Source: Candidatus Melainabacteria bacterium RIFCSPLOWO2_02_FULL_35_15 (GTDB lineage Bacteria; Cyanobacteriota; Vampirovibrionia; 2-02-FULL-35-15). Taken from it: a stretch of 61,535 nt of DNA. The stretch lies in the NCBI GenBank assembly GCA_001784585.1, contig MFRN01000043.1, positions 1-61,535 of the forward strand, in the 5' to 3' direction. The position numbers and the translations under genes are program-made. Below, in pieces: positions 1 through 61,535 of this stretch (the stretch's first letter is position 1; every line of letters begins with the position of its first letter). The notes under the pieces were generated by a model. The model had not been told where the DNA came from. It did no database searches and saw nothing but the letters and a program-made list of their open reading frames with translations.

Positions 1-1451
1 CTAGATGGAATTTTTCCGGCAGCAAATAAGCAAACAATATTATCTAATTTATCTGCAATACCTACTATTAGGCCTGAGCTGGTAGCAGGAAAAGTATCCT
101 GAAAAAATCTTGGATAATAATGCTCTTTTATTCCTGCAGAAATCTCACTGTTAAAATTATTTATTTTTGCATATACTGAGCCGATTTCACCTTGTAGTTC
201 CGGCAGCTCAAATACTAAATGTGTAGTTAAGTCCAGCTTGCATAACCTTGCTGTTTTAATCAGATCCTCTTTTGATAAAGATAGCTTTTCTTTTGTCTCT
301 TCATAGATAAGTTCACACAATTTGGTGAGTCTGTTTACTTTTTCTTCCATTGACCCAAGACCTTTTTGGAATGTGATTTTTGATAGCTTTGCTCCTCTTG
401 CTTCATAAGTGAAAGGAATCTTTAAATCTTCACTGTAAAAAAACTTCCCATCGTTTAATCTGGCTCTAACTACTTTTTCATTCCCTTTTTTTATTTGTTC
501 TTTAATCTTGGAATCGCTTGATAATGTTTCTGTTCCATTTGTGATTACTATAAAATTAGGAAGCAAATTGTTATTTCTGTCCTTTAGAATGAAATATTTC
601 TGGTGTTTTTTTAATATTGTTTCTGTTATGCAGGGTGGAAGAGTAAGAAATTCCTTGTCAAAACTACATAATAATTGACCCGGATACTCTGTAATGTTAG
701 TGACTTCTTCCAAAAGACTTTCATCAATAACTGATCTGCCATTTACTTTATTTGCCTCTTCCTGTATAAAACTCCCGATCTTTTTATATCTGTCTTTAAA
801 AGAAGCCATTACTTTATGCTCTAAAAGTTTTTTTTCATATTCTTGAGGATTATTTAAGGCTATGGGATTGTTGTTAAAAAATCTGTGTCCATAAGTTTTA
901 TCTGAGCTTTTAATGTTTGCATATGAGAACTCAATTATATCTTTGCCTAGCATTGCTAGAATCCATCTTATTGGTCTTGCAAATTTTTCATCATTGCTTC
1001 CCCACTTCATAAATTTGTCACCAGTTGTGTTTTTTATTGATTCCGGCAAAATATTTCTTAAAATATCTTTGGTAGTCTTTCCGCCAGTTTTTGTAACTGC
1101 AAAAACGTATTCGGTTTCGCCGACCTTTTTTCTTATGAGTTCTCCGGGTTCCAGATCGTATTTTTTTGCAAACCCAATTGCAGCTTGCGTTGGATTTCCC
1201 TTTTGATCAAAAGCAGAATTGCTTGGTGGACCTTTAACTTCAATGATTTCTGTTTTTTGTTCTCCAGGAAGGTTCGTAATATAAATTGTTATTCTTCGCG
1301 GAGTATTAAATGTTTCAACAGTCTCCTTGTTATATGGAATATTATTTTCAGTTAAGCCTTTGGTAACATTTTCAAAAAGTTGATTTGTGAGGCTTTTTAT
1401 TAAGCCTGGCGGCAATTCTTCACATCCAATTTCATACAATAAGTCAGACAT
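1..1451 (-). CDS. glyS: Glycyl-tRNA synthetase beta subunit (partial, 3' end outside window)
   Basis: Beta subunit of the tetrameric bacterial glycyl-tRNA synthetase, which charges tRNA-Gly in the cytoplasm. Reverse translation from the ATG at 1451 gives MSDLLYEIGCEELPPG, the typical GlyS amino terminus. It continues with NTPRRI, an R-P-I-R-W-I-L block near residue 160, and ADKLDNIVCLFAAGKIPS at the edge. About 483 codons are visible; full GlyS is near 700, so the C-terminal part, including the anticodon-binding region, is missing. The gene is divergent from rpmF with a 95-bp gap. The opposite-strand reading frame at 913-1206 is a shadow of this gene. Confidence 0.93.
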   Translation of the reverse strand, partial: MSDLLYEIGCEELPPGLIKSLTNQLFENVTKGLTENNIPYNKETVETFNTPRRITIYITNLPGEQKTEIIEVKGPPSNSAFDQKGNPTQAAIGFAKKYDLEPGELIRKKVGETEYVFAVTKTGGKTTKDILRNILPESIKNTTGDKFMKWGSNDEKFARPIRWILAMLGKDIIEFSYANIKSSDKTYGHRFFNNNPIALNNPQEYEKKLLEHKVMASFKDRYKKIGSFIQEEANKVNGRSVIDESLLEEVTNITEYPGQLLCSFDKEFLTLPPCITETILKKHQKYFILKDRNNNLLPNFIVITNGTETLSSDSKIKEQIKKGNEKVVRARLNDGKFFYSEDLKIPFTYEARGAKLSKITFQKGLGSMEEKVNRLTKLCELIYEETKEKLSLSKEDLIKTARLCKLDLTTHLVFELPELQGEIGSVYAKINNFNSEISAGIKEHYYPRFFQDTFPATSSGLIVGIADKLDNIVCLFAAGKIPS

Positions 1452-1490
1452 TTATTTGTATAGCTATCATAATACAATCCTTATTTTAAC

Positions 1491-1520
1491 TTGCATTATG
1501 AGTATCTAAGCTGTTAAAAT
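1491..1520 (+). promoter_or_regulatory. Candidate sigma-70 promoter for rpmF-plsX-fabH
   Basis: A TTGCAT hexamer at 1491-1496 and a TAAAAT hexamer at 1515-1520 are separated by 18 bp. They lie 26 bp upstream of the rpmF start, in the short gap between divergent genes. The match to consensus is fair, and position supports it more than sequence does. Confidence 0.4.
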
Positions 1521-1546
1521 AACCTAGCTTAACTAAAGGAATCACC

Positions 1547-1747
1547 ATGGCCTGTCCAAAGAAAAAAACATCACATAGAAAACAACACCAGAGAAGAGCT
1601 AAATGGGTTGCATTTTTAGCTAATATTGCCAGATGCTCAAACTGCGGTGAACCTGCTATTTCACATCACGCATGTGGTTCCTGTGGTTTTTACAATGGCA
1701 GAGAATATATTAAGGCATTACAAAAGAAGAGTAAGGTAGTTACCTAA
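1547..1747 (+). CDS. rpmF: 50S ribosomal protein L32
   Basis: Small basic component of the large ribosomal subunit. The 66-residue product starts MACPKKKTSHRKQ, as L32 does, and has two cysteine pairs (CSNC near residue 31 and CGSC near residue 44) that form the zinc ribbon of the zinc-binding form of L32. The ATG is preceded by AAAGGA at a suitable distance. It is the first gene of a run with plsX and fabH, the classic bacterial rpmF-plsX-fabH arrangement that links ribosome and fatty-acid synthesis. Confidence 0.96.
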   Translation: MACPKKKTSHRKQHQRRAKWVAFLANIARCSNCGEPAISHHACGSCGFYNGREYIKALQKKSKVVT

Positions 1748-1803
1748 AAATATTTAAGTGCTACTATTCAATATTGCTAATGAACTTTAAGAGGTATTTC
1801 TAA

Positions 1804-2811
1804 ATGACAGTAATAGCAGTAGATGCTATGGGGGGAGATCATGCACCTCATGAAATAGTGCATGGTGCGGTTTTAGCGGCAAGAGAATTTGGAGTCAGTG
1901 TTCAGTTAATAGGTCAGGAAGATTTAATTAAGCATGAGCTTAAAAAACATTATACAGAATATTTATCTATTGAAATTATTCCTGCAGAAGATGTAATTGA
2001 CATGGCTGAAACTCAGCCTGCTTGTGCAGTAAGAAAAAAACCAAATTCGTCTATAGCTGTTGCAATGAATCAGGTAGCATCCGGGAAAGCCAGCGGTGTT
2101 GTGGCTGCAGGAAGCACAGGTGCTGCTACTGCTGCTGCTCTTTTTATTTTAAAGCGCATTGAGGGTATTGAAAGACCATGTATTGCTGCAGTAATGCCTA
2201 CACATGAAAAGCCGGTTATTCTGGCAGATGTAGGAGCTAATGTTGAGTCAGTTCCTGAAAATATTTTTCAAAATGCAATCATGGGTGCTGCACTTTCAAG
2301 AGCATTATTTAAAATTGACAGACCAAGAGTCGGACTTTTGAACATTGGAGAAGAGCCGGGAAAAGGAAGTTCTACAGTAAAAGAAGCTTATCAGCTTTTA
2401 TCAGGTGAGCCAAATTTAAATTTTATTGGAAATGTTGAAGGAAGGGATGTGCCTGCAGGTGTCTGTGATGTTTGTGCATGTGATGGCTTTGTAGGAAATG
2501 TTTTTTTGAAAACTGCCGAAGGCATTGGAAAGATGGTTACTTCAATGCTAAGAGAAGAATTAACCAGAGATGTTAAAAGCCAGCTAGGCTCACTTTTAGC
2601 AAAAGACAGTTTTTACAGATTAAAAAAAAGACTGGATTATGCAGAATATGGTGGTGCACAGCTTTTAGGAGTAAAAGGAGTTTGTGTTATTGCTCATGGA
2701 AGTTCTAAGCAAATTGCTATAAAAAATGCCATAAGAGTAGCCAAAGATGCGTCTGATGCTAATGTTATAAAATTAATTGAAAATATGGTTAAAAGCTATG
2801 TTAATAAATAG
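1804..2811 (+). CDS. plsX: Phosphate acyltransferase PlsX
   Basis: Converts acyl-ACP to acyl-phosphate for phospholipid synthesis, acting peripherally at the inner membrane. The protein has the family length (335 aa) and begins IAVDAMGGDHAP, the PlsX hallmark. It also shows GAAGSTGAA-like glycine-rich segments near residue 100, and NIGEEPGKG and CDGFVGNVFLK blocks. A GAGG sequence precedes the ATG. It lies 56 bp after rpmF and 12 bp before fabH, so cotranscription is likely. Confidence 0.96.
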   Translation: MTVIAVDAMGGDHAPHEIVHGAVLAAREFGVSVQLIGQEDLIKHELKKHYTEYLSIEIIPAEDVIDMAETQPACAVRKKPNSSIAVAMNQVASGKASGVVAAGSTGAATAAALFILKRIEGIERPCIAAVMPTHEKPVILADVGANVESVPENIFQNAIMGAALSRALFKIDRPRVGLLNIGEEPGKGSSTVKEAYQLLSGEPNLNFIGNVEGRDVPAGVCDVCACDGFVGNVFLKTAEGIGKMVTSMLREELTRDVKSQLGSLLAKDSFYRLKKRLDYAEYGGAQLLGVKGVCVIAHGSSKQIAIKNAIRVAKDASDANVIKLIENMVKSYVNK

Positions 2812-2823
2812 TCGAATCTAAAA

Positions 2824-3825
2824 ATGCAAAAAAACTATGGTGTAAAATTTCTTTCTTTTGCTGGAGCTTTACCTTCAAAAGTTGTTACAAATTCTGATTT
2901 AGAAAAGTTGTTTGACACATCAGATGAGTGGATTTATACAAGGACAGGTATTAGGCAAAGACATGTAGTTGATAAGAATGAGAGCGGTCTGTCATTAAGT
3001 GTGGATGCTGCTAAACAAGCACTAAATAAAGCAAAAATTGATCCCAAAGCCATTGATTTGATTATTGTTTGTACAGCTACTCCTGACAAACAGTATCCTT
3101 CTATGAGCTGTATGTTGCAGGGTGCAATTGGTGCTGTTAATTCTGCATGTTTTGATTTGTCTGCAGCGTGCTCCGGTTTTATTTTTGGAATGGCTACTGC
3201 TTCCCAGTTTATTTATACAGGACAATACGAAAATGTTTTATTAGTTGGTGTTGATATTCACTCTCGTTTTATTGACTGGAGTGAACGGTCAGTTGCTGTG
3301 CTGTTTGGAGATGGAGCCGGTGCTGTAGTGATGAGTAGTTGTTTGGCTAAAGATGATGAGCTTGCTGGTTTTATTCTTCATTCAGAAGCAGACTCTAAGC
3401 TGGATTTAACCTTAGATAATGACAATATTTATTTTACTGACTTTAAAGATCAGGTCAAACCTGATTTTGTAAAAATGAACGGAAAGGCTGTTTATCAGTT
3501 TGCTTTGCGTGTCATACCTGAAATTGCACATGAGCTTTTGGATAAAGTGAATATGACTACAGACCAGGTTGATTATCTTGTTTTACACCAGGCTAATCAG
3601 AGAATCATTGATGCCGTTGCTGAAAAACTGAAACTTGGTAAAGATAAAGTTGTGTCAAATATAGAAAAAGTAGGAAATACTTCTGCCGCAAGCATTCCTT
3701 TAGCGATTGCTGATAGTTTAGCGTCTAATAAAATTAAAATACCAAGTAAAATGCTTTTAATTGGTTTTGGGGCAGGGTTAACATGGGGAGCTGCAATAAT
3801 TGAATGTAATATTTCCAAAATTTAA
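2824..3825 (+). CDS. fabH: 3-oxoacyl-ACP synthase III (FabH)
   Basis: Starts type II fatty-acid synthesis by condensing acetyl-CoA with malonyl-ACP. The 333-residue protein carries the full catalytic triad: Cys116 in DLSAACSGF, His255 in VLHQANQRI and Asn285 in GNTSAAS. The N-terminal TSDEWIYTRTGIRQRH block is typical of FabH. It sits 12 bp after plsX, and its last 26 bp overlap the next gene, so the three or four genes probably form one transcript. Confidence 0.96.
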   Translation: MQKNYGVKFLSFAGALPSKVVTNSDLEKLFDTSDEWIYTRTGIRQRHVVDKNESGLSLSVDAAKQALNKAKIDPKAIDLIIVCTATPDKQYPSMSCMLQGAIGAVNSACFDLSAACSGFIFGMATASQFIYTGQYENVLLVGVDIHSRFIDWSERSVAVLFGDGAGAVVMSSCLAKDDELAGFILHSEADSKLDLTLDNDNIYFTDFKDQVKPDFVKMNGKAVYQFALRVIPEIAHELLDKVNMTTDQVDYLVLHQANQRIIDAVAEKLKLGKDKVVSNIEKVGNTSAASIPLAIADSLASNKIKIPSKMLLIGFGAGLTWGAAIIECNISKI

Positions 3826-4090
3826 TTATAAACAGGTCTTTTGGGTGATATTTTTTTGCTTATTATTTATACCAGTAACAAATACATTCTTTGTTAATTT
3901 GGGTAAAATAATCAAGTGTTTTATAAATAATTACACATATAAAAATTCTTTAAGTGAACTTATTGGTGAAAATAATAATCTGCAAAATAAAGTGAGGTAC
4001 TATAAAACTACTGCTGGTTTGAAATCTTTAGTAAAAGAGCGTTTAGAAAAAGTCGATGACGGGGAGATATTAATTAAATATTCTGAGTAG
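3800..4090 (+). CDS. FtsB/DivIC-like septum formation initiator
   Basis: A 96-residue protein with a short cytoplasmic start, one hydrophobic segment (about residues 13-34), a coiled-coil-like stretch (about 40-70) and a C-terminal LKSLVKERLEKVDDGEI motif. That plan matches FtsB/DivIC, small bitopic proteins of the divisome that bind FtsQ and FtsL. Its frame overlaps the end of fabH by 26 bp, suggesting translational coupling; the ATG at 3800 has no good ribosome-binding site. An ftsQ-like gene lies further along the window. The assignment rests on architecture, not a strong sequence signature. Confidence 0.7.
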   Translation: MNVIFPKFNYKQVFWVIFFCLLFIPVTNTFFVNLGKIIKCFINNYTYKNSLSELIGENNNLQNKVRYYKTTAGLKSLVKERLEKVDDGEILIKYSE

Positions 4091-4109
4091 TTTAGCGGCA
4101 GAAAAAATC

Positions 4110-5435
4110 ATGAAACAAGTACAATTAAAAGTTTTAAAATCTTCCGGAGAATCAAGCAAAGAGGTTGAATTGTCTGTTGAAGCTCCGGTTGATATTTCAA
4201 ATAAAGCTTACTCAATTGCCCTGAGAGATATTTCTAATAATATTGATATACCAGGGTTTAGAAAAGGAAAAGCTCCAAAAGAAATAGTTGAGAAAAAATT
4301 TGGTATTGAATTTATTGGACAGAGAGCATTTGAAAGTATATTTAGTGATGTGCTTTTAAATGCAGCCGAGCAGGAAAAGCTGGATATCATAGAAGTGCTC
4401 AAGGTCTCATCATATGAGCTTGTACCAGACAAACCATTAACATTTAAAGTTATTGTTGAATTAAAACCCGAGGTAAAAATAGGCAAATATAAAAATTTAA
4501 AAATTAGTGCAAAAAAAACAATTTATGACAAAGAGATTTTTACAAAGAAGACATTAGACAGGCTGGCTTCAAACTTTATTACTTTCAAAACTGTTTCAGA
4601 CAGAGCCTTGAAACAAGGAGATCTTGTTACCCTGAATTTTGAAGGAAAGTTTGATGACGGTTCGGATATCCCTGGTGGTAAAGCAGAGAACTTTCAGGTT
4701 TTGCTGGAAAAAGATAAATTTTTACCGGAATTTGTAGATAAACTGCAAGGGACAAAAATTGGTGAAGAAAAGGAGATTTTAATTACATTTCCGGATAATT
4801 ATGTGAAAGATTTTTCTGGCAAAAAAGCCAGGTTTAAAGTTAAAGTTAATTCTATAGAAGAAAAAGTTTTTCCTGAAATTGACGATGAACTGGCAAAAAA
4901 ACTTGGCCTTGAAAATATGGACAGATTAAGAAATCAGATTGAAATGCAAATGAAATTTATTCAGGAGTCGAATAATCAAAAAGAACTTGAAAATAATCTG
5001 CTTGATGAAATTATTAAAAATTCAGAATATGAAATATCTCCCCGGATGATTGAAAAAGAAGTTGACTATTTGCTGGCAGATCTAAAAAAGAATTGTGAAA
5101 AAGATGGAATTAAGTGGGAAGACTTTAAAAATGATCCGAAAAACAAAGATTTACTTGTAAAAGCCAGAGAGGCTGCCTCAAAAAGGATTTCAATTGATTT
5201 AATATTAACTGCAATTATAAAAAGTGAGAATATGACGGTTACTTCTAATGAAGTTAATGCTGAAGTAAAAAACAGAATCAATCAGCTGGGAGAAAAATAT
5301 AACCATTTACAAAACGACAGGAAGTTTGTAAGTATGGTTGAATTTATTTTACTTAGGAACCAAGCTGTTGATTTCTTGGTTAAAAATAGTGATGTTTCAT
5401 GGAAAGATGAAGTAACCAGGGATATTCCTGATTAA
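4110..5435 (+). CDS. tig: Trigger factor (ribosome-associated chaperone and prolyl isomerase)
   Basis: Binds the ribosome at the exit tunnel and holds nascent chains. The ribosome-binding signature GFRKGKAPKEIV lies near residue 50. An FKBP-like PPIase domain follows (about 165-250, with GDLVTLNFEGKFDDG), then a long helical C-terminal chaperone domain. At 441 residues the length is normal. The order tig-clpP-clpX is common in bacteria, including cyanobacteria, and links folding with proteolysis. No clear Shine-Dalgarno sequence is seen before the ATG. Confidence 0.95.
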   Translation: MKQVQLKVLKSSGESSKEVELSVEAPVDISNKAYSIALRDISNNIDIPGFRKGKAPKEIVEKKFGIEFIGQRAFESIFSDVLLNAAEQEKLDIIEVLKVSSYELVPDKPLTFKVIVELKPEVKIGKYKNLKISAKKTIYDKEIFTKKTLDRLASNFITFKTVSDRALKQGDLVTLNFEGKFDDGSDIPGGKAENFQVLLEKDKFLPEFVDKLQGTKIGEEKEILITFPDNYVKDFSGKKARFKVKVNSIEEKVFPEIDDELAKKLGLENMDRLRNQIEMQMKFIQESNNQKELENNLLDEIIKNSEYEISPRMIEKEVDYLLADLKKNCEKDGIKWEDFKNDPKNKDLLVKAREAASKRISIDLILTAIIKSENMTVTSNEVNAEVKNRINQLGEKYNHLQNDRKFVSMVEFILLRNQAVDFLVKNSDVSWKDEVTRDIPD

Positions 5436-5505
5436 AGCTTTGGTTTTATGTTAATCTGAGTAACATAAATTTGCACAGGAAGAAAATAATGGGGGTATTG
5501 AGAAA

Positions 5506-6183
5506 GTGAAAAATCCAGATATAAATAAATATTTAACAGAGTCTAAATCCACTCTTCCGGTTTTTAATTATATGCCTTATGTGATTGAGCAAACACCAAG
5601 AGGTGAAAGAGGTTTCGACATTTTTTCCAGGCTCTTAAGAGAAAGAATAGTATTTCTTGGCTTGCCAATTGATGATAATGTTGCAAATGTAATTGTTGCC
5701 CAGCTGCTTTTGCTGGATTCTGAAGATCCGGAAAAAGACATTATGCTTTATATTAATTCACCCGGCGGTTCGGTAACAGCAGGGCTTGCAATATATGATA
5801 CTATTCAGCATGTCCGCTCTCAGGTGTCAACCATTTGTCTTGGTCAGGCTGCAAGTATGGGAGCTTTCTTGCTTTGTGCCGGAGCAAAAGGGAAAAGGCT
5901 GGCTCTGCCGAGATCAAGAATTTTAATCCATCAACCTTTAGGTGGCGCACAAGGACAGGCAACAGATATTGAAATTCAAGCCAGGGAAATTTTAAGAATT
6001 AAAAAGCAATTAAATGAACTTATGGCCAGCCATACCGGACAGCCTGTTAAACAAATTGAAAAAGATACAGACAGAGATTTTATAATGACTGCTCAGGAAG
6101 CCAAAGAATATGGGATTATTGATCAGGTAATTGTTAAGTTGAGTGATGCAAAAGAAAAACCACCATCACTTACTTCTGTTTGA
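5506..6183 (+). CDS. clpP: ATP-dependent Clp protease proteolytic subunit
   Basis: Serine peptidase that forms the double heptameric ClpP barrel and works with ClpX. The catalytic triad is Ser117 (GQAASMGA), His142 (ILIHQP) and Asp191 (DRDFIMTA), with exactly the spacing of the E. coli enzyme. The product is 225 aa, with about 20 extra N-terminal residues that could be a propeptide. The start is GTG. It overlaps the stop of a six-codon ATG frame at 5489 (MGVLRK), which may be chance or a coupling leader. Confidence 0.95.
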
Positions 6184-6310
6184 ATTTGTATAAGTGATCC
6201 GGATATTTAGTATATAGATACTGTGTTTCTTGTATTTTGCCAAAAGAGAATTAAAATTAAGGTTATAATGACTAAATAATAAGTAAAATTTAAATAATTT
6301 CCTTATAGGT

Positions 6311-6340
6311 TTGACAAATACAGTTGTTTGGAACCATATT
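6311..6340 (+). promoter_or_regulatory. Candidate promoter upstream of clpX
   Basis: A perfect TTGACA at 6311-6316 is followed after 18 bp by CATATT (6335-6340), with overlapping TATTAA-like alternatives. It lies in the 203-bp gap between clpP and clpX, so clpX may be transcribed separately from clpP. The -35 is strong and the -10 only fair. Confidence 0.45.
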
Positions 6341-6386
6341 AATGATAGATACAGTCTTTAAGTTAGTAAAAAATGGAATTTTATAA

Positions 6387-7691
6387 ATGGCAAAACATGA
6401 AGACACAAGATTAAAATGTTCTTTTTGCGGGAAGACTCAGGATCAGGTTAAAAAACTAATAGCTGGCCCGGGAGTTTATATCTGTGATGAGTGTGTTGAT
6501 CTTTGCAATGAAATCTTAGATGAAGAACTCTTTGATTCAAGCTCTCAGGCACAAAGGCAATCCAGAGAACAATCCATACCGTTAATAGCAGATATTCCTA
6601 AGCCTTGTGAAATTAAGTCATATCTGGATCAGCATATAATTGGTCAGGATTCAGCCAAGAAAATTTTATCTGTCGCGGTATATAACCATTACAAGAGAAT
6701 AAATCATAATTTAGAATCAAAAAATTCAGAAGCTGTTGAAATTCAAAAATCAAATATTTTATTAGTAGGGCCTACTGGCTGTGGAAAAACATATTTAGCT
6801 CAGACGCTTGCCAGGTTTTTAAATGTTCCATTTGCTGTTGCAGATGCTACGACCCTTACAGAGGCTGGATATGTCGGAGAAGATGTAGAAAATATTTTAT
6901 TGCGTCTTTATCAGGCTTCCGATTATGACGTAAAAAAAGCTGAGCGTGGAATTATTTATATTGATGAAATTGACAAAATTTCAAGGAAATCTGAAAACCC
7001 TTCAATTACACGTGATGTTTCGGGAGAAGGAGTACAGCAGGCTCTCTTAAAAATGATTGAGGGAACCACTGCAAACGTTCCTCCTCAGGGAGGAAGAAAG
7101 CATCCTCATCAGGAGTTTATTCAGATAGACACGTCAAATATTTTATTTATTGTTGGCGGTGCTTTCGTTGGTTTGGAAAAAATTATTGAGCTTAGGTTAA
7201 ATAAAAACCGCGGTATAGGATTTGGTTCCACTCCAATGACTCAGCTTGAAAGAGATATAAGAGCATCACAGGAATTTAAATACTTAATTCCGGACGACTT
7301 ATTGAAATTTGGTTTAATACCAGAGTTTGTAGGCAGAATTCCTGTTGTTGCAGCTCTTGATGCATTGGATGAAAGTGCACTTAAGAGGATTCTGGTTGAA
7401 CCTAAAAATGCAATTGTCAAACAATACCAGCAGTTATTAAAACTTGATGGCGTGGATCTTACTTTTGAACAGGAAGCAATAATTTCAATAGCAAAAGAAG
7501 CCATTAAACGTAAAATGGGAGCAAGGGGTTTAAGGAGTATTGTGGAAGAGATTATGACAGACATTATGTATGATGCACCGTCAAAACATGATATTAAAAG
7601 AGTTTGTATTACCAAACAAATGGTTGAAGACAGAGCTAAAGCAGAAATTGTTGAGTTGCCTTTAGAAAAAAGAAAAAATGAGATAGCTTAA
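6387..7691 (+). CDS. clpX: ATP-dependent Clp protease ATPase subunit ClpX
   Basis: AAA+ unfoldase that feeds substrates to ClpP. The N-terminal C4 zinc-binding domain is present (CSFCGKT near residue 11 and CDECVDLC near residue 34). The Walker A motif is GPTGCGKT, Walker B is [10 protein letters not shown], and the C-terminal sensor-2 region is [11 protein letters not shown]. At 434 aa it is of normal length. It is encoded about 200 bp after its partner clpP. Confidence 0.96.
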
Positions 7692-7752
7692 TAGTTAACC
7701 GCTGACGTATTATAATGTAAATGTTTTGCCCATGTGGTTATTGTACCAGTAA

Positions 7753-7780
7753 GGATTTATCCGATTTATTCGGTAAATCC
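7753..7780 (+). repeat. Hairpin element, third member of a covarying family
   Basis: An imperfect inverted repeat has left arm GGATTTATCCGA (7753-7764), loop TTTAT (7765-7769) and right arm TCGGTAAATCC (7770-7780). It forms 11 base pairs with one bulged base on the left arm. The same loop, stem length and bulge occur at the head of the two 113-nt elements at 17419 and 33855, but with different stem bases. It lies 61 bp after clpX on the same strand, and no T-run follows, so a plain terminator is unlikely. Confidence 0.6.
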
Positions 7781-7805
7781 GATCTGGGGAAAAATTAGCA
7801 GCGGA

Positions 7806-7828
7806 AAGCGCAAACTTGTTTTGCGCTT
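7806..7828 (+). promoter_or_regulatory. Perfect hairpin in the ald leader
   Basis: Arms AAGCGCAAA (7806-7814) and TTTGCGCTT (7820-7828) flank a CTTGT loop. The 9-bp stem ends 7 bp before the ald ATG, and no Shine-Dalgarno sequence is visible between them. It could affect initiation of ald or be the tail of the repeat that begins at 7753. The structure is seen directly; a regulatory role is inferred. Confidence 0.4.
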
Positions 7829-7835
7829 ATAAGAA

Positions 7836-8939
7836 ATGAAAATTGGTGTACCTAAAGAGATACTGGACCAAGAATGCAGAGTTGCTTTAACTCCAGCAGG
7901 TGTTTATGCTCTTGTAAGCTATGGGCACTTAGTTTTTATTGAAAATAATGCTGGTCTTGAAAGCAGTTTTTCAAATGATGATTATATTGATGCAGGAGCA
8001 AAAATTTTATCTAAACCAGAAGAAATATTTAATGTTGCTGATTTAATTTTAAAAGTTAAACAACCATTAGAATATGAATGTAAATATTTAAAACCTTCTC
8101 AGATCCTTTTTACATTTTTACACCTGGCGGCAGATAAAAAATTAGCCTCCGATTTGTGCAAATCAAAAGCTACATGTATTGCATATGAAACCATAGAATT
8201 ACCTGATGGTTCTCTCCCTTTGCTTATTCCAATGAGTGAGATTGCAGGGAGAATGTCAGTGCAGATAGGCGCACATCATCTTGAAAAATATTTTGGTGGA
8301 AAAGGAATTCTTTTAGGTGGTGTTCCTGGTGTAGAGCCGGCAAGTGTGGTAATTATAGGCGGAGGAACTGTTGGTATAAATGCTGCAAAAATGGCAATTG
8401 GTCTGGGTTCCAAGGTTTTTATTCTGGATAATAATTTAAAACGCTTAAGAGAACTGGATGATTATTTTAACGGCAGATTACAAACAGTTTATTCTACACA
8501 ACATAAGCTGGCAGAACTTATTTTGAAATCAGATCTGGTAATATCTGCAGTTTTAGTTACAGGTGCTAAAGCTCCTAAATTAATAACAAAAGAATTGATG
8601 TCTAAAATGAAATCAGGTTCAGTAATAGTTGATGTTGCAATTGATCAAGGTGGCTGCGTAGAAGGAGTAAAATACACTAAGCATTCTGAACCGGTAATGA
8701 ATATCGGAAATGCTATTGTTTATGCAGTACCGAACATACCTGGCGCAGTCCCGATTACCAGTACTACTGCTCTTACCAATGCGACATTGCCATACGTTGT
8801 TAAGCTTGCAAACAGTGGTTATAAAGCAGTGTTTAACGATATTCCCCTAAAGAAGGGTGTAAATGTCCATGATGGTTTTGTAGTTCATGATGTTGTCGCA
8901 AATGCACTTGATATGGAATATCTGGCATTAAAGCCATGA
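7836..8939 (+). CDS. ald: Alanine dehydrogenase
   Basis: NAD-dependent interconversion of L-alanine with pyruvate and ammonia. The protein starts MKIGVPKEILDQECRVALTP, the alanine dehydrogenase/PNT N-terminal signature with the substrate-binding Arg. It has the VKVKQP-like segment (ILKVKQPLEYE) near residue 70 and a Rossmann motif VVIIGGGTVGINAAKMA near residue 175. Length (367 aa) is typical. Its last four bases overlap the start of holA. Confidence 0.94.
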   Translation: MKIGVPKEILDQECRVALTPAGVYALVSYGHLVFIENNAGLESSFSNDDYIDAGAKILSKPEEIFNVADLILKVKQPLEYECKYLKPSQILFTFLHLAADKKLASDLCKSKATCIAYETIELPDGSLPLLIPMSEIAGRMSVQIGAHHLEKYFGGKGILLGGVPGVEPASVVIIGGGTVGINAAKMAIGLGSKVFILDNNLKRLRELDDYFNGRLQTVYSTQHKLAELILKSDLVISAVLVTGAKAPKLITKELMSKMKSGSVIVDVAIDQGGCVEGVKYTKHSEPVMNIGNAIVYAVPNIPGAVPITSTTALTNATLPYVVKLANSGYKAVFNDIPLKKGVNVHDGFVVHDVVANALDMEYLALKP

Positions 8940-9937
8940 TGATAAAAAAAATATATTTTTTATACGGCTCTGATTATTCAGCTATTACTGCACGCATTAA
9001 GGAAATAAAAGAGCAAATTGCAAATAATTTAACTGTTCAAAATTACGTTCTGTCAAAACTGGATGACATTGAACTGTTTTTTAACCAGTCTTCAGGCTTT
9101 TCATTATTCCGGGATTCTTCTGTTGAAATTATTGATCTTAATTTAAGAGCTTTTAGTCAGCTTGAGAAAAGATTAAAAGAGTTTGTTTGTTTTATAAAAG
9201 ACATTTCTGCATATAAATTTATAATTATATTTTTACACGTAGAAAAACCAGACAAAGTTACTTTAAAGAAAATCTCAGATTCGGAACTTTTTAAAGAACT
9301 AAAAAGTCTTGCGGTATTTAATGAATTTAATAAATTAATGCCCTGGCAAACAGAACAAATAAAAGAAAAAGTAATTACAGACTCTAAAAAATATAATCTT
9401 ATTTTTAATCAAAAAGCATTAGGTTTATATATTGATCATATTAAGGATAATTTAAATAATTTAGAACAGGAATTAAAAACGATTCAATTATACCTTTTGC
9501 CGGACAGTGAGGTGAATGAAAAGTGCATTAATACTTTATTTTATACTGCTGTAAATATTGATAATTTCTTTGATTCAATATTAGACTGCAAACCAACGTC
9601 TGTTTTAAAATTAAGCTCACTGCTTGATAAATTTGATTCACCCTTATACATAATAGCTGCACTTCAAAACAAATTCAGACAAACACTTTCTGTCAAAACA
9701 CACCTGGAATTAAATACAAACATTTATCAGATCTCAAAACTTCTGGGAATAAATCCGTACAAGCTTGAAAAAGACATTGGCAAAATTAAAAATATTTCAT
9801 CCGTGTTTTTGATTAATATTATTTCAAATCTTTCTGATTTGGAATTAAAAGCAAAAACAGGGCTTGTAAGTAATAAAAATGTTATTGATTTACTTTACTT
9901 AAAATTTTTTCAAAGGGATCACCTGTACTCCATGTAA
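8936..9937 (+). CDS. holA: DNA polymerase III delta subunit
   Basis: The clamp-loader subunit that opens the sliding clamp. The 333-residue protein begins with IYFLYGSDYSAITARIKEI, which matches the LxGxD-type start of HolA, and then follows the usual weakly conserved delta pattern (an AAA+ fold without a working ATP site). The ATG overlaps the ald stop (ATGA-type junction). The 3' end runs 56 bp into the convergent lpxK gene, so both C termini are encoded by the same DNA on opposite strands. Confidence 0.85.
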   Translation: MMIKKIYFLYGSDYSAITARIKEIKEQIANNLTVQNYVLSKLDDIELFFNQSSGFSLFRDSSVEIIDLNLRAFSQLEKRLKEFVCFIKDISAYKFIIIFLHVEKPDKVTLKKISDSELFKELKSLAVFNEFNKLMPWQTEQIKEKVITDSKKYNLIFNQKALGLYIDHIKDNLNNLEQELKTIQLYLLPDSEVNEKCINTLFYTAVNIDNFFDSILDCKPTSVLKLSSLLDKFDSPLYIIAALQNKFRQTLSVKTHLELNTNIYQISKLLGINPYKLEKDIGKIKNISSVFLINIISNLSDLELKAKTGLVSNKNVIDLLYLKFFQRDHLYSM

Positions 9938-10988
9938 CCTCCAGGATCGAATGCCAGAATGTAACCGATGCTCCTTCACATAAATATTCTATTTTTACTG
10001 CATCTTTTTCAGTGGTTACTATATTTTCAATGTTGTTTTTTTTTGCAATATTAATAATTTTACTTATGTCTTCAAATTCATAATTGTGATGATCTGGAAA
10101 TATTATATGCTCAATAACATTTAATCCTGCTTTGGACAGACTGTTGCTGAATGATTTTGGATTGCCTATACCTGAATATGCAATAATTTTTTTATCTTTC
10201 ATTTCATCCGGATTAATTGTTTTAACAATATTCATTCCTTTTAAGTGCTTTATCCTGTAGCTCATTTCTATTATTGGTTTATCAGCCGTATATTTTTTTA
10301 TCTTATTTAAGGTCTGAGTTTTTAATGCAGTGTCTTTGGAATTTGATAAAACAATTGCCGTTGCTCTTTTAATCGAATCCGGCAGTTCTCTTAGTTCACC
10401 GGCTGGTAATAAATATCCATTATCATAGGGATTCTCTTCGTCAAGAATTAAAATATTTTCATCTCTGTGTAGTTTTACATATTGAAAACCATCGTCCAGA
10501 ATTAATATATTTGCTCCTAGTTTTATGGCTGATTGTGCAGATTGAATTCTGTCTTTTCCGGATAACACGATTGCTTTAGGTACATTTTTTGCAATCAAAT
10601 ATGCCTCATCGCCGCTTTGTTCACTATCAGTCAGAATATCTTCACCGTCACTGACAAGTATATTTCTTTTGCTTTTATTGTCAGTATTACTTCTTTTATA
10701 TCCTCTTGATAAAACAGCTGCTTTAAATCCCTTGTTTATTAAATATTTTGCAATTTCTATAGTTAGCGGTGTTTTGCCGGTTCCTCCGCAGGTTATATTT
10801 CCGACACTAATGACAATTGACGAGACCTTCCAGGTTTTTAGCAAGCTAAGTTTGTAAAATAATAATCTTGTTTTATATGCCAGAAAATAAAATATTGAGC
10901 CTGCGCTCAGCAAAAATCTTATAAAAAAATTATGTTTGATTTTTTTATAAATAAGAAATAATTCGTTCTGCAGTTTCTTGAAGTACAT
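9882..10988 (-). CDS. lpxK: Tetraacyldisaccharide 4'-kinase
   Basis: Phosphorylates the lipid A precursor at the 4' position, on the inner face of the inner membrane. A hydrophobic membrane-association segment (about residues 22-45) precedes the P-loop VGNITCGGTGKTP near residue 63 and the AVLSRGYKR block. Length is 368 aa. It overlaps waaA at its 5' end by 44 bp, and the end of holA at its 3' end. With waaA next to it, the cell very probably makes Kdo2-lipid A. Confidence 0.94.
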   Translation of the reverse strand: MYFKKLQNELFLIYKKIKHNFFIRFLLSAGSIFYFLAYKTRLLFYKLSLLKTWKVSSIVISVGNITCGGTGKTPLTIEIAKYLINKGFKAAVLSRGYKRSNTDNKSKRNILVSDGEDILTDSEQSGDEAYLIAKNVPKAIVLSGKDRIQSAQSAIKLGANILILDDGFQYVKLHRDENILILDEENPYDNGYLLPAGELRELPDSIKRATAIVLSNSKDTALKTQTLNKIKKYTADKPIIEMSYRIKHLKGMNIVKTINPDEMKDKKIIAYSGIGNPKSFSNSLSKAGLNVIEHIIFPDHHNYEFEDISKIINIAKKNNIENIVTTEKDAVKIEYLCEGASVTFWHSILEVTWSTGDPFEKILSKVNQ

Positions 10989-12135
10989 CTTGATTTCTTT
11001 TAATTATTCTTTTTCCGTTTCTTGTCTTTATCTCTCTTAATTCTTTATTTGATATTGCCTCTTTAAGTTTACATTCTAATTCAGGTATATTGTTCACCTG
11101 AACAATTGCGTCTTCATTTTTAAATAATGTTGTTAATTCTTTAATCTTGAAGTTATATGGACCGATAATAGTATAAGATCCTGCTCTTATTGGCTCAATT
11201 ATATTATGTCCGCCAACTTTAACAAATGTACCGCACAATACTGTAATCTGCGATGTTTTATAGTATTTAATCAGCTCTCCAATTGTATTTAAAATCAAGA
11301 TTTCTTTGTTTGATTCTATTTGATTATTCCCTGTTTTTACTACAGGGATAAAACCATTCTGAGATATTAATTTTGATATTTGATTAGTTCTGTCAATATG
11401 TCTTGGGGCAATAATTAATCTTATATTTTTAAAATCTTCTAATAGCTTTTTATACACATTAACAGCAATATCTTCTTCACCCTTATGTGTGCTGGCAAAT
11501 ATGATTTTTATTTCATTTGACTTCCCGAAAATTACATCTGCATTATTATCATTATTTTCTACAGTGCTGTTGTAAGAAAATTTTATATTTCCCAGTGTTT
11601 TTAATTTAGATTTCTCAAGACCTAATTCTTTAAACTTAGAAGTGTCAGTATCTGACTGGCTTAATACTTCAGTAAAATTGTTAACTATGTTTTTAAAGTA
11701 AAACTTAAAAAATTTGTAATTATTAAATGATTTATCTGAAAGCCTTGCATTTATCAGTATTACAGGAGTATTTCTTCTGTTACATTCTGTGAGCAGATTA
11801 GGCCATATTTCTGTCTCTGCGATAATTAACATTTTTATCCTTGCGCAGTTAAATAACGAGTTAATTACCCAGGGTAAATCAAAAGGAAAATAAAAAATTA
11901 AAAAATCTCTGTTTTTTGTAAGAGCTTTTAAATGCTTATAACCAGCAGCTGTAGTAGTAGAAATCATATAAGGATAAGAATCTTTTTCTTTTTGTAACTT
12001 TAAAACAAGAGCCCATACTGCATTAATTTCACCGACAGAAACAGCATGAAACCAAATCCAGTCTTTTTTTTCTCCCCAGGATTTGATTGTTTTGTCTGAC
12101 CAGAACCCAAGTTTTTGCCAAAATCCGGATATCAC
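10945..12135 (-). CDS. waaA: 3-deoxy-D-manno-octulosonic acid (Kdo) transferase
   Basis: Transfers Kdo to the lipid A precursor. Recognised by WFHAVSVGEINA near residue 30, FPFDLPWVIN, AETEIWPNLL near residue 105, RLSDKSFNNY and the C-terminal GGHNIIEP. The 396-residue protein begins just before HAVSVGE and lacks the roughly 30-residue N-terminal membrane helix seen in the E. coli enzyme. The first ATG overlaps the folD stop by 4 bp, so an upstream start in this frame would have to lie inside folD. It lies in an operon with folD (upstream) and lpxK (downstream). Confidence 0.92.
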   Translation of the reverse strand: MISGFWQKLGFWSDKTIKSWGEKKDWIWFHAVSVGEINAVWALVLKLQKEKDSYPYMISTTTAAGYKHLKALTKNRDFLIFYFPFDLPWVINSLFNCARIKMLIIAETEIWPNLLTECNRRNTPVILINARLSDKSFNNYKFFKFYFKNIVNNFTEVLSQSDTDTSKFKELGLEKSKLKTLGNIKFSYNSTVENNDNNADVIFGKSNEIKIIFASTHKGEEDIAVNVYKKLLEDFKNIRLIIAPRHIDRTNQISKLISQNGFIPVVKTGNNQIESNKEILILNTIGELIKYYKTSQITVLCGTFVKVGGHNIIEPIRAGSYTIIGPYNFKIKELTTLFKNEDAIVQVNNIPELECKLKEAISNKELREIKTRNGKRIIKRNQDVLQETAERIISYL

Positions 12136-13019
12136 TTTACTTTGTCTCTCTCTTTATATGCTTTTAATGTGTTAGACATTAGCATTGCAATTGTTACAGG
12201 GCCAACTCCTCCCGGAACCGGTGTTATTGCTTTACAGACCGAGCTGACATTGTCGTAATCTACATCTCCGACCAGTTTGCTTATGCCATTTTCGAATATT
12301 CTGTTTATTCCTACGTCGATTACTATTGCATCCGGTTTAATCCAGTTTTTTGTAATTAATTTTGGTTTGCCAATTGCTGAAATCAAAAGATCGGCACTCC
12401 TTGCAAGTTCTTCAAGATTATTGGTTTTACTGTGTGCAATTGTTACAGTTGCATTCTTTCCAAGTAACAACATTGACAATGGTTTTCCAACCAGCGTTGA
12501 TCTTCCGATTATTACAGCAGACATTCCGGTAATATCAATAGAATAGTGGTTTAGTATTTCTATTACACCCTGAGGTGTGCATGGGGTAAGAGTCTTTTCT
12601 CCCCGCATTAATTTTCCTAAATTATACGGATGCAGGCTGTCTACATCTTTATTTGGATCTGTTGAATTAATTATTTTTTCAGTGTTAATGTGAACTGGCA
12701 GGGGTAACTGAACTAAGATTCCATCAATTTTTTTGTTTAAATTTAGCAAGTTAATAAGATTTATAACCTCGCTTTCTGAAACATTTGTCTGCATGTAATG
12801 TATCTCAGAACAAATGCCAAGCTTTTTTGCAGCAATTTCCTTATTTTTTACATATATGCAGCTTGCCGGATTATCTCCTACCAAGATTACTGCAAGTCCT
12901 GGTACTCTTTTACCTTGTGACTTAAGTAATTCAATCTCACTTGCTGTATTTTTTAGAACTTCATCAGCAACTAGTCGTCCATTTAAAATTAAAGGTTTGG
13001 AATTTACTTTTGCCATCAT
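12132..13019 (-). CDS. folD: Methylenetetrahydrofolate dehydrogenase/cyclohydrolase
   Basis: Bifunctional enzyme that interconverts 5,10-methylene-THF and 10-formyl-THF. Diagnostic blocks are YVKNKEIAAKKLGI (catalytic Lys in the YxxxK region near residue 57), ILVQLPLPVH, PCTPQGVIEIL, VIIGRSTLVGKPLSMLLL and a C-terminal TPVPGGVGPVTIAMLM. It is 295 aa long. The start codon lies only 4 bp from the divergent ldcA start, so the two genes' leaders must overlap. Confidence 0.96.
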   Translation of the reverse strand: MMAKVNSKPLILNGRLVADEVLKNTASEIELLKSQGKRVPGLAVILVGDNPASCIYVKNKEIAAKKLGICSEIHYMQTNVSESEVINLINLLNLNKKIDGILVQLPLPVHINTEKIINSTDPNKDVDSLHPYNLGKLMRGEKTLTPCTPQGVIEILNHYSIDITGMSAVIIGRSTLVGKPLSMLLLGKNATVTIAHSKTNNLEELARSADLLISAIGKPKLITKNWIKPDAIVIDVGINRIFENGISKLVGDVDYDNVSSVCKAITPVPGGVGPVTIAMLMSNTLKAYKERDKVK

Positions 13020-13023
13020 TAAA

Positions 13024-13953
13024 ATGATAACTTATTTACCAAAACCATTAACTGAAAACTCTACTATAGGACTAATTTGTCCTGCAGGCGGACTGGATAG
13101 TTATAAATCAGTCAAACCTGCAGTAGATTATTTAAAAAAGTCAGGTTATAAGGTAAAACTCGGAAGGTCAATAGTTGTTTCAAACCAGGCTTATAAATAC
13201 CTATCAGGTTGTGATAATGATAGATTAAATGATTTGTATAACTTTTGGAATGATAAGTCAATTAATGCAGTCTTTTGCTTGCGTGGTGGTTATGGCTGCC
13301 TTCGATTATTGAATTTGATTGACTTTGAGCAAATAAAAAAATATAAAAAAATACTTCTTGGTTTTAGTGACATTACAATTTTACTTCTTGCATTTTATAA
13401 AATGTGTAATTTGGTTACTTTTCACGGACCGTTATTGTCCTATAAGTTTATTGATAAAAAACTAAAATCAATTGATTCAAACACTGAAAAATATTTATGG
13501 AAGCTGCTTTCTGATCCCAAATTTAAATTTTCATATTCAAACAAGTCTAAAGGAGTTGTAATAAAACCAGGCAAAACAAAAGGAAAACTACTTGGCGGGA
13601 ACTTAACTGATATTTGCGCTATGATTGGCAGCGGTTATCTTCCTGACTTTAGAGATTCTATTTTATTTCTTGAAGATTGCTATGAAGAGCCATTTAGAAT
13701 AGATCGGTTACTGACTCAGCTGTCCAATGCAGGAATATTTGAGCAGATCAAAGGGTTGGTTTTTTCAGGTTTTTATAAGTGCGGATTTAAAAATAATAAA
13801 GAAATTGTTGACTTGTTAAAAGACAGAACCATGAAATATAAAGTACCAACAATTTTTAATTTTCCAGCCGGACATGATATACAAAACTATACGCTTCCAA
13901 TTGGATTAGAAGTTTTTCTGGATGCTAATAAATGTGCTTTAAGTTCATTGTAA
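13024..13953 (+). CDS. ldcA: LD-carboxypeptidase (murein tetrapeptide carboxypeptidase)
   Basis: S66-family serine peptidase that removes the terminal D-Ala from peptidoglycan tetrapeptides during recycling. The nucleophile is Ser115 in GFSDIT; RGGYG lies at 87-91, LEDCYEEPFRIDR near 225, and the C-terminal His in FPAGHD. I place the start at 13024 (MITYLPKP, 309 aa). The frame stays open to 12814, but that extra 70 codons is antisense to folD and does not resemble the family. No Shine-Dalgarno sequence precedes the start. Confidence 0.9.
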   Translation: MITYLPKPLTENSTIGLICPAGGLDSYKSVKPAVDYLKKSGYKVKLGRSIVVSNQAYKYLSGCDNDRLNDLYNFWNDKSINAVFCLRGGYGCLRLLNLIDFEQIKKYKKILLGFSDITILLLAFYKMCNLVTFHGPLLSYKFIDKKLKSIDSNTEKYLWKLLSDPKFKFSYSNKSKGVVIKPGKTKGKLLGGNLTDICAMIGSGYLPDFRDSILFLEDCYEEPFRIDRLLTQLSNAGIFEQIKGLVFSGFYKCGFKNNKEIVDLLKDRTMKYKVPTIFNFPAGHDIQNYTLPIGLEVFLDANKCALSSL

Positions 13954-13970
13954 ACACGGTTAAACAGCCA

Positions 13971-13997
13971 GTTTTAAATATGCTAACTTTGCGTAAG
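13971..13997 (+). repeat. 27-bp direct repeat, copy 1
   Basis: The 27 bp starting GTTTTAAATATGCTAACTTT recur at 21739-21765 in the same orientation with one difference (GCGTAAG here, GCGCAAG there). This copy lies 22 bp upstream of the dapF start. It may be a shared regulatory site or a small dispersed repeat; the sequence does not decide. Confidence 0.6.
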
Positions 13998-14019
13998 ATA
14001 CTGGTAAAATTAACCTGCT

Positions 14020-14856
14020 ATGGCCGTCTATATTTTACCTTTTGAAAAGATGCATGGACTTGGAAATGATTTTGTTATGGTTGAAAGAAGAAATTTGCCA
14101 GGTAATACAAATGATAAAGCTCTTGCTAAATTACTTTGCGATCGTCATTTTGGTATAGGTGCCGACGGGCTGATAATCATTGACTTGTCCTCGGTTTGTG
14201 ATGCTGATTTTGCCTGGAGTTACTATAATGCTGACGGAAGTGAAGCCCGGATGTGCGGTAATGGAATGAGATGTTTTGCAAAATATGTTTTTGAAAGAGG
14301 GCTTACTGATGAACCTGCATTTTCAGTTTTTACACAAGCAGGAATTATCAGATCTACCATTGAATCTGATGGTACTGTTACTGTAGATATGGGCGTTCCT
14401 AAATTACCAGATAAAACAAATGAAGAAATAAAAATTAATTCAAGAGTATTTAATTATACTTATGTTGAAATCGGGAATCCTCATTGTGTGATTTTTTTAG
14501 ATAAAGATATTTCTGACAGTGATTTTTATTTGTATGGACCTAAAATAGAAAAAGACAAAAAGTTCCCGGATGGTATAAATGTAGAGTTTGTAAGGGTTCT
14601 GAATAGCAAAGAAATTAAGTGTAGAGTATGGGAAAGGGGATGCGGCCCGACACTTGCCTGCGGTACCGGAGCATGTGCTGTATTGATTGCAGCTAATGTT
14701 AATAATTTGTCTGAGAGCTCTGCAATTATAAATCTTCCTGGTGGTTCTTTAAGCACACGATGGGACAAAATTTTAAATCATGTTTTTTTAAATGGTCCTG
14801 TTACTTTTAGTTATACCGGGCAGTTTAATCTGGATCCTGCGTTTTATGCCATATAA
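14020..14856 (+). CDS. dapF: Diaminopimelate epimerase
   Basis: Converts LL- to meso-diaminopimelate for lysine and peptidoglycan synthesis. The two active-site cysteines are Cys79 (EARMCGNGMRC) and Cys214 (GPTLACGTGACA). MHGLGNDFVM, GADGL and NPHCV complete the family pattern. It is 278 aa long. A TAAAAT hexamer ends only 9 bp before the ATG, so if that is the promoter the leader would be almost absent. The ftsQ-like gene follows after 2 bp. Confidence 0.96.
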   Translation: MAVYILPFEKMHGLGNDFVMVERRNLPGNTNDKALAKLLCDRHFGIGADGLIIIDLSSVCDADFAWSYYNADGSEARMCGNGMRCFAKYVFERGLTDEPAFSVFTQAGIIRSTIESDGTVTVDMGVPKLPDKTNEEIKINSRVFNYTYVEIGNPHCVIFLDKDISDSDFYLYGPKIEKDKKFPDGINVEFVRVLNSKEIKCRVWERGCGPTLACGTGACAVLIAANVNNLSESSAIINLPGGSLSTRWDKILNHVFLNGPVTFSYTGQFNLDPAFYAI

Positions 14857-14858
14857 AA

Positions 14859-15689
14859 ATGAATGATTTTCAAAAAAATCTTTTGTTACGCAGAAAGCAC
14901 TACAGGGAGAGAAGAAACACTGTACGCAAAATTTTATTTATCCTGTCGCTTATTTTATTCTTTTTTGTATTATATTTTATTCTTCAAATCCCAAACACAG
15001 GACCTGCAGCAATAGAGCTTTCTAAAAATCATTTAATAAAAAGCGAATATATAGTCCAGAATATTTCTAAAGAAATATCAGGTAGAAATTTCTTTTTTAT
15101 TTCACCAAGAAAACTAACTAAAAATTTGCTTTTGTCCTGTGGGCTGCTAAAAAATGCAGTGATTAGAAAATATTTACTGCCCAGGCTTAAGCTGGTTGTA
15201 ATTGTAAAAGAAAAACAGTTATGGGGAAAGCTTATTGCTAATAATTCCGGGAATAATCCTGCATATATTACAAATGAGGGAAACCTTATAAATGGAAATT
15301 ATATAAACTTTAATTTATTGCCGGAAGATTTAATACTGGTTTTTTGTACGAATAGTACGTATGTTTCAGAAGCCGCCTTGTTGATACTAAAAGACACTTT
15401 GGATTTTTTTAATACCAGGCTTAAAATTAAAATAAATAAGTTTCTGGTTACTGATAGAAATACACTGGAAATTTATACAGATAATTTCATTAAAATTAAT
15501 GCCGGATATATTGATTCAAATCTTCTGGTTAAGATTGCAAAATTAAGTGATATATTAAATCAGATAAAGAAAAAATCCTACTTAATTCAGTATATTGATT
15601 TGTCTTTGGAAAATGGCGCTGTTATCAAGAAAGTAGATGAGGGAAAAGTAGATAAAAAACATCTCAGGCTCTTTATGATTTTGCATTGA
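14859..15689 (+). CDS. ftsQ: FtsQ/DivIB-like cell division protein
   Basis: Bitopic divisome protein. A basic N-terminal tail is followed by one membrane helix (about residues 23-43) and a POTRA-like domain containing NHLIKSEYIVQNISKEISGRNFF. A strand segment then matches the IVKEKQLWG pattern of FtsQ. The 276-residue length fits. It starts 2 bp after dapF, so translation is probably coupled. Together with the FtsB-like gene at 3800, it supplies two of the three FtsQ-L-B partners. Confidence 0.75.
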   Translation: MNDFQKNLLLRRKHYRERRNTVRKILFILSLILFFFVLYFILQIPNTGPAAIELSKNHLIKSEYIVQNISKEISGRNFFFISPRKLTKNLLLSCGLLKNAVIRKYLLPRLKLVVIVKEKQLWGKLIANNSGNNPAYITNEGNLINGNYINFNLLPEDLILVFCTNSTYVSEAALLILKDTLDFFNTRLKIKINKFLVTDRNTLEIYTDNFIKINAGYIDSNLLVKIAKLSDILNQIKKKSYLIQYIDLSLENGAVIKKVDEGKVDKKHLRLFMILH

Positions 15690-15745
15690 CGTATCGCAGT
15701 ATGATATATTATTAACCTTGTTAAAGGTTAATAGGAGTCAATAAT

Positions 15746-16345
15746 TTGAGAAACACAAGACCAAAAGACAGATTATCAAGAAAGTATGGCGAACTGCTTT
15801 CCGGTATGCCTGCATTTGAATTAAATAAAAGGCCATATCCACCGGGTCAGCATGGACTTAAAAGAACCAAGAATTCAGAATATGGAAGCTTGCTCCAGGA
15901 AAAACAAAAGCTGAAACACTGTTATGGAATTGCAGAACGTCAGTTTAGAAAATATTTTACAAAAGCTGTAAAACTAAAAGGGCCTACTGGTGAGGTACTT
16001 ATTCAGCTTCTTGAAACAAGGCTGGATAATCTGGTTCATAGAATGGGTTTTGCACCGACACTGGCTGCTGCCAGACAATTAGTTACCCATGGTCATGTAC
16101 TTGTAAATAATAAAGTTATTGACATACCGTCTTATGCTGTTAAGCCCGATACTGAAATTTCCATTAAAGAAACGATCAAGAGTAATGAAGTTGTAAAAAC
16201 TGCCATGAAAAATACACCTCAGGTTTTAGATTATATTTCTGTACAGAAAGAACAATTCAAAGGGAAGCTCTTACAAATGCCACAACGAAACCAAATTCCT
16301 GTAACTGTAAGTGAACGCTTAATAGTTGAATTTTACTCAAGATAA
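15746..16345 (+). CDS. rpsD: 30S ribosomal protein S4
   Basis: Binds 16S rRNA early in small-subunit assembly. The 199-residue protein has the S4 N-terminal domain (RLSRKYGELLSG, PPGQHG) without the zinc-binding cysteines of some homologues. The S4 RNA-binding domain follows (LLETRLDNLVHRMGFAPTLAAARQLVTHGHV, about 93-125). The start is a TTG with AGGAG 8-9 bp upstream; no in-frame ATG is nearby. A terminator follows. Confidence 0.96.
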   Translation: MRNTRPKDRLSRKYGELLSGMPAFELNKRPYPPGQHGLKRTKNSEYGSLLQEKQKLKHCYGIAERQFRKYFTKAVKLKGPTGEVLIQLLETRLDNLVHRMGFAPTLAAARQLVTHGHVLVNNKVIDIPSYAVKPDTEISIKETIKSNEVVKTAMKNTPQVLDYISVQKEQFKGKLLQMPQRNQIPVTVSERLIVEFYSR

Positions 16346-16349
16346 ACCT

Positions 16350-16360
16350 ATTACGTCTCT
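16350..16360 (+). repeat. Half copy of an ATTACGTCTCT palindrome
   Basis: The 11-mer ATTACGTCTCT, 4 bp after the rpsD stop, is identical to one arm of the 24-bp palindrome at 52270-52293. It may be a decayed copy of that small repeat. The length is short, so chance is possible. Confidence 0.35.
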
Positions 16361-16380
16361 AAACAATAGTGCTAACCCGC

Positions 16381-16420
16381 AAGAAATCTTAACTTCTTAG
16401 CGATTTCTTTAACTTTTTTT
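16381..16420 (+). terminator. Rho-independent terminator after rpsD
   Basis: AAGAAATC and GATTTCTT arms form an 8-bp AT-rich hairpin around a 13-nt loop. They are followed closely by AACTTTTTTT. It lies 36 bp after the rpsD stop and closes the dapF-ftsQ-rpsD group. Confidence 0.6.
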
Positions 16421-16488
16421 GCAAAAATGGTAGCAATCTTAACCTACACAAGAGGTTCATCAAGTAAGCTAAATAATTAATAAAAAAA

Positions 16489-17325
16489 ATGGGCCAATTA
16501 GAAAAAAATGAAATAAACCAAGCTTCTTCAGTCGGATACCTTGAAGAGCAGATTAGCTATTTAAGATCAATGCTTTCATACGCACTAGATATTAATGAGG
16601 CAGAGATAAAAATCAATTTCCCCACGTTAAAGAATTTTTATTTTGTAAATAATATTTATAAATCATCCTGGGCAATTTATACCCATCGTGAAAAATTTCC
16701 CAGGCTTTTATATACAGGAAATTTTTTAATTCAAGGTGGTAATTATGCAAAAAGATCGACTCGATCACCTTTTGGTATAGATGCTTTGTCATCATTAACT
16801 TCAGTAGCTAATACGTTTTCTTTTGAAGCTTCTTTGTTTAAACAAAACTGGACACTGGATTTAGATCTTTTTCAGGATAGTGCTGATAAACTCAAATTTT
16901 CTGTCAAGGAATATAAAGACTTTTTACAGCTATTAAACAGGATTAGAGCCCAATGGTTATTACATTTAAGTGAAGAGGGGAATTTTGATTTTGTGATAAT
17001 TGAGTTTTCTGAACCTTCTGATCCGGTGTATTTTGTAGACTTAGGAAGCATTGATAGCTTAGCTACAAAGGTTAGGACTTATTTTAAACCGATATCTGAA
17101 CACTCATTAAATCTTTTTCAAAAGTTAGCGCTTGGTACAGAATTTGAAGGAAAATTTTTTAATCTCCAGCCTGATGCTTGGTTGAGAGATGATGTAATTA
17201 TTGAAATTGGCAATTTTTACACTGAAAAAATTTTCGAAGAAAAAGATAATAAATTATTTAATGAAGTTATTGACCAGAGTTACAATAATCCCTTTAAAAT
17301 GCAGGCTTTTAAACCTATTTACTGA
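16489..17325 (+). CDS. Hypothetical protein, 278 aa
   Basis: I do not recognise a family. The product is soluble (no signal peptide or membrane helix), acidic in its second half and rich in aromatic residues (NFYFVNNIYKSSWAIY near residue 50). It starts with a glutamine/glutamate-rich stretch and a possible helix (GYLEEQISYLRSMLSYALD). The ATG follows an A-run with no Shine-Dalgarno sequence. It stands alone between the rpsD terminator and the left inverted-repeat element. The compact composition and codon use like its neighbours argue for a real gene. Confidence 0.7.
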   Translation: MGQLEKNEINQASSVGYLEEQISYLRSMLSYALDINEAEIKINFPTLKNFYFVNNIYKSSWAIYTHREKFPRLLYTGNFLIQGGNYAKRSTRSPFGIDALSSLTSVANTFSFEASLFKQNWTLDLDLFQDSADKLKFSVKEYKDFLQLLNRIRAQWLLHLSEEGNFDFVIIEFSEPSDPVYFVDLGSIDSLATKVRTYFKPISEHSLNLFQKLALGTEFEGKFFNLQPDAWLRDDVIIEIGNFYTEKIFEEKDNKLFNEVIDQSYNNPFKMQAFKPIY

Positions 17326-17418
17326 CTCACGTTTGATACTTAACAATTAATTGTTTAAGTATAATTGGTTACTGCCTAGCTATGTTACTAAGTCTCATCT
17401 GACTAACTTACAAAGAAA

Positions 17419-17531
17419 GGTTTTGCCTGGTTTATCCAGCAAAACCTGGAAAATGATACAAAAGGCAGACTGCGAACACTTTGCAAAGCCCGACAAGCGA
17501 GGTACGAAGCAAGGAGGGCGGTAGGCAAAAA
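17419..17531 (+). repeat. 113-nt inverted-repeat element, left copy
   Basis: The element starts with a hairpin: GGTTTTGCCTGG (17419-17430), loop TTTAT, CCAGCAAAACC (17436-17446), 11 pairs with one bulge. A roughly 30-nt linker follows, then a GC-rich segment (17476-17531). The GC-rich segment is identical to the reverse complement of 33743-33797 except for one inserted G. The linker is about 75% identical between copies, and the hairpin stems differ but keep their pairing. It sits between the convergent genes at 16489 and 17553 and marks the left border of the island. Confidence 0.85.
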
Positions 17532-17552
17532 CTATAATTGTGCGGATTAGTG

Positions 17553-20021
17553 TTACACAGCATGACAAATGGTCGTATATCGTTTTGAAGTATTGTGAGC
17601 AGCTCTTCTTTTTGTCATTCCTGCATAAAGCTCAGGGAAACTAGTTTTTAAATTATCCGGAGCTTTTTCTAAATATTCATCATACTCATAATAATTGCCA
17701 TCTTCATTAACTACGTAAATTGTTTTTTCCGGATCTTTTGCACCATCTTTAGCCTGACCGCCACTTGTTCTTCGTATTTCCTGAGTAAATTCCTCTCCAT
17801 TTGATTCTTTTACTGCATCGTATGCCATTTTTAAAAGCTCAGATTCTGTATATTTTATTAAATCACTGCGTTTAATTCCTCGTTTTTGAAGTCCATATTG
17901 AAGAATATATTGTGGTGCCATAACAAATGGGTGTTTGTTTGTATCGTTATGATGAAGTACAGAAAGATCATAATACATAGCTGCTACAGCATGTGCGCCA
18001 GCAGGTGTAAATCCAGCTTTTATTTTTCCACTTCTGTCTTTAAAGTATCTGACTTGCTTTGTAAGCCAGAGAGCCTCTTTATTTAATTTCCATTTTGGAA
18101 AACCAGGAGTCCTGGACTGCTCACCAGTTCTGCAATACTCTAAATAATCTCCCATAATTTTTACAATAGTATAATCAGCATTTAATTTCCCCAGTGTTTG
18201 ACAAATCTTTTCAATTTCTTTGATGCCAAGATGCTTTAACAATATTTTATGAATCTCAGAGTCTTTATCTTTAACAATGTCCAGTGAACTCTCAAAGTTT
18301 TTAAAATCCAGAAGTATCTGTTCTGCGCCATGGCTAAATCTTAAATGTCCATCATCATGAAACTCCCCAGCTAAGGGGAGTGAGTAAGTATTACTTTCAA
18401 CAAGATTTTTTATATCAGGATCAACATTTTCTTTATTTGAATAATAATCATATAAAAAATGCTGAGTTCGGAGCAAATGAGTAAAATCTCTTCTCTCGTG
18501 AAGACTCCTAATATACCTGTATCGATCTTTGCGATCTGCATTAAATGGAACAAGTATACCAGCCTGAGTTACAGTTCCCTGATATTTTTTTATTTCAGTA
18601 GCATCCAAATCTTGTAATATTACTTTTAGCTTTTCATCTGCCAGACTATCTATTACTTCCTGATATCTGGGTGAAAGGGTAGCTTCTCTGTGCTCATTTT
18701 CAAATTCTTTTATAAAGGCATAAGCTGACTCTACCGCTTTAGCTTTGTCAATTTTGTATTCAAGAATTTCTTCTTCTTCTGGTCCGAGTTTGTCTGTTCT
18801 GATAAAATTTTGTGCGGTTTGAGCACCAGCACCAAAAGATGCAAAGCTTACCCCAAGTGCTTCTGTCGCCCTTGCCAAGTCATATACTTTTTCACTTATG
18901 CCAAGCGGCATTATTGCAAGCATTGCTTTGCTTGTCCCTAAGACTAAAGCTGCAAGACGTCTAAACCATCCTTCTACTCTCATAGCTGTGTTTTCACCAG
19001 GCAGCCTGGAACCATAATTATTTGCTCTTTTTAATACTTTGTTCCCGTCTCTAAATAAAGCAACAAGATTTGCACCGGAAAAAAGAGCATAAGGAATATA
19101 AGCAAGAGATTTTATTTTTTCAGGGACTTCATGCCCCAAAAAAGAAGCAACTTTTGAAATTATCCCTACCCCGAATAAACCACCGCCAGCTACACCTAAT
19201 CCACCACCAGCTGCCTGAAATGCACGAGCAGGCTCTTCCTTAAAAATTAAATCCATGTTTGTAATATTTTTAAAGAAACTAAAAATTCCCTGCTCGTAGA
19301 GTGATAACCACTTTAAACCTGGTAAATGACTAGTAAATGATTTATGAACAGATGAAACAGTTTCATTTTCTCTCCTTCTTACATCACTCATTCCCATTGA
19401 TTGAGCTCCATCAAACAATGAAACCAGTCCAAGAGCAATCGGATCTTTTAAATCCATAAATGTGCTAACAGCAGACATTCCAAGCGCTCCGGCAAACCAT
19501 TCCTTACTGTCCTGAGCAAGTCCTGTTAAGCCGCCAGTACCACCAAAAATAAAGTATGATTTTTTGAGACTGCTATATCCTGCATCAGTATTCCCGCCAG
19601 TTAAGCTGCTAAAAAGTATTTTAATTCCTGAAGAGACTAAAGACATCCCTGAAACAACCGTACCAATTAACGCTCCACCTGTTTCCATTGCTCTTATTTG
19701 TCTTTGTCTTTTTAATTTGTTTTTATCTACTATTTCATGCCTTATTACTTCAATACCATAGTCTTTATATTGCTTGGCTAATTTCTTTAAATCTGAATAC
19801 TCATGCTTACCTTCATTTTTTAACTTATCAAGATTTAATCTGGAAGCAGCTTCTGGAGGCAGAGCATCAATATTTACACAAGGAGGTAGTAATTCTTCTC
19901 CATATTGAAATCTAATTCCTATTTGTTGAGGGGCCTGTGATTTATCTTTTGGTTTTGTTTGGGCAGTATAAGGTTGTGGATCTGAAAAATTTTGACAAGA
20001 TGATTGTACTGCCTTAGGCAT
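17553..20021 (-). CDS. Large membrane protein with C-terminal HD phosphohydrolase domain
   Basis: An 822-residue protein with no close family that I recognise. Residues 1-100 are polar. About 112-410 hold several hydrophobic, glycine-rich stretches (near 115-140, 155-205, 268-325 and 355-400) that look membrane-embedded. The C-terminal half contains an HD-type metal site resembling SAMHD1/dGTPase-like enzymes: His515 (FTHLLR), His555-Asp556 (FHDDGH, then RFSHGAEQ) and Asp625 (GDYLEYCR). That implies phosphohydrolysis of a nucleotide or similar substrate at the membrane. The start has an AGGGA sequence 4 bp upstream. The substrate cannot be told from sequence. Confidence 0.75.
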   Translation of the reverse strand: MPKAVQSSCQNFSDPQPYTAQTKPKDKSQAPQQIGIRFQYGEELLPPCVNIDALPPEAASRLNLDKLKNEGKHEYSDLKKLAKQYKDYGIEVIRHEIVDKNKLKRQRQIRAMETGGALIGTVVSGMSLVSSGIKILFSSLTGGNTDAGYSSLKKSYFIFGGTGGLTGLAQDSKEWFAGALGMSAVSTFMDLKDPIALGLVSLFDGAQSMGMSDVRRRENETVSSVHKSFTSHLPGLKWLSLYEQGIFSFFKNITNMDLIFKEEPARAFQAAGGGLGVAGGGLFGVGIISKVASFLGHEVPEKIKSLAYIPYALFSGANLVALFRDGNKVLKRANNYGSRLPGENTAMRVEGWFRRLAALVLGTSKAMLAIMPLGISEKVYDLARATEALGVSFASFGAGAQTAQNFIRTDKLGPEEEEILEYKIDKAKAVESAYAFIKEFENEHREATLSPRYQEVIDSLADEKLKVILQDLDATEIKKYQGTVTQAGILVPFNADRKDRYRYIRSLHERRDFTHLLRTQHFLYDYYSNKENVDPDIKNLVESNTYSLPLAGEFHDDGHLRFSHGAEQILLDFKNFESSLDIVKDKDSEIHKILLKHLGIKEIEKICQTLGKLNADYTIVKIMGDYLEYCRTGEQSRTPGFPKWKLNKEALWLTKQVRYFKDRSGKIKAGFTPAGAHAVAAMYYDLSVLHHNDTNKHPFVMAPQYILQYGLQKRGIKRSDLIKYTESELLKMAYDAVKESNGEEFTQEIRRTSGGQAKDGAKDPEKTIYVVNEDGNYYEYDEYLEKAPDNLKTSFPELYAGMTKRRAAHNTSKRYTTICHAV

Positions 20022-20230
20022 TATCCCTGCTTTTTCTTATACCTACTATATTTAGCGTAAATACTCATGATTGTTTTAATTAAATACACTATATATTAGA
20101 CTATATTTAAAGTTTCTAGTCAATGAAAGACATATTGTAACTTTTATATTTTTTACCACGTACAATTAGTGACAAAAGGCTTACCTGTGCTGTTAGAATG
20201 AGTCTTGTTTTTTATCGCAGTAGGAACTAT

Positions 20231-20629
20231 ATGAAATTTTTAATCTGTTTTTTGCTGGCTTTAACATGTTTGACATTTAATACTGGTGTATTTAACAGCA
20301 GCACACTTCGGTATACTTCCTGTGCATTTGCTCAGACAAATTTATCTCCTCTCAATATGCTGATTTTTGATATAAGAGATGTCAAAAAACTCATTGAAGA
20401 AGGAGATAATAAATTAGCAATAACTATCCTAAAAAGTGCAGACAAAAATGTTCGTAAAGTAAAAGAGTTTAGTGCTAAAACAAAAAAAATTACCAGTACA
20501 AGAATTAAAAAGGGCATAGCTCTTTTAAAACAAAATAAAAACGACGAGGCTCTAGCTTTAATACAAACAGCAATTGACAGTCTAATAGAAGCAGGATTTG
20601 CCAAACCAAGTGATTTTGAATCGATATAA
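20231..20629 (+). CDS. Small secreted helical-repeat protein
   Basis: From the ATG at 20231 the product begins MKFLICFLLALTCLTF, a clear signal peptide with a probable cleavage site after SCAFA. The mature part (about 95 aa) is helical and TPR-like: LIEEGDNKLAITILKSADK, then ALLKQNKNDEALALIQTAI. An in-frame ATG at 20198 would add 11 polar residues before the signal peptide and is less likely. It resembles in plan the secreted protein at 33203. Function unknown. Confidence 0.7.
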   Translation: MKFLICFLLALTCLTFNTGVFNSSTLRYTSCAFAQTNLSPLNMLIFDIRDVKKLIEEGDNKLAITILKSADKNVRKVKEFSAKTKKITSTRIKKGIALLKQNKNDEALALIQTAIDSLIEAGFAKPSDFESI

Positions 20630-20640
20630 AGAGACCCACC

Positions 20641-21552
20641 CTAAGGGGTAAATCTTGTACAGGTGTGAAGGATTTGATCGTCTGTATACCTGTTTTCAAA
20701 TTTTATTTTATAATTCCCGTCTTTAAAAGGACAAGAGCTTAATTTTTTTCCAATGTCTATTTTTGGTGCTGCGCCCCAATCTACAACCACGCTTTTATTT
20801 TTTTTCAAAATATGATTTATTAAAGCAATTAAAATAAGATCATATTCTTCCGCTTCTATATGACTGTCTGCAATATGCCGATCGTTCATGTCTATGGAAT
20901 ATTCATAAAATGCTGTTCTCTCAATCATAAGGCCATCTGGATAAGGCACACCAAGAAAATCTACTCCGACTATTACCAATGCCTTACCTTTATCCAAATC
21001 ATTATTAATTGCAGATGAATCGTTATCTCTTAGTTCATATTTGTTTGCTTTAAATCCTCTTATTATTTTTGTATCAATGCTGCTTATCTCTCCTGTTGTA
21101 CTATCTTCTGTCTGCCAGTCATCAAGAAGTGCAGAACTCGTATTTTCACTACCGGTAAAAAAAGAAGGAGATTCCAACAGGCTGTAATCTTTCTTATTGT
21201 TAGGAAGATTCTGTTGCATCTTAGCCATTTTTACAAAGACAAATGAATGTAATTTAGGAAACCTAAAAAAGTTTTCCCATACAGATTTATCCATAGTACT
21301 GCACTCGATTTTTACAGGAATAAGATTAGGCAATATCTTTTCAAGTTCACCAGCAATAAAATCTCCACCATTATTAGTTCTTCCACAATCAATCTCTACC
21401 ATTTGTTCTTCATTCAAAGGATTAATTACTGCATCCCTGATAAATGACTTGTTAAGTACATTATTTGGATATATTATCTCCCTTCTTTTGGGATCCAATG
21501 TAACTAAGGTAGTATAAAGTCCCTCATCAACTGTATAAGGTTTAATATGCAT
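20641..21552 (-). CDS. Hypothetical protein, 303 aa
   Basis: I do not recognise a family. The protein starts MHIKPYTVDEG. It has a mixed alpha/beta pattern with segments such as GKALVIVGVDFLG and EEYDLILIALINHILKK, and no signal peptide or membrane helix. It is convergent with the small secreted protein, the ends being 11 bp apart. The short M-x-I-x start resembles other island proteins (MLTIN, MLRIN, MRIN), but this similarity is slight. Confidence 0.65.
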   Translation of the reverse strand: MHIKPYTVDEGLYTTLVTLDPKRREIIYPNNVLNKSFIRDAVINPLNEEQMVEIDCGRTNNGGDFIAGELEKILPNLIPVKIECSTMDKSVWENFFRFPKLHSFVFVKMAKMQQNLPNNKKDYSLLESPSFFTGSENTSSALLDDWQTEDSTTGEISSIDTKIIRGFKANKYELRDNDSSAINNDLDKGKALVIVGVDFLGVPYPDGLMIERTAFYEYSIDMNDRHIADSHIEAEEYDLILIALINHILKKNKSVVVDWGAAPKIDIGKKLSSCPFKDGNYKIKFENRYTDDQILHTCTRFTP

Positions 21553-21875
21553 TATTATTTCTCTGATTAATAATTATTCTACACGATCGTCTATAAAATT
21601 TTCACGCAATAATCTTCTTACCTTTTCAATACAATTCTTTTATTGAGTTTTAGATATAGGCTTGCACATATGCTTAAAACATAATTCTCTAATTCTTTAT
21701 CAGGACACATATGTCATCTAACCAAACTGGCACATCGGTTTTAAATATGCTAACTTTGCGCAAGTCCTATAGAAGTCAAATTTCTGTTCCTGAATTGGGA
21801 ATAGCTGCATAAAATATAGTTTTATTATAATAGTGCTAAAATACTTTCTAAGTTTCTAAAAAGGAGATATAAATT
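21553..21875. other. Intergenic stretch between divergent genes
   Basis: A 323-bp AT-rich gap. It contains copy 2 of the 27-bp repeat (21739-21765), a TATAAT at 21826-21831 without a well-placed -35, and the AAGGAG ribosome-binding site of the 111-aa gene. I see no gene or RNA in it. Confidence 0.5.
21739..21765 (+). repeat. 27-bp direct repeat, copy 2
   Basis: Same 27-mer as 13971-13997 with one mismatch, starting GTTTTAAATATGCTAACTTT. It lies 110 bp upstream of the 111-aa gene. The matching position upstream of same-strand genes in both cases hints at a regulatory site. Confidence 0.6.
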
Positions 21876-22211
21876 ATGCCATTAAGAGTAGAGTATACAC
21901 CGACAAGGGAAGAAAAAAGAATTGGAAATATTGCTGGAATGTTTAATAATAATCCTCCCTACAAGAAAAGACTTGAAGTCTGTAATGAACTCAAAGTTCT
22001 ATTACCACAACTTGGCTTTCCGGTTGTTGATGTAGTTGCTCATAAGCAGGATCCAAGAGTAATTATTGTAATTAGTAGAGAAAATGCAGACAATAGTGAA
22101 TTTTTAAAAGGTTTAATCAATGCAGTTTCAAGTCAAGAGGCATCATCTGGAAATCCAGTTAAATACAGAGATGCTGTACTTGCAATTCATGGATATCCTG
22201 AACGTGAATAA
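21876..22211 (+). CDS. Small hypothetical protein, 111 aa
   Basis: Soluble acidic/basic mixed protein starting MPLRVEYTPTREEKR, with no recognised domain. The strongest ribosome-binding site of the island (AAGGAG, 9 bp before the ATG) suggests it is well translated. A beta strand-like VVDVVAHKQDPRVIIVIS segment lies in the middle. A 12-bp hairpin 88 bp downstream could terminate its transcript. Confidence 0.65.
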   Translation: MPLRVEYTPTREEKRIGNIAGMFNNNPPYKKRLEVCNELKVLLPQLGFPVVDVVAHKQDPRVIIVISRENADNSEFLKGLINAVSSQEASSGNPVKYRDAVLAIHGYPERE

Positions 22212-22259
22212 CTTTTAAGAGTTAATCCAACTACTTTTACTTTAAAGCAAAAAAATCAA

Positions 22260-22420
22260 TCCAGGATTTGAACCTGAATTTTTAGTTAAGCGCCAAGCAA
22301 AATGTGTTCTTCATCAGAACACATTTTACGCCGTTAAGAAAAAGCGAGTTGAGCATTCGTGCGAAACGAGCGTTATAAAGTACAAATCCTGAAATTTGCC
22401 CCATCCTGGACAGATTTGAA
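22260..22420. other. Structured non-coding stretch with strong hairpin and tRNA-like T-arm
   Basis: A perfect 12-bp stem (AAAATGTGTTCT 22299-22310, AGAACACATTTT 22316-22327, loop TCATC) lies inside longer inverted segments. AGGATTTG near 22263 pairs with CAAATCCT near 22383, and TCCAGGAT at 22260 pairs with ATCCTGGA near 22413. On the minus strand, AGGTTCAAATCCT mimics a tRNA T-arm, but no acceptor, D-arm or anticodon arm can be built around it. It could be a terminator, a structured RNA or a decayed repeat. Confidence 0.45.
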
Positions 22421-22472
22421 TGAGTTTTTGGAGAGGGCCGCTTGATAAGAGGAGTTACAGAAGAAAGTTGGT

Positions 22473-22811
22473 TTATTTGCTTTTTCTGGCTATTAAAGCA
22501 AATTGATAGAAATATTTTGAAAAGTATTCAAGAGTTGTATTGTAAAGCAAGCTACCAAAAAAACTGTCACATAAGATTTCACGAACTCTACACAATTCTT
22601 TTAATCTTGCCCCATGCCAACGTTGACCACTAATGGTTAGATCAAGCAAGTCTAATGCTCTATAAAAAGCATTGGTTGCGTATTCTTCATTACCTTTTTT
22701 TCTCCAAGAAATAATTCTATCAACGTCACTACCTACATTACCTAGCTGTTCTGCAAGCGTCATTTTATACCACCTGCCTGATTCTTTTAGGTTTTTATAA
22801 AGATCTCTCAT
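22473..22811 (-). CDS. All-helical partner of a DUF5674-type pair
   Basis: A 112-residue helical protein. It contains MRDLYKNLKESGRWYKM and ALDLLDLTISGQRWHGARLKELCRVREILCD, patterns I know from a widespread uncharacterised bacterial family often found beside DUF5674. Its ATG overlaps the DUF5674 stop (ATGA), so the two are translationally coupled. The helical bundle recalls HEPN-type proteins, and the tight two-gene layout recalls toxin-antitoxin modules. That role is inferred, not shown. Confidence 0.75.
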   Translation of the reverse strand: MRDLYKNLKESGRWYKMTLAEQLGNVGSDVDRIISWRKKGNEEYATNAFYRALDLLDLTISGQRWHGARLKELCRVREILCDSFFGSLLYNTTLEYFSKYFYQFALIARKSK

Positions 22812-23158
22812 TGTTTTATTAAAAAGTTAATAATGTCAATAATTTTTTTCTGTATGGCAGGATCTTCAACTTCTCGTGACCTGTTGTTTTGTCTTGAACG
22901 AAGATTAATCATGGAATCAAACTCGATCCAGTTGTTTCTGTCTTTAGCCGGATAAATATTAATACCCCATAAATTATCCTGTATGGAACCTTCTTCAAGG
23001 AGGAGTTTTTCTTCATCAGCATGCATGTAGCCACCAATTGCAAAAATTTGTAATTTAATATCTACTACAGCCTTAACTAAATCACTGTCATTTTTATTTG
23101 CAATATTTTTTAAGGCTTCTAGTGTAATAGGCTCTTTAACCAAGATTATTTCATCCAT
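22808..23158 (-). CDS. DUF5674 family protein
   Basis: From the ATG at 23158 (MDEIILVKEPIT) the protein has the DUF5674 blocks KAVVDIKLQIFAIGGYMHADEE, LWGINIYP, WIEFDSMIN and RSREVEDP. The open frame runs 24 codons further up, but that part does not match the family. It overlaps the helical partner gene by four bases. The function of the family is unknown; the coupled small pair is compatible with a toxin-antitoxin system. Confidence 0.8.
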   Translation of the reverse strand: MDEIILVKEPITLEALKNIANKNDSDLVKAVVDIKLQIFAIGGYMHADEEKLLLEEGSIQDNLWGINIYPAKDRNNWIEFDSMINLRSRQNNRSREVEDPAIQKKIIDIINFLIKQ

Positions 23159-23215
23159 ATTAAAGTATTTTACTACTTCGACTGAACAAATTACAATTCT
23201 CTTTTGAAAAAAGGA

Positions 23216-23450
23216 ATAAATAGAAAACACATTTCTTTTATCATTCCTCGTTATTTAAGAATCATAAAAGATTTGCAAGAATTAAGATTTGCTCCTCTTG
23301 TTTCTCTTGCTAAAACTTTTGAATCTTGGCAAGAAGAAATACTTAGAATGCTAAGGTTTTGATTGGTACGACCTAGTGCATCACGTTAGAAATAAAATTA
23401 AAGAGTTTAATGGCTATGTTCACATACCTGATCTCTCTAAAGTAGCTTAA
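23216..23450 (+). pseudogene. Decayed transposase-like remnant
   Basis: A 420-bp gap holds a broken frame. Frame one (23216-23362) reads a helical segment containing PLVSLAKTFESWQEEILRML. It stops and continues in another frame (23364-23450) with HVRNKIKEFNGYVHIPDL. The first part resembles the end of ISL3-type transposases, where an R/L-A-K-T-x-x-x-W-x-E-E-I-L pattern precedes the last catalytic region. There is no start codon or intact frame. The assignment is tentative. The rest of the gap up to 23651 shows nothing clear. Confidence 0.3.
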
Positions 23451-23651
23451 TTTTAGCACCGTGCTTGACATTATTTATTGCAGTGTCAGATTTGCTTTAT
23501 CAGTGCTTATGAAATAAGGGCTGGCCAAAACAAAAGCAATTTGCTATAAGAATAAGTAAGCCTGATTGTATATTTGGACTTTTGAAAACTCAAATAATTT
23601 AGCCATATCCCAATTTATTTAGGCAATTTTGCACAAAGGCTTGTTTGGAGT

Positions 23652-24281
23652 ATGGCTGAAAGTACTCTAAAAGCCCCTGTCCCTGTCAAAACTTTAGGAT
23701 CCCTTTTTATGAAAATAAAAGTTGAAAAGTGCAGACAGGTCAGAATTTATCCCCTTATAAAAGGGCTTTTAAGTCAAGGTAATGCAAGGATTGAATGGAA
23801 TGATGGTTTTATAATTAATTTAAAACTTCATCGAGAAGGTAAAAGAGATTATATTCATTTTACCTATATTACTTCCTCAGAAGGTGGAGATAAAAAACTT
23901 TGTAATTATAAAGTAAGTCTTACAAGAACTGAATGTCCTACCGGATTCAGATATTGGCTTGCTTGTCCTCTAGTAAATAAAGAAAACAAAGCATGTGGTA
24001 ACCGTGTAGGTATCTTATACATGCCGCCAAAAAGGAATTATTTTGGCTGTAGAAGGTGCCATAAATTAATTTATCAAAGACAATGCCTAAGTGGATTGGA
24101 TAAAAAATACGGAAAGCTTATTAGCTTTTGTGATCTGGAACAGGAAGAAAAATTAATTAAAAGAAAAGTATATGCCGGATTTTTTACTCAGAGATATATG
24201 AAACACCTGAACAAAGTTAAAAAGAATAATGAGAGATTCGGAAAGAGGGTTGAGGACTTGAATAGCAGTCTCCTCTCTTAG
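23652..24281 (+). CDS. Zinc-ribbon protein, function unknown
   Basis: A 209-residue basic protein. The C-terminal half has a probable zinc ribbon: Cys105 (LACPL), Cys115 (KACGNRV), then YMPPKRNYFGCRRCHKLIY with Cys133 and Cys136. This pattern recurs in uncharacterised proteins often met on mobile elements and plasmids. The N-terminal half is predicted beta-rich (IEWNDGFIINLKLH). The next Met (residue 20) is an alternative start. It is a plausible nucleic-acid binder, but nothing more specific can be said. Confidence 0.7.
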   Translation: MAESTLKAPVPVKTLGSLFMKIKVEKCRQVRIYPLIKGLLSQGNARIEWNDGFIINLKLHREGKRDYIHFTYITSSEGGDKKLCNYKVSLTRTECPTGFRYWLACPLVNKENKACGNRVGILYMPPKRNYFGCRRCHKLIYQRQCLSGLDKKYGKLISFCDLEQEEKLIKRKVYAGFFTQRYMKHLNKVKKNNERFGKRVEDLNSSLLS

Positions 24282-24355
24282 ATTAATCCCCCTAATAAAT
24301 GGGTCTGTAAATAAATTTTAACTGTGTTGTTAAAAATGTCCAACCTGTAGAAGAT

Positions 24356-27130
24356 TTAACTCGCTGATTTCCTAACTTGTTCAAATGCAGCAATTATATT
24401 TTCTTGGGTTAATACTTTTGGAGTATGGTCTTTAATAGCGGACCAAATTTGTGTATTAGTTAAGCCATCTGATCTTAATGCTAATTCTGTATAATCAAGG
24501 CTGCTATCCAAGCTTTTTTCTTGCATTGCTTCTATTAAAGTACTTACGTAACCTTCTATTAATTTAACTTTCTGTTTTATTTTTTCACGTAATTCTTTTC
24601 TGCCAACATTTCTTGCTTTTAAATGATTAATCATATCGTTGACAGTTACTTGTTCTTCACTACTTTTATTTGCAACCTCAGTAAATGACGTTTCTATTTG
24701 TGCAGGAGGATAATCGCTTATTTTTGATCCGATTTCAGCATAATCAGAAGGCGGCTGGATCTTTCTTGAATCTATGTAAGGCTGTAGAAAATGCCTAGCT
24801 AAAGCTTCTCCTTGGCTTAAGTTATACAATTTGTGAAACGAAAATATTCTGTGATCTATTCTTTTAGCTCTTGTAGCATTACAGCTAACATGTTTATATA
24901 ATTCTTGCTCAGCATCTGTACTGTTCCCTTCTTTGTCAATTAACTCTATATCTACATCTATAGTAGAAGGAGCATTTGTTGTCATTATAACAACAACATT
25001 AGATGCTCCTCTTGTATTTCTAAAACGTTGAAGTGTAGATAAAAATGCCTCTGTTAACTTTCCCTCGTTTTCAGTAGGTTTTCTTATGTAATTATCATCA
25101 ATTGCTCTTGGCACTATCAGTCCTTCTACTTCATCCAAAAGTAATACACATGGAGCATTTGTTTTAACTGAAACAAAAAATTCTCCAAGATTTATTTTCC
25201 TACCACTTGGCATAACTACAAGGATATTGCCCTTTTCATGTTCGATCATCTCTGGGCTAAGAACAATTAACGGGAGAGCCATTTGGTTTGCTAAAGCTTC
25301 AGCAAAAGAAGATTTGCCCGTACCTTTAGGCCCAGAGCAAAGCCAACCACCATTTACCTTTTGTGTAGAGTTATTGTCTAAGTTATCTACAACATTTTTT
25401 ATAACTCTATCTTTCAAATCATAAATATCAACATATCCTTCATCACCAAAATGTCGAGAAAGTTTATGATAAAGAGTCAATGCTTGTCCTGGCAGAGTTC
25501 GCATTGAGGGACTTATAAAAAATGTGTAATCTCTTACAGCAAAGCTATCATATCTATGTACTACAGCCCCACATGCTCTTAAAATCCTTTCTTTGTTTTC
25601 TTCATTTAAAAGATCTTTAAATAAAGCAGGTGAGTTTTCACCAATTGTAACTTTCTTATCAACTAACATGTTTAAACACTTATAGAAAAACTCTAGCTTT
25701 CTATAATTTTGAAGTGTTAGCTTGCCTCCTGATTTATCTGAGTCCAGATTCATAAGCTCCCAAATCTTATTAAATATTTGATTTAAGTCCTCTTTAGAAC
25801 AGCACTCATCCTTTAAGAAAAGCTCCCTTAATTGGTGCAGGTCATCATCTAGTCTATTTTCATACGTATTAGTAAACGGCGCATTATATCTAGCTTCGTT
25901 ACCTTTATATTCAGCTGCTAAAGTCTTGAAACATTCCTTAAGTTCATCTTCTGACATCTGTGATAATTCACAACCCCACTCTTTAAACTTACTAAAGATG
26001 CGACTGTATAACTTATCCTCTTCATATTGTACTTTTACTTCATTACTCCATAAAAGAGGAGCAATTTGAGTAGCGTGAGTTAGCACTTCCTGTAATTTCC
26101 CTCTTGCTGAAGGATCGTATTTAGTCTTATCAATAGTACCCAATTTACTTTCTAACTTATAATTTAAAACTAAAGCATCTCTTAGTTCTGTTACTTTATC
26201 TCTCAAGACAGTAGGAGCCCCACTTGTCAAATATAAAGGGTCATTTTTTGAAGCCTTTGTTTCGATTCCTAAATCCGATGGTTCAATAAGTGTATCTAGC
26301 ATTGTTTCATACATTTTGAATCTATAGTTTCCACTCCTTACATCTGGGTTTGGAACTTTAAACTCTCTAATAGGGATTTTCCAGTTTAATACTAAGACCC
26401 TTCTCATATGTAACTTAGCCTCTTCATCAACCAGGTAATGTTCTTCTCCAAGATATTCAATAAATTTTTCATAGAAAGGATTTTCTTTTTCTACTTGAAC
26501 TTTTACATCACTTCTTTGGTAAAACCCTTCTAAGGCAGCAAAAAGTCCTCTAACAACTTGTTTCCTTGCTCTTAAAAGATCACTGCTAGGGAGATCTTTT
26601 GGAGCAGAGAGAATTTTTCTTAAACTGGACTCGATTTTATTTGTAGTATTCTGAGGATTTTTCATGTCCCCGTTTTGAATTTTATCTATAGCTTTAGCTC
26701 TATCAGAATAATCCATGTTTATAAGATCATCATTCCAATACCCTTCTTCATTCAAAGCTTGAATAGCAACTTTACTTGCATCTTCTACTTCTGATTTAGG
26801 ACTTTCTGCAGTAAAGAAATCTAGAATCTTTTTAGCTACCCAACCTGTTCCCCCGGCTATGGCACCAAAGAGAAAAGCTTCTCCTACACCTCCTCCAAAC
26901 ATAGCAGCTTGATTTTCAATGCCAAGCTCCTTTTTTGTCATTTGGATAGCTTCAATTCTTTGTCTTAAAAAGGAATTGTGTAAAGTTGATTTTGTAGCTT
27001 GCTCAATTTCAAGCTCACTAGTAACAACAGGCAAGTGTTTAACTTTAACTTCACTAGAATTAGTCTTCCCATTATTTTCAATTGGTTTTTTCTTGATTGA
27101 GTTAAATTCAATTTTATTTACTTTGTCCAT
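24356..27130 (-). CDS. Large AAA+ ATPase, paralogue 1 (arginine-containing)
   Basis: A 924-residue protein (start MDKVNKIEF at 27130; the frame opens 2 codons earlier with TTG). A long N-terminal region holds one hydrophobic segment (about 80-100) and the motif RIEAIQMTKKELGIEN near residue 58, shared with paralogue 2. The AAA+ core lies at about 545-780: Walker A GPKGTGKSS (600-608), Walker B VLLLDEVEG (662-670), sensor 1 TTNAPS, then ATRAKRIDHR with three arginines at the position of the second region of homology. It is divergent from the HEAT/AAA+ operon. Probably a membrane-associated remodelling ATPase; its substrate is unknown. Confidence 0.85.
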   Translation of the reverse strand: MDKVNKIEFNSIKKKPIENNGKTNSSEVKVKHLPVVTSELEIEQATKSTLHNSFLRQRIEAIQMTKKELGIENQAAMFGGGVGEAFLFGAIAGGTGWVAKKILDFFTAESPKSEVEDASKVAIQALNEEGYWNDDLINMDYSDRAKAIDKIQNGDMKNPQNTTNKIESSLRKILSAPKDLPSSDLLRARKQVVRGLFAALEGFYQRSDVKVQVEKENPFYEKFIEYLGEEHYLVDEEAKLHMRRVLVLNWKIPIREFKVPNPDVRSGNYRFKMYETMLDTLIEPSDLGIETKASKNDPLYLTSGAPTVLRDKVTELRDALVLNYKLESKLGTIDKTKYDPSARGKLQEVLTHATQIAPLLWSNEVKVQYEEDKLYSRIFSKFKEWGCELSQMSEDELKECFKTLAAEYKGNEARYNAPFTNTYENRLDDDLHQLRELFLKDECCSKEDLNQIFNKIWELMNLDSDKSGGKLTLQNYRKLEFFYKCLNMLVDKKVTIGENSPALFKDLLNEENKERILRACGAVVHRYDSFAVRDYTFFISPSMRTLPGQALTLYHKLSRHFGDEGYVDIYDLKDRVIKNVVDNLDNNSTQKVNGGWLCSGPKGTGKSSFAEALANQMALPLIVLSPEMIEHEKGNILVVMPSGRKINLGEFFVSVKTNAPCVLLLDEVEGLIVPRAIDDNYIRKPTENEGKLTEAFLSTLQRFRNTRGASNVVVIMTTNAPSTIDVDIELIDKEGNSTDAEQELYKHVSCNATRAKRIDHRIFSFHKLYNLSQGEALARHFLQPYIDSRKIQPPSDYAEIGSKISDYPPAQIETSFTEVANKSSEEQVTVNDMINHLKARNVGRKELREKIKQKVKLIEGYVSTLIEAMQEKSLDSSLDYTELALRSDGLTNTQIWSAIKDHTPKVLTQENIIAAFEQVRKSAS

Positions 27131-27304
27131 AAACAAGTTTCTTAAATAGGTTTAAAAAACTATACTGCAATGCTGACTAGACAGTCAATAAGTTAAAAGG
27201 ATTATTTATAACTATTAAAAAATGGCTTGTTTTAGAGCTCCTTACAGCAAGTCAGTAAGGTTAAGAAAATACCAATATTTTTTTGCCTAATTTAATGAAC
27301 TATA

Positions 27305-27324
27305 GTTAAGATGTCCATCTTAAC
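27305..27324. promoter_or_regulatory. 20-bp palindrome between divergent island operons
   Basis: GTTAAGATG-TC-CATCTTAAC is a perfect palindrome with a 2-bp centre. It lies 175 bp from the start of AAA+ paralogue 1 and 70 bp before the HEAT gene. Position and symmetry fit an operator for a dimeric regulator serving both sides. No T-run follows, so it is not a typical terminator. Confidence 0.5.
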
Positions 27325-27393
27325 CTTTATCGCTTAGTATCGAATTAGATTCTAGTGTTTTATTTAAGTCCTTTATTAAGATAGAAAATAAAA

Positions 27394-28830
27394 ATGCTTA
27401 CAATAAACAATGCAACGAAAGTAGTAAAGCTTCCCTACCGGCCCATAGGCTTCAAGCCTCAGGAAGGTAAAGAGGTTACTGGAGCAGACATTATAGATTG
27501 GCTAAAAAAAGAAAGTCGTGGCACCATTCAATGCTTACCTCATTTTGCTGTTTGGGCAGGCATTGGAACGATAGCTAGTGCAATACTAGGTTTTATAGGC
27601 ATAAAGCAAGACAGCAAGCTTTGTAAGTGGATTGGAGGAATTTTAGGATTAGTTGGGATTGCTGCTAGCGGCTTTGGGGTTTATCTGGCAAGAGCTATCA
27701 GCCAGATTCCCGAGAAAGAAAAAAAAGCTAAAGAAGAACAAGAAGAGAAATTAAAAAATGTTTATCAGGGATTATCTGGTAATGTAGAAATCTCTGAAGA
27801 AAATACAAAGACTCGTATTCAAATTCTTAATGATGAGTCTTTGAAATCAGGTGTTCGGGAGGAAGCATTAGGGTATCTACTATCGTCAAAACATAAAGAT
27901 GAAAGACCTTTTAATGCAGTAATTAATTTTATAAATGATGTCAAGCAAAATCTCTCTCTGCGTCAAGCTGCTATGCAATCATTAAGTGGCTCAAATGAAT
28001 TACAAAGAGAAAAAAAAGAAGAAATATTATTAGAGCGATTAAAAGATATAAATGAAAAACAAGATACTCGCAGAACAGCACTTAATTTATTACGTGATAT
28101 TGGGGATAAAGATACAATTACTTCTCTAGAAAAGGTAAAACAATCTGGAGCTATCACTGATCTGGATGCCGAAATAGAAACAATAATTGAATATATTAAT
28201 GATCGCATATCAGGTAAATTTGAAAAACAAAAATCACAGCTAGAAAAATTTGAAAGTGCTAAAACTGATGAAGAAAAATTATCACAAAGCATAAATTACA
28301 TAAAAGATAAAACATTACTTCCAGAGTGTAGAAAAAAAGTAATAATTGACATAATGTTTATTATAAGTAGACAGGAGCAGCCTGATGTAATCCAGTGTTT
28401 AATTGATTCTGTAATAGATAAGACTGATAATTATGATGTTAGGGCAGCTGCAATCATAATTTTAAAAGAAGCAAGTAAAGGAAATCAAGATGAAAAACTC
28501 CTTCAATTTTTAAGAACTTGTGTATCTGATAAGTCGGAGCATTCATATCTTCGCTGCAAAGCAATAGAAGCTTTAAGCAAATTTGAGAAACAAAAAGCTA
28601 CTAGGTTTCTCTTAGCATGTTTGAATGATATAAGTGATAATGAAGCTATACTGTCAACAGTTGTTAATGAGCTTGGGAAAAGTGGAGATGAAAGCATAAT
28701 AGAAAGATTAGAAGCTTTTAAGAAATCAGTTTTTTCTCAAGATAAGGCGAGTTTATCGCATGACACTTCAAAAGCCATAGATAAAATAAAAGAAAGAGTT
28801 TCTAAAGCTGGTGGAGATTCTAAAAATTAA
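27394..28830 (+). CDS. Membrane-anchored HEAT-repeat protein
   Basis: A 478-residue protein starting MLTINNATKVVKLPYRP. Two membrane helices at about 51-70 and 79-98 form a hairpin. A charged linker and a long alpha-solenoid of HEAT-like repeats follow (about 135-460; units such as SGVREEALGYLLSS, LRQAAMQSLSGSNELQ, VRAAAIIILKEAS, LRCKAIEALSKFE). Such repeats usually bind proteins. It is the first gene of a same-strand operon with the 223-aa and 1026-aa genes (gaps of 18 and 24 bp), so it may anchor the ATPases to the membrane. Confidence 0.8.
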   Translation: MLTINNATKVVKLPYRPIGFKPQEGKEVTGADIIDWLKKESRGTIQCLPHFAVWAGIGTIASAILGFIGIKQDSKLCKWIGGILGLVGIAASGFGVYLARAISQIPEKEKKAKEEQEEKLKNVYQGLSGNVEISEENTKTRIQILNDESLKSGVREEALGYLLSSKHKDERPFNAVINFINDVKQNLSLRQAAMQSLSGSNELQREKKEEILLERLKDINEKQDTRRTALNLLRDIGDKDTITSLEKVKQSGAITDLDAEIETIIEYINDRISGKFEKQKSQLEKFESAKTDEEKLSQSINYIKDKTLLPECRKKVIIDIMFIISRQEQPDVIQCLIDSVIDKTDNYDVRAAAIIILKEASKGNQDEKLLQFLRTCVSDKSEHSYLRCKAIEALSKFEKQKATRFLLACLNDISDNEAILSTVVNELGKSGDESIIERLEAFKKSVFSQDKASLSHDTSKAIDKIKERVSKAGGDSKN

Positions 28831-28848
28831 CCTTATTTTTGAAATGCC

Positions 28849-29520
28849 ATGTTGAGAATAAATACACCATTAACTGTGACCTTAGTTTCAAATGGTATAT
28901 TGGCTAAACGAAATCCAAAAGCAGTCTTCGTCAAAAAACACAATCTACAAGTTAACAAAGATGTTGTTGAAGCTGAAACAGAACAAGTTGCCAAACCAAG
29001 TGCAAAAGATTGGCTATTTCTTATCGAAGGTCATAAAAAATATCACACAGTTGAAAATCTTTTTTTAGATAATTTTGTAGAAGAGCTTGATATTAAAACT
29101 GAAGATCCAATAGTAAGCCCTTTTACTTCAGAAGTCGCTCAAGCAGCTTCACTGGAAAAAATAACAGCAGCACTTTCTGTTTTAACAATGGATTATTTAG
29201 ATTTGATCGCTGACAATGACATAGAAAAATTTGATGCAAAGACATTAGAAATAATGTTTGAGCAAAGCTTGAACGTCGTAGCTCAAGCTTTTAGGGTAAG
29301 CCCTAAAGGGCTTAAAAAAGAGTTCTTAAAATTGAAATGGCGTAACAAAGAAAAACTGGAACAACAAGTTGTTGCTCTTTCAGGGAAAAGGAAACAGTTA
29401 ATCAATGAATCTAACTCTCAGGGCAAGGTTAAGGTAGAAGAAATCTTACGCAGAAGTGTAGAGCCTAATCTCTTTATAATGAGTGGTATTGAACATGCTA
29501 CAATTTTTAATCAAAAATAA
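28849..29520 (+). CDS. Hypothetical helical protein of the AAA+ cassette
   Basis: A 223-residue protein starting MLRINTPLTVTLVSNGIL. I do not recognise the family. It is mostly predicted helix, with an acidic middle (VEELDIKTEDP) and a basic C-terminal third (LKKEFLKLKWRNKEKLEQQ, SGKRKQLI). No membrane segment is seen. Tight placement between the HEAT gene and AAA+ paralogue 2 makes a role as subunit or adaptor plausible. Confidence 0.7.
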   Translation: MLRINTPLTVTLVSNGILAKRNPKAVFVKKHNLQVNKDVVEAETEQVAKPSAKDWLFLIEGHKKYHTVENLFLDNFVEELDIKTEDPIVSPFTSEVAQAASLEKITAALSVLTMDYLDLIADNDIEKFDAKTLEIMFEQSLNVVAQAFRVSPKGLKKEFLKLKWRNKEKLEQQVVALSGKRKQLINESNSQGKVKVEEILRRSVEPNLFIMSGIEHATIFNQK

Positions 29521-29544
29521 AGATCAAATCAAAATTAAAACCAA

Positions 29545-32500
29545 ATGAGAATCAATGAGATAAAAAACAGACAAGTTCAAGACTCTGTACCTATTGATTA
29601 TTTACATGCACTGCCAAACGAAAAGATTGATTGTGGACAGAATTTAAATGCAGTTAGCGCAAGAGAAAACAGTAGCTTGAAAGAACAAATATTAGCTATT
29701 CAGAAAGCAAAGACCTTGTTGGGTATAGAAAATCTAGCTGCTGCACAATTAAGATTCAATGCGGAAACGCTTTTAGCCTTAGATTGTGCATTGATTCAAG
29801 AATCATACAAGAGTATACTTGGCAGCAAGGCACAAGTCTCAAACGCTGTGCGTGTAATGTACAATGTCGCTATCCAGTTAAGCGATTATGAAATGGGAAG
29901 ATATGTTCTTTTTGCTAAAGAAAATAAAATCGTTGAAATTGGTGGAAGGCAATATCACTATAACTTATCTTCTGAATCAAATTGTGGAATAGTCTCAATT
30001 ATCAATGGCAAATTTAAGCCTAGTTGGTGGTTTGAATCACAGGGACTCGATGAATATACAATAAACTCTGCTGCAAAAACATTAGGGTACATTTTGCGAA
30101 AAGGTGGGAACTTATTAGATGAAAAGAATGAATCTTCTTTAATAAGAATATTGTTAACTTCATCAATAAAAGATTTACGTGAAGCAGGTGCTTATACGGT
30201 GCGGGATACTTATAAACATGGCTGGAGGAAAAGAATTCAAGATACAGGTCTTATCTCAGCTTTTAAAAAAGAAGAAGATGATTACTTGAGGACAGTAATG
30301 GCAGAGGCAATTGCAAAGGCAGATCCAAAATCTATTTTAAAGGAACATTCAATAGAAGGAACAATTGGAAAATTTCGTCCATTGACTAGATTACTTAAAA
30401 AGGATGAAGATATAGGAGTAAAGCGGTATTTAGCAATGGGAGTAGCAGACCTTCTAGCTGCTGAAAGAGGTAAAGGTGCTTATTATAGTGAGTTTCATGA
30501 AAGAGTTGAACTTAGTACTCAAGACAAAATTGATTCTCTTGGCTATGTTTTAACAATTGTAGATCAGGTTTACAAAAAGGACTCTCTTGTCGAAAGAGAA
30601 AAAGAGTTCCTGTATTATTCTTTATCAGGGCTTGCATTATTGGTAGATGATGAAGCAATTAACTCAGTTAGGTTAGAAGGAAGACCTGAGCAAACTTCCG
30701 AATATGAGAAATCAGTTCTTAAGTTAAATCAAATTGATCTTTTCCGATTCTTAAAAGTTGTTTGTGTTGACTATGCATCTTATGACAAAGCAAAAAGTAA
30801 GGAAAGTTCTCTATCTATTTTTGAAGCGGGCTGCAATGTTTTTCAAAAAACGCTACTCTTACAAGCAAAAGCCTGTGGGAAACCGCTACTATATTATTGT
30901 GAATTGAAAAGAAGAATCGATTTGATGATCGAAGGTATTGAAGCAGAAAGATATTCTGGATTATCTGAAAATATGCGTAATCGCATATATAAGGATAGAA
31001 ACTCAGAAGGAAGTTTTGAACCAGAAGCAAGACTGCGTAATGCTTCATGTAAAATTAACGATGCAATTGGCAATACAGTAGAATCTTTTCTCATTAATAC
31101 TAGGGCTAGAAAAACTATTGAAAAACTTAAAGGGAAAAGTAATGTCCCAGTTACACAAATTAAATGGGGCAATAATTCAGATTTTAATTTAGTATTTGGC
31201 AACTTACTTCTGTTTCTTGAAAAGGAGAAAGATTCTTTTAAAAATTCCATCTTAGATCTAATCGAAGAGCTTAATCAGAATGGATTAGTTTTAGATGAAA
31301 CAGGAGAGATTACATTACAAAATGCTTTAGACAAACCTAACGAAGCCAAGTTAAAAAGTAGTTTAGCCAGTACTGTTTATTCAAAAGTTAATGTATTGAT
31401 CAAAGATTCAAGTAATGCAAATACACGTGATATGGATAGGTTAATTGCTTTTTTGAATGAGCTGGACCCTTCTCGTAAGACTACTTCAACTATAAGTGAT
31501 ATCTTTATACATCCGAAAATTGACACTCCTCATGGAAAAGCATTGGTTCTTTATAGAAGACTTCCAGGGATTAGGTCTTTTAAAGATTATTTTGGAATGC
31601 CTGATTTGAAAGAAAAAGCTGTAGGAATGGCAGCTCAGTGCATTAGTAATGGCTTTTCTAAAGGTATGTTACTTTCTGGCCCTCGCGGTACAGGAAAATC
31701 TGTTTTTGCAGAAGTGCTTGCAAGTGAGCTAGCATTGCCGCTTATTGTTGTAGAAAAAATAGAAGATAAATTTTTATTTCCATGTGAGGATGGAAAAAAT
31801 GTGACATGTTCAGTAGATGATTACTTTCAAAGATTGAGAATATTAGCACCATGTGTTTTATTAATTGATGAAATCGATGGCATAATTCCAGCAAAAATGA
31901 ATGACACCGATTCAAGGTTCCTAGCTAAACTAAAAGATCTACAAAAATCTGATGTTCCAATTGTAGTAATTGGAACTACAAATGCTCCCGGTGTAAAAGC
32001 CGTAAGGAGCTTAGATATTAATGAGGATGGATCTTCAAGCGAGGCTAACAAATTGCTCTCTGAAATAGTTAATCCAGAATGTTTTGAAATTCTTCAACCA
32101 TATTACAGCTTTCATCAAAGAGAAACAGGCGTGGGTTTTTCCAGAGAATATTTGAGTCATTTGTCGGCACAAGGAAATATAATTGGTGAGCTTGACCTAG
32201 AGCTCGTTTCAAGATTTTCAAGTGGGCTACTTCCAGCAATAATAGATACTACCTTCACTGCTGTCTTAGCTTCTGGAGAAAGATGTATACCATCTGAGAG
32301 AGCAATAGGCATAATTAGAAATTTAAAATTAAGCAGTGACGAAATTCATGAACATGCAAAACGTATAGAAAATCTAATAGGAACTTTAGTTTCAATTGGA
32401 GGAAAAACCGTTAGTGGAGAATTAGATTATAAAGAGCTAGCCCTTGCTGGTGAAAGGATCCCAATAAGTGAAATCGCAACTTTATTAAATACAATTCAAT

Positions 32501-32625
32501 CTCCCTTAACACAGAATAGTTTATTAGAACTGTTTGAAAAAGATAATAAAGTAAGAATGGAATCCTACAAACAGCATATCGCTTTAAAAGAATTAATTTT
32601 GAAAATGAAAAAAAAATTAAAATAA
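29545..32625 (+). CDS. Large AAA+ ATPase, paralogue 2 (arginine-lacking)
   Basis: A 1026-residue protein. Near residue 44 it shares the motif SLKEQILAIQKAKTLLGIEN with paralogue 1. About 195-310 contain HEAT-like helices (LREAGAYTVRDTY, LRTVMAEAIAKADP). The AAA+ core has Walker A GPRGTGKSV (712-720), Walker B VLLIDEIDG (771-779) and sensor 1 TTNAPG (811-816). It also has the same D-x-x-E-D/G-x-S-S-x-E segment after it as the paralogue. Where paralogue 1 has ATRAKRIDHRIFSFH, this protein has PECFEILQPYYSFH, so the arginines are gone. Last gene of the operon. Confidence 0.85.
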   Translation: MRINEIKNRQVQDSVPIDYLHALPNEKIDCGQNLNAVSARENSSLKEQILAIQKAKTLLGIENLAAAQLRFNAETLLALDCALIQESYKSILGSKAQVSNAVRVMYNVAIQLSDYEMGRYVLFAKENKIVEIGGRQYHYNLSSESNCGIVSIINGKFKPSWWFESQGLDEYTINSAAKTLGYILRKGGNLLDEKNESSLIRILLTSSIKDLREAGAYTVRDTYKHGWRKRIQDTGLISAFKKEEDDYLRTVMAEAIAKADPKSILKEHSIEGTIGKFRPLTRLLKKDEDIGVKRYLAMGVADLLAAERGKGAYYSEFHERVELSTQDKIDSLGYVLTIVDQVYKKDSLVEREKEFLYYSLSGLALLVDDEAINSVRLEGRPEQTSEYEKSVLKLNQIDLFRFLKVVCVDYASYDKAKSKESSLSIFEAGCNVFQKTLLLQAKACGKPLLYYCELKRRIDLMIEGIEAERYSGLSENMRNRIYKDRNSEGSFEPEARLRNASCKINDAIGNTVESFLINTRARKTIEKLKGKSNVPVTQIKWGNNSDFNLVFGNLLLFLEKEKDSFKNSILDLIEELNQNGLVLDETGEITLQNALDKPNEAKLKSSLASTVYSKVNVLIKDSSNANTRDMDRLIAFLNELDPSRKTTSTISDIFIHPKIDTPHGKALVLYRRLPGIRSFKDYFGMPDLKEKAVGMAAQCISNGFSKGMLLSGPRGTGKSVFAEVLASELALPLIVVEKIEDKFLFPCEDGKNVTCSVDDYFQRLRILAPCVLLIDEIDGIIPAKMNDTDSRFLAKLKDLQKSDVPIVVIGTTNAPGVKAVRSLDINEDGSSSEANKLLSEIVNPECFEILQPYYSFHQRETGVGFSREYLSHLSAQGNIIGELDLELVSRFSSGLLPAIIDTTFTAVLASGERCIPSERAIGIIRNLKLSSDEIHEHAKRIENLIGTLVSIGGKTVSGELDYKELALAGERIPISEIATLLNTIQSPLTQNSLLELFEKDNKVRMESYKQHIALKELILKMKKKLK

Positions 32626-32720
32626 CTTGAAACAACTTTTATGCTTTGGGTTAAAAACAGAAACTCTAACTTATTTGAATACAGGTTGAATGTAAGGAAC
32701 ATTCTATAAGATAAACTAAT

Positions 32721-32743
32721 CAAAACCTTTAGAGTAGGTTTTT
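32721..32743 (+). terminator. Possible weak terminator after the AAA+ operon
   Basis: CAAAACCT (32721-32728) and AGGTTTTTG (32735-32743) form a 7-8 bp stem about 95 bp after the AAA+ stop. The right arm contains a short T-run. The stem is AT-rich and the T-run short, so efficiency would be low. Confidence 0.35.
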
Positions 32744-32901
32744 GGTAAATTACTTTGATTAATCTTGAGCAAAGAAAAGATTTAAAGCTGCTAGTACAAA
32801 AGTTGTTCTAAGTACCTTCATAAAATTATTATGATTCTAACAATATACACAGGGAAATGCAAAATCGTAAAATATTTTGACCAAAGTAACACACATAAAT
32901 T

Positions 32902-32974
32902 TACCCCCAACCGGATTTGAACCGGTGTTACCGCCGTGAAAGGGCGATGTCCTAGGCCACTAGACGATGAGGGC
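32902..32974 (-). tRNA. tRNA-Glu (anticodon TTC)
   Basis: The minus strand gives a full cloverleaf of 73 nt: acceptor GCCCTCA pairing with TGGGGGT (with G-T pairs), anticodon loop CTTTCAC on a TCGCC/GGCGG stem, and T-arm ACCGG-TTCAAAT-CCGGT. CCA is not encoded. It points leftwards, into the island, near its right border; tRNA genes are frequent insertion points for such regions. Confidence 0.95.
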
Positions 32975-32990
32975 TTTTTATAAACGCTCC

Positions 32991-33082
32991 GTGATTTCCT
33001 ACAGCTAATGCTTCCGGAAATCACTTCGCTTTTTAGCGGTCGATCCTTAGCGACGTTCCAGTTTTTCGCTTACGGAAAACTG
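32991..33082. other. Two adjacent hairpins upstream of tRNA-Glu
   Basis: GTGATTTCC (32991-32999) pairs with GGAAATCAC (33016-33024), and CAGTTTT (33059-33065) pairs with AAAACTG (33076-33082). Between them lies a GC-richer segment. They sit just upstream of the leftward tRNA-Glu, so they could be an old repeat or part of its leader. Confidence 0.4.
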
Positions 33083-33202
33083 TCACTTGTGATCTTAATG
33101 TCCTTAAAAATCAAAGCCAAGAAACTGCACATAGTGATTTTAGATTAACCTTACAATAAAAGCAATATAAATATAGCGTAGGAAAAGGTAAAATTAAGTT
33201 CT

Positions 33203-33730
33203 ATGTTTAAAGGCATTATAACTATAGTATTTACAGGCATTTTGTTTTTAAGTGCCTTAGGTGCATATTCGCAAACAAGTTCTTCAAATCAAGAGCCAAG
33301 TATAAATCAGCCTGTAAGTGTTCAGGAAGACTCTCAAAATCAGCTGGGTTTAATTTATACAGTAAAAAAACTTGATGAAGCAAGAAAGCTGATTGAAGAA
33401 GATAATTATATAGAAGCTGAAAAAATTCTCCTTGATGCAAAAAACTGGTTGATTGATGCTACAGAGTTTCATTACAACCTGTTTCAGATATTTAACAAAC
33501 AACAAAAAAATATTAACCTTGCAAAAATTGAAAAAGCACATGCTAGTGATTTTGGTAATGCAAGAGATCAGGCATTTTATTTACTGGCAAAGACATATAT
33601 TGGAGAAAATAAATTAAAAGAAGCAGTTGGCTTGCTTATTGAAATTGTAAAATCACAAAATGGTTCTATACTTTCCGGGCAAGCATATAAAACTTTGCAG
33701 GAGATAAAATTTTCAGATAAGGCAAAATGA
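33203..33730 (+). CDS. Secreted TPR-like protein
   Basis: A 175-residue protein with a signal peptide (MFKGIITIVFTGILFLSALGAYS, cleavage likely before QTSS) and a low-complexity linker. TPR-like helices follow: ARKLIEEDNYIEAEKILLDAKN, then DQAFYLLAKTYIGENKLKEAVGLL. It is probably periplasmic and involved in protein contacts. In plan it resembles the smaller secreted protein at 20231. It is the last gene before the right inverted element, which starts 12 bp after its stop. Confidence 0.75.
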   Translation: MFKGIITIVFTGILFLSALGAYSQTSSSNQEPSINQPVSVQEDSQNQLGLIYTVKKLDEARKLIEEDNYIEAEKILLDAKNWLIDATEFHYNLFQIFNKQQKNINLAKIEKAHASDFGNARDQAFYLLAKTYIGENKLKEAVGLLIEIVKSQNGSILSGQAYKTLQEIKFSDKAK

Positions 33731-33742
33731 TGTCATTATTCA

Positions 33743-33855
33743 TTTTTGCCTACCGCCCTCCTTGCTTCGTACCTCGCTTGTCGGGCTTTGCAAAGTGCTT
33801 CGGAGCTGCCTCTTGGCACATTATCCAGATTTTTCCGAATAAATCGGATAAAATC
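33743..33855 (-). repeat. 113-nt inverted-repeat element, right copy
   Basis: Reverse complement of the element at 17419-17531. The hairpin at 33828-33855 reads on the minus strand GATTTTATCCGA-TTTAT-TCGGAAAAATC: 11 pairs with one bulge, like the other copy, but with different bases. The GC-rich half (33743-33797) is identical to the left copy apart from one base. It lies 52 bp beyond the end of the leftward ABC permease gene and marks the right border of the island. Confidence 0.85.
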
Positions 33856-33907
33856 TTTTCTCATAAGTAGTTTGCTCTGATACTTTACCCTGGCTAAGCA
33901 GCAACCA

Positions 33908-34732
33908 TTATTCTTTTATTCCTGTCATAGCAATACCCTGCACAAAAGTTTTTTGAGTAAAAAAGAAAATTAAAATGATCGGAATAATTGTAATAGTTGT
34001 AGCTGCCATAAGCAGAGCCCATTCTGTTCCTCCATGCTGGGCTTTGAATTGCTGAAGAGCAAGAGAGAGTGTGTATTGGTTCTGATCTATTAAGTACACA
34101 GAGGGTTTCATAAGATCATTCCAGGTAAATAAAAACTGGAATAAAGCAACTACCGCTAAAGCAGGAGCAGAAAGTTTTAAATAGATATTTTTAAAAATGT
34201 TAAATTCTGAACAGCCATCTATGCTTGCTGCTTCATGTAACTCTTTTGGAATTGTCATAAAAAACTGCCTGAGCAAAAAAATATAAAAGGCATTTCCACA
34301 AAAATATGGAGCTATTAATGGCAAAAAAGTGCCGTACCAGCCAAGTTTTTGAAATAAAACAAATTGTGGTACAAGCGTTACCATTTCAGGAAGCATCATT
34401 GTTGCAAGGGTCAGATAAAAAAATGTGTCTCTGAATTTCCATTTTAAAACACTGAATGCATATGCAGCTAATGAGCATGAGAAAAGCACACCAGCTACAT
34501 TTATGACAGAAAGGAATAAAGTATTTTTAAATGCATTGATCAGGTTAACAAAATGAAAGGCGCTTACATAATTTTCAAATGCTACAGGACTGGGTATCCA
34601 TTTTATATCCGGTAAAAAGATTTGTTCTGGTGTTTTAAGTGAAGTGGAAATCATCCAGAAAACAGGCATTAAAAATATTAAACAAAAAAAGATTGTAAGC
34701 AAATGTAAAACAATTCTGGATATGTACTTCAT
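33908..34732 (-). CDS. Sugar-type ABC transporter permease (MalG/UgpE-like)
   Basis: A 274-residue inner-membrane protein with about six hydrophobic helices. It carries the EAA loop EAASIDGCSEFNIFKNIYL near residue 165, which docks to the ATPase. This is the MalG/UgpE half of a carbohydrate importer. Its ATPase is probably the product of 37471-38469. The second permease and the solute-binding protein are not in the window. Its start overlaps the pilMN stop by 4 bp. Confidence 0.9.
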   Translation of the reverse strand: MKYISRIVLHLLTIFFCLIFLMPVFWMISTSLKTPEQIFLPDIKWIPSPVAFENYVSAFHFVNLINAFKNTLFLSVINVAGVLFSCSLAAYAFSVLKWKFRDTFFYLTLATMMLPEMVTLVPQFVLFQKLGWYGTFLPLIAPYFCGNAFYIFLLRQFFMTIPKELHEAASIDGCSEFNIFKNIYLKLSAPALAVVALFQFLFTWNDLMKPSVYLIDQNQYTLSLALQQFKAQHGGTEWALLMAATTITIIPIILIFFFTQKTFVQGIAMTGIKE

Positions 34733-36312
34733 AGACTATCTGCATTATTCAAATTTGTTTTAGAAGTGATACTTTTATTTTTATCCTGTGTATTTTGTTT
34801 CAAATCTTCTTTAAGTTGTGTGGAAACCTGATATTCAATAAGATCAAATCCTTCTTCCTGATATTTTTTTAAGGAAATAATTTTTGTTTTCTCAAGCAAT
34901 TTAGCAGTATAGCTTAGATTAATTGAAAAATTTGCCACAGCATCTACATCTAAAGCTCTGCCAAAAATATTAATTAAATTATTTTTTATTTCAAGCCTGT
35001 CAATCCATAATCCTTTAGGCGTCATATCGGCAACTTCTCTTAAAATCTTTGACCAGGGTTTTCTTTTCTCAATAAGAGATGACAAAAAATCAGTTTTAAT
35101 GTTTAATATTTTATTGGTTTTTTCAAAGTTTAAAAGTTTTGTTAAATGCAGCTGAGCAATTGTTAATTTGTTTGCCATAGCTGACTGGTTTGCCTGAACT
35201 CCTGGAGCTAAAATGTTTTGAATTATAAAATTTGTAAAAAAGGAAACAATGATTATAAAGACTGAGGCATAAATAAATTTTAAAAATATCGGATCAAGTG
35301 ATTTGGTTATTTCGTCAAACGGTAATTTAATTGTTTTGCCTTGCTTGATCTGTGCTTTTGTAAAGTCTTTAAACAAACCACTCATGTCTTCTGTCTTTAT
35401 TTTTATTGAATTTAGCAAATTAGGCGTGGTATATAAAAAATTATTACTGGCTGATAATGCTAAGCCAGTTGCTGTAATGATTTCAGAAGGGTTTATTCTT
35501 TGTAAAACTTTTCCTGTATCAAATAAATTTGAAGGAAAGGAAAACGGCTGTATATTATATGGGATTTGCGACAGATTAACCTCTTTTATAAATGGTCCAG
35601 AAGCTAAAATTGTAGATATTTGTGTACCGGGCAACTGTGCCTGAATAAAATTTGCTGACTGGAAAACCTGTTCATTTAACTGATGGGTTAAAAATAAATG
35701 CTCATAAATAGGCTCCTGTCCGGACCAGACTACAAACTCAGATCTGATTTGAGAAATATTTAACGTGGCTACTAAATTACGCTCAACCTTTGCTTCCAGA
35801 AATGTACCGTAACCAAAAAATGATGGTGTTACAGAAAGTAATTTTGAATTACATTTTTGGATAATTAATTTTGAAAAATCAATTAGTGTCCTTTCAATTG
35901 CCATACCAAGAATATCCATTCTGTTGATACCGTCAGGATCCTGTCTCTGGGTGTTATTTAGCGGCGTCCAGGAAGCAGCATGTTTGCTGGCTTCTATATT
36001 TCCTTCCTGTACTATGATGGAATCTATTTCATTTGCCGGAATTGAGGTAGGAATAGATACCGGAAAAAGTTTACAGTATTGCATTGAAAAACCAATAATG
36101 CATTCTCTGGTTCTTATGTTGTATGCTTTCAGGTTTTGCCTGATTAACTGTATGGTTTGGTTTATGTCCTGAAAAGTCGGGTTATTTATCTGAAATCCGT
36201 TTGTGATATTTATATTGGTTTTTACAAACTGAAGTTCAACTCCAACAATAGAACTTTCTGAAACATCAATTCCCAGGATTCTGTTATATTTTTTAAATGG
36301 TTTAGCTGCCAT
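34729..36312 (-). CDS. Type IV pilus assembly protein, PilM-PilN fusion
   Basis: A 527-residue protein. Residues 1-290 follow PilM, the actin-like cytoplasmic ring protein (start RILGIDVSESSIVGVEL). A PilN-like LNSIKIK segment near 300, a single membrane helix at about 343-366 and a PilN-type periplasmic domain follow (KPWSKILREVADMTPKGLWIDRLEI near 425). In most bacteria these are separate neighbouring genes. pilD lies immediately upstream with an 11-bp overlap, while pilO and pilQ are not in the window. Confidence 0.8.
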   Translation of the reverse strand: MAAKPFKKYNRILGIDVSESSIVGVELQFVKTNINITNGFQINNPTFQDINQTIQLIRQNLKAYNIRTRECIIGFSMQYCKLFPVSIPTSIPANEIDSIIVQEGNIEASKHAASWTPLNNTQRQDPDGINRMDILGMAIERTLIDFSKLIIQKCNSKLLSVTPSFFGYGTFLEAKVERNLVATLNISQIRSEFVVWSGQEPIYEHLFLTHQLNEQVFQSANFIQAQLPGTQISTILASGPFIKEVNLSQIPYNIQPFSFPSNLFDTGKVLQRINPSEIITATGLALSASNNFLYTTPNLLNSIKIKTEDMSGLFKDFTKAQIKQGKTIKLPFDEITKSLDPIFLKFIYASVFIIIVSFFTNFIIQNILAPGVQANQSAMANKLTIAQLHLTKLLNFEKTNKILNIKTDFLSSLIEKRKPWSKILREVADMTPKGLWIDRLEIKNNLINIFGRALDVDAVANFSINLSYTAKLLEKTKIISLKKYQEEGFDLIEYQVSTQLKEDLKQNTQDKNKSITSKTNLNNADSL

Positions 36313-37468
36313 GTGATGTAATTATAATAATAAAACAAGCTATAGAAAGATAAGGAACAAACGGGATATATGGAGCTGAGAGTTGCCGCCCCTGGCGAGC
36401 CTCGCCTTCGGCGGGAGAGCTGAGAGCTGGGAACTTTTTAACAACTCTAAATATAAAATGACTCAAAATTCCCAATAAAGATGCAATAAATAACACTATA
36501 AATCCAAGCTTATATCCTAAAAATACGCTAATTAAGGCAAATACAGTAATATCCCCTCCTCCAATAGAGATTTTAGAATTAACAGACATATCTTTACTTT
36601 CAAAAATACTTTTTTTACCCATAAAAAAAAGACTAATGAAATAAAGCATTATTTCACAGGTAAAATAAATCATTCCAAAACCTGCAAATAGTACACTTAA
36701 ATTACCAGGGTTAAAATCAATAAAAACTATTTTATAACCTTGAATTAATAGAAGCAGAAAAAAGACCGTCCATGAAATTGTACAGGATTTTTGTGAAGCT
36801 TTAAATTTTGTAATAATTAAATAAGCCATACAGGCAATTAAAGAAATATAAATATTATGAAAATAAAAAAATAAAGTTGTCCAGATTATAAGTGGAATTG
36901 AAATAATGTTAATCTCCATCTCAAATTTTTTAATCAGCGCTGCAAAGAAATAAAGCAAATCCATAAAAATATAGGCTATGCCAAGATTTGAGAGCATGGA
37001 TGAAACAGGTTCTTTTAAAATCAACCGGGCTATAAAAATTAATATTATTGCACTGTAGGTGATCTCATGCGGAATTATTCTGTGTTTTAAGTCAAAAATT
37101 GATAAAAGTATCAGAAACGAAGAAAATAATAAAGTTAATCCAAGATCAAAACTATTCCGGGTTTTTAGTAATCCGGAAATAAACAGTGTCAGGATTATTA
37201 AACCTGTAATTATTTCAGAATAGAGACAACTAATATCTATTTTTTCTTTGCAAAAAAAACACTTTCCTTTCAAAATCAAATAGCTGATTACTGGAATATT
37301 GTGCCACCAGAAAAGTTTATTTTTACAGTTAAAACAATAAGAAGGCTTAAAAACAAACGAATCATCTGAGTCATAGCGATCAACTGTTAATTTAAAAAAA
37401 CTTCCCAGACATGAACCGATTAAAAAAACCACAAACATTAAAATTAAATTTTCAAAAGTTAACAGCAT
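36302..37468 (-). CDS. pilD: Prepilin peptidase (PilD, enlarged)
   Basis: Aspartic membrane peptidase that cleaves and methylates type IV prepilins. The N-terminal part has the LGSFFKLTVDR region and two zinc-binding Cys pairs (Cys45/48 and Cys70/73). The catalytic aspartates are Asp126 (SIFDLKHRIIP) and Asp306 (GGGD). The protein is 388 aa instead of the usual 250-290, because about 110 extra hydrophobic residues separate the aspartates. A GC-rich repeat is also read in frame near the C terminus (about residues 348-365). Confidence 0.9.
   Translation of the reverse strand: MLLTFENLILMFVVFLIGSCLGSFFKLTVDRYDSDDSFVFKPSYCFNCKNKLFWWHNIPVISYLILKGKCFFCKEKIDISCLYSEIITGLIILTLFISGLLKTRNSFDLGLTLLFSSFLILLSIFDLKHRIIPHEITYSAIILIFIARLILKEPVSSMLSNLGIAYIFMDLLYFFAALIKKFEMEINIISIPLIIWTTLFFYFHNIYISLIACMAYLIITKFKASQKSCTISWTVFFLLLLIQGYKIVFIDFNPGNLSVLFAGFGMIYFTCEIMLYFISLFFMGKKSIFESKDMSVNSKISIGGGDITVFALISVFLGYKLGFIVLFIASLLGILSHFIFRVVKKFPALSSPAEGEARQGRQLSAPYIPFVPYLSIACFIIIITSHGS
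36372..36430 (-). repeat. GC-rich repeat read in frame within pilD
   Basis: A GC-rich stretch in an otherwise AT-rich gene contains GAGCTGAGAG twice, around a core with CCGCCGAAGGCGAGG-type symmetry on the coding strand. It encodes about 18 residues (LSSPAEGEARQGRQLS) between RVVKKFPA and PYIPFVPY, where family members have only a short join. It looks like a small mobile repeat that landed without breaking the frame. Confidence 0.65.
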
Positions 37469-37470
37469 AA

Positions 37471-38469
37471 TTAAAGAGGTATTCTTTTCCCGGTGCTTTC
37501 ATCAAAGAAAAGGACTTTGCTTAAATCAATTGCAACTTTTATCTGATCGTTTCTCTTTAAGTTTAATCTGTCATTTGTTTTAACTGCAAAACTTTGATCG
37601 CATGTTTTTGCATAAATTAAAAACTCATTTCCCAGCATTTCAATTAAATCAATCGATGCAGTAAAAGTAATATCTTTTTCCTGATTTATAAGTAAATGTT
37701 CAGGTCTGATTCCAAGTATAGCTTTTTTATCTGCTAATCCTTTGAAAAAATTCATTCCTGGATTTCCAATAAACCCGGCGACAAAAGTATTTACAGGGTT
37801 ATTGTAAATATCACCCGGGGTGCCAATTTGCTGTATTTCACCATGATTTAAAATAGCTATTTTATTTCCCATGGTTAATGCTTCTATTTGATCATGGGTT
37901 ACATATATTACTGTAGATGAAAGGGTTTTGTGTAATTTTAAAAGCTCTGCTCTCATTTGTGTTCTTAATTTTGCATCCAGATTACTTAAAGGTTCATCCA
38001 TTAAAAAAAGCTGTGGCTTTCTGATTATTGCTCTGCCAAGTGCTACACGCTGCCTTTCTCCACCTGAAAGTTCTTTTGGTTTTTTTGCCAGATAGTGCTT
38101 TATACCCAGCATAGAAGAAATATCATTAACAGACTGATTAATTGTTTTTTTATCAATATTTCTCATCTTTAGCGGAAATGCCAGGTTATCAAATATGCTC
38201 ATATGCGGATAAAGAGCATAATTTTGAAAAACCATTGCAATATCCCTGTCTTTAGGTTTAAAGTCATTAATTAATTTATTATTTAAAAATATTTCACCTG
38301 AAGTCGGGATTTCAAGCCCTGCAATGATTCTAAGGATAGTGGATTTACCTGAACCTGATGGACCCACCAATACGACAAACTCACCTTCTTCAATGTTCAA
38401 ATTAATATCTTCTAATATTTTCGTATCGTCAAAATTCTTTGTGAGATTTTTGATTTGGAGTTTTGTCAT
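37471..38469 (-). CDS. ABC transporter ATPase, MalK/UgpC type
   Basis: A 332-residue ATPase with Walker A GPSGSGKST, signature LSGGERQRVALGRAI, Walker B FLMDEPLSNLDAKLR and a C-terminal TOBE region with the GIRPEHL motif. This is the shared sugar-importer ATPase type. It lies between the oxoamine synthase gene and pilD, with a 2-bp gap to pilD. The permease at 33908 is its probable partner. Confidence 0.93.
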   Translation of the reverse strand: MTKLQIKNLTKNFDDTKILEDINLNIEEGEFVVLVGPSGSGKSTILRIIAGLEIPTSGEIFLNNKLINDFKPKDRDIAMVFQNYALYPHMSIFDNLAFPLKMRNIDKKTINQSVNDISSMLGIKHYLAKKPKELSGGERQRVALGRAIIRKPQLFLMDEPLSNLDAKLRTQMRAELLKLHKTLSSTVIYVTHDQIEALTMGNKIAILNHGEIQQIGTPGDIYNNPVNTFVAGFIGNPGMNFFKGLADKKAILGIRPEHLLINQEKDITFTASIDLIEMLGNEFLIYAKTCDQSFAVKTNDRLNLKRNDQIKVAIDLSKVLFFDESTGKRIPL

Positions 38470-38487
38470 TTTTAAACAATTATGCCA

Positions 38488-39687
38488 TCAATTTGCCATC
38501 CCAAGAGGCTGAGGCTTTATATCTTTAGCTAAATGATCAAAAGCTCTAATTACATACTCTATATCATCCTGACTATGTGTAGAAATAGGTGTTAAGCGGA
38601 TTCGCGGTTGTTTAACTGATGGAGGTCTTATAGCTGGTGCCCAGATATGGCACTCATTAAACAATTTATCCCCAACACTCATGGCCTCTTCTACTGAATT
38701 AAAATAAATCACAATTATCGGGGTTTTAAAGTCGTTTAACTTAAGTTTGAAATTCTTTTTTAACCCTGAGTATAAAATTTTTGCATTTTGCCAGAGCTTC
38801 TCTCTTCTCCAACTCCCGTCAATTACCAACTCCAGAGATTTTAATATAGCATTTATTACAGCCGGGCTTGGGCTGGTAGAAAATACAAAAGATCTGGCTT
38901 TGTTTTTAATTAACTCTATTACATTTTTTGGTCCAGCACAAAATCCACCTTCTACACCAAATGCTTTTGAGCAGGTTCCGATTTTAACAGGGAAGTATTT
39001 CCCGAGATTTAACTCTTCAATTACACCAGATCCTTTTTTACCAAATACACCGGTAGCATGTGCTTCATCCACTACAGTAAAACAATTATATTTTTCAGCA
39101 ACAATACCAGTTTGTTCTAAAGAAGCAATGTCCCCGTCCATACTAAAAACAGTGTCAGTTACTATAAAGTTTCTTTTAAAATTATCTTTATTTTCTTTAA
39201 TCAATGATTCAAGGTGTGAAATATCATTGTGATTATAAATAAATTTTGTCGCACCTGAGAGCCTTATGCCATCAATAATTGATGCATGATTAAACTCATC
39301 AGAATAAACAGCATCTTCTTTATTTATCAAAGCAGATAAAACACCCACATTAGCAGCATAGCCAGAACTAAAAAAAACAGCGCTTTCAGTATTTTCAAAA
39401 TCTGCAAGTGATTTTTCAAGGACAGTGTGCAATTCTGTAGTTCCACTAAGCAGCCTTGAGCTGGTGCTGCCAACGCCATATTTACTTGCTGCTGATTTAA
39501 GCGCATTAATTACTTCAGGGTGAGTGGAAAGTCCAAGGTAATTATTTGAACTGAACTGGAGAACTCTTTTCCCACCCAAGAGTTCTACCCACGGGCCACC
39601 GCCAGTAATAACTGTTTTTAATTCACGTTTTAATCCTGATTTTGTTAAAAGCTCCAGTTCTTCGTCGATAAAATTAAAATTGTTCAT
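38488..39687 (-). CDS. Alpha-oxoamine synthase (BioF/Kbl-like)
   Basis: A PLP enzyme of 399 aa that condenses an amino acid with an acyl-CoA. It has SSNNYLGL near residue 46, VDEAHATGVFG near 206 and the PLP lysine Lys241 in GTCSKAFG. BioF (biotin), Kbl (threonine breakdown) and serine palmitoyltransferase share these motifs. No biotin or threonine gene is adjacent, so the substrate stays open. Confidence 0.88.
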   Translation of the reverse strand: MNNFNFIDEELELLTKSGLKRELKTVITGGGPWVELLGGKRVLQFSSNNYLGLSTHPEVINALKSAASKYGVGSTSSRLLSGTTELHTVLEKSLADFENTESAVFFSSGYAANVGVLSALINKEDAVYSDEFNHASIIDGIRLSGATKFIYNHNDISHLESLIKENKDNFKRNFIVTDTVFSMDGDIASLEQTGIVAEKYNCFTVVDEAHATGVFGKKGSGVIEELNLGKYFPVKIGTCSKAFGVEGGFCAGPKNVIELIKNKARSFVFSTSPSPAVINAILKSLELVIDGSWRREKLWQNAKILYSGLKKNFKLKLNDFKTPIIVIYFNSVEEAMSVGDKLFNECHIWAPAIRPPSVKQPRIRLTPISTHSQDDIEYVIRAFDHLAKDIKPQPLGMAN

Positions 39688-39701
39688 GGGATTAGATGTA
39701 A

Positions 39702-40355
39702 CTATTTTAAAACCGGCAGGTTAATATCCTCTCTCCACCTCTTAAAAAGAGAATGATCGATTCCAATTAAATCCAAAACTTTTCCTACCACAAAATCGAC
39801 AACATCATTTAAATTTTTTGGACTATGGTAAAACCCGGGACATGCAGGAGCTACTATAGCTCCGGCTATACTTAATTTCGTAAGATTTTCCAGATGTATT
39901 GTGCTAAAGGGCATTTCACGCGGTACAAGAATTAACTTTCTTCTTTCTTTAAGACAAACATCTGCAGCTCTTGTAATTAAATTATCCGAGACGCCTGATG
40001 CAATGGCTCCTATTGTTCCCATGCTCGCCGGAATGATAACCATGACACTTGTTCTATAAGAACCGCTTGAAATAGAAGCAGTAATATCATCGTGTGACCA
40101 AATATTTAATAATTCTTCTTTTTTATTTGCTGGATTTTTCAAATAAGATAATACCTGTTTTTTTAAAATTTCTGGTTCTAAAGAAAGGTTTAGACTTGTT
40201 TCAGCCTGTGCTACTTTGGAAGCACTTTTAGAAATAATTAATTCAATCTTATAATTATTTTCAAGAAGGAATTGTAAAAGCCTTATTCCATAAATAGTTC
40301 CGCTTGCTCCTGATATAGCAACTATAACTGGTAAACTTAAATTTGAATTATCCAT
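39702..40355 (-). CDS. ubiX: Flavin prenyltransferase UbiX
   Basis: Makes the prenylated FMN cofactor used by UbiD-type decarboxylases. Family blocks are AISGASGTIYGIRLL at the start, IIPASMGTIGAIASGVSDNLITRAADV, and LVPREMPFSTIHLENLTKLS, followed by PACPGFYH. Length is 217 aa. It is the first gene of the leftward run, divergent from the radical-SAM gene with a 21-bp gap. Confidence 0.94.
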   Translation of the reverse strand: MDNSNLSLPVIVAISGASGTIYGIRLLQFLLENNYKIELIISKSASKVAQAETSLNLSLEPEILKKQVLSYLKNPANKKEELLNIWSHDDITASISSGSYRTSVMVIIPASMGTIGAIASGVSDNLITRAADVCLKERRKLILVPREMPFSTIHLENLTKLSIAGAIVAPACPGFYHSPKNLNDVVDFVVGKVLDLIGIDHSLFKRWREDINLPVLK

Positions 40356-40376
40356 AAATAATATTATATCGAAGAA

Positions 40377-43082
40377 ATGAAGATGGCTGCAGAAAATACT
40401 TATTCAAAGCTTGTTAATAACCTCTTGTTAAAAGTACAGAAACCAGGTCAATATCTTGGTATTGAATATGGACATCTTATAGAAAATGAATGGGGAAACA
40501 AAGAAAAGGAAAGAAAGAAATTAAAAAGCTTCAATGATGCAAAAGTCAGATTGGCATTAATTTATCCGGATTTATATGAGCTTGGAATGTCTAACTTTGG
40601 TACAAAAATCTTATATCAAATTATAAACAATCATCCTGATTTTATCTGTGACAGAACATATGCACCAATGAAAGACATGGATGAATTACTCAGGAAAGAA
40701 AAGACTTCTTTATGGGGCTGGGAAAGTTTTCAACCGCTAAATAAATTTGATCTTTTAGGCTTTTCATTGTCTTACGAACTATCTTATACAAATGTTTTAA
40801 ATATGCTTGAGCTTTCTAATTTAGAAATCTTATCTTCAGACAGAAAAGATTTATTCCCATTGATTTTTGCAGGCGGTCCTACTACATTTAATCCTGAACC
40901 CATGGCAGAGTTTTTTGATTTTTTTATTATTGGTGATGGTGAAGAAGTGATTATAGAAGTATTGGAATTAATAAAGAGAGAAAAACACGAATCACGAACC
41001 ACTAAACACGAGTTACTTCTCAAATTGGCACAAATCCCGGGAATCTATGTGCCAAAGTTTTATTCTCCCGATCCGCATGAAAATTATCTTCCAAAACTTT
41101 CTTTGGATTTAAAAGGTAAATTACCGGAAAAAATTTCCAAAAGAGTAGTTAATTTAAGTGATTTAAATCAACCCACAGCAAGCCCAATACCGTATTTAGC
41201 GTCTATTCAGGACAGGCAAATCATGGAAGTAAGGCGTGGTTGTGATCGCGGGTGCAGATTTTGTCAGCCAGGGTATGTTTACTTACCTGTCAGAGAAAGA
41301 ACACCGGATGATTTAGTCAGACTTTCAACAGAAGCTCTAAAAAATACCGGATATGATGAATATTCTTTACTTTCACTTTCAGCAAGCGATTACACACAGT
41401 TACACGAAGTGGTTTCAAAGTTAAACAGCGCTCATTGCTCTAAAGGAATTTCCTTATCAATGCCATCTCAAAGAGCTGACAAGTTTGATATAAGAATTGC
41501 TGCAGGATTAAACTCTGTCAGAAAATCCGGAATTACTCTTGCTCCTGAAGCAGGTACAGAAAGACTTCGGGAGGTAATAAATAAGGGACTTAAAGAAAAA
41601 GAAATTAAGCAGGCTGTTGAAAATGTATATGATAGCGGGTTTAAGCATGTAAAACTTTATTTTATGATTGGTTTGCCTACTGAAGAAAAAGCAGATCTGG
41701 ACGGGATAGCTGATCTTTTAAAATGGGTCAGTGACTTATCAAAAACTAAAAACAAAAAACCGCTTGACATAACCTGCACTGTTTCTACTTTCGTACCAAA
41801 AGCTTTTACTCCTTTTCAGTGGTTTAGTCAGAATTCACAGGAGGAATTTAAACAAAAAATAAATTACTTGAAACAAAGAATTAAAGAGCTGAGACTGAGG
41901 ACAGTTAAGTTAAATTTTACCGATCCGAAAATTGCACTGCTTGAAGCCATTATGAGTCGGGGCGACAGAAGGATTTCAAAACTAATTTATAAGGCATATA
42001 AAAAAGGAGCAAAATTTGACGCATGGAATGAGTCGCTGGATATGAATCTCTGGCATGAATCTGCAAGTGAACTTGGAATAGATTTAAATTACGAAGCTAC
42101 AAAGATTAGAGAAATTGCTTCATCAAATCCATGGGAAATAATTGACAGCGGACTTTTAAAAAAGTTTTTAATTGAAGAATACAAAAAGGCAACTGAAGTT
42201 ATCGAGACTGTACCCTGTACTGAAAATATTTGTCATGCCTGCGGAGTATGTTTTAAATTAGATGTTTTAAATTTTGTCAGTGAAGACAAATCAAAAAATA
42301 ATAAATTTGTAAAAGTGATTCCGTCAAATTCACTTTCTGGAAATGATGCTTCAGAGAAACACTGCCTTCCTGTAAAGTCTGTTCAAAAAATAGAAATAGT
42401 ACATACTAAAACCTCAAATCTTCGATTTATCTCTCACCTGGATGTACAAAGACTTTTTGAAAGAGCATTAAGAAGAGCAGAAATACCATTTGTTTACTCT
42501 GAAGGCTTTAACCCACGGCCAAAGACACAATGGTTAATACCTCTGCCAATATATTATGAAAGCAATTATGAGCTTATGCACCTGGAATTATCAGATAATT
42601 TAAATGAACAAGAGCTTCAACACAGATTAAATATGCAATTACCTGACGAATTTCAGATAAAATCTGCCAAATCAATACAATTTCATGATAAATTGCCAAA
42701 TATTGAGAATGTTAAGGTTTTATATAGAATTTTGACTTATAACCCACTCTTGTGGGAAAAATATATATGTGAAACTAAAACTGCAATAGAAAGTTTTCTA
42801 TCACAAAAATCTTTAATTCTAAAAGTTTTCAAAAAAAGGCAAAACCAAAACAGTCAGTCCGAAAAACAATTAGATATAAGGCCTCTCGTAGAAAGGTTAG
42901 AAGTTTTAAACATAGCTCCCTTAGAACTAGAGTTAGTTTTGTTGGGAAATACTAGAGCAGAAATAGTTTTAGATCAGATTATGCCAGAAAATTTAAGAAC
43001 TGAAATTCAAAAGGGCAGTTTTAGTGAATGGCAGACAAACTGGAAAATTACAAGAGAGATGATCATTACAAAAAGGAGTTAA
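40377..43082 (+). CDS. TIGR03960-type radical-SAM protein fused to DUF2344
   Basis: A 901-residue protein: an N-terminal B12-binding-like domain, a radical-SAM domain with Cys motif RGCDRGCRFCQPG (near residue 285), and a C-terminal DUF2344/TIGR03936 domain (near 675: VHTKTSNLRFISHLDVQRLFERALRR). In many bacteria, including cyanobacteria, this gene lies just before RNase E/G, as here; its reaction is unknown. Residues about 202-213 (KHESRTTKHE) are read from a short repeat inserted in frame. The M-A-A start lies 4 codons into the frame and is an alternative. Confidence 0.9.
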   Translation: MKMAAENTYSKLVNNLLLKVQKPGQYLGIEYGHLIENEWGNKEKERKKLKSFNDAKVRLALIYPDLYELGMSNFGTKILYQIINNHPDFICDRTYAPMKDMDELLRKEKTSLWGWESFQPLNKFDLLGFSLSYELSYTNVLNMLELSNLEILSSDRKDLFPLIFAGGPTTFNPEPMAEFFDFFIIGDGEEVIIEVLELIKREKHESRTTKHELLLKLAQIPGIYVPKFYSPDPHENYLPKLSLDLKGKLPEKISKRVVNLSDLNQPTASPIPYLASIQDRQIMEVRRGCDRGCRFCQPGYVYLPVRERTPDDLVRLSTEALKNTGYDEYSLLSLSASDYTQLHEVVSKLNSAHCSKGISLSMPSQRADKFDIRIAAGLNSVRKSGITLAPEAGTERLREVINKGLKEKEIKQAVENVYDSGFKHVKLYFMIGLPTEEKADLDGIADLLKWVSDLSKTKNKKPLDITCTVSTFVPKAFTPFQWFSQNSQEEFKQKINYLKQRIKELRLRTVKLNFTDPKIALLEAIMSRGDRRISKLIYKAYKKGAKFDAWNESLDMNLWHESASELGIDLNYEATKIREIASSNPWEIIDSGLLKKFLIEEYKKATEVIETVPCTENICHACGVCFKLDVLNFVSEDKSKNNKFVKVIPSNSLSGNDASEKHCLPVKSVQKIEIVHTKTSNLRFISHLDVQRLFERALRRAEIPFVYSEGFNPRPKTQWLIPLPIYYESNYELMHLELSDNLNEQELQHRLNMQLPDEFQIKSAKSIQFHDKLPNIENVKVLYRILTYNPLLWEKYICETKTAIESFLSQKSLILKVFKKRQNQNSQSEKQLDIRPLVERLEVLNIAPLELELVLLGNTRAEIVLDQIMPENLRTEIQKGSFSEWQTNWKITREMIITKRS
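40983..41013 (+). repeat. CACGAA-type repeat read in frame
   Basis: A run of ACACGAATCACGAACCACT followed by AAACACGAG lies inside the radical-SAM gene, between domain segments. It encodes KHESRTTKHE in place of a short linker. Tandem CACGAATC-like units are known as dispersed repeats in some bacterial genomes; the link is by recall, not search. Confidence 0.5.
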
Positions 43083-43084
43083 AT

Positions 43085-44716
43085 ATGAAATCGTTAATAA
43101 TTTCGGAAAGAGACAAAATAGCTGCAATTATGGAAAATGAAAAAGCAGTTGAATTTTTTATACACAGGGGGGATTTGTTATTAGGAGATATCTACACAGC
43201 AAAAGTTGAAAACATTATGCCAAGTATTGATGCAGTATTTGTAAATCTTGGTAACAACAGAATGGGGTTTTTGCATGCAAGTGATATTCCGGGTCAGGGG
43301 CATTTAAGTGACAGGGTACAACCAAATCAAAAATTACTGGTGCAAATAGTTAAGGAGCCTACAAGCAATAAAGGACCAAGAGTTAATACCGGAATTAGTT
43401 TGCCGGGGAGATTTTTAGTTCTTACTACAGAAAATACAAATGTTTCAGTAAGCAGAAAAATAGTTGATTACCAGGAAAGAAACCGTTTAAAAGCAATGGT
43501 TTCATTATTAAAGCCACCAGGTGTTGGTATTGTGGTTCGTACTGAAGCAGAAGGAAAAGATGAATACGATCTTGAAGAAGATTTTAAAATGCTCTGGGAT
43601 TTGTGGAAAGATATTTCTGACAAACATGAAAATCATAAATATCCCGGACTGGTTTACAGAGATCTGGATTTTATTTACCGGGTAATCAGAGATGCATACA
43701 CTTCTGAAATTGATGAAGTTGTTTTAGATACGGCCGGTGGCCAGGTTAAAGCACAGCAAATATTAAAAAACTGGACAGGAAAAGATGTGGAAATTACTCT
43801 TCATAAGGAAGGAAATATCCTTTCAGCCCGCGGGGTCGAGAGAGAAATATTGATTTCTCTTCAGACAAAGGTAGAACTTCCAAGTGGCGGATATTTATTT
43901 ATTCAGACTACAGAGGCAATGTCTGTTATAGATGTAAATTCAGGCAGATTTACTACTTCAAGAACTTTGAGAGAAACGGTTTTGAAAACAAATCTGGAAG
44001 CTGCACATGAAATAGGAAGACAGCTTAAGCTTAGAAATATTGGTGGCATGATAGTGGTTGATTTTATTGATATGGATGAAAGAAAAGATCAAATCAATGT
44101 TCTGGAAGCTTTTGAAAATGCACTTATGTCTGACAGGGCAAAACCACAGATTGGACAGCTAAGTGATCTTGGGCTTGTGGAGTTAACAAGAAGAAGGCAA
44201 GGACAAAGTCTTCAGGAAATATTCGGACATCAGTGTTCAAATTGTAATGGCTCAGGTTTAATATTTGAAATTAACCTAAGTGGTGAATTAAGACGAGTTC
44301 GCGGAGACGAACAGCAGCAGGACAGATCTCAGGACAGAAATGACTGGCGTTCACAGAGAAGTAATCGTAGTGGCAGGGGTGGAATGCAGAGAAGGTATGA
44401 ACAAAGAAGAAGACCATCTTATGATCCACAGCAACAGACTGATGAAACAAGGGATACAAAACCTCCCGAAGAAGAATCAGCCACAGGTATACACACTGAA
44501 GATGAAGTTATGGAAAGAGAAGCTCCTGAAAATCCTCAGAGTGAAGAAATAGAAAATGAATTTGAAAGCGAATTTGATGAAGAAGGAAATTATGAAGAAG
44601 AAACTTCAGAAGATGAAGCTGAAAATTTCTCTCCTGATTCAAAATATAATGTAAAAGCTGAAGATGTAACAGGTGTTTTTACGCTAACTCCCAGAGAAGC
44701 CCGGGAAAGTGAATGA
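43085..44716 (+). CDS. rne: Ribonuclease E/G
   Basis: Endoribonuclease for RNA decay and rRNA maturation. I place the start at 43085 (MKSLIISERDKIAAIMENE, AAGGAG 5-6 bp upstream); the open frame from 43028 overlaps the previous gene and is not part of the family. It has an S1 domain (GDIYTAKVENIMPSIDAVFV), metal-binding Asp in MSVIDVNSGRFT and VVDFIDMDERK, and a zinc-link CSNCNGSG near residue 400. The C-terminal 130 residues are Arg-rich then strongly acidic and unstructured, as in RNase E tails. 543 aa. Confidence 0.94.
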   Translation: MKSLIISERDKIAAIMENEKAVEFFIHRGDLLLGDIYTAKVENIMPSIDAVFVNLGNNRMGFLHASDIPGQGHLSDRVQPNQKLLVQIVKEPTSNKGPRVNTGISLPGRFLVLTTENTNVSVSRKIVDYQERNRLKAMVSLLKPPGVGIVVRTEAEGKDEYDLEEDFKMLWDLWKDISDKHENHKYPGLVYRDLDFIYRVIRDAYTSEIDEVVLDTAGGQVKAQQILKNWTGKDVEITLHKEGNILSARGVEREILISLQTKVELPSGGYLFIQTTEAMSVIDVNSGRFTTSRTLRETVLKTNLEAAHEIGRQLKLRNIGGMIVVDFIDMDERKDQINVLEAFENALMSDRAKPQIGQLSDLGLVELTRRRQGQSLQEIFGHQCSNCNGSGLIFEINLSGELRRVRGDEQQQDRSQDRNDWRSQRSNRSGRGGMQRRYEQRRRPSYDPQQQTDETRDTKPPEEESATGIHTEDEVMEREAPENPQSEEIENEFESEFDEEGNYEEETSEDEAENFSPDSKYNVKAEDVTGVFTLTPREARESE

Positions 44717-44753
44717 CACGTTTATCCACCCTTAGTTTTGCTAAAATCAATTC

Positions 44754-45977
44754 ATGTTTAGCGATTATGTAGATATCAGGCGTGGGGCGGAGATTAAGAC
44801 AGGTCTTGAAAGAATTAAAGCATGTCTTAATTACTTAGGTAATCCTCAGAAAAAATACAAATCAGTCTTAATTACCGGTACTAATGGTAAAGGTTCAGTA
44901 ACTTTTTATCTTTCAAATTTAGCCTGTAAGTTTACTGATTACAAAATTGGCAGATATATTAGCCCGCATCTGATTTTGTGGAATGAAAGATTTGTAATTA
45001 ATGAAATGCCGGTTGATGGCCAGATTCTTGAAGATTTTTCATATGATACCTTAAAAAAAATTGAATCTTTTGAAAACCAAAGCAATGTTAAACTTACTAC
45101 TTTTGAAGTTTATACGGTTATTGCTTTTTACTTGTTTGCAAAAGAAAAAGTAGACATTGCTTTTTGGGAAATTGGTATGGGTGGAAGGTTAGATGCTACA
45201 AATGTGGTTGATTCTGAAGAGGTCTTATGTTCAGTAATAACCAATGTTTCAATGGAGCATACGGATTATCTGGGAGATGGTATTGAACAAATTGCACATG
45301 AAAAAGCCGGGATTATAAAAGAAAATAATCATGCAGTAACCGGTGCTTCCGGTGCTGCGCTCGATGTCATAAGAAAAGAAGCTAAAAATTTAAATGTGAA
45401 TTTAATTTCTCCGGGCTTTGCAGATGATATTTTATATTCTGAAAAAAATATAAAAATCGCTCTTGCTGCATGGGAAGTTATTTCACAAAAGATAAAAACC
45501 AGAGAATCTTCAGACAAAAAAGAGTTTTTAAAATCCTTACAATTTCCAGGAAGATTTCAGCTTTTAAAAGAGCATAAAATTTTATTAGACGGGGCACATA
45601 ATCCGGCAGGTGCAGTTGAGCTTAGAAAAATGCTGGATAACTATTGCACAGATAAAAAAATAGTTTATATTTTAGGAATATTGGATAAGGATTTTAAAGG
45701 CTTTATAAATAATTTAATTTCAAAGAACAGTTTGGTTGTTTGTGTCGAGCCAAAATCAAAAAGAGCTACGAGTAAAGAGTTGTTATCTGATTATCTTACA
45801 GAGCATGACTGTAAATCCTTTGTCTGTAAGGATTTGAAAGAAGCTATTGATACAGCAAGAAAATTTGAGCATGATTTAATTGTTATAACCGGGTCATTGT
45901 ATTTAGTGGGAGAAGCGTTAGAATTAGTTACTAAGTGGAGTCAATGGTTAACCTGCAAGTCTGCACGTTTTTCCTAA
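44754..45977 (+). CDS. folC: Folylpolyglutamate synthase/dihydrofolate synthase
   Basis: Adds glutamate to folates. It begins with a Mur-ligase-like N-terminal part carrying the P-loop ITGTNGKGSVTFYLS, and later shows WEIGMGGRLDATNVV and LDGAHNPAGAVEL. It is 407 aa long and complete. Its end overlaps the convergent recombinase-like gene by 30 bp. Confidence 0.94.
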   Translation: MFSDYVDIRRGAEIKTGLERIKACLNYLGNPQKKYKSVLITGTNGKGSVTFYLSNLACKFTDYKIGRYISPHLILWNERFVINEMPVDGQILEDFSYDTLKKIESFENQSNVKLTTFEVYTVIAFYLFAKEKVDIAFWEIGMGGRLDATNVVDSEEVLCSVITNVSMEHTDYLGDGIEQIAHEKAGIIKENNHAVTGASGAALDVIRKEAKNLNVNLISPGFADDILYSEKNIKIALAAWEVISQKIKTRESSDKKEFLKSLQFPGRFQLLKEHKILLDGAHNPAGAVELRKMLDNYCTDKKIVYILGILDKDFKGFINNLISKNSLVVCVEPKSKRATSKELLSDYLTEHDCKSFVCKDLKEAIDTARKFEHDLIVITGSLYLVGEALELVTKWSQWLTCKSARFS

Positions 45978-46775
45978 AATCATTTCTCTGGTAGTTTTAT
46001 TTATATTCTTTTCAGAAAGATTTTTTGCAAACAGCCTTCTGAGTATAGTAGGTGAAAGACGAGACTGAAATCCTTTTTCTTTAGATGTTTGATCAATTAT
46101 TAAATTTATTGTTCTGGTGGATAATGGAATGTTGCTGGATTTTATATGATTTGCCAGAAGATAATCCTCGAGATTTAAAGGTGCTCTTCTGCTTAATTCA
46201 GAAAAATATTTTTCTAAAAGTTTTATAGTATTACCATCCAAAAATGTCATGTGATTCCTTGAAATGATTATTTGATTTGAAGCCAGGTTTATATCTTTTA
46301 TCTTTAGGGACAATAACTGTTTTATAGTTAATCCGCTTTTTGCAATCAATGAAAAAATAAATTTGTCCCTTATTTCAAGCTCTGTATTTTCAGGGAGAGA
46401 ATCTATAAGTGCTAAAACATCTTCGTATTTTGCAGGAATATTAAAGTCTATTTCAGGCATTGGTAATTTGATCGACATTAAAGAATCCGGGACATTAAGC
46501 CCTGTTTCAATTAAATATTTTGTAAAGTTTCTAAGAACAGTGACCTTTCTTCTGTAAGATGCATAGTTAAACTTATTTTTAATTTCTCCCAGATACTCCT
46601 CCATTTCGTTTTTGCCGGGGAAGTCATTTTTATCTATGCGAAGAAAATACTTTAAAAACTGGATTAAATCTACCTGATAAGCTCTCAGAGTGTGGTATGG
46701 AGCTTTTTTAATATCCTTCAGCCAAAGAAGATAGTTTTGTACGTACTCATCTAGTGCTATATGTATGAATGTCAT
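45948..46775 (-). CDS. Degenerate XerC/D-like tyrosine recombinase
   Basis: A 275-residue protein with an N-terminal SAM-like core-binding domain (residues 7-95: DEYVQNYLLWLKDIKKAPYHTLRAYQVDL) and a C-terminal fold that follows XerC/D. The catalytic residues are largely absent. The first Arg position reads GLTIKQLL (Thr150), the H-x-x-R region reads PTILRRLFA with only an Arg kept, and the protein ends at LGKTCRLAG without the H/W and nucleophilic Tyr. It is probably inactive. It overlaps priA by 4 bp upstream and the end of folC downstream. Confidence 0.75.
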   Translation of the reverse strand: MTFIHIALDEYVQNYLLWLKDIKKAPYHTLRAYQVDLIQFLKYFLRIDKNDFPGKNEMEEYLGEIKNKFNYASYRRKVTVLRNFTKYLIETGLNVPDSLMSIKLPMPEIDFNIPAKYEDVLALIDSLPENTELEIRDKFIFSLIAKSGLTIKQLLSLKIKDINLASNQIIISRNHMTFLDGNTIKLLEKYFSELSRRAPLNLEDYLLANHIKSSNIPLSTRTINLIIDQTSKEKGFQSRLSPTILRRLFAKNLSEKNINKTTREMILGKTCRLAG

Positions 46776-49102
46776 AAGAGGTTTACCGAATCGATATCTA
46801 TTATGATGTCTACTTTAGCATTTTTGTTTAAAAGACTGAGTAGTTTATTAAACAATTGATTTCTTGATTCTATATGTTTGGTTTTACAAAGTATGTGATA
46901 GCGGTATTTGCCGTGTAGCTTTGTAAAAAAACATGGAGCAGGGCCTAAAAAGGTAATCGGCTGTTGGGGTACTGTAGCATCAGAGAACTCTTTAAGCATC
47001 TGATTTGCAAAGTCTAAACAAAGCTTTTCATCTTTTGACTGAAAAATAATTCTTGACAAATTAGTAAATGGCGGATATTCAAATATTTTCCTTTGCTCTA
47101 TTTCTGTATTATAAAAACTTTCAAAGTCATGATTTTCCACATATTTAAAAATCGGGGTTTCGCTTTGGTAAGTTTGTATAAAAACTCTTCCTGGTTTATT
47201 CCCACGACCTGTCCTTCCTGTAACCTGAGTTAAAAGCTGAAATGCTCTTTCATATGAAACATAGTCAGGGAAATTAAGCATTGTGTCAGCGATAATTACT
47301 CCGACTACAGTTACATTTGGCAAGTCCAGCCCTTTAGCTACAAGCTGCGTACCTATCAGAATATCTGCCCGACCAGAAGAAAATTCCTGCCACAAATTCA
47401 GATATTGATCTTTTTTTCTTAATTGATCCTTATCAACTCTGATTGTTTTAGCAGAAGAAAAAATCTTTTTAACATCTTCTTCCAGCTGCTGTGTACCAAG
47501 TCCAAAATATTTAAAGTGCGGGCTTTTACATTCAGGGCAGGTTTGTGAGGTCATTAATTCATAACCACAATGATGGCAGAGCATTGAGTTAAGGTTTTTA
47601 TGGTAAACAAGGGGAACAGAGCAGTTTTTACACTTTTGAATAAAGCCGCAAGTTCTGCAAAAAATATGACTTGAGTAGCCGCGCCTGTTTAAAAGAAGAA
47701 TAATTTGTTCTTTTTTGCTCAATGCCTCATTAATACTGGATTTTAAGACATTGGAAATTATATTTTTATTTGTCACGGGAAATTCATTTTTTAAATCCAC
47801 TATGTGAACTTTCGGCATTGGGTAATTTTCTATTCTCTTTGTTAGCTTTAAAACAGTATGTTCTTCAAGGCATCTGAAATAGTCGCTGATATTTGGTGTA
47901 GCTGTGCCTAAAACTACAGGACAATTTTCCAGTTCACTTCTTTTTACAGCAACTTTTATCGTGTCATAGCGAGGTGCTGGCGAAGCCTGTTTATAGGCTG
48001 CCTCATGTGCTTCATCTATAATGATTAATCCAATATTTTTTAACGGGACTAAAATGGCTGATCTGGCACCAAGAATTATTTTCCCGGATTTTAAATCGGC
48101 TGAATCCTGAAGTATTTTTTTCCAGTTATTTATTTTTTCTTTTTTATTCAGAAAACTATGCCAGATGATTATTTTAGATGAGCCAAACCTGTTAACTAAT
48201 CTTTGTAATACTTGAGGTACAAGGTAAATTTCAGGCACAAGATAAATCGCAGATTTATTTGTTTTTAAAACGTCTTCAATAAGGTTTAAATAAATTTCTG
48301 TCTTTCCTGAACCGGTTACGCCGTGTATTAAAAAAGTTTTTGAAAACAAACTTGGTTGATTATTGCTTTGTAAAGAGCTTAAGATTGTATTATATGCATG
48401 TTCCTGCTCTTTGTTTAGAATAATCTTAGAGTTTAGAGCTTTTTCCCCTAATCTCTGGACTTCGATCTTTAAACTCTGCGTCCTGTTTTTCAGGATTTTT
48501 TTGCTTTTTAATTTATTTATCGCTTCATAAAATACCTCTTTATTTAGTTCTGTCTTTTTAAGCAAATATTGATAACTTAAACTGTTTCTTTTACTGTTTA
48601 AGAACTTCTCCAGAATTAATTTTTGCTCGCCAGTTAAATTTGTTAATTTTTTAATTTCTTCTTTTGAAATATTTAATTCAAGCTCATGTTTTGTTCTGTT
48701 AAAAAATTCGGTGATAAGTGACGCAGATAAAACTGTCCCAATATTTGTAAGATAATATCTGCTTATCCATTTTGCAAAATCTAAGAACTTTTCATCCCAT
48801 ATATGATCATTGTTTATTGCATAATATATTGATTTAATTTCAAAATCATTTTTAATTTTCAGATCAGCTTTTGTTCCAATTTCTATTACAAACCCAATCA
48901 ATTCCTGCCTGCCAAATGACACATAAACAGCACTTCCAATTTTTATCTCCTTCTTGATTTCTTCCGGAATTGAGTAATAGTAAGCATTTCCTGGACATAT
49001 CGGAAGATCAATTGCTACTTTCGCGCAAAGAGAATTGTCTTTTTTTTCTACAATCTCAGTCTCTAATAAAGATGTTTGGCTATCGGGCATAGCAAATATC
49101 AT
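46772..49102 (-). CDS. priA: Primosomal protein N' (replication restart helicase)
   Basis: A 776-residue helicase that reloads the replisome at stalled forks. Walker A HGVTGSGKTEIYL (near residue 264), DEAHEAAYKQ, and the eight-cysteine zinc region CRTCGFIQKCKNC/CHHCGYE/CPEC inserted in the second helicase lobe are diagnostic. C-terminal GTQLVAKGLDLPNV and QVTGRTGRG follow. A second Met (residue 5) is an alternative start. Confidence 0.95.
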   Translation of the reverse strand: MIFAMPDSQTSLLETEIVEKKDNSLCAKVAIDLPICPGNAYYYSIPEEIKKEIKIGSAVYVSFGRQELIGFVIEIGTKADLKIKNDFEIKSIYYAINNDHIWDEKFLDFAKWISRYYLTNIGTVLSASLITEFFNRTKHELELNISKEEIKKLTNLTGEQKLILEKFLNSKRNSLSYQYLLKKTELNKEVFYEAINKLKSKKILKNRTQSLKIEVQRLGEKALNSKIILNKEQEHAYNTILSSLQSNNQPSLFSKTFLIHGVTGSGKTEIYLNLIEDVLKTNKSAIYLVPEIYLVPQVLQRLVNRFGSSKIIIWHSFLNKKEKINNWKKILQDSADLKSGKIILGARSAILVPLKNIGLIIIDEAHEAAYKQASPAPRYDTIKVAVKRSELENCPVVLGTATPNISDYFRCLEEHTVLKLTKRIENYPMPKVHIVDLKNEFPVTNKNIISNVLKSSINEALSKKEQIILLLNRRGYSSHIFCRTCGFIQKCKNCSVPLVYHKNLNSMLCHHCGYELMTSQTCPECKSPHFKYFGLGTQQLEEDVKKIFSSAKTIRVDKDQLRKKDQYLNLWQEFSSGRADILIGTQLVAKGLDLPNVTVVGVIIADTMLNFPDYVSYERAFQLLTQVTGRTGRGNKPGRVFIQTYQSETPIFKYVENHDFESFYNTEIEQRKIFEYPPFTNLSRIIFQSKDEKLCLDFANQMLKEFSDATVPQQPITFLGPAPCFFTKLHGKYRYHILCKTKHIESRNQLFNKLLSLLNKNAKVDIIIDIDSVNLL

Positions 49103-49113
49103 AGCGTAAATCG

Positions 49114-50079
49114 TTATATACTGCTAAAGGCACCCATTCTTCTGAATTTTTCCTGCCTGTCTGTCTTTAACTCTTCCGGAGATAATTCTTTTAGTTCTCT
49201 TAAATGATTTTTAATGCTGTTTAATACATTCTCGCATGCTTGCTTATGATCGTAATGTGCACCGCCTTCTACTTCAGGAATTATTTCATCAATTACACCA
49301 AGTTCATACAAATCCTGTGCAGTTATTTTTAGAGCACTTGCAGCTTCAGACGCTTTGTCTTTTGTACGCCATAAGATAGCTGCACAACCTTCTGCAGAAA
49401 TTACAGAATAAACTGAATTTTCAAGCATTAAAACCCTGTTAGCTACACTAAGCGCCAGGGCACCACCAGAACCACCTTCGCCAGTAACCACAGCAATAAC
49501 CGGAACAGTAAGCCCGGCAAGTTCTCTCAGGTTCATGGCAATTGCATGGCTTTGATTATGTGCTTCAGCTTCTAAACCGGGATATGCCCCTGGTGTATCT
49601 ATAAATGTAACGATTGGGAAATTAAATTTCTCTGCATGATAAAAAAATCTAAGTGCTTTTCTGTAGCCTTCCGGAGATGGCATGCCAAAATTTCTTTTTT
49701 GATTTTCTTTTATATCTCTGCCTTTTTGTGTGCCAATTACCATAACAGTTTGACCATCTATTTCAATTAATCCGCCTACAATTGCACCATCATCTTTACC
49801 GGTTCTGTCTCCATGCAGCTCATACCATGTCTGGCTGATTGCCTGAATGTAATCAAGAGGATATGGTCTTTGAGGATGTCTTGCAATTTTAATTCTTTCT
49901 ATGGGTGAAAGATTTTTATAAATTTGTCCTTTAACTTTTTCATATTGATTTTTTAAATCACCAACTATCTTACTATCACCGTTTTTTAAAGTTTTTTCTT
50001 CCAGTTCGGATATTTGCTTTGATAAAGCTATAAGCGGCTTTTCAAAATCTAACGGTATAATTTCTTGTTTGGTTTTCAT
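49114..50079 (-). CDS. accA: Acetyl-CoA carboxylase carboxyltransferase subunit alpha
   Basis: One half of the carboxyltransferase that makes malonyl-CoA. It has ARHPQRPYPLDYI, HGDRTGKDDGAIVGG, FIDTPGAYPGLEAE and GEGGSGGALAL blocks in the order expected. At 321 aa it has normal length. It is encoded 5 bp after accD in the same direction, so both halves are probably made together. Confidence 0.96.
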   Translation of the reverse strand: MKTKQEIIPLDFEKPLIALSKQISELEEKTLKNGDSKIVGDLKNQYEKVKGQIYKNLSPIERIKIARHPQRPYPLDYIQAISQTWYELHGDRTGKDDGAIVGGLIEIDGQTVMVIGTQKGRDIKENQKRNFGMPSPEGYRKALRFFYHAEKFNFPIVTFIDTPGAYPGLEAEAHNQSHAIAMNLRELAGLTVPVIAVVTGEGGSGGALALSVANRVLMLENSVYSVISAEGCAAILWRTKDKASEAASALKITAQDLYELGVIDEIIPEVEGGAHYDHKQACENVLNSIKNHLRELKELSPEELKTDRQEKFRRMGAFSSI

Positions 50080-50084
50080 CTTTT

Positions 50085-51038
50085 TTAAATTCTTGCAAAT
50101 AAAGGTATCTGTGAAAATGGCATTACCTCATCTTTTAATTTTGTACTTTTAAAATGAAGTCTTATTAGTTCAGATATGATATTTTTTAAATTTTGTCTTG
50201 GTATTACAAGATCAATTTGCCCGTTTTCCAGCAAATATTCAGCTGTCTGAAAATCTTTTGGCAATTTTTGTTTTATAGTTTCTTCTATAACGCGGCGTCC
50301 TGCAAAACCAATTCTTGCCTGTGGTTCAGCTATTAATATATCGCCAAGCATTGCAAAGCTTGCAGTTACTCCGCCAAAAGTCGGTTCGGTTAAAAGAGAA
50401 ATATATAATAATTTCTCTTCATGTAGTTTTTTAAGAGTACTGGCTGTCTTTGCCATTTGCATTAAACTTAAAATTCCTTCATGCATTCTGGCTCCACCTG
50501 AACTGGATACGAGAACTAAGGGCATTCTTTTTTCTATAGCCCTTTCAGTCAACCTTACAATTTTTTCTCCTACTACGGATCCCATACTTCCACCAATGTA
50601 TTGAAATTCCATTGCCCCAATTGCCAAGGGCTGATTGTTTATGGTTCCAATGCCTGTAATAATTGCTTCTTTTGAATTTGAGGTTTTTTGTGCATCTTTT
50701 AAACGAACTGTATAAGGTTTTAAATCTTTAAAATTCAAAGGATCACCGGGCAGGATATTTTCATCAATTTCCAGAAAACTTCCATAATCAGCTAAAAGAT
50801 CAATTCTTTCCTGTGCAGTAAGCCTATGATGATATTCACAATGTTTGCATACTGAGTAATTCTTTTTTAGTTCACTTGTATATAAAAGTTCATTACAGCC
50901 CTGACACTTTGTCCACAGAATACACAATTGATCGTCGCAGACGGGAGGCTCTACCTTTAAGTCGTGCCCGTTTCCATTTGCAGCTAGTTTTGCGGCCTTT
51001 TTTAGCTGTCGGTTTTTAAAGAAATCTTTTAATCCCAT
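50085..51038 (-). CDS. accD: Acetyl-CoA carboxylase carboxyltransferase subunit beta
   Basis: Partner of AccA. The N-terminal zinc finger is present (TKCQGCNELLY and CKHCEYHHRLT, near residues 44-66). SSGGARMHEGILSLMQMAKT near residue 180 and EPQARIGFAGRRVIEETI near 245 are the crotonase-fold motifs. 317 aa. The ATG is preceded by AGGTGAATT. First gene of the leftward accD-accA-priA-recombinase run. Confidence 0.96.
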   Translation of the reverse strand: MGLKDFFKNRQLKKAAKLAANGNGHDLKVEPPVCDDQLCILWTKCQGCNELLYTSELKKNYSVCKHCEYHHRLTAQERIDLLADYGSFLEIDENILPGDPLNFKDLKPYTVRLKDAQKTSNSKEAIITGIGTINNQPLAIGAMEFQYIGGSMGSVVGEKIVRLTERAIEKRMPLVLVSSSGGARMHEGILSLMQMAKTASTLKKLHEEKLLYISLLTEPTFGGVTASFAMLGDILIAEPQARIGFAGRRVIEETIKQKLPKDFQTAEYLLENGQIDLVIPRQNLKNIISELIRLHFKSTKLKDEVMPFSQIPLFARI

Positions 51039-51228
51039 AATTCACCTGTGTTTACTTGTCTTTTGCCCTTTTACATTCGTTATATTGTAGTCCTTTGATA
51101 GTACTCTTTAATTCCTTTGTTATGATTTTTATACCTGATACGTATATAAGGGATTATACAATTTAAAAATTAAGTAAACAGATATAAAAAATGAAAAAAA
51201 AATTAATTTAAACAGGAGATTGATATCA

Positions 51229-52230
51229 GTGTCAGATGTTAAAAAAGATATTTTAAGAAATGGACTAAAAATAGCATTTATTGCAGATGACATTAAGAAT
51301 CTTACAGAGTTTGGTGTTTTTCATAATGCAACTTTTTCCTTAATGCTTGCTGCTTGTGAATTGAATGTAAAAGTTCTGCTTACAGAATCAAATAATTTAA
51401 AAATTAATAATAATAAGATAAGTGCAAAATTTGATGAAGTTATCTTAAAGAGAGAGGTTGGTAGTCACTTAAAAATAAAATCAAGTAATGAATATTCTCT
51501 TGACTCTTTAAATATTGTTTTTGCGAGGAAAGATCCGCCCGTCAATGAAAATTTTATTACTTATATTCAGATGCTTTCTATGATTTCTTCTGAAACACTT
51601 ATAGTAAATAATCCTGCAGGAATTTTAAGAGCGAATGAAAAACTTTATATTTTTAATGTTTCAAATTTAATTCCACTGACACTGGTTACTTCAAAAAAAG
51701 AAGAGTTGCTTGGTTTTTTACATGAACATAAAGAAGCAGTAATAAAACCTTTATTTAACAAAGGTGGTGAAGGAGTATTTTATTTAAATATAAACAGCAT
51801 AAATGTAAACTCTGTTATTGAAGAATCACTGGCCAATAATCATACTGTGGTTATCCAGAAATATTTGCCTGAAGTTTTAAGCGGGGATAAAAGAATTATT
51901 CTTTTAAATGGCGAGCCTGTGGGTGGAATTACAAGAATTCCGAAACCAGGAGAATTCAGGACACATATTAGCCGTGGAGCCAGTTTTAAACCGCTTATAC
52001 TTTCAAACAGAGATATTGAAATCTGCAAAGCCCTGAAACCATTTCTTGTAAGAGACGGGCTTTATTTTGCAGCAATAGATGTTATAGGAGACTATTTAAT
52101 AGAAGTAAATATAACCTGTCCTGCAAATTTATATGAAACAGAACAAGCTGTTAAAAAACCTTTGTCAAAAATGATAATTGAATGGGCTATTGAAACAACA
52201 GAAACACGATTGCTGCACACCTGCTCCTGA
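51229..52230 (+). CDS. gshB: Glutathione synthetase
   Basis: Joins gamma-glutamylcysteine and glycine. ATP-grasp enzyme: IVFARKDPPVN near residue 100, NPAGILRANEKLY, KPLFNKGGEGVF and the C-terminal IDVIGDYLIEVNITCP. The start is best placed at GTG 51229 (MSDVKKDIL, 333 aa), since AGGAG at 51214-51218 is 10 bp away. A TTG start at 51220 would be too close to that site. A short ATG frame (MKKKLI, 51191-51211) precedes it. No gshA is in the window. Confidence 0.93.
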   Translation: MSDVKKDILRNGLKIAFIADDIKNLTEFGVFHNATFSLMLAACELNVKVLLTESNNLKINNNKISAKFDEVILKREVGSHLKIKSSNEYSLDSLNIVFARKDPPVNENFITYIQMLSMISSETLIVNNPAGILRANEKLYIFNVSNLIPLTLVTSKKEELLGFLHEHKEAVIKPLFNKGGEGVFYLNINSINVNSVIEESLANNHTVVIQKYLPEVLSGDKRIILLNGEPVGGITRIPKPGEFRTHISRGASFKPLILSNRDIEICKALKPFLVRDGLYFAAIDVIGDYLIEVNITCPANLYETEQAVKKPLSKMIIEWAIETTETRLLHTCS

Positions 52231-52269
52231 TTTTGTTAGATTATCCAGAGGATATGGTATATATTTTGC

Positions 52270-52293
52270 AGAGACGTAATAAATTACGTCTCT
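52270..52293. repeat. 24-bp palindrome AGAGACGTAAT-AA-ATTACGTCTCT
   Basis: A perfect palindrome between gshB and mgtC, with 11-bp arms around AA. GAGACG-type palindromes of this kind are frequent small repeats in cyanobacterial genomes as I recall them. No T-run follows, so it is not an obvious terminator, though it could act as one weakly. Confidence 0.65.
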
Positions 52294-52312
52294 TGTCTAA
52301 AGCATAAAAAAG

Positions 52313-52813
52313 ATGGAAACAATTACAACTGATTTACAGGCAGCGCAAATAATAATAATAAGAATTTTAATTTCTTTTATTTTAGGTGTAATTATTGGAA
52401 TTGAGAGAGGGATCAGCCATAAGACTGTTGGTTTCAGAACTATTTCACTGGTGTGTGTCGGCTCTACTGCATTTACATTAGTTTCAATTTATGGGTTTCA
52501 GGATGTAGACACTTCACGTGTAGCTGCACAGATTGTAACCGGTATAGGCTTTCTGGGTGCAGGTGCAATACTTCATAAAGGCTACATTACAAAGGGACTT
52601 ACTACTGCGGCTGCTCTGTGGGTTTCTGCTGCTGTAGGTATGGCATGTGGATGTGGAATGTTTGTGCTGGCTTTTATAGTAACTTTAATGGCTTTAATTT
52701 TACTCTGGGTTTTAAAACCATTTAAAATTCATTTAGACAGAATGCTTGATAATGAAAATGGAAATGGCAAACGCAGTAAGAAAAAAAATTTAGAGACTGA
52801 GGATGAGATTTAG
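52313..52813 (+). CDS. MgtC/SapB family membrane protein
   Basis: A 166-residue inner-membrane protein with four or five helices. It shows LGVIIGIERGISHKTVGFRT near residue 20 and TGIGFLGAGAILHKG near 75, the MgtC/SapB signature. The C terminus is hydrophilic and basic. Family members are linked to magnesium homeostasis or acid tolerance; the precise role is not predictable. Confidence 0.9.
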   Translation: METITTDLQAAQIIIIRILISFILGVIIGIERGISHKTVGFRTISLVCVGSTAFTLVSIYGFQDVDTSRVAAQIVTGIGFLGAGAILHKGYITKGLTTAAALWVSAAVGMACGCGMFVLAFIVTLMALILLWVLKPFKIHLDRMLDNENGNGKRSKKKNLETEDEI

Positions 52814-52820
52814 GGATTTT

Positions 52821-52892
52821 TGCGCCAGGTGGGAATTGAACCCACTGCCAATCGGTTAAAAGCCGAGTGCTCTACCGGTGAGCTACTAGCGC
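52821..52892 (-). tRNA. tRNA-Lys (anticodon TTT)
   Basis: The minus strand folds into a full cloverleaf of 72 nt: acceptor GCGCTAG with CTGGCGC, D-arm AGCTCACCGGTAGAGC, anticodon loop CTTTTAA on a CTCGG/CCGAT stem, and T-arm GTGGG-TTCAATT-CCCAC. CCA is not encoded. It lies just after mgtC on the opposite strand. Confidence 0.95.
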
Positions 52893-52925
52893 AGAAAACC
52901 TTAAATAGATTAACATAAATTTCGT

Positions 52926-53978
52926 TTATTTGTTTTCACCAAATTGTGTAAGTGAGTATTTTATAACTACATTTAAAGCACCAAAAATAGGCAGAGCAAA
53001 AAGTACACCGATTAACCCTGCTGTTTTTAGACCTGCTAAAACTGCTATCAATACTAAAACAGGATGCATACCTATTGCATCTCCCATAATTCTGGGGGTA
53101 ATAAAATTATCTTTGATTAATCTTGTAAAACCTTCATAAACCACAAGTGGAATCCATAACTTAAACGGGTCAGTAAAAGCAATTACAAGTAGTGCAGGGA
53201 CAAGTCCTACCCAGCCGCCAACTACAGGAATAATACACCATAGAAAATGCCATAAGATCAGAAATAAAGAATAAGGTACTTTCATTATCAGATATGTGCC
53301 GAACATAACTGTTGCATTTATGGCTGCCAGCTTTATCATGCCTCCATAAAAACCTCTCAGGCATTTATCCAGCTCAGTGGTCAGGCTATGTATATGACGC
53401 TGATATTGGCTTGGGATAAGCCCTGTAAGATCCTGAACTATCTTATGTCCATCTAAAAGAAAATAATAGGAAGTAACAGCAGTAACAAGAATATATAAAA
53501 TAAAGTGAAAAGTACTAAGTGCAACTCCAAGAATATTACCAATCGAATCAATACTTAAAGTACTGAACTTTCCTGTAAGCCGGCTGGTCACAGAAGGCAG
53601 AGCTACAGGAACATTATTCTGGTTTAAGTAGATTTGAATTTTATGAATCCAGTTGTCTAAAGAAGTTAATATAGCTGGGATTTGCTTGGTAAATTCTCCA
53701 AACTCTTTTGTAACCTTTGGAGCAACAAAAACTAAGATAGCTACAGCAAATCCAATTAAAAACAGGTAAACAAGTACTACTGCAACTGAACGAAACCTGA
53801 CAATCTTTGTTAAAAAATCAACAGGCCCTATCAGCAGATAAGCAATTAAGATTGAAATACCTACAATGATAAAAATATCTGCGAAATACTTTGTAAACTT
53901 TAAAGCAGCAAAAATTAAAAATAAAAATCCTGCTATTACTAAAAGTTGTTTTGCTCTTCTATCCCAAAGTTCCGGCAT
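52926..53978 (-). CDS. AI-2E family transporter (PerM-like)
   Basis: A polytopic membrane protein of about seven helices; the AI-2E/UPF0118 family includes TqsA and PerM. The start is best taken at MPELWDRRAKQ (53978, 350 aa), which has GAGG 4 bp upstream; the open frame reaches 54008. The C-terminal half has FLWCIIPVVGGWVGLVPALL and PRIMGDAIGMHPVLVLIA typical of the family. The substrate is unknown. Confidence 0.88.
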   Translation of the reverse strand: MPELWDRRAKQLLVIAGFLFLIFAALKFTKYFADIFIIVGISILIAYLLIGPVDFLTKIVRFRSVAVVLVYLFLIGFAVAILVFVAPKVTKEFGEFTKQIPAILTSLDNWIHKIQIYLNQNNVPVALPSVTSRLTGKFSTLSIDSIGNILGVALSTFHFILYILVTAVTSYYFLLDGHKIVQDLTGLIPSQYQRHIHSLTTELDKCLRGFYGGMIKLAAINATVMFGTYLIMKVPYSLFLILWHFLWCIIPVVGGWVGLVPALLVIAFTDPFKLWIPLVVYEGFTRLIKDNFITPRIMGDAIGMHPVLVLIAVLAGLKTAGLIGVLFALPIFGALNVVIKYSLTQFGENK

Positions 53979-53994
53979 AATTCCTCTATTCGTC

Positions 53995-56129
<2,135 letters not shown>

Positions 56130-56172
56130 TTAATTTTAACAGATAAACCAATAATAGAAATATAATTAATAT

Positions 56173-57873
56173 ATGAAGAAAAATATTACAAGCATAAAAC
56201 CAGATTTAAAAAAACAATTGAAAGACATTCCTTCCTCATCAGGCATTTACATGATGTTAGATAAAAAAGGGGATGTTATATACATTGGAAAAGCATTGAA
56301 TTTAAAAAGCAGAATCAGATCTTATTTTAATATTACTTCCTGGAGAGACAGACCAAAATTAAATTTCATGATGCCGAAGGTTTGTGAGGTAAAAACTGTT
56401 ATTACAAGGTCGGAACAGGAAGCTCTTATTCTGGAAGCAAATTTAGTAAACAAACATCAGCCAAAATATAATGTAACCTTAAAAGATGATAAAAAGTTTC
56501 CATGGCTCATGATTACTTATGATGAAAGTTATCCCAGGGTTGTCCCAGTTCGGGATGTGGCAGGTTTTAAGGCAAAATTTCCAAAAACAAAAAATAAATT
56601 TTTTGGACCTTATAGTGATTCAGGTGCAATGTGGGAAACTTATAAAATTATAAAAGAAGGCTTTCAGCTAAGACTTAGGCGTAAGCCTCTTTTTAAAGAC
56701 AGGCCGTGTATGAATTATCATCTTAAGTTGTGTTCAGGTCCTTGTCAAAATTTGATTTCTGACAGTGATTATCAAAAAATAGTAAAGCAGGCAGAGGATT
56801 TTTTGCTTGGGAAATACAATGTGGTTCTAAAGGATTTGAAGAATCAAATGAAAACAGTCAGCAGAAATCTTGAATATGAAAAAGCAGCAAAAATTCGCGA
56901 TACGGTAAAAAAAATTGAAAAAGTTCTGGAAAAGCAAATAGTAGTAAGTAATAATCCTAAATTATCTCAGGATGTTTTTGCATGCAGCTTTCAAGATTTA
57001 AATATGGTTTTAGAACTTATGCTTATTCGTGAGGGGAAAATTATAGCTGTAGAACCTATGGTAATTAATGTGCCAAAAGATTCAGAACCTGAATATGCTT
57101 TTAGTGAAGCAGTTAAACAATATTATGCCAGGGTTAATGATAAAAATATTCCAAAAGAAATTATCGTTCAGTATAAGCTTCAGGATGAAGATTATGTGCA
57201 GGATTGGTTATCTTTAAAATTCAATCAGAAAATTTTAATTACAACACCGCAAAAAGGCAGAAAACTGGAATTAATAAAAATGGCAGAACAAAATGCAAAA
57301 TTATCTTTGCAACAGGTGCTCATAGAGGCAATTCATGAATTGTCCCTACACGAATTGCCTCTGCAGGAATTACAACGCGAATTAAATTTAAAAAATTACC
57401 CGCATCATATAGAATGTTTTGATATTTCACATTTAGGTGGAACAGGAACAGTAGGTAGCATGGTTTCTTTTATCGATGGTAAACCTAATAAAAATGAATA
57501 CAGGAAATTTAAATTAAAGACCGTGTTAAATAAAATTGATGATTTTCAATCTATGCGGGAAATCGTTACAAGAAGATATTCTAATCAAAATGTGCCAGAT
57601 TTAATAATCATCGATGGCGGCAAAGGCCAATTAAATGCTGCAAAAGAAGCCCTTGAAGGACTGGGAATTGATTTGGATGAAATTGATTTAATTTCGCTGG
57701 CAAAAAGATTAGAAGAAGTTTTTAAACCAAATGAAAAAAAATCAATTTTATTAGACAGAAAATCTCAGGTTTTATTTTTACTCCAAAGAATCAGAGATGA
57801 AGCACATAGATTCGCAATTACATACCAAAGAGAAAGAAGAAAAAAGGATCTTTTTGAAATTTGGCAAAAATAA
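56173..57873 (+). CDS. uvrC: UvrABC system protein C, lacking the HhH tail
   Basis: The nuclease of nucleotide excision repair. It has the GIY-YIG domain (SGIYMMLDKKGDVIYIGKAL, residues 24-43), a UVR motif (near 245) and the RNase H-like domain with catalytic Asp in ECFDISH and IDGGKGQL and His in DEAHRFA. It stops at YQRERRKKDLFEIWQK, so the C-terminal helix-hairpin-helix domain is missing. Residues about 384-397 (EAIHELSLHELPL) come from a palindromic repeat. Confidence 0.93.
   Translation: MKKNITSIKPDLKKQLKDIPSSSGIYMMLDKKGDVIYIGKALNLKSRIRSYFNITSWRDRPKLNFMMPKVCEVKTVITRSEQEALILEANLVNKHQPKYNVTLKDDKKFPWLMITYDESYPRVVPVRDVAGFKAKFPKTKNKFFGPYSDSGAMWETYKIIKEGFQLRLRRKPLFKDRPCMNYHLKLCSGPCQNLISDSDYQKIVKQAEDFLLGKYNVVLKDLKNQMKTVSRNLEYEKAAKIRDTVKKIEKVLEKQIVVSNNPKLSQDVFACSFQDLNMVLELMLIREGKIIAVEPMVINVPKDSEPEYAFSEAVKQYYARVNDKNIPKEIIVQYKLQDEDYVQDWLSLKFNQKILITTPQKGRKLELIKMAEQNAKLSLQQVLIEAIHELSLHELPLQELQRELNLKNYPHHIECFDISHLGGTGTVGSMVSFIDGKPNKNEYRKFKLKTVLNKIDDFQSMREIVTRRYSNQNVPDLIIIDGGKGQLNAAKEALEGLGIDLDEIDLISLAKRLEEVFKPNEKKSILLDRKSQVLFLLQRIRDEAHRFAITYQRERRKKDLFEIWQK
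57324..57362 (+). repeat. Palindromic repeat read in frame within uvrC
   Basis: Arms AGAGGCAATTC (57324-57334) and GAATTGCCTCT (57352-57362) enclose ATGAATTGTCCC. The left part, AGGCAATTCATGAATTG, is nearly identical to the palindrome in rimO (58062-58081). It encodes EAIHELSLHELPL between the NA...L region and PHHIECFDISH, where homologues have a variable linker. Confidence 0.75.
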
Positions 57874-57878
57874 AACGA

Positions 57879-59288
57879 TTATAATTTACAAAACAAATCG
57901 TATTCATCACAATCAACAATCTTTACTTTAATAAATTCTCCCGGCATTGGTGTTGTGTCATTTGATTTTAAATCAATATATAATTGTCCATCAATTTCTG
58001 GTGCATCGCGAAAGGAGCGTCCGACAACCCTTTTGGGCGTACCATGGTGTTTTTTTCGTTGAGGCAATTCATGAATTGCCTTTACATCGTATTTAAGATA
58101 TTCTACCAGCATATCCATTTCTTTTCCAATAAACGATTGATTTTTCTCTAAAGATATTTGCTGTTGTAATTTCATTAATTTATCCCTGCGCTCTTGTTTT
58201 ATTTCTCCCGGAACCTGATTTTCAAAATCAAAAGCAGGTGTTCCTTTTTCTTTTGAATATGTAAAAACTCCAACCCGATCAAACCTGGTTTCTTTTATAA
58301 AATTATAAAGTTCATTAAAATCTTCTTTCGTCTCATCCGGGAAACCCACTACAAATGTGGTTCTGATAGTACCATTTGGAAGTTTTTTTCTTATTAATTT
58401 AATCGTATCTTTTACTGCAGATGGGCGACGCATTGATTTTAAAATTCTTGCACTTGCATGCTGAAGTGGAATATCGATATATTTGACAATATTTGTTTTC
58501 TTTGCTATTACATCCAGAATCTCTTCATCTGTCTCTCCAGGATATGCATACATAAGCCTTACCCATGTAGCATTTGATTTATCCGCTACTTCTCTAAGCA
58601 AGTCTGCAAGTGCTCTTCGTTTGTAGATGTCAGTACCATAAGCAGTACTATCCTGTGAAACCAAAACAATTTCCTTTACACCACTTTTAACAAGCCTTTT
58701 TGCTTCAGTAACTATATCTTCAATAGTCCGTGATCTCGTATTGCCGCGAAGATAGGGGATGATACAAAATGCACATCTGTGAGCACAACCCTCTGCAATT
58801 TTCAAATAAGCACTTGGTCCGATTTGCGTATTTAAACGTGGAGTGGATGAGTCAGCTACAGCCATAGGAATTTCATCTACTTTTACAATTTGCAGGCTTT
58901 TGTCATTGTTTAAATTTACAGTGACTTTTTTTATAACTTTGAGAATATCTGAAATATTCCCTGTGCCCACTATTGCCTGAGTATTTGGAAACTTATTAAA
59001 TAAATCTTCTTTAAATCTTTGAGCCATGCATCCCGTGATGATTAATTTCTGCTCTTGCTTCGAAAGTTCAGTTAAAATCTCTTGACTTTCGTTTGTACTT
59101 TCTTCTATAAAGGTACAGGTGTTAACAAGTGAAATGTCAGCCTTTGAATGATCTGCGGTAATTGGATAACCAGCTCCATGGAGAATGCCTGCAATATTTT
59201 CAGTATCTACAAGGTTTTTAGGACAGCCAAGAGTTGAGATACCAATAGTAGGAAGAATTTTGTTTTTACGCCATTTAGCGGTTTGCAT
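57879..59288 (-). CDS. rimO: Ribosomal protein S12 methylthiotransferase
   Basis: Radical-SAM enzyme that methylthiolates an aspartate of S12. It has LGCPKNLVDTE near residue 20, the SAM cluster GCAHRCAFCIIP, and a C-terminal TRAM domain (GRSFRDAPEIDG). It is 469 aa. Between LVEYLKYD and VVGRSF the chain has about 17 extra residues (VKAIHELPQRKKHHGTPKR), partly read from a palindrome. Divergent from queG with an 11-bp gap. Confidence 0.93.
   Translation of the reverse strand: MQTAKWRKNKILPTIGISTLGCPKNLVDTENIAGILHGAGYPITADHSKADISLVNTCTFIEESTNESQEILTELSKQEQKLIITGCMAQRFKEDLFNKFPNTQAIVGTGNISDILKVIKKVTVNLNNDKSLQIVKVDEIPMAVADSSTPRLNTQIGPSAYLKIAEGCAHRCAFCIIPYLRGNTRSRTIEDIVTEAKRLVKSGVKEIVLVSQDSTAYGTDIYKRRALADLLREVADKSNATWVRLMYAYPGETDEEILDVIAKKTNIVKYIDIPLQHASARILKSMRRPSAVKDTIKLIRKKLPNGTIRTTFVVGFPDETKEDFNELYNFIKETRFDRVGVFTYSKEKGTPAFDFENQVPGEIKQERRDKLMKLQQQISLEKNQSFIGKEMDMLVEYLKYDVKAIHELPQRKKHHGTPKRVVGRSFRDAPEIDGQLYIDLKSNDTTPMPGEFIKVKIVDCDEYDLFCKL
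58062..58081. repeat. 20-bp perfect palindrome read in frame within rimO
   Basis: AGGCAATTCATGAATTGCCT is its own reverse complement. On the coding strand it gives AIHELP, the same peptide as in uvrC some 700 bp away. It lies in a stretch that has no counterpart in typical RimO proteins, just before the TRAM domain. Confidence 0.8.
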
Positions 59289-59299
59289 GAGGTTTATAA

Positions 59300-60454
59300 T
59301 TGTATCAAATGTCAGACCTTAAACAATTAATTACTAATATTGCCTTTGACCTTGGCTTTGATGCAGCAGGGATTACATTGGCAGATAATTTATCAAAATC
59401 AAATGAGCATTTTTTAAGCTGGCGTAAAAGTGGTTTTGCTGGTGATATGAACTACCTGCTTAGAAATAACCCTATCAATGCCAAGCCTGGAAAAATTGTG
59501 CAGAATGCAAAATCTGTAATTAGTCTGCTTGTAAATTATTACACTGAACCACCCGAAGAGCCCGGTCCAAATTTTGGAAGAGTAGCAGCTTATGCAGTAG
59601 GACTGGATTACCACAAAGTCTTAAAAAAAAAGATAAAGCAATTCCAGGAAAGGATTCAAAAAGAAATCTCCGGAGAGTTTGTTTCAAGAGGTTTTTCTGA
59701 TTCTGTACCTTTGCTTGAGAAATCTTTTGCCAGAAATTCGGGTTTGGGTTTTTTTGGGAAAAATACCCTGATAATTAATAAACCTTTTGGTTCTTACTTT
59801 TTTATTTGTGAACTAATTTCTAATTTGAATATTGAACCTTCAGAAGAACAGACAGGAACTTGTGGAAAATGTACAAGATGTGTTGATGCTTGCCCGACAG
59901 GTGCATTCAATACACCAACAATACCCTTACTGGATGCACGTTTGTGCATATCATATTTAACCATTGAAAACAAAATAAATATTCCTGTTAATTTACGATC
60001 AAAAATTGGCGGGTGGATTTTTGGCTGTGATCTTTGTCAGATGATTTGTCCCTATAATAAAAAAATCAAAGAAACAACATGGGAGGAATTTAAACCAAAA
60101 TCTGGTTTTGGACATTGGCTGAATTTAAAAGAAGTTTTAAGTATTAGATCAGATGAGGAATTTCACAGCAAATTTTGTCATACCCCGCTTAACAGGCCAA
60201 GAAGACAAGGTTTGCTTAGAAATGCTGCAATTGTAGCTGGAAATAAACTATCTGAAGAAGCACTGCCCGAGCTTATTTGGCTAGCTGAGAATGAGTCAAA
60301 TTCTGTTATTAGAGAACATGTTTTATGGGCATTGTTGAAATATGATGACAGGAAGGCAAAACAGATTAGTTATTACTCAGATGTTACTGCAAGGAGTGTA
60401 AACGACGAAGCGACAGTAATTATTTCAAATGCTTTAACAACTCCTTATGAATAA
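59300..60454 (+). CDS. queG: Epoxyqueuosine reductase
   Basis: Last step of queuosine biosynthesis on tRNA; uses a cobalamin and two [4Fe-4S] clusters. Cluster motifs are CGKCTRCVDACPTGAF and GCDLCQMICPYNKK. The start is taken at TTG 59300, which has GAGG at 7 bp; ATG 59309 is the alternative. The C terminus goes past the family end with SDVTARSVNDEATVI, read from a repeat-like sequence. It overlaps the convergent inositol monophosphatase gene by 35 bp. Confidence 0.92.
   Translation: MYQMSDLKQLITNIAFDLGFDAAGITLADNLSKSNEHFLSWRKSGFAGDMNYLLRNNPINAKPGKIVQNAKSVISLLVNYYTEPPEEPGPNFGRVAAYAVGLDYHKVLKKKIKQFQERIQKEISGEFVSRGFSDSVPLLEKSFARNSGLGFFGKNTLIINKPFGSYFFICELISNLNIEPSEEQTGTCGKCTRCVDACPTGAFNTPTIPLLDARLCISYLTIENKINIPVNLRSKIGGWIFGCDLCQMICPYNKKIKETTWEEFKPKSGFGHWLNLKEVLSIRSDEEFHSKFCHTPLNRPRRQGLLRNAAIVAGNKLSEEALPELIWLAENESNSVIREHVLWALLKYDDRKAKQISYYSDVTARSVNDEATVIISNALTTPYE
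60381..60420 (+). repeat. Repeat-like sequence at the end of queG
   Basis: GTTACTGCAAGGAGTGTAA and then ACGACGAAGCGACAGTAAT resemble the GAGGAGCGTAACGACGAAGC-type dispersed repeat met in several bacterial genomes, in a diverged form. It is read in frame as VTARSVNDEATVI near the queG C terminus. The link is by recall; a search would settle it. Confidence 0.5.
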
Positions 60455-61187
60455 ACCCATTTGTTGCAACTATTTGTTTGTTAAAGATATTGTATTTTTC
60501 ACCTTTAGGCCCAGTAGCTTTTCCGCCAGCTTCTTCCAGAATTAATACTCCAGCTGCTACATCCCATGGACATAATTGAATTTCCCAATAGCCGTCAACC
60601 CTTCCAGATGCTACGTAACACAGATCAAGTGCTGCTGCACCGTCTCGTCTGACTCCATGCGTAAGAAGTGTCAGATTACAAAAATTTTTAAGATTATTCA
60701 TCCGGGTTGTTTGCTGATCATAAGGAAACCCTGTGGCTAAAAGACTTTTACTTAGTTTTTTAATTTTTGATACATGAATTGGATTTCCATTTAATCTGGC
60801 ACCTTTATTTCTTTTTGCAGTAAACAGCTCGTTTGTTATTGGATCTTTTATAAGTCCAAACTCTACAATGCCATTCTTTGCAAAGGCAATTGATATACAG
60901 AAAAAAGGATAACTGTGTGCAAAGTTAGTTGTGCCATCAATTGGATCTATAAACCACTGGTAGTCAGGATTTTTGTTTTTATAGCCTGATTCTTCAGCAA
61001 TAATTGAATGCTCAGGATATCTTGAGGTGATTTCCTTAATAATAAAAGCTTCAACCTCTTTATCTACATTAGTAACTAAGTTTGAAATTCCTTTGTAAGA
61101 AATATTTCTAATCTTTTTGTGGCTTTTAAGTATAAGGTTTGATGCTTTTTCAATGATTTCTTCTGTAAAGCTGTAAATATTTTTCAC
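60420..61187 (-). CDS. Inositol monophosphatase family protein (SuhB-like)
   Basis: A 255-residue metal-dependent phosphatase. EHSIIAEESG near residue 57, WFIDPIDGTTNFAH near 82 and PWDVAAGVLILEEAGG near 210 are the two family signatures and hold the metal-ligand acids. The likely substrate is inositol-1-phosphate or another sugar phosphate; SuhB homologues also act in rRNA transcription. It overlaps queG at the 3' end. Confidence 0.9.
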   Translation of the reverse strand: MKNIYSFTEEIIEKASNLILKSHKKIRNISYKGISNLVTNVDKEVEAFIIKEITSRYPEHSIIAEESGYKNKNPDYQWFIDPIDGTTNFAHSYPFFCISIAFAKNGIVEFGLIKDPITNELFTAKRNKGARLNGNPIHVSKIKKLSKSLLATGFPYDQQTTRMNNLKNFCNLTLLTHGVRRDGAAALDLCYVASGRVDGYWEIQLCPWDVAAGVLILEEAGGKATGPKGEKYNIFNKQIVATNGFIHKELLKHLK

Positions 61188-61422
61188 CTTATTAATTTAA
61201 CTTATGGCAGCCAGATTTTCTTAACCTTCTTAAGATAATATAGCAATTAAAAGAAATTTAGTATTTCTCCTGAAAAAATGCACAGAAAACATTAAAATTT
61301 CTTTTAACTTAGATTAAGCTATATGCAATTATAAAAAAATTGTGTATTTTTCAATACGTTTGTCAATACTGAGATAGATTATAATGCGTAATGGTAATTA
61401 AAAGTAAAACAAGAGGAGAGAT

Positions 61423-61535
61423 ATGGACACATTAACTCAACAACAAAGCCGAAAGAAAACAGGTCCAAAACCACTCTACGGAGAAGCAAAAAAGATGGTT
61501 TCATTCCGTCTTTCTCCAAGAGCATTGGAAATAAT
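61423..61535 (+). CDS. Small basic protein, start only (possible DNA-binding)
   Basis: An ATG with a strong AGGAG site (GAGGAGAG) opens a frame that runs off the right edge after 37 codons (MDTLTQQQSRKKTGPKPLYG, then EAKKMVSFRLSPRALEII). The K-T-G-P-K-P stretch and the S-F-R-L-S-P-x-A-L segment recall ribbon-helix-helix regulators and related mobile-element proteins. A TATAAT lies at 61380-61385, 37 bp upstream, but without a well-spaced -35. Confidence 0.6.
   Translation, partial: MDTLTQQQSRKKTGPKPLYGEAKKMVSFRLSPRALEI

Follow-up and report, generated by a model that had tools for sequence, protein, structure and literature searches.

A candidate mixed-ring machine in bacteria: a four-gene cassette with two AAA paralogues of unequal active-site content and a membrane-anchored HEAT protein

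To our knowledge, eukaryotes have supplied most of the asymmetric AAA rings described so far, in the form of Torsin-LAP1, Pex1/6, and the clamp loaders. In a clamp loader (RFC or the DnaX complex), some subunits have an ATP site but no finger, and others have a finger but no working ATP site. Clamp loaders differ from the cassette described here in that they belong to another AAA+ clade, are pentameric and DNA linked, and are related to it in sequence through the AAA core only. In (LAP1-Torsin)3, proposed to be an alternating heterohexamer, a membrane-anchored partner gives an arginine to a finger-less ATPase (PMC4358337). Pex1/6 is a double ring (D1 plus D2), with arginines and a pore-loop aromatic residue in both D2 domains (PMC4490564).

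Judged from its sequence, the cassette resembles Torsin-LAP1/LULL1: a finger-less ATPase would be completed by an arginine-supplying partner, and a membrane anchor would localize the machine. A finger-less ATPase with an intact cis site is indeed encoded beside a finger-bearing partner, a likeness of arrangement and not of common descent. Unlike in Torsin-LAP1, the finger would come from a full AAA paralogue whose Walker motifs are usually kept, a third protein carries the membrane anchor, and both ATPases fall in the classic AAA (Cdc48/FtsH-like) clade, whereas Torsin is of the ClpB-D2-like group. As in Pex1/Pex6, two paralogous AAA proteins would have unequal ATPase roles at a membrane (PMC4490564); unlike in Pex1/6, each contains just one AAA domain, and the arginines are missing from one partner. 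The best PDB profile matches of the cassette ATPases were NVL, Cdc48, and p97, and they share with FtsH and Cdc48 the AAA core and, in AAA1, the arginines of the second region of homology (SRH). They differ from FtsH and Cdc48 in having no peptidase domain, unrelated N-domains, no recognizable aromatic pore loop, an insertion between sensor 1 and the arginines, and an additional C-terminal small domain. The C-terminal zinc metallopeptidase domain of FtsH gave no match, and FtsH models matched the AAA core only, far below the cutoff.

We tentatively propose a bacterial two-ATPase machine in which AAA2 holds the ATP pocket and AAA1 the trigger arginines (as an ATP-dead donor in some copies), docked on a membrane by the anchor-HEAT protein and linked through HEL as a dedicated adaptor. 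If true, this would be a compact bacterial pair with one catalytic site divided between paralogues, and the evolution of obligate heteromeric rings could be tested on copies at successive stages (complete, E-to-D, and fingers kept beside a dead pocket). A further gain, from a lineage that has been little studied, is a membrane-associated gene cassette not described before, together with an anchor domain that can be reused.

Layout and distribution of the cassette

Four ORFs (AAA1, the HEAT protein, HEL, and AAA2) were found where the first-pass annotation had placed them, at positions 24356-32625 of the window, the whole 61,535-nucleotide stretch of DNA analyzed (Table 1). The ORFs and Pfam matches confirmed its description of two large AAA ATPases flanking a shared intergenic region, together with a membrane HEAT protein. 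AAA1 is transcribed divergently from the other three genes, and its true start is likely an ATG two codons inside the TTG. The description of HEL as helical was a call by eye, for which the single-sequence model was too poor to give support.

Table 1. Positions of the cassette features in the window
Feature	Coordinates	Strand	Details
AAA1 ATPase	24356..27136	-	926 aa from TTG; Pfam AAA, 2.1e-16
AAA1 arginine fingers, TRAKRIDHR	24848..24874	-	R756 and R759; R-x-x-R in 7/7 AAA1-type copies
Insertion, sensor 1 to arginine fingers	24875..24967	-	~25 residues, D-x-x-G-x-S; alignment with FtsH
AAA1 Walker B, CVLLLDEVEG	25121..25150	-	Catalytic E in just 3/7 AAA1 copies
AAA1 Walker A, GPKGTGKSS	25307..25333	-	
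AAA1 shared N-terminal motif, EAIQMTKKELGIENQAA	26903..26953	-	Residues 62-78
Divergent intergenic region	27137..27393	.	257 nt between AAA1 and HEAT protein starts
Conserved cis element, CTTAACCTnnnTnGnTTAnTATCnnATTA	27319..27347	+	70-76 nt ahead of the HEAT start in every cassette
Membrane HEAT protein	27394..28830	+	Anchor module of ~105 aa with two TM segments, and HEAT repeats; HEAT_2, 2e-19
HEL	28849..29520	+	Neither it nor its family has a significant relative in Pfam, NCBIfam, PHROGs, or PDB
AAA2 ATPase	29545..32625	+	1026 aa; Pfam AAA, 2.5e-15; orthologues
AAA2 shared N-terminal motif, LAIQKAKTLLGIENLAA	29692..29742	+	Residues 50-66
AAA2 Walker A, GPRGTGKSV	31678..31704	+	GxxGxGKS in 5/5 AAA2
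AAA2 Walker B, CVLLIDEIDG	31852..31881	+	D-E in 5/5 AAA2
AAA2 deleted arginine-finger site, PECFEILQPY	32074..32103	+	Either arginine in 0/5 AAA2
tRNA-Glu(TTC)	32902..32974	-	Conserved neighbor bordering the variable spot with the cassette

The co-occurrence of the four genes, on which the first-pass proposal depended, was upheld. Of 11 genomes from a single bacterial family, 4 contain the complete block, and its order and layout are conserved across the 4 genera concerned (AAA2 of one cassette is truncated by a contig end); because all sequences come from few genomes of that family, the counts cannot be treated as independent. AAA2 and HEL are confined to genomes having AAA1, which has orthologues in G004, G007, G008, and G005 as well as a second copy in G000. 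Extra, decayed copies of the cassette are present in G000 and G008; that in G000 is rearranged, with the AAA2 N-domain missing and a contig end, and may be decaying. Among 382 genomes of the class, the block was absent outside the family, and a phylum sample of 386 genomes searched with HEL alone contained no HEL beyond it. The sole match in a scan of genome contigs was a generic AAA protein.

The family to which the AAA pair belongs appears to be undescribed. PADLOC gave weak IetAS- and TRIP13-type matches to the AAA core only (1e-6 to 1e-7; TRIP13, 1.7e-6), and its matches to known defense families were to the generic AAA core. IetAS was rejected because the NCBIfam IetA score was 25-31 against a cutoff of 510 and the cassette gave no subtilisin match, and TRIP13/HORMA (CBASS-like) was rejected because the cassette proteins gave no HORMA or CD-NTase match.

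Division of arginines and ATP-site residues between AAA1 and AAA2

The two ATPases had been called paralogues. This holds for the C-terminal ~430-480 residues and the N-terminal motif, which are homologous, but not detectably for the large middle domains, between which no relatedness was found. In the tree, AAA1 and AAA2 form separate clades (99/96 and 91/87, respectively). The common N-terminal motif reported at first pass was recovered as EAIQMTKKELGIENQAA in AAA1 and LAIQKAKTLLGIENLAA in AAA2. With a profile of this motif, strong matches (E<=3e-13) in eight genomes were solely AAA1 and AAA2 proteins (next best, E=0.12), which rules out a general targeting tag.

Residues were compared column by column in 7 AAA1-type and 5 AAA2-type copies, with the genome's own FtsH as the reference. 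Both ATPases of the window have Walker A, Walker B, and sensor 1, as is characteristic of the classic AAA clade. The SRH with its two trans-acting arginines, also a classic AAA feature, is present in all seven AAA1-type copies, and TRAKRIDHR of the window's AAA1 aligns with LRPGRFDR of FtsH; in all five AAA2 copies it is deleted, with PECFEILQPY of the window's AAA2 showing a 3-residue deletion and no arginine when aligned to AAA1 and FtsH. The arginine asymmetry drawn at first pass from ATRAKRIDHR and PECFEILQPY thus holds across genera. A third arginine, after Walker B, has the same distribution (7/7 versus 0/5). By the tree, AAA2 is a derived paralogue.

The cis residues are distributed the other way. 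Every AAA2 copy keeps the Walker A G, G, and K, the Walker B D and E, and the sensor-1 T and N, whereas the AAA1 cis site drifts (Walker B E in 3/7 and D in 5/7). In two proteins of the AAA1 type, one in the second G000 cassette and one in G005, the Walker A and Walker B motifs are broken, yet both arginines remain. The former adjoins an AAA2 with intact Walker motifs, complementary losses that are weaker evidence because this cassette is rearranged and may be decaying. This reciprocal pattern of cis and trans residues is that of a mixed ring.

The occurrence of homologues singly and with full arginines, named at first pass as counting against the proposal, was seen in part. G005 (96% complete) encodes an intact AAA1 with full arginines and Walker motifs yet lacks AAA2 and HEL, which speaks against a strict pair; there, AAA1 adjoins, divergently, the Walker-dead AAA1-like protein that retains the arginines. 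AAA1 may therefore also act alone.

The insertion with D-x-x-G-x-S is common to AAA1 and AAA2 and absent from FtsH. At pore loop 1, MFVG of FtsH is replaced in both by a longer hairpin-like segment, whose strands were modeled with low confidence (pLDDT of the structure models, 36-37). AAA proteins that thread their substrates typically have an aromatic residue, next to a hydrophobic one, in this loop; neither protein showed a recognizable counterpart when aligned with FtsH, which argues against ordinary threading.

Proposed assembly and competing explanations

Two observations bear on docking. Hydropathy gives the HEAT protein two TM segments (residues 52-70 and 80-98), and its anchor module recurs on J-domain, hydrolase, and HEAT proteins of these genomes, supporting a reusable membrane module. 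In G004, HEL is fused to an AAA2 N-domain-like region, HEAT repeats, and a C-terminal tail, which supports the docking idea. Recruitment by a membrane solenoid, as first suggested, is made plausible by both.

The best overall explanation, in which we have moderate confidence, is that AAA1 and AAA2 form one mixed ring with a split active site, with HEL as the adaptor and docking at the membrane. The sequences themselves show the cassette and its co-occurrence, the reciprocal residues, the HEL-AAA2 fusion, and the anchor module; from these we infer the physical hetero-oligomer, docking, remodeling, and the substrate. AAA1 and AAA2 would be ancient classic-AAA paralogues that most likely co-assemble. 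AAA2 would contribute a conserved ATP-hydrolyzing pocket without trans-acting arginines, and the arginines of AAA1 would complete the adjacent AAA2 pocket. The AAA1 pocket facing AAA2 would have no finger and therefore be free to drift or die. The N-terminal helix-like motif and the paired C-terminal small domains may aid pairing. HEL is probably a binding partner of the AAA2 N-domain, and docking of the machine, or of its substrate, on a membrane is probably the task of the two-TM HEAT protein. The work done would be ATP-driven assembly or disassembly of a protein complex at that membrane. Co-occurrence, loss of the AAA2 arginines beside a strict cis site, and retention of the AAA1 arginines despite a dead site thus favor the mixed ring first proposed; the single AAA1 of G005 does not.

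An anti-phage or conflict role, with a membrane-docked AAA machine and a fast-evolving HEAT sensor, concerns function, is compatible with a mixed ring, and strikes us as possible but rather unlikely. Patchy presence in the family, the extra decayed copies, gain or loss beside tRNA-Glu relative to same-genus genomes, faster divergence of the HEAT part (23-28% identity) than of the anchor (32-69%), and the Fic-like and AbiE-like genes described below all fit it. It is opposed by PADLOC matches that are only generic AAA and HEAT, by the cassette's lack of any domain of a nuclease, protease, or toxin, by base composition equal to the genome average, and by absence from plasmids and phages with the queries tried.

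Separate rings are unlikely. AAA1 would be an ordinary homohexameric ATPase and AAA2 its own ring or a monomer that binds ATP as a slow switch, for which HEL or some other partner might be the activator, with cooperation functional only. The complete set of Walker residues and arginines in AAA1 of the window and of G005, where AAA2 is lacking, is in keeping with this, and the fusion would allow HEL to be the AAA2 partner; however, a pure switch would not be expected to keep the Walker B catalytic glutamate in 5/5 copies, nor a homohexamer to drop Walker residues and keep its arginines. It is very improbable that AAA2 is no more than a duplicate in decay, with no activity that is required and its arginines simply lost: it diverges at 33-38% identity and one copy lacks the N-terminal half, but all cis catalytic residues are kept in 5/5 copies, the arginine region is altered identically in each, and the block is conserved in four genera.

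Genomic setting and upstream element

A horizontal origin by composition was ruled out, as GC and GC3 match the genome. A phage or plasmid origin was likewise set aside: no relatives were found in IMG/VR (AAA1 single sequence and HEL alignment), in phages (AAA2 query), or in plasmids (HEL query). A 126-nt inverted repeat on either side of the region (17406-17531 and 33743-33868) was discarded as island ends, being a dispersed intergenic element with ~13 good copies genome-wide. Near related loci, one gene looked Fic-like by eye and a gene pair AbiE-like. Ahead of the HEAT gene, the core of the CTTAACCTnnnTnGnTTAnTATCnnATTA element is exact in four cassettes and has one mismatch in the fifth (L028), compared with 0.11 occurrences expected per window when up to 3 mismatches are allowed; it is a putative promoter or operator.

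Gene block and its co-occurrence

Checking of gene positions confirmed where the first-pass annotation had placed the cassette in the window, which lies on contig C43 of a 1.94-Mb genome (G000). HEL had no match in Pfam or PHROGs and no significant match in NCBIfam or among PDB sequences. Among solved structures, NVL/Cdc48/p97 came closest to AAA1 and AAA2, over the AAA core only. Profile comparison aligned the last ~430 to 480 residues of the two ATPases (E, 1e-45; 27% identity); the preceding domains did not align, except for the previously reported common N-terminal motif. When eight genomes were searched with a profile of this motif, no proteins other than AAA1 and AAA2 matched strongly (E ≤ 3e-13).

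Features of the cassette and of related loci
Feature	Position	Orientation	Match or note
AAA1	24356-27136	minus strand	Pfam AAA, 2.1e-16
HEAT/membrane protein	27394-28830	divergent from AAA1	HEAT repeats, 2e-19
Membrane anchor	27394-27708		first ~105 residues of HEAT protein
HEL	28849-29520	divergent from AAA1	
AAA2	29545-32625	divergent from AAA1	Pfam AAA, 2.5e-15
29-nt element	27319-27347		
822-aa gene	17553-20021		
Small genes	20198-24281		
tRNA-Glu(TTC)	32902-32974		
Dispersed repeat	17416-17531; 33743-33868		~116 to 126 nt
79-nt overlap	29298-29376; L008 15254-15332		HEL gene; end of contig C24
AAA1-like proteins of G005	L023 8676-9557; 15837-18233		

The co-occurrence of all four genes that had been sought was found: a block of the same genes and gene order is present in three further genera of the family (G004, L022; G008, L025; G007, L024, with AAA2 truncated by the contig end). 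Across 382 genomes of the class, profile searches gave strong AAA1, AAA2, and HEL matches only in the family of the window, with one marginal HEL match outside it (6.8e-4); a 386-genome phylum sample, searched with HEL as the sole query, added another (3.5e-4), inside an apparent pentapeptide-repeat-type protein. The cassette-type HEAT protein (E < 1e-50) tracks the cassette, and its anchor has many weaker matches. Homologues occurring singly with full arginines had been named as evidence against a joint system; AAA2 and HEL were always accompanied by AAA1 in the genomes searched, but in G005 neither AAA2 nor HEL accompanies AAA1, whose divergent neighbour is a short AAA1-like protein in which the Walker motifs are broken. 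Two G005 AAA1-like proteins lack Walker motifs and the first small domain; one retains both arginines and the other has neither.

Cis and trans residues of the ATP site

FtsH of the same genome served as the residue reference for the second region of homology (SRH) and the Walker columns. Aligned to FtsH LLRPGRFDR, AAA1 has a classic SRH (ATRAKRIDH, AIRRKRVDY, ALRPGRFDH, VMREGRSDK, and TFREKRIDF; AIRGGRVDQ and GTRIGRINH in Walker-broken copies), whereas in AAA2 a deletion removes three residues and no arginine remains (CF---EILQP, FF---TILQP, VF---GFFEP, CF---EVMDG, and CL---KTMQP). The arginine asymmetry first noticed in the window thus extends across copies: both SRH arginines are present in 7/7 AAA1 and 0/5 AAA2 proteins, as is the arginine that follows Walker B in FtsH, a short G008 fragment (L026) without the first arginine being left out of the AAA1 count. 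All five AAA2 proteins have the Walker A G, G, and K, the Walker B D and E, and the sensor-1 T and N; AAA1 retains the Walker B D in 5/7 and the catalytic E in 3/7 (two E-to-D changes, two losses). Cis-acting residues are conserved in AAA2 and trans-acting residues in AAA1. These counts are not independent trials, given common ancestry, yet the pattern holds across copies only 30 to 40% identical, and it is what selection on a ring with AAA2 pockets and AAA1 fingers would give. In a tree, AAA1 and AAA2 formed separate clades (support, 99/96 and 91/87), which places their split before the divergence of these genera.

In a second G000 cassette (contig C24, L008), AAA1' has broken Walker A (GPPEANKL) and Walker B (FFGDAD) motifs and retains R-G-G-R, and AAA2' has intact Walker motifs and no fingers. 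Loss of the AAA1 pocket would cost nothing in a strictly mixed ring, because that pocket faces finger-less AAA2. This cassette calls for caution, as AAA2' is without its N-domain and a frameshift may lie upstream. At its end, contig C24 shares an exact stretch of 79 nt with the window HEL gene; this is apparently either a k-mer overlap from the assembly or a junction formed by recombination between the two cassette copies.

HEL fusion, membrane anchor, and a proposed mechanism

An 847-aa protein of G004 joins HEL (residues 1 to 226) to an AAA2 N-domain match (326 to 469), HEAT repeats, and, at the C terminus, a tail of coiled-coil appearance by eye; this fusion argues for HEL-AAA2 contact. The HEAT protein anchor, with two TM segments, recurs in other proteins of the family (L084, L086, L088, L092, L094, and L096), before HEAT repeats, alpha/beta hydrolases, and, as a weak match only (1.3e-5), a J-domain. 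It is thus a reusable membrane anchor in this family. The HEAT part diverges faster than the anchor (23 to 28% versus 32 to 69%). The 29-nt element, which each of the four cassettes has 70 to 76 nt upstream of the HEAT start and a fifth copy has with a single mismatch, is probably a dedicated promoter or operator.

Drawing on the observed gene block, co-occurrence, cis/trans reciprocity, anchor, and fusion, we propose a mixed ring in which AAA2 pockets would be completed by AAA1 fingers; HEL probably binds the AAA2 N-domain, and the HEAT protein probably docks the ring or its client on a membrane, with complex remodelling as the putative output. The usual pore-loop aromatic was not recognisable in AAA1 or AAA2 aligned to FtsH; a longer segment, probably hairpin-like (strands in a low-confidence model), takes its place, which makes simple threading a less favoured reading. 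Torsin-LAP1 (PMC4358337) has a similar arrangement (an ATPase without fingers, a partner that donates them, and a link to the membrane) and Pex1/Pex6 (PMC4490564) is a second analogue, but neither is a family match. The split-site signature is conserved and testable. The IetAS and TRIP13-type defence families were ruled out on coverage and partners.

Genomic setting

On one side of the cassette is a fast-diverging 822-aa gene and on the other tRNA-Glu(TTC); the interval between the two is <0.7 kb in same-genus G001 and G002 and ~13 kb in the window, where it holds several small genes besides the cassette. No integrase was seen in this setting. None of AAA1, AAA2, or HEL was found in 6/11 family genomes, and additional, partly decayed copies are present in G000 and G008; the cassette is an accessory system, gained and lost, that may act in conflicts with phages or a host.

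The 822-aa protein has an HDxGH-like motif by eye and no Pfam match; it is 26 to 29% identical to its positional counterparts, and neighbouring genes are 74 to 86% identical. The genes that separate the 822-aa gene from the cassette, part of the same variable interval, encode DUF5674, a possible zinc-ribbon protein of 209 aa, and several unknowns, with no counterparts in the G001 and G002 stretches. The dispersed intergenic repeat matched no Rfam family; its ~13 good copies in the genome are 78 to 87% identical.
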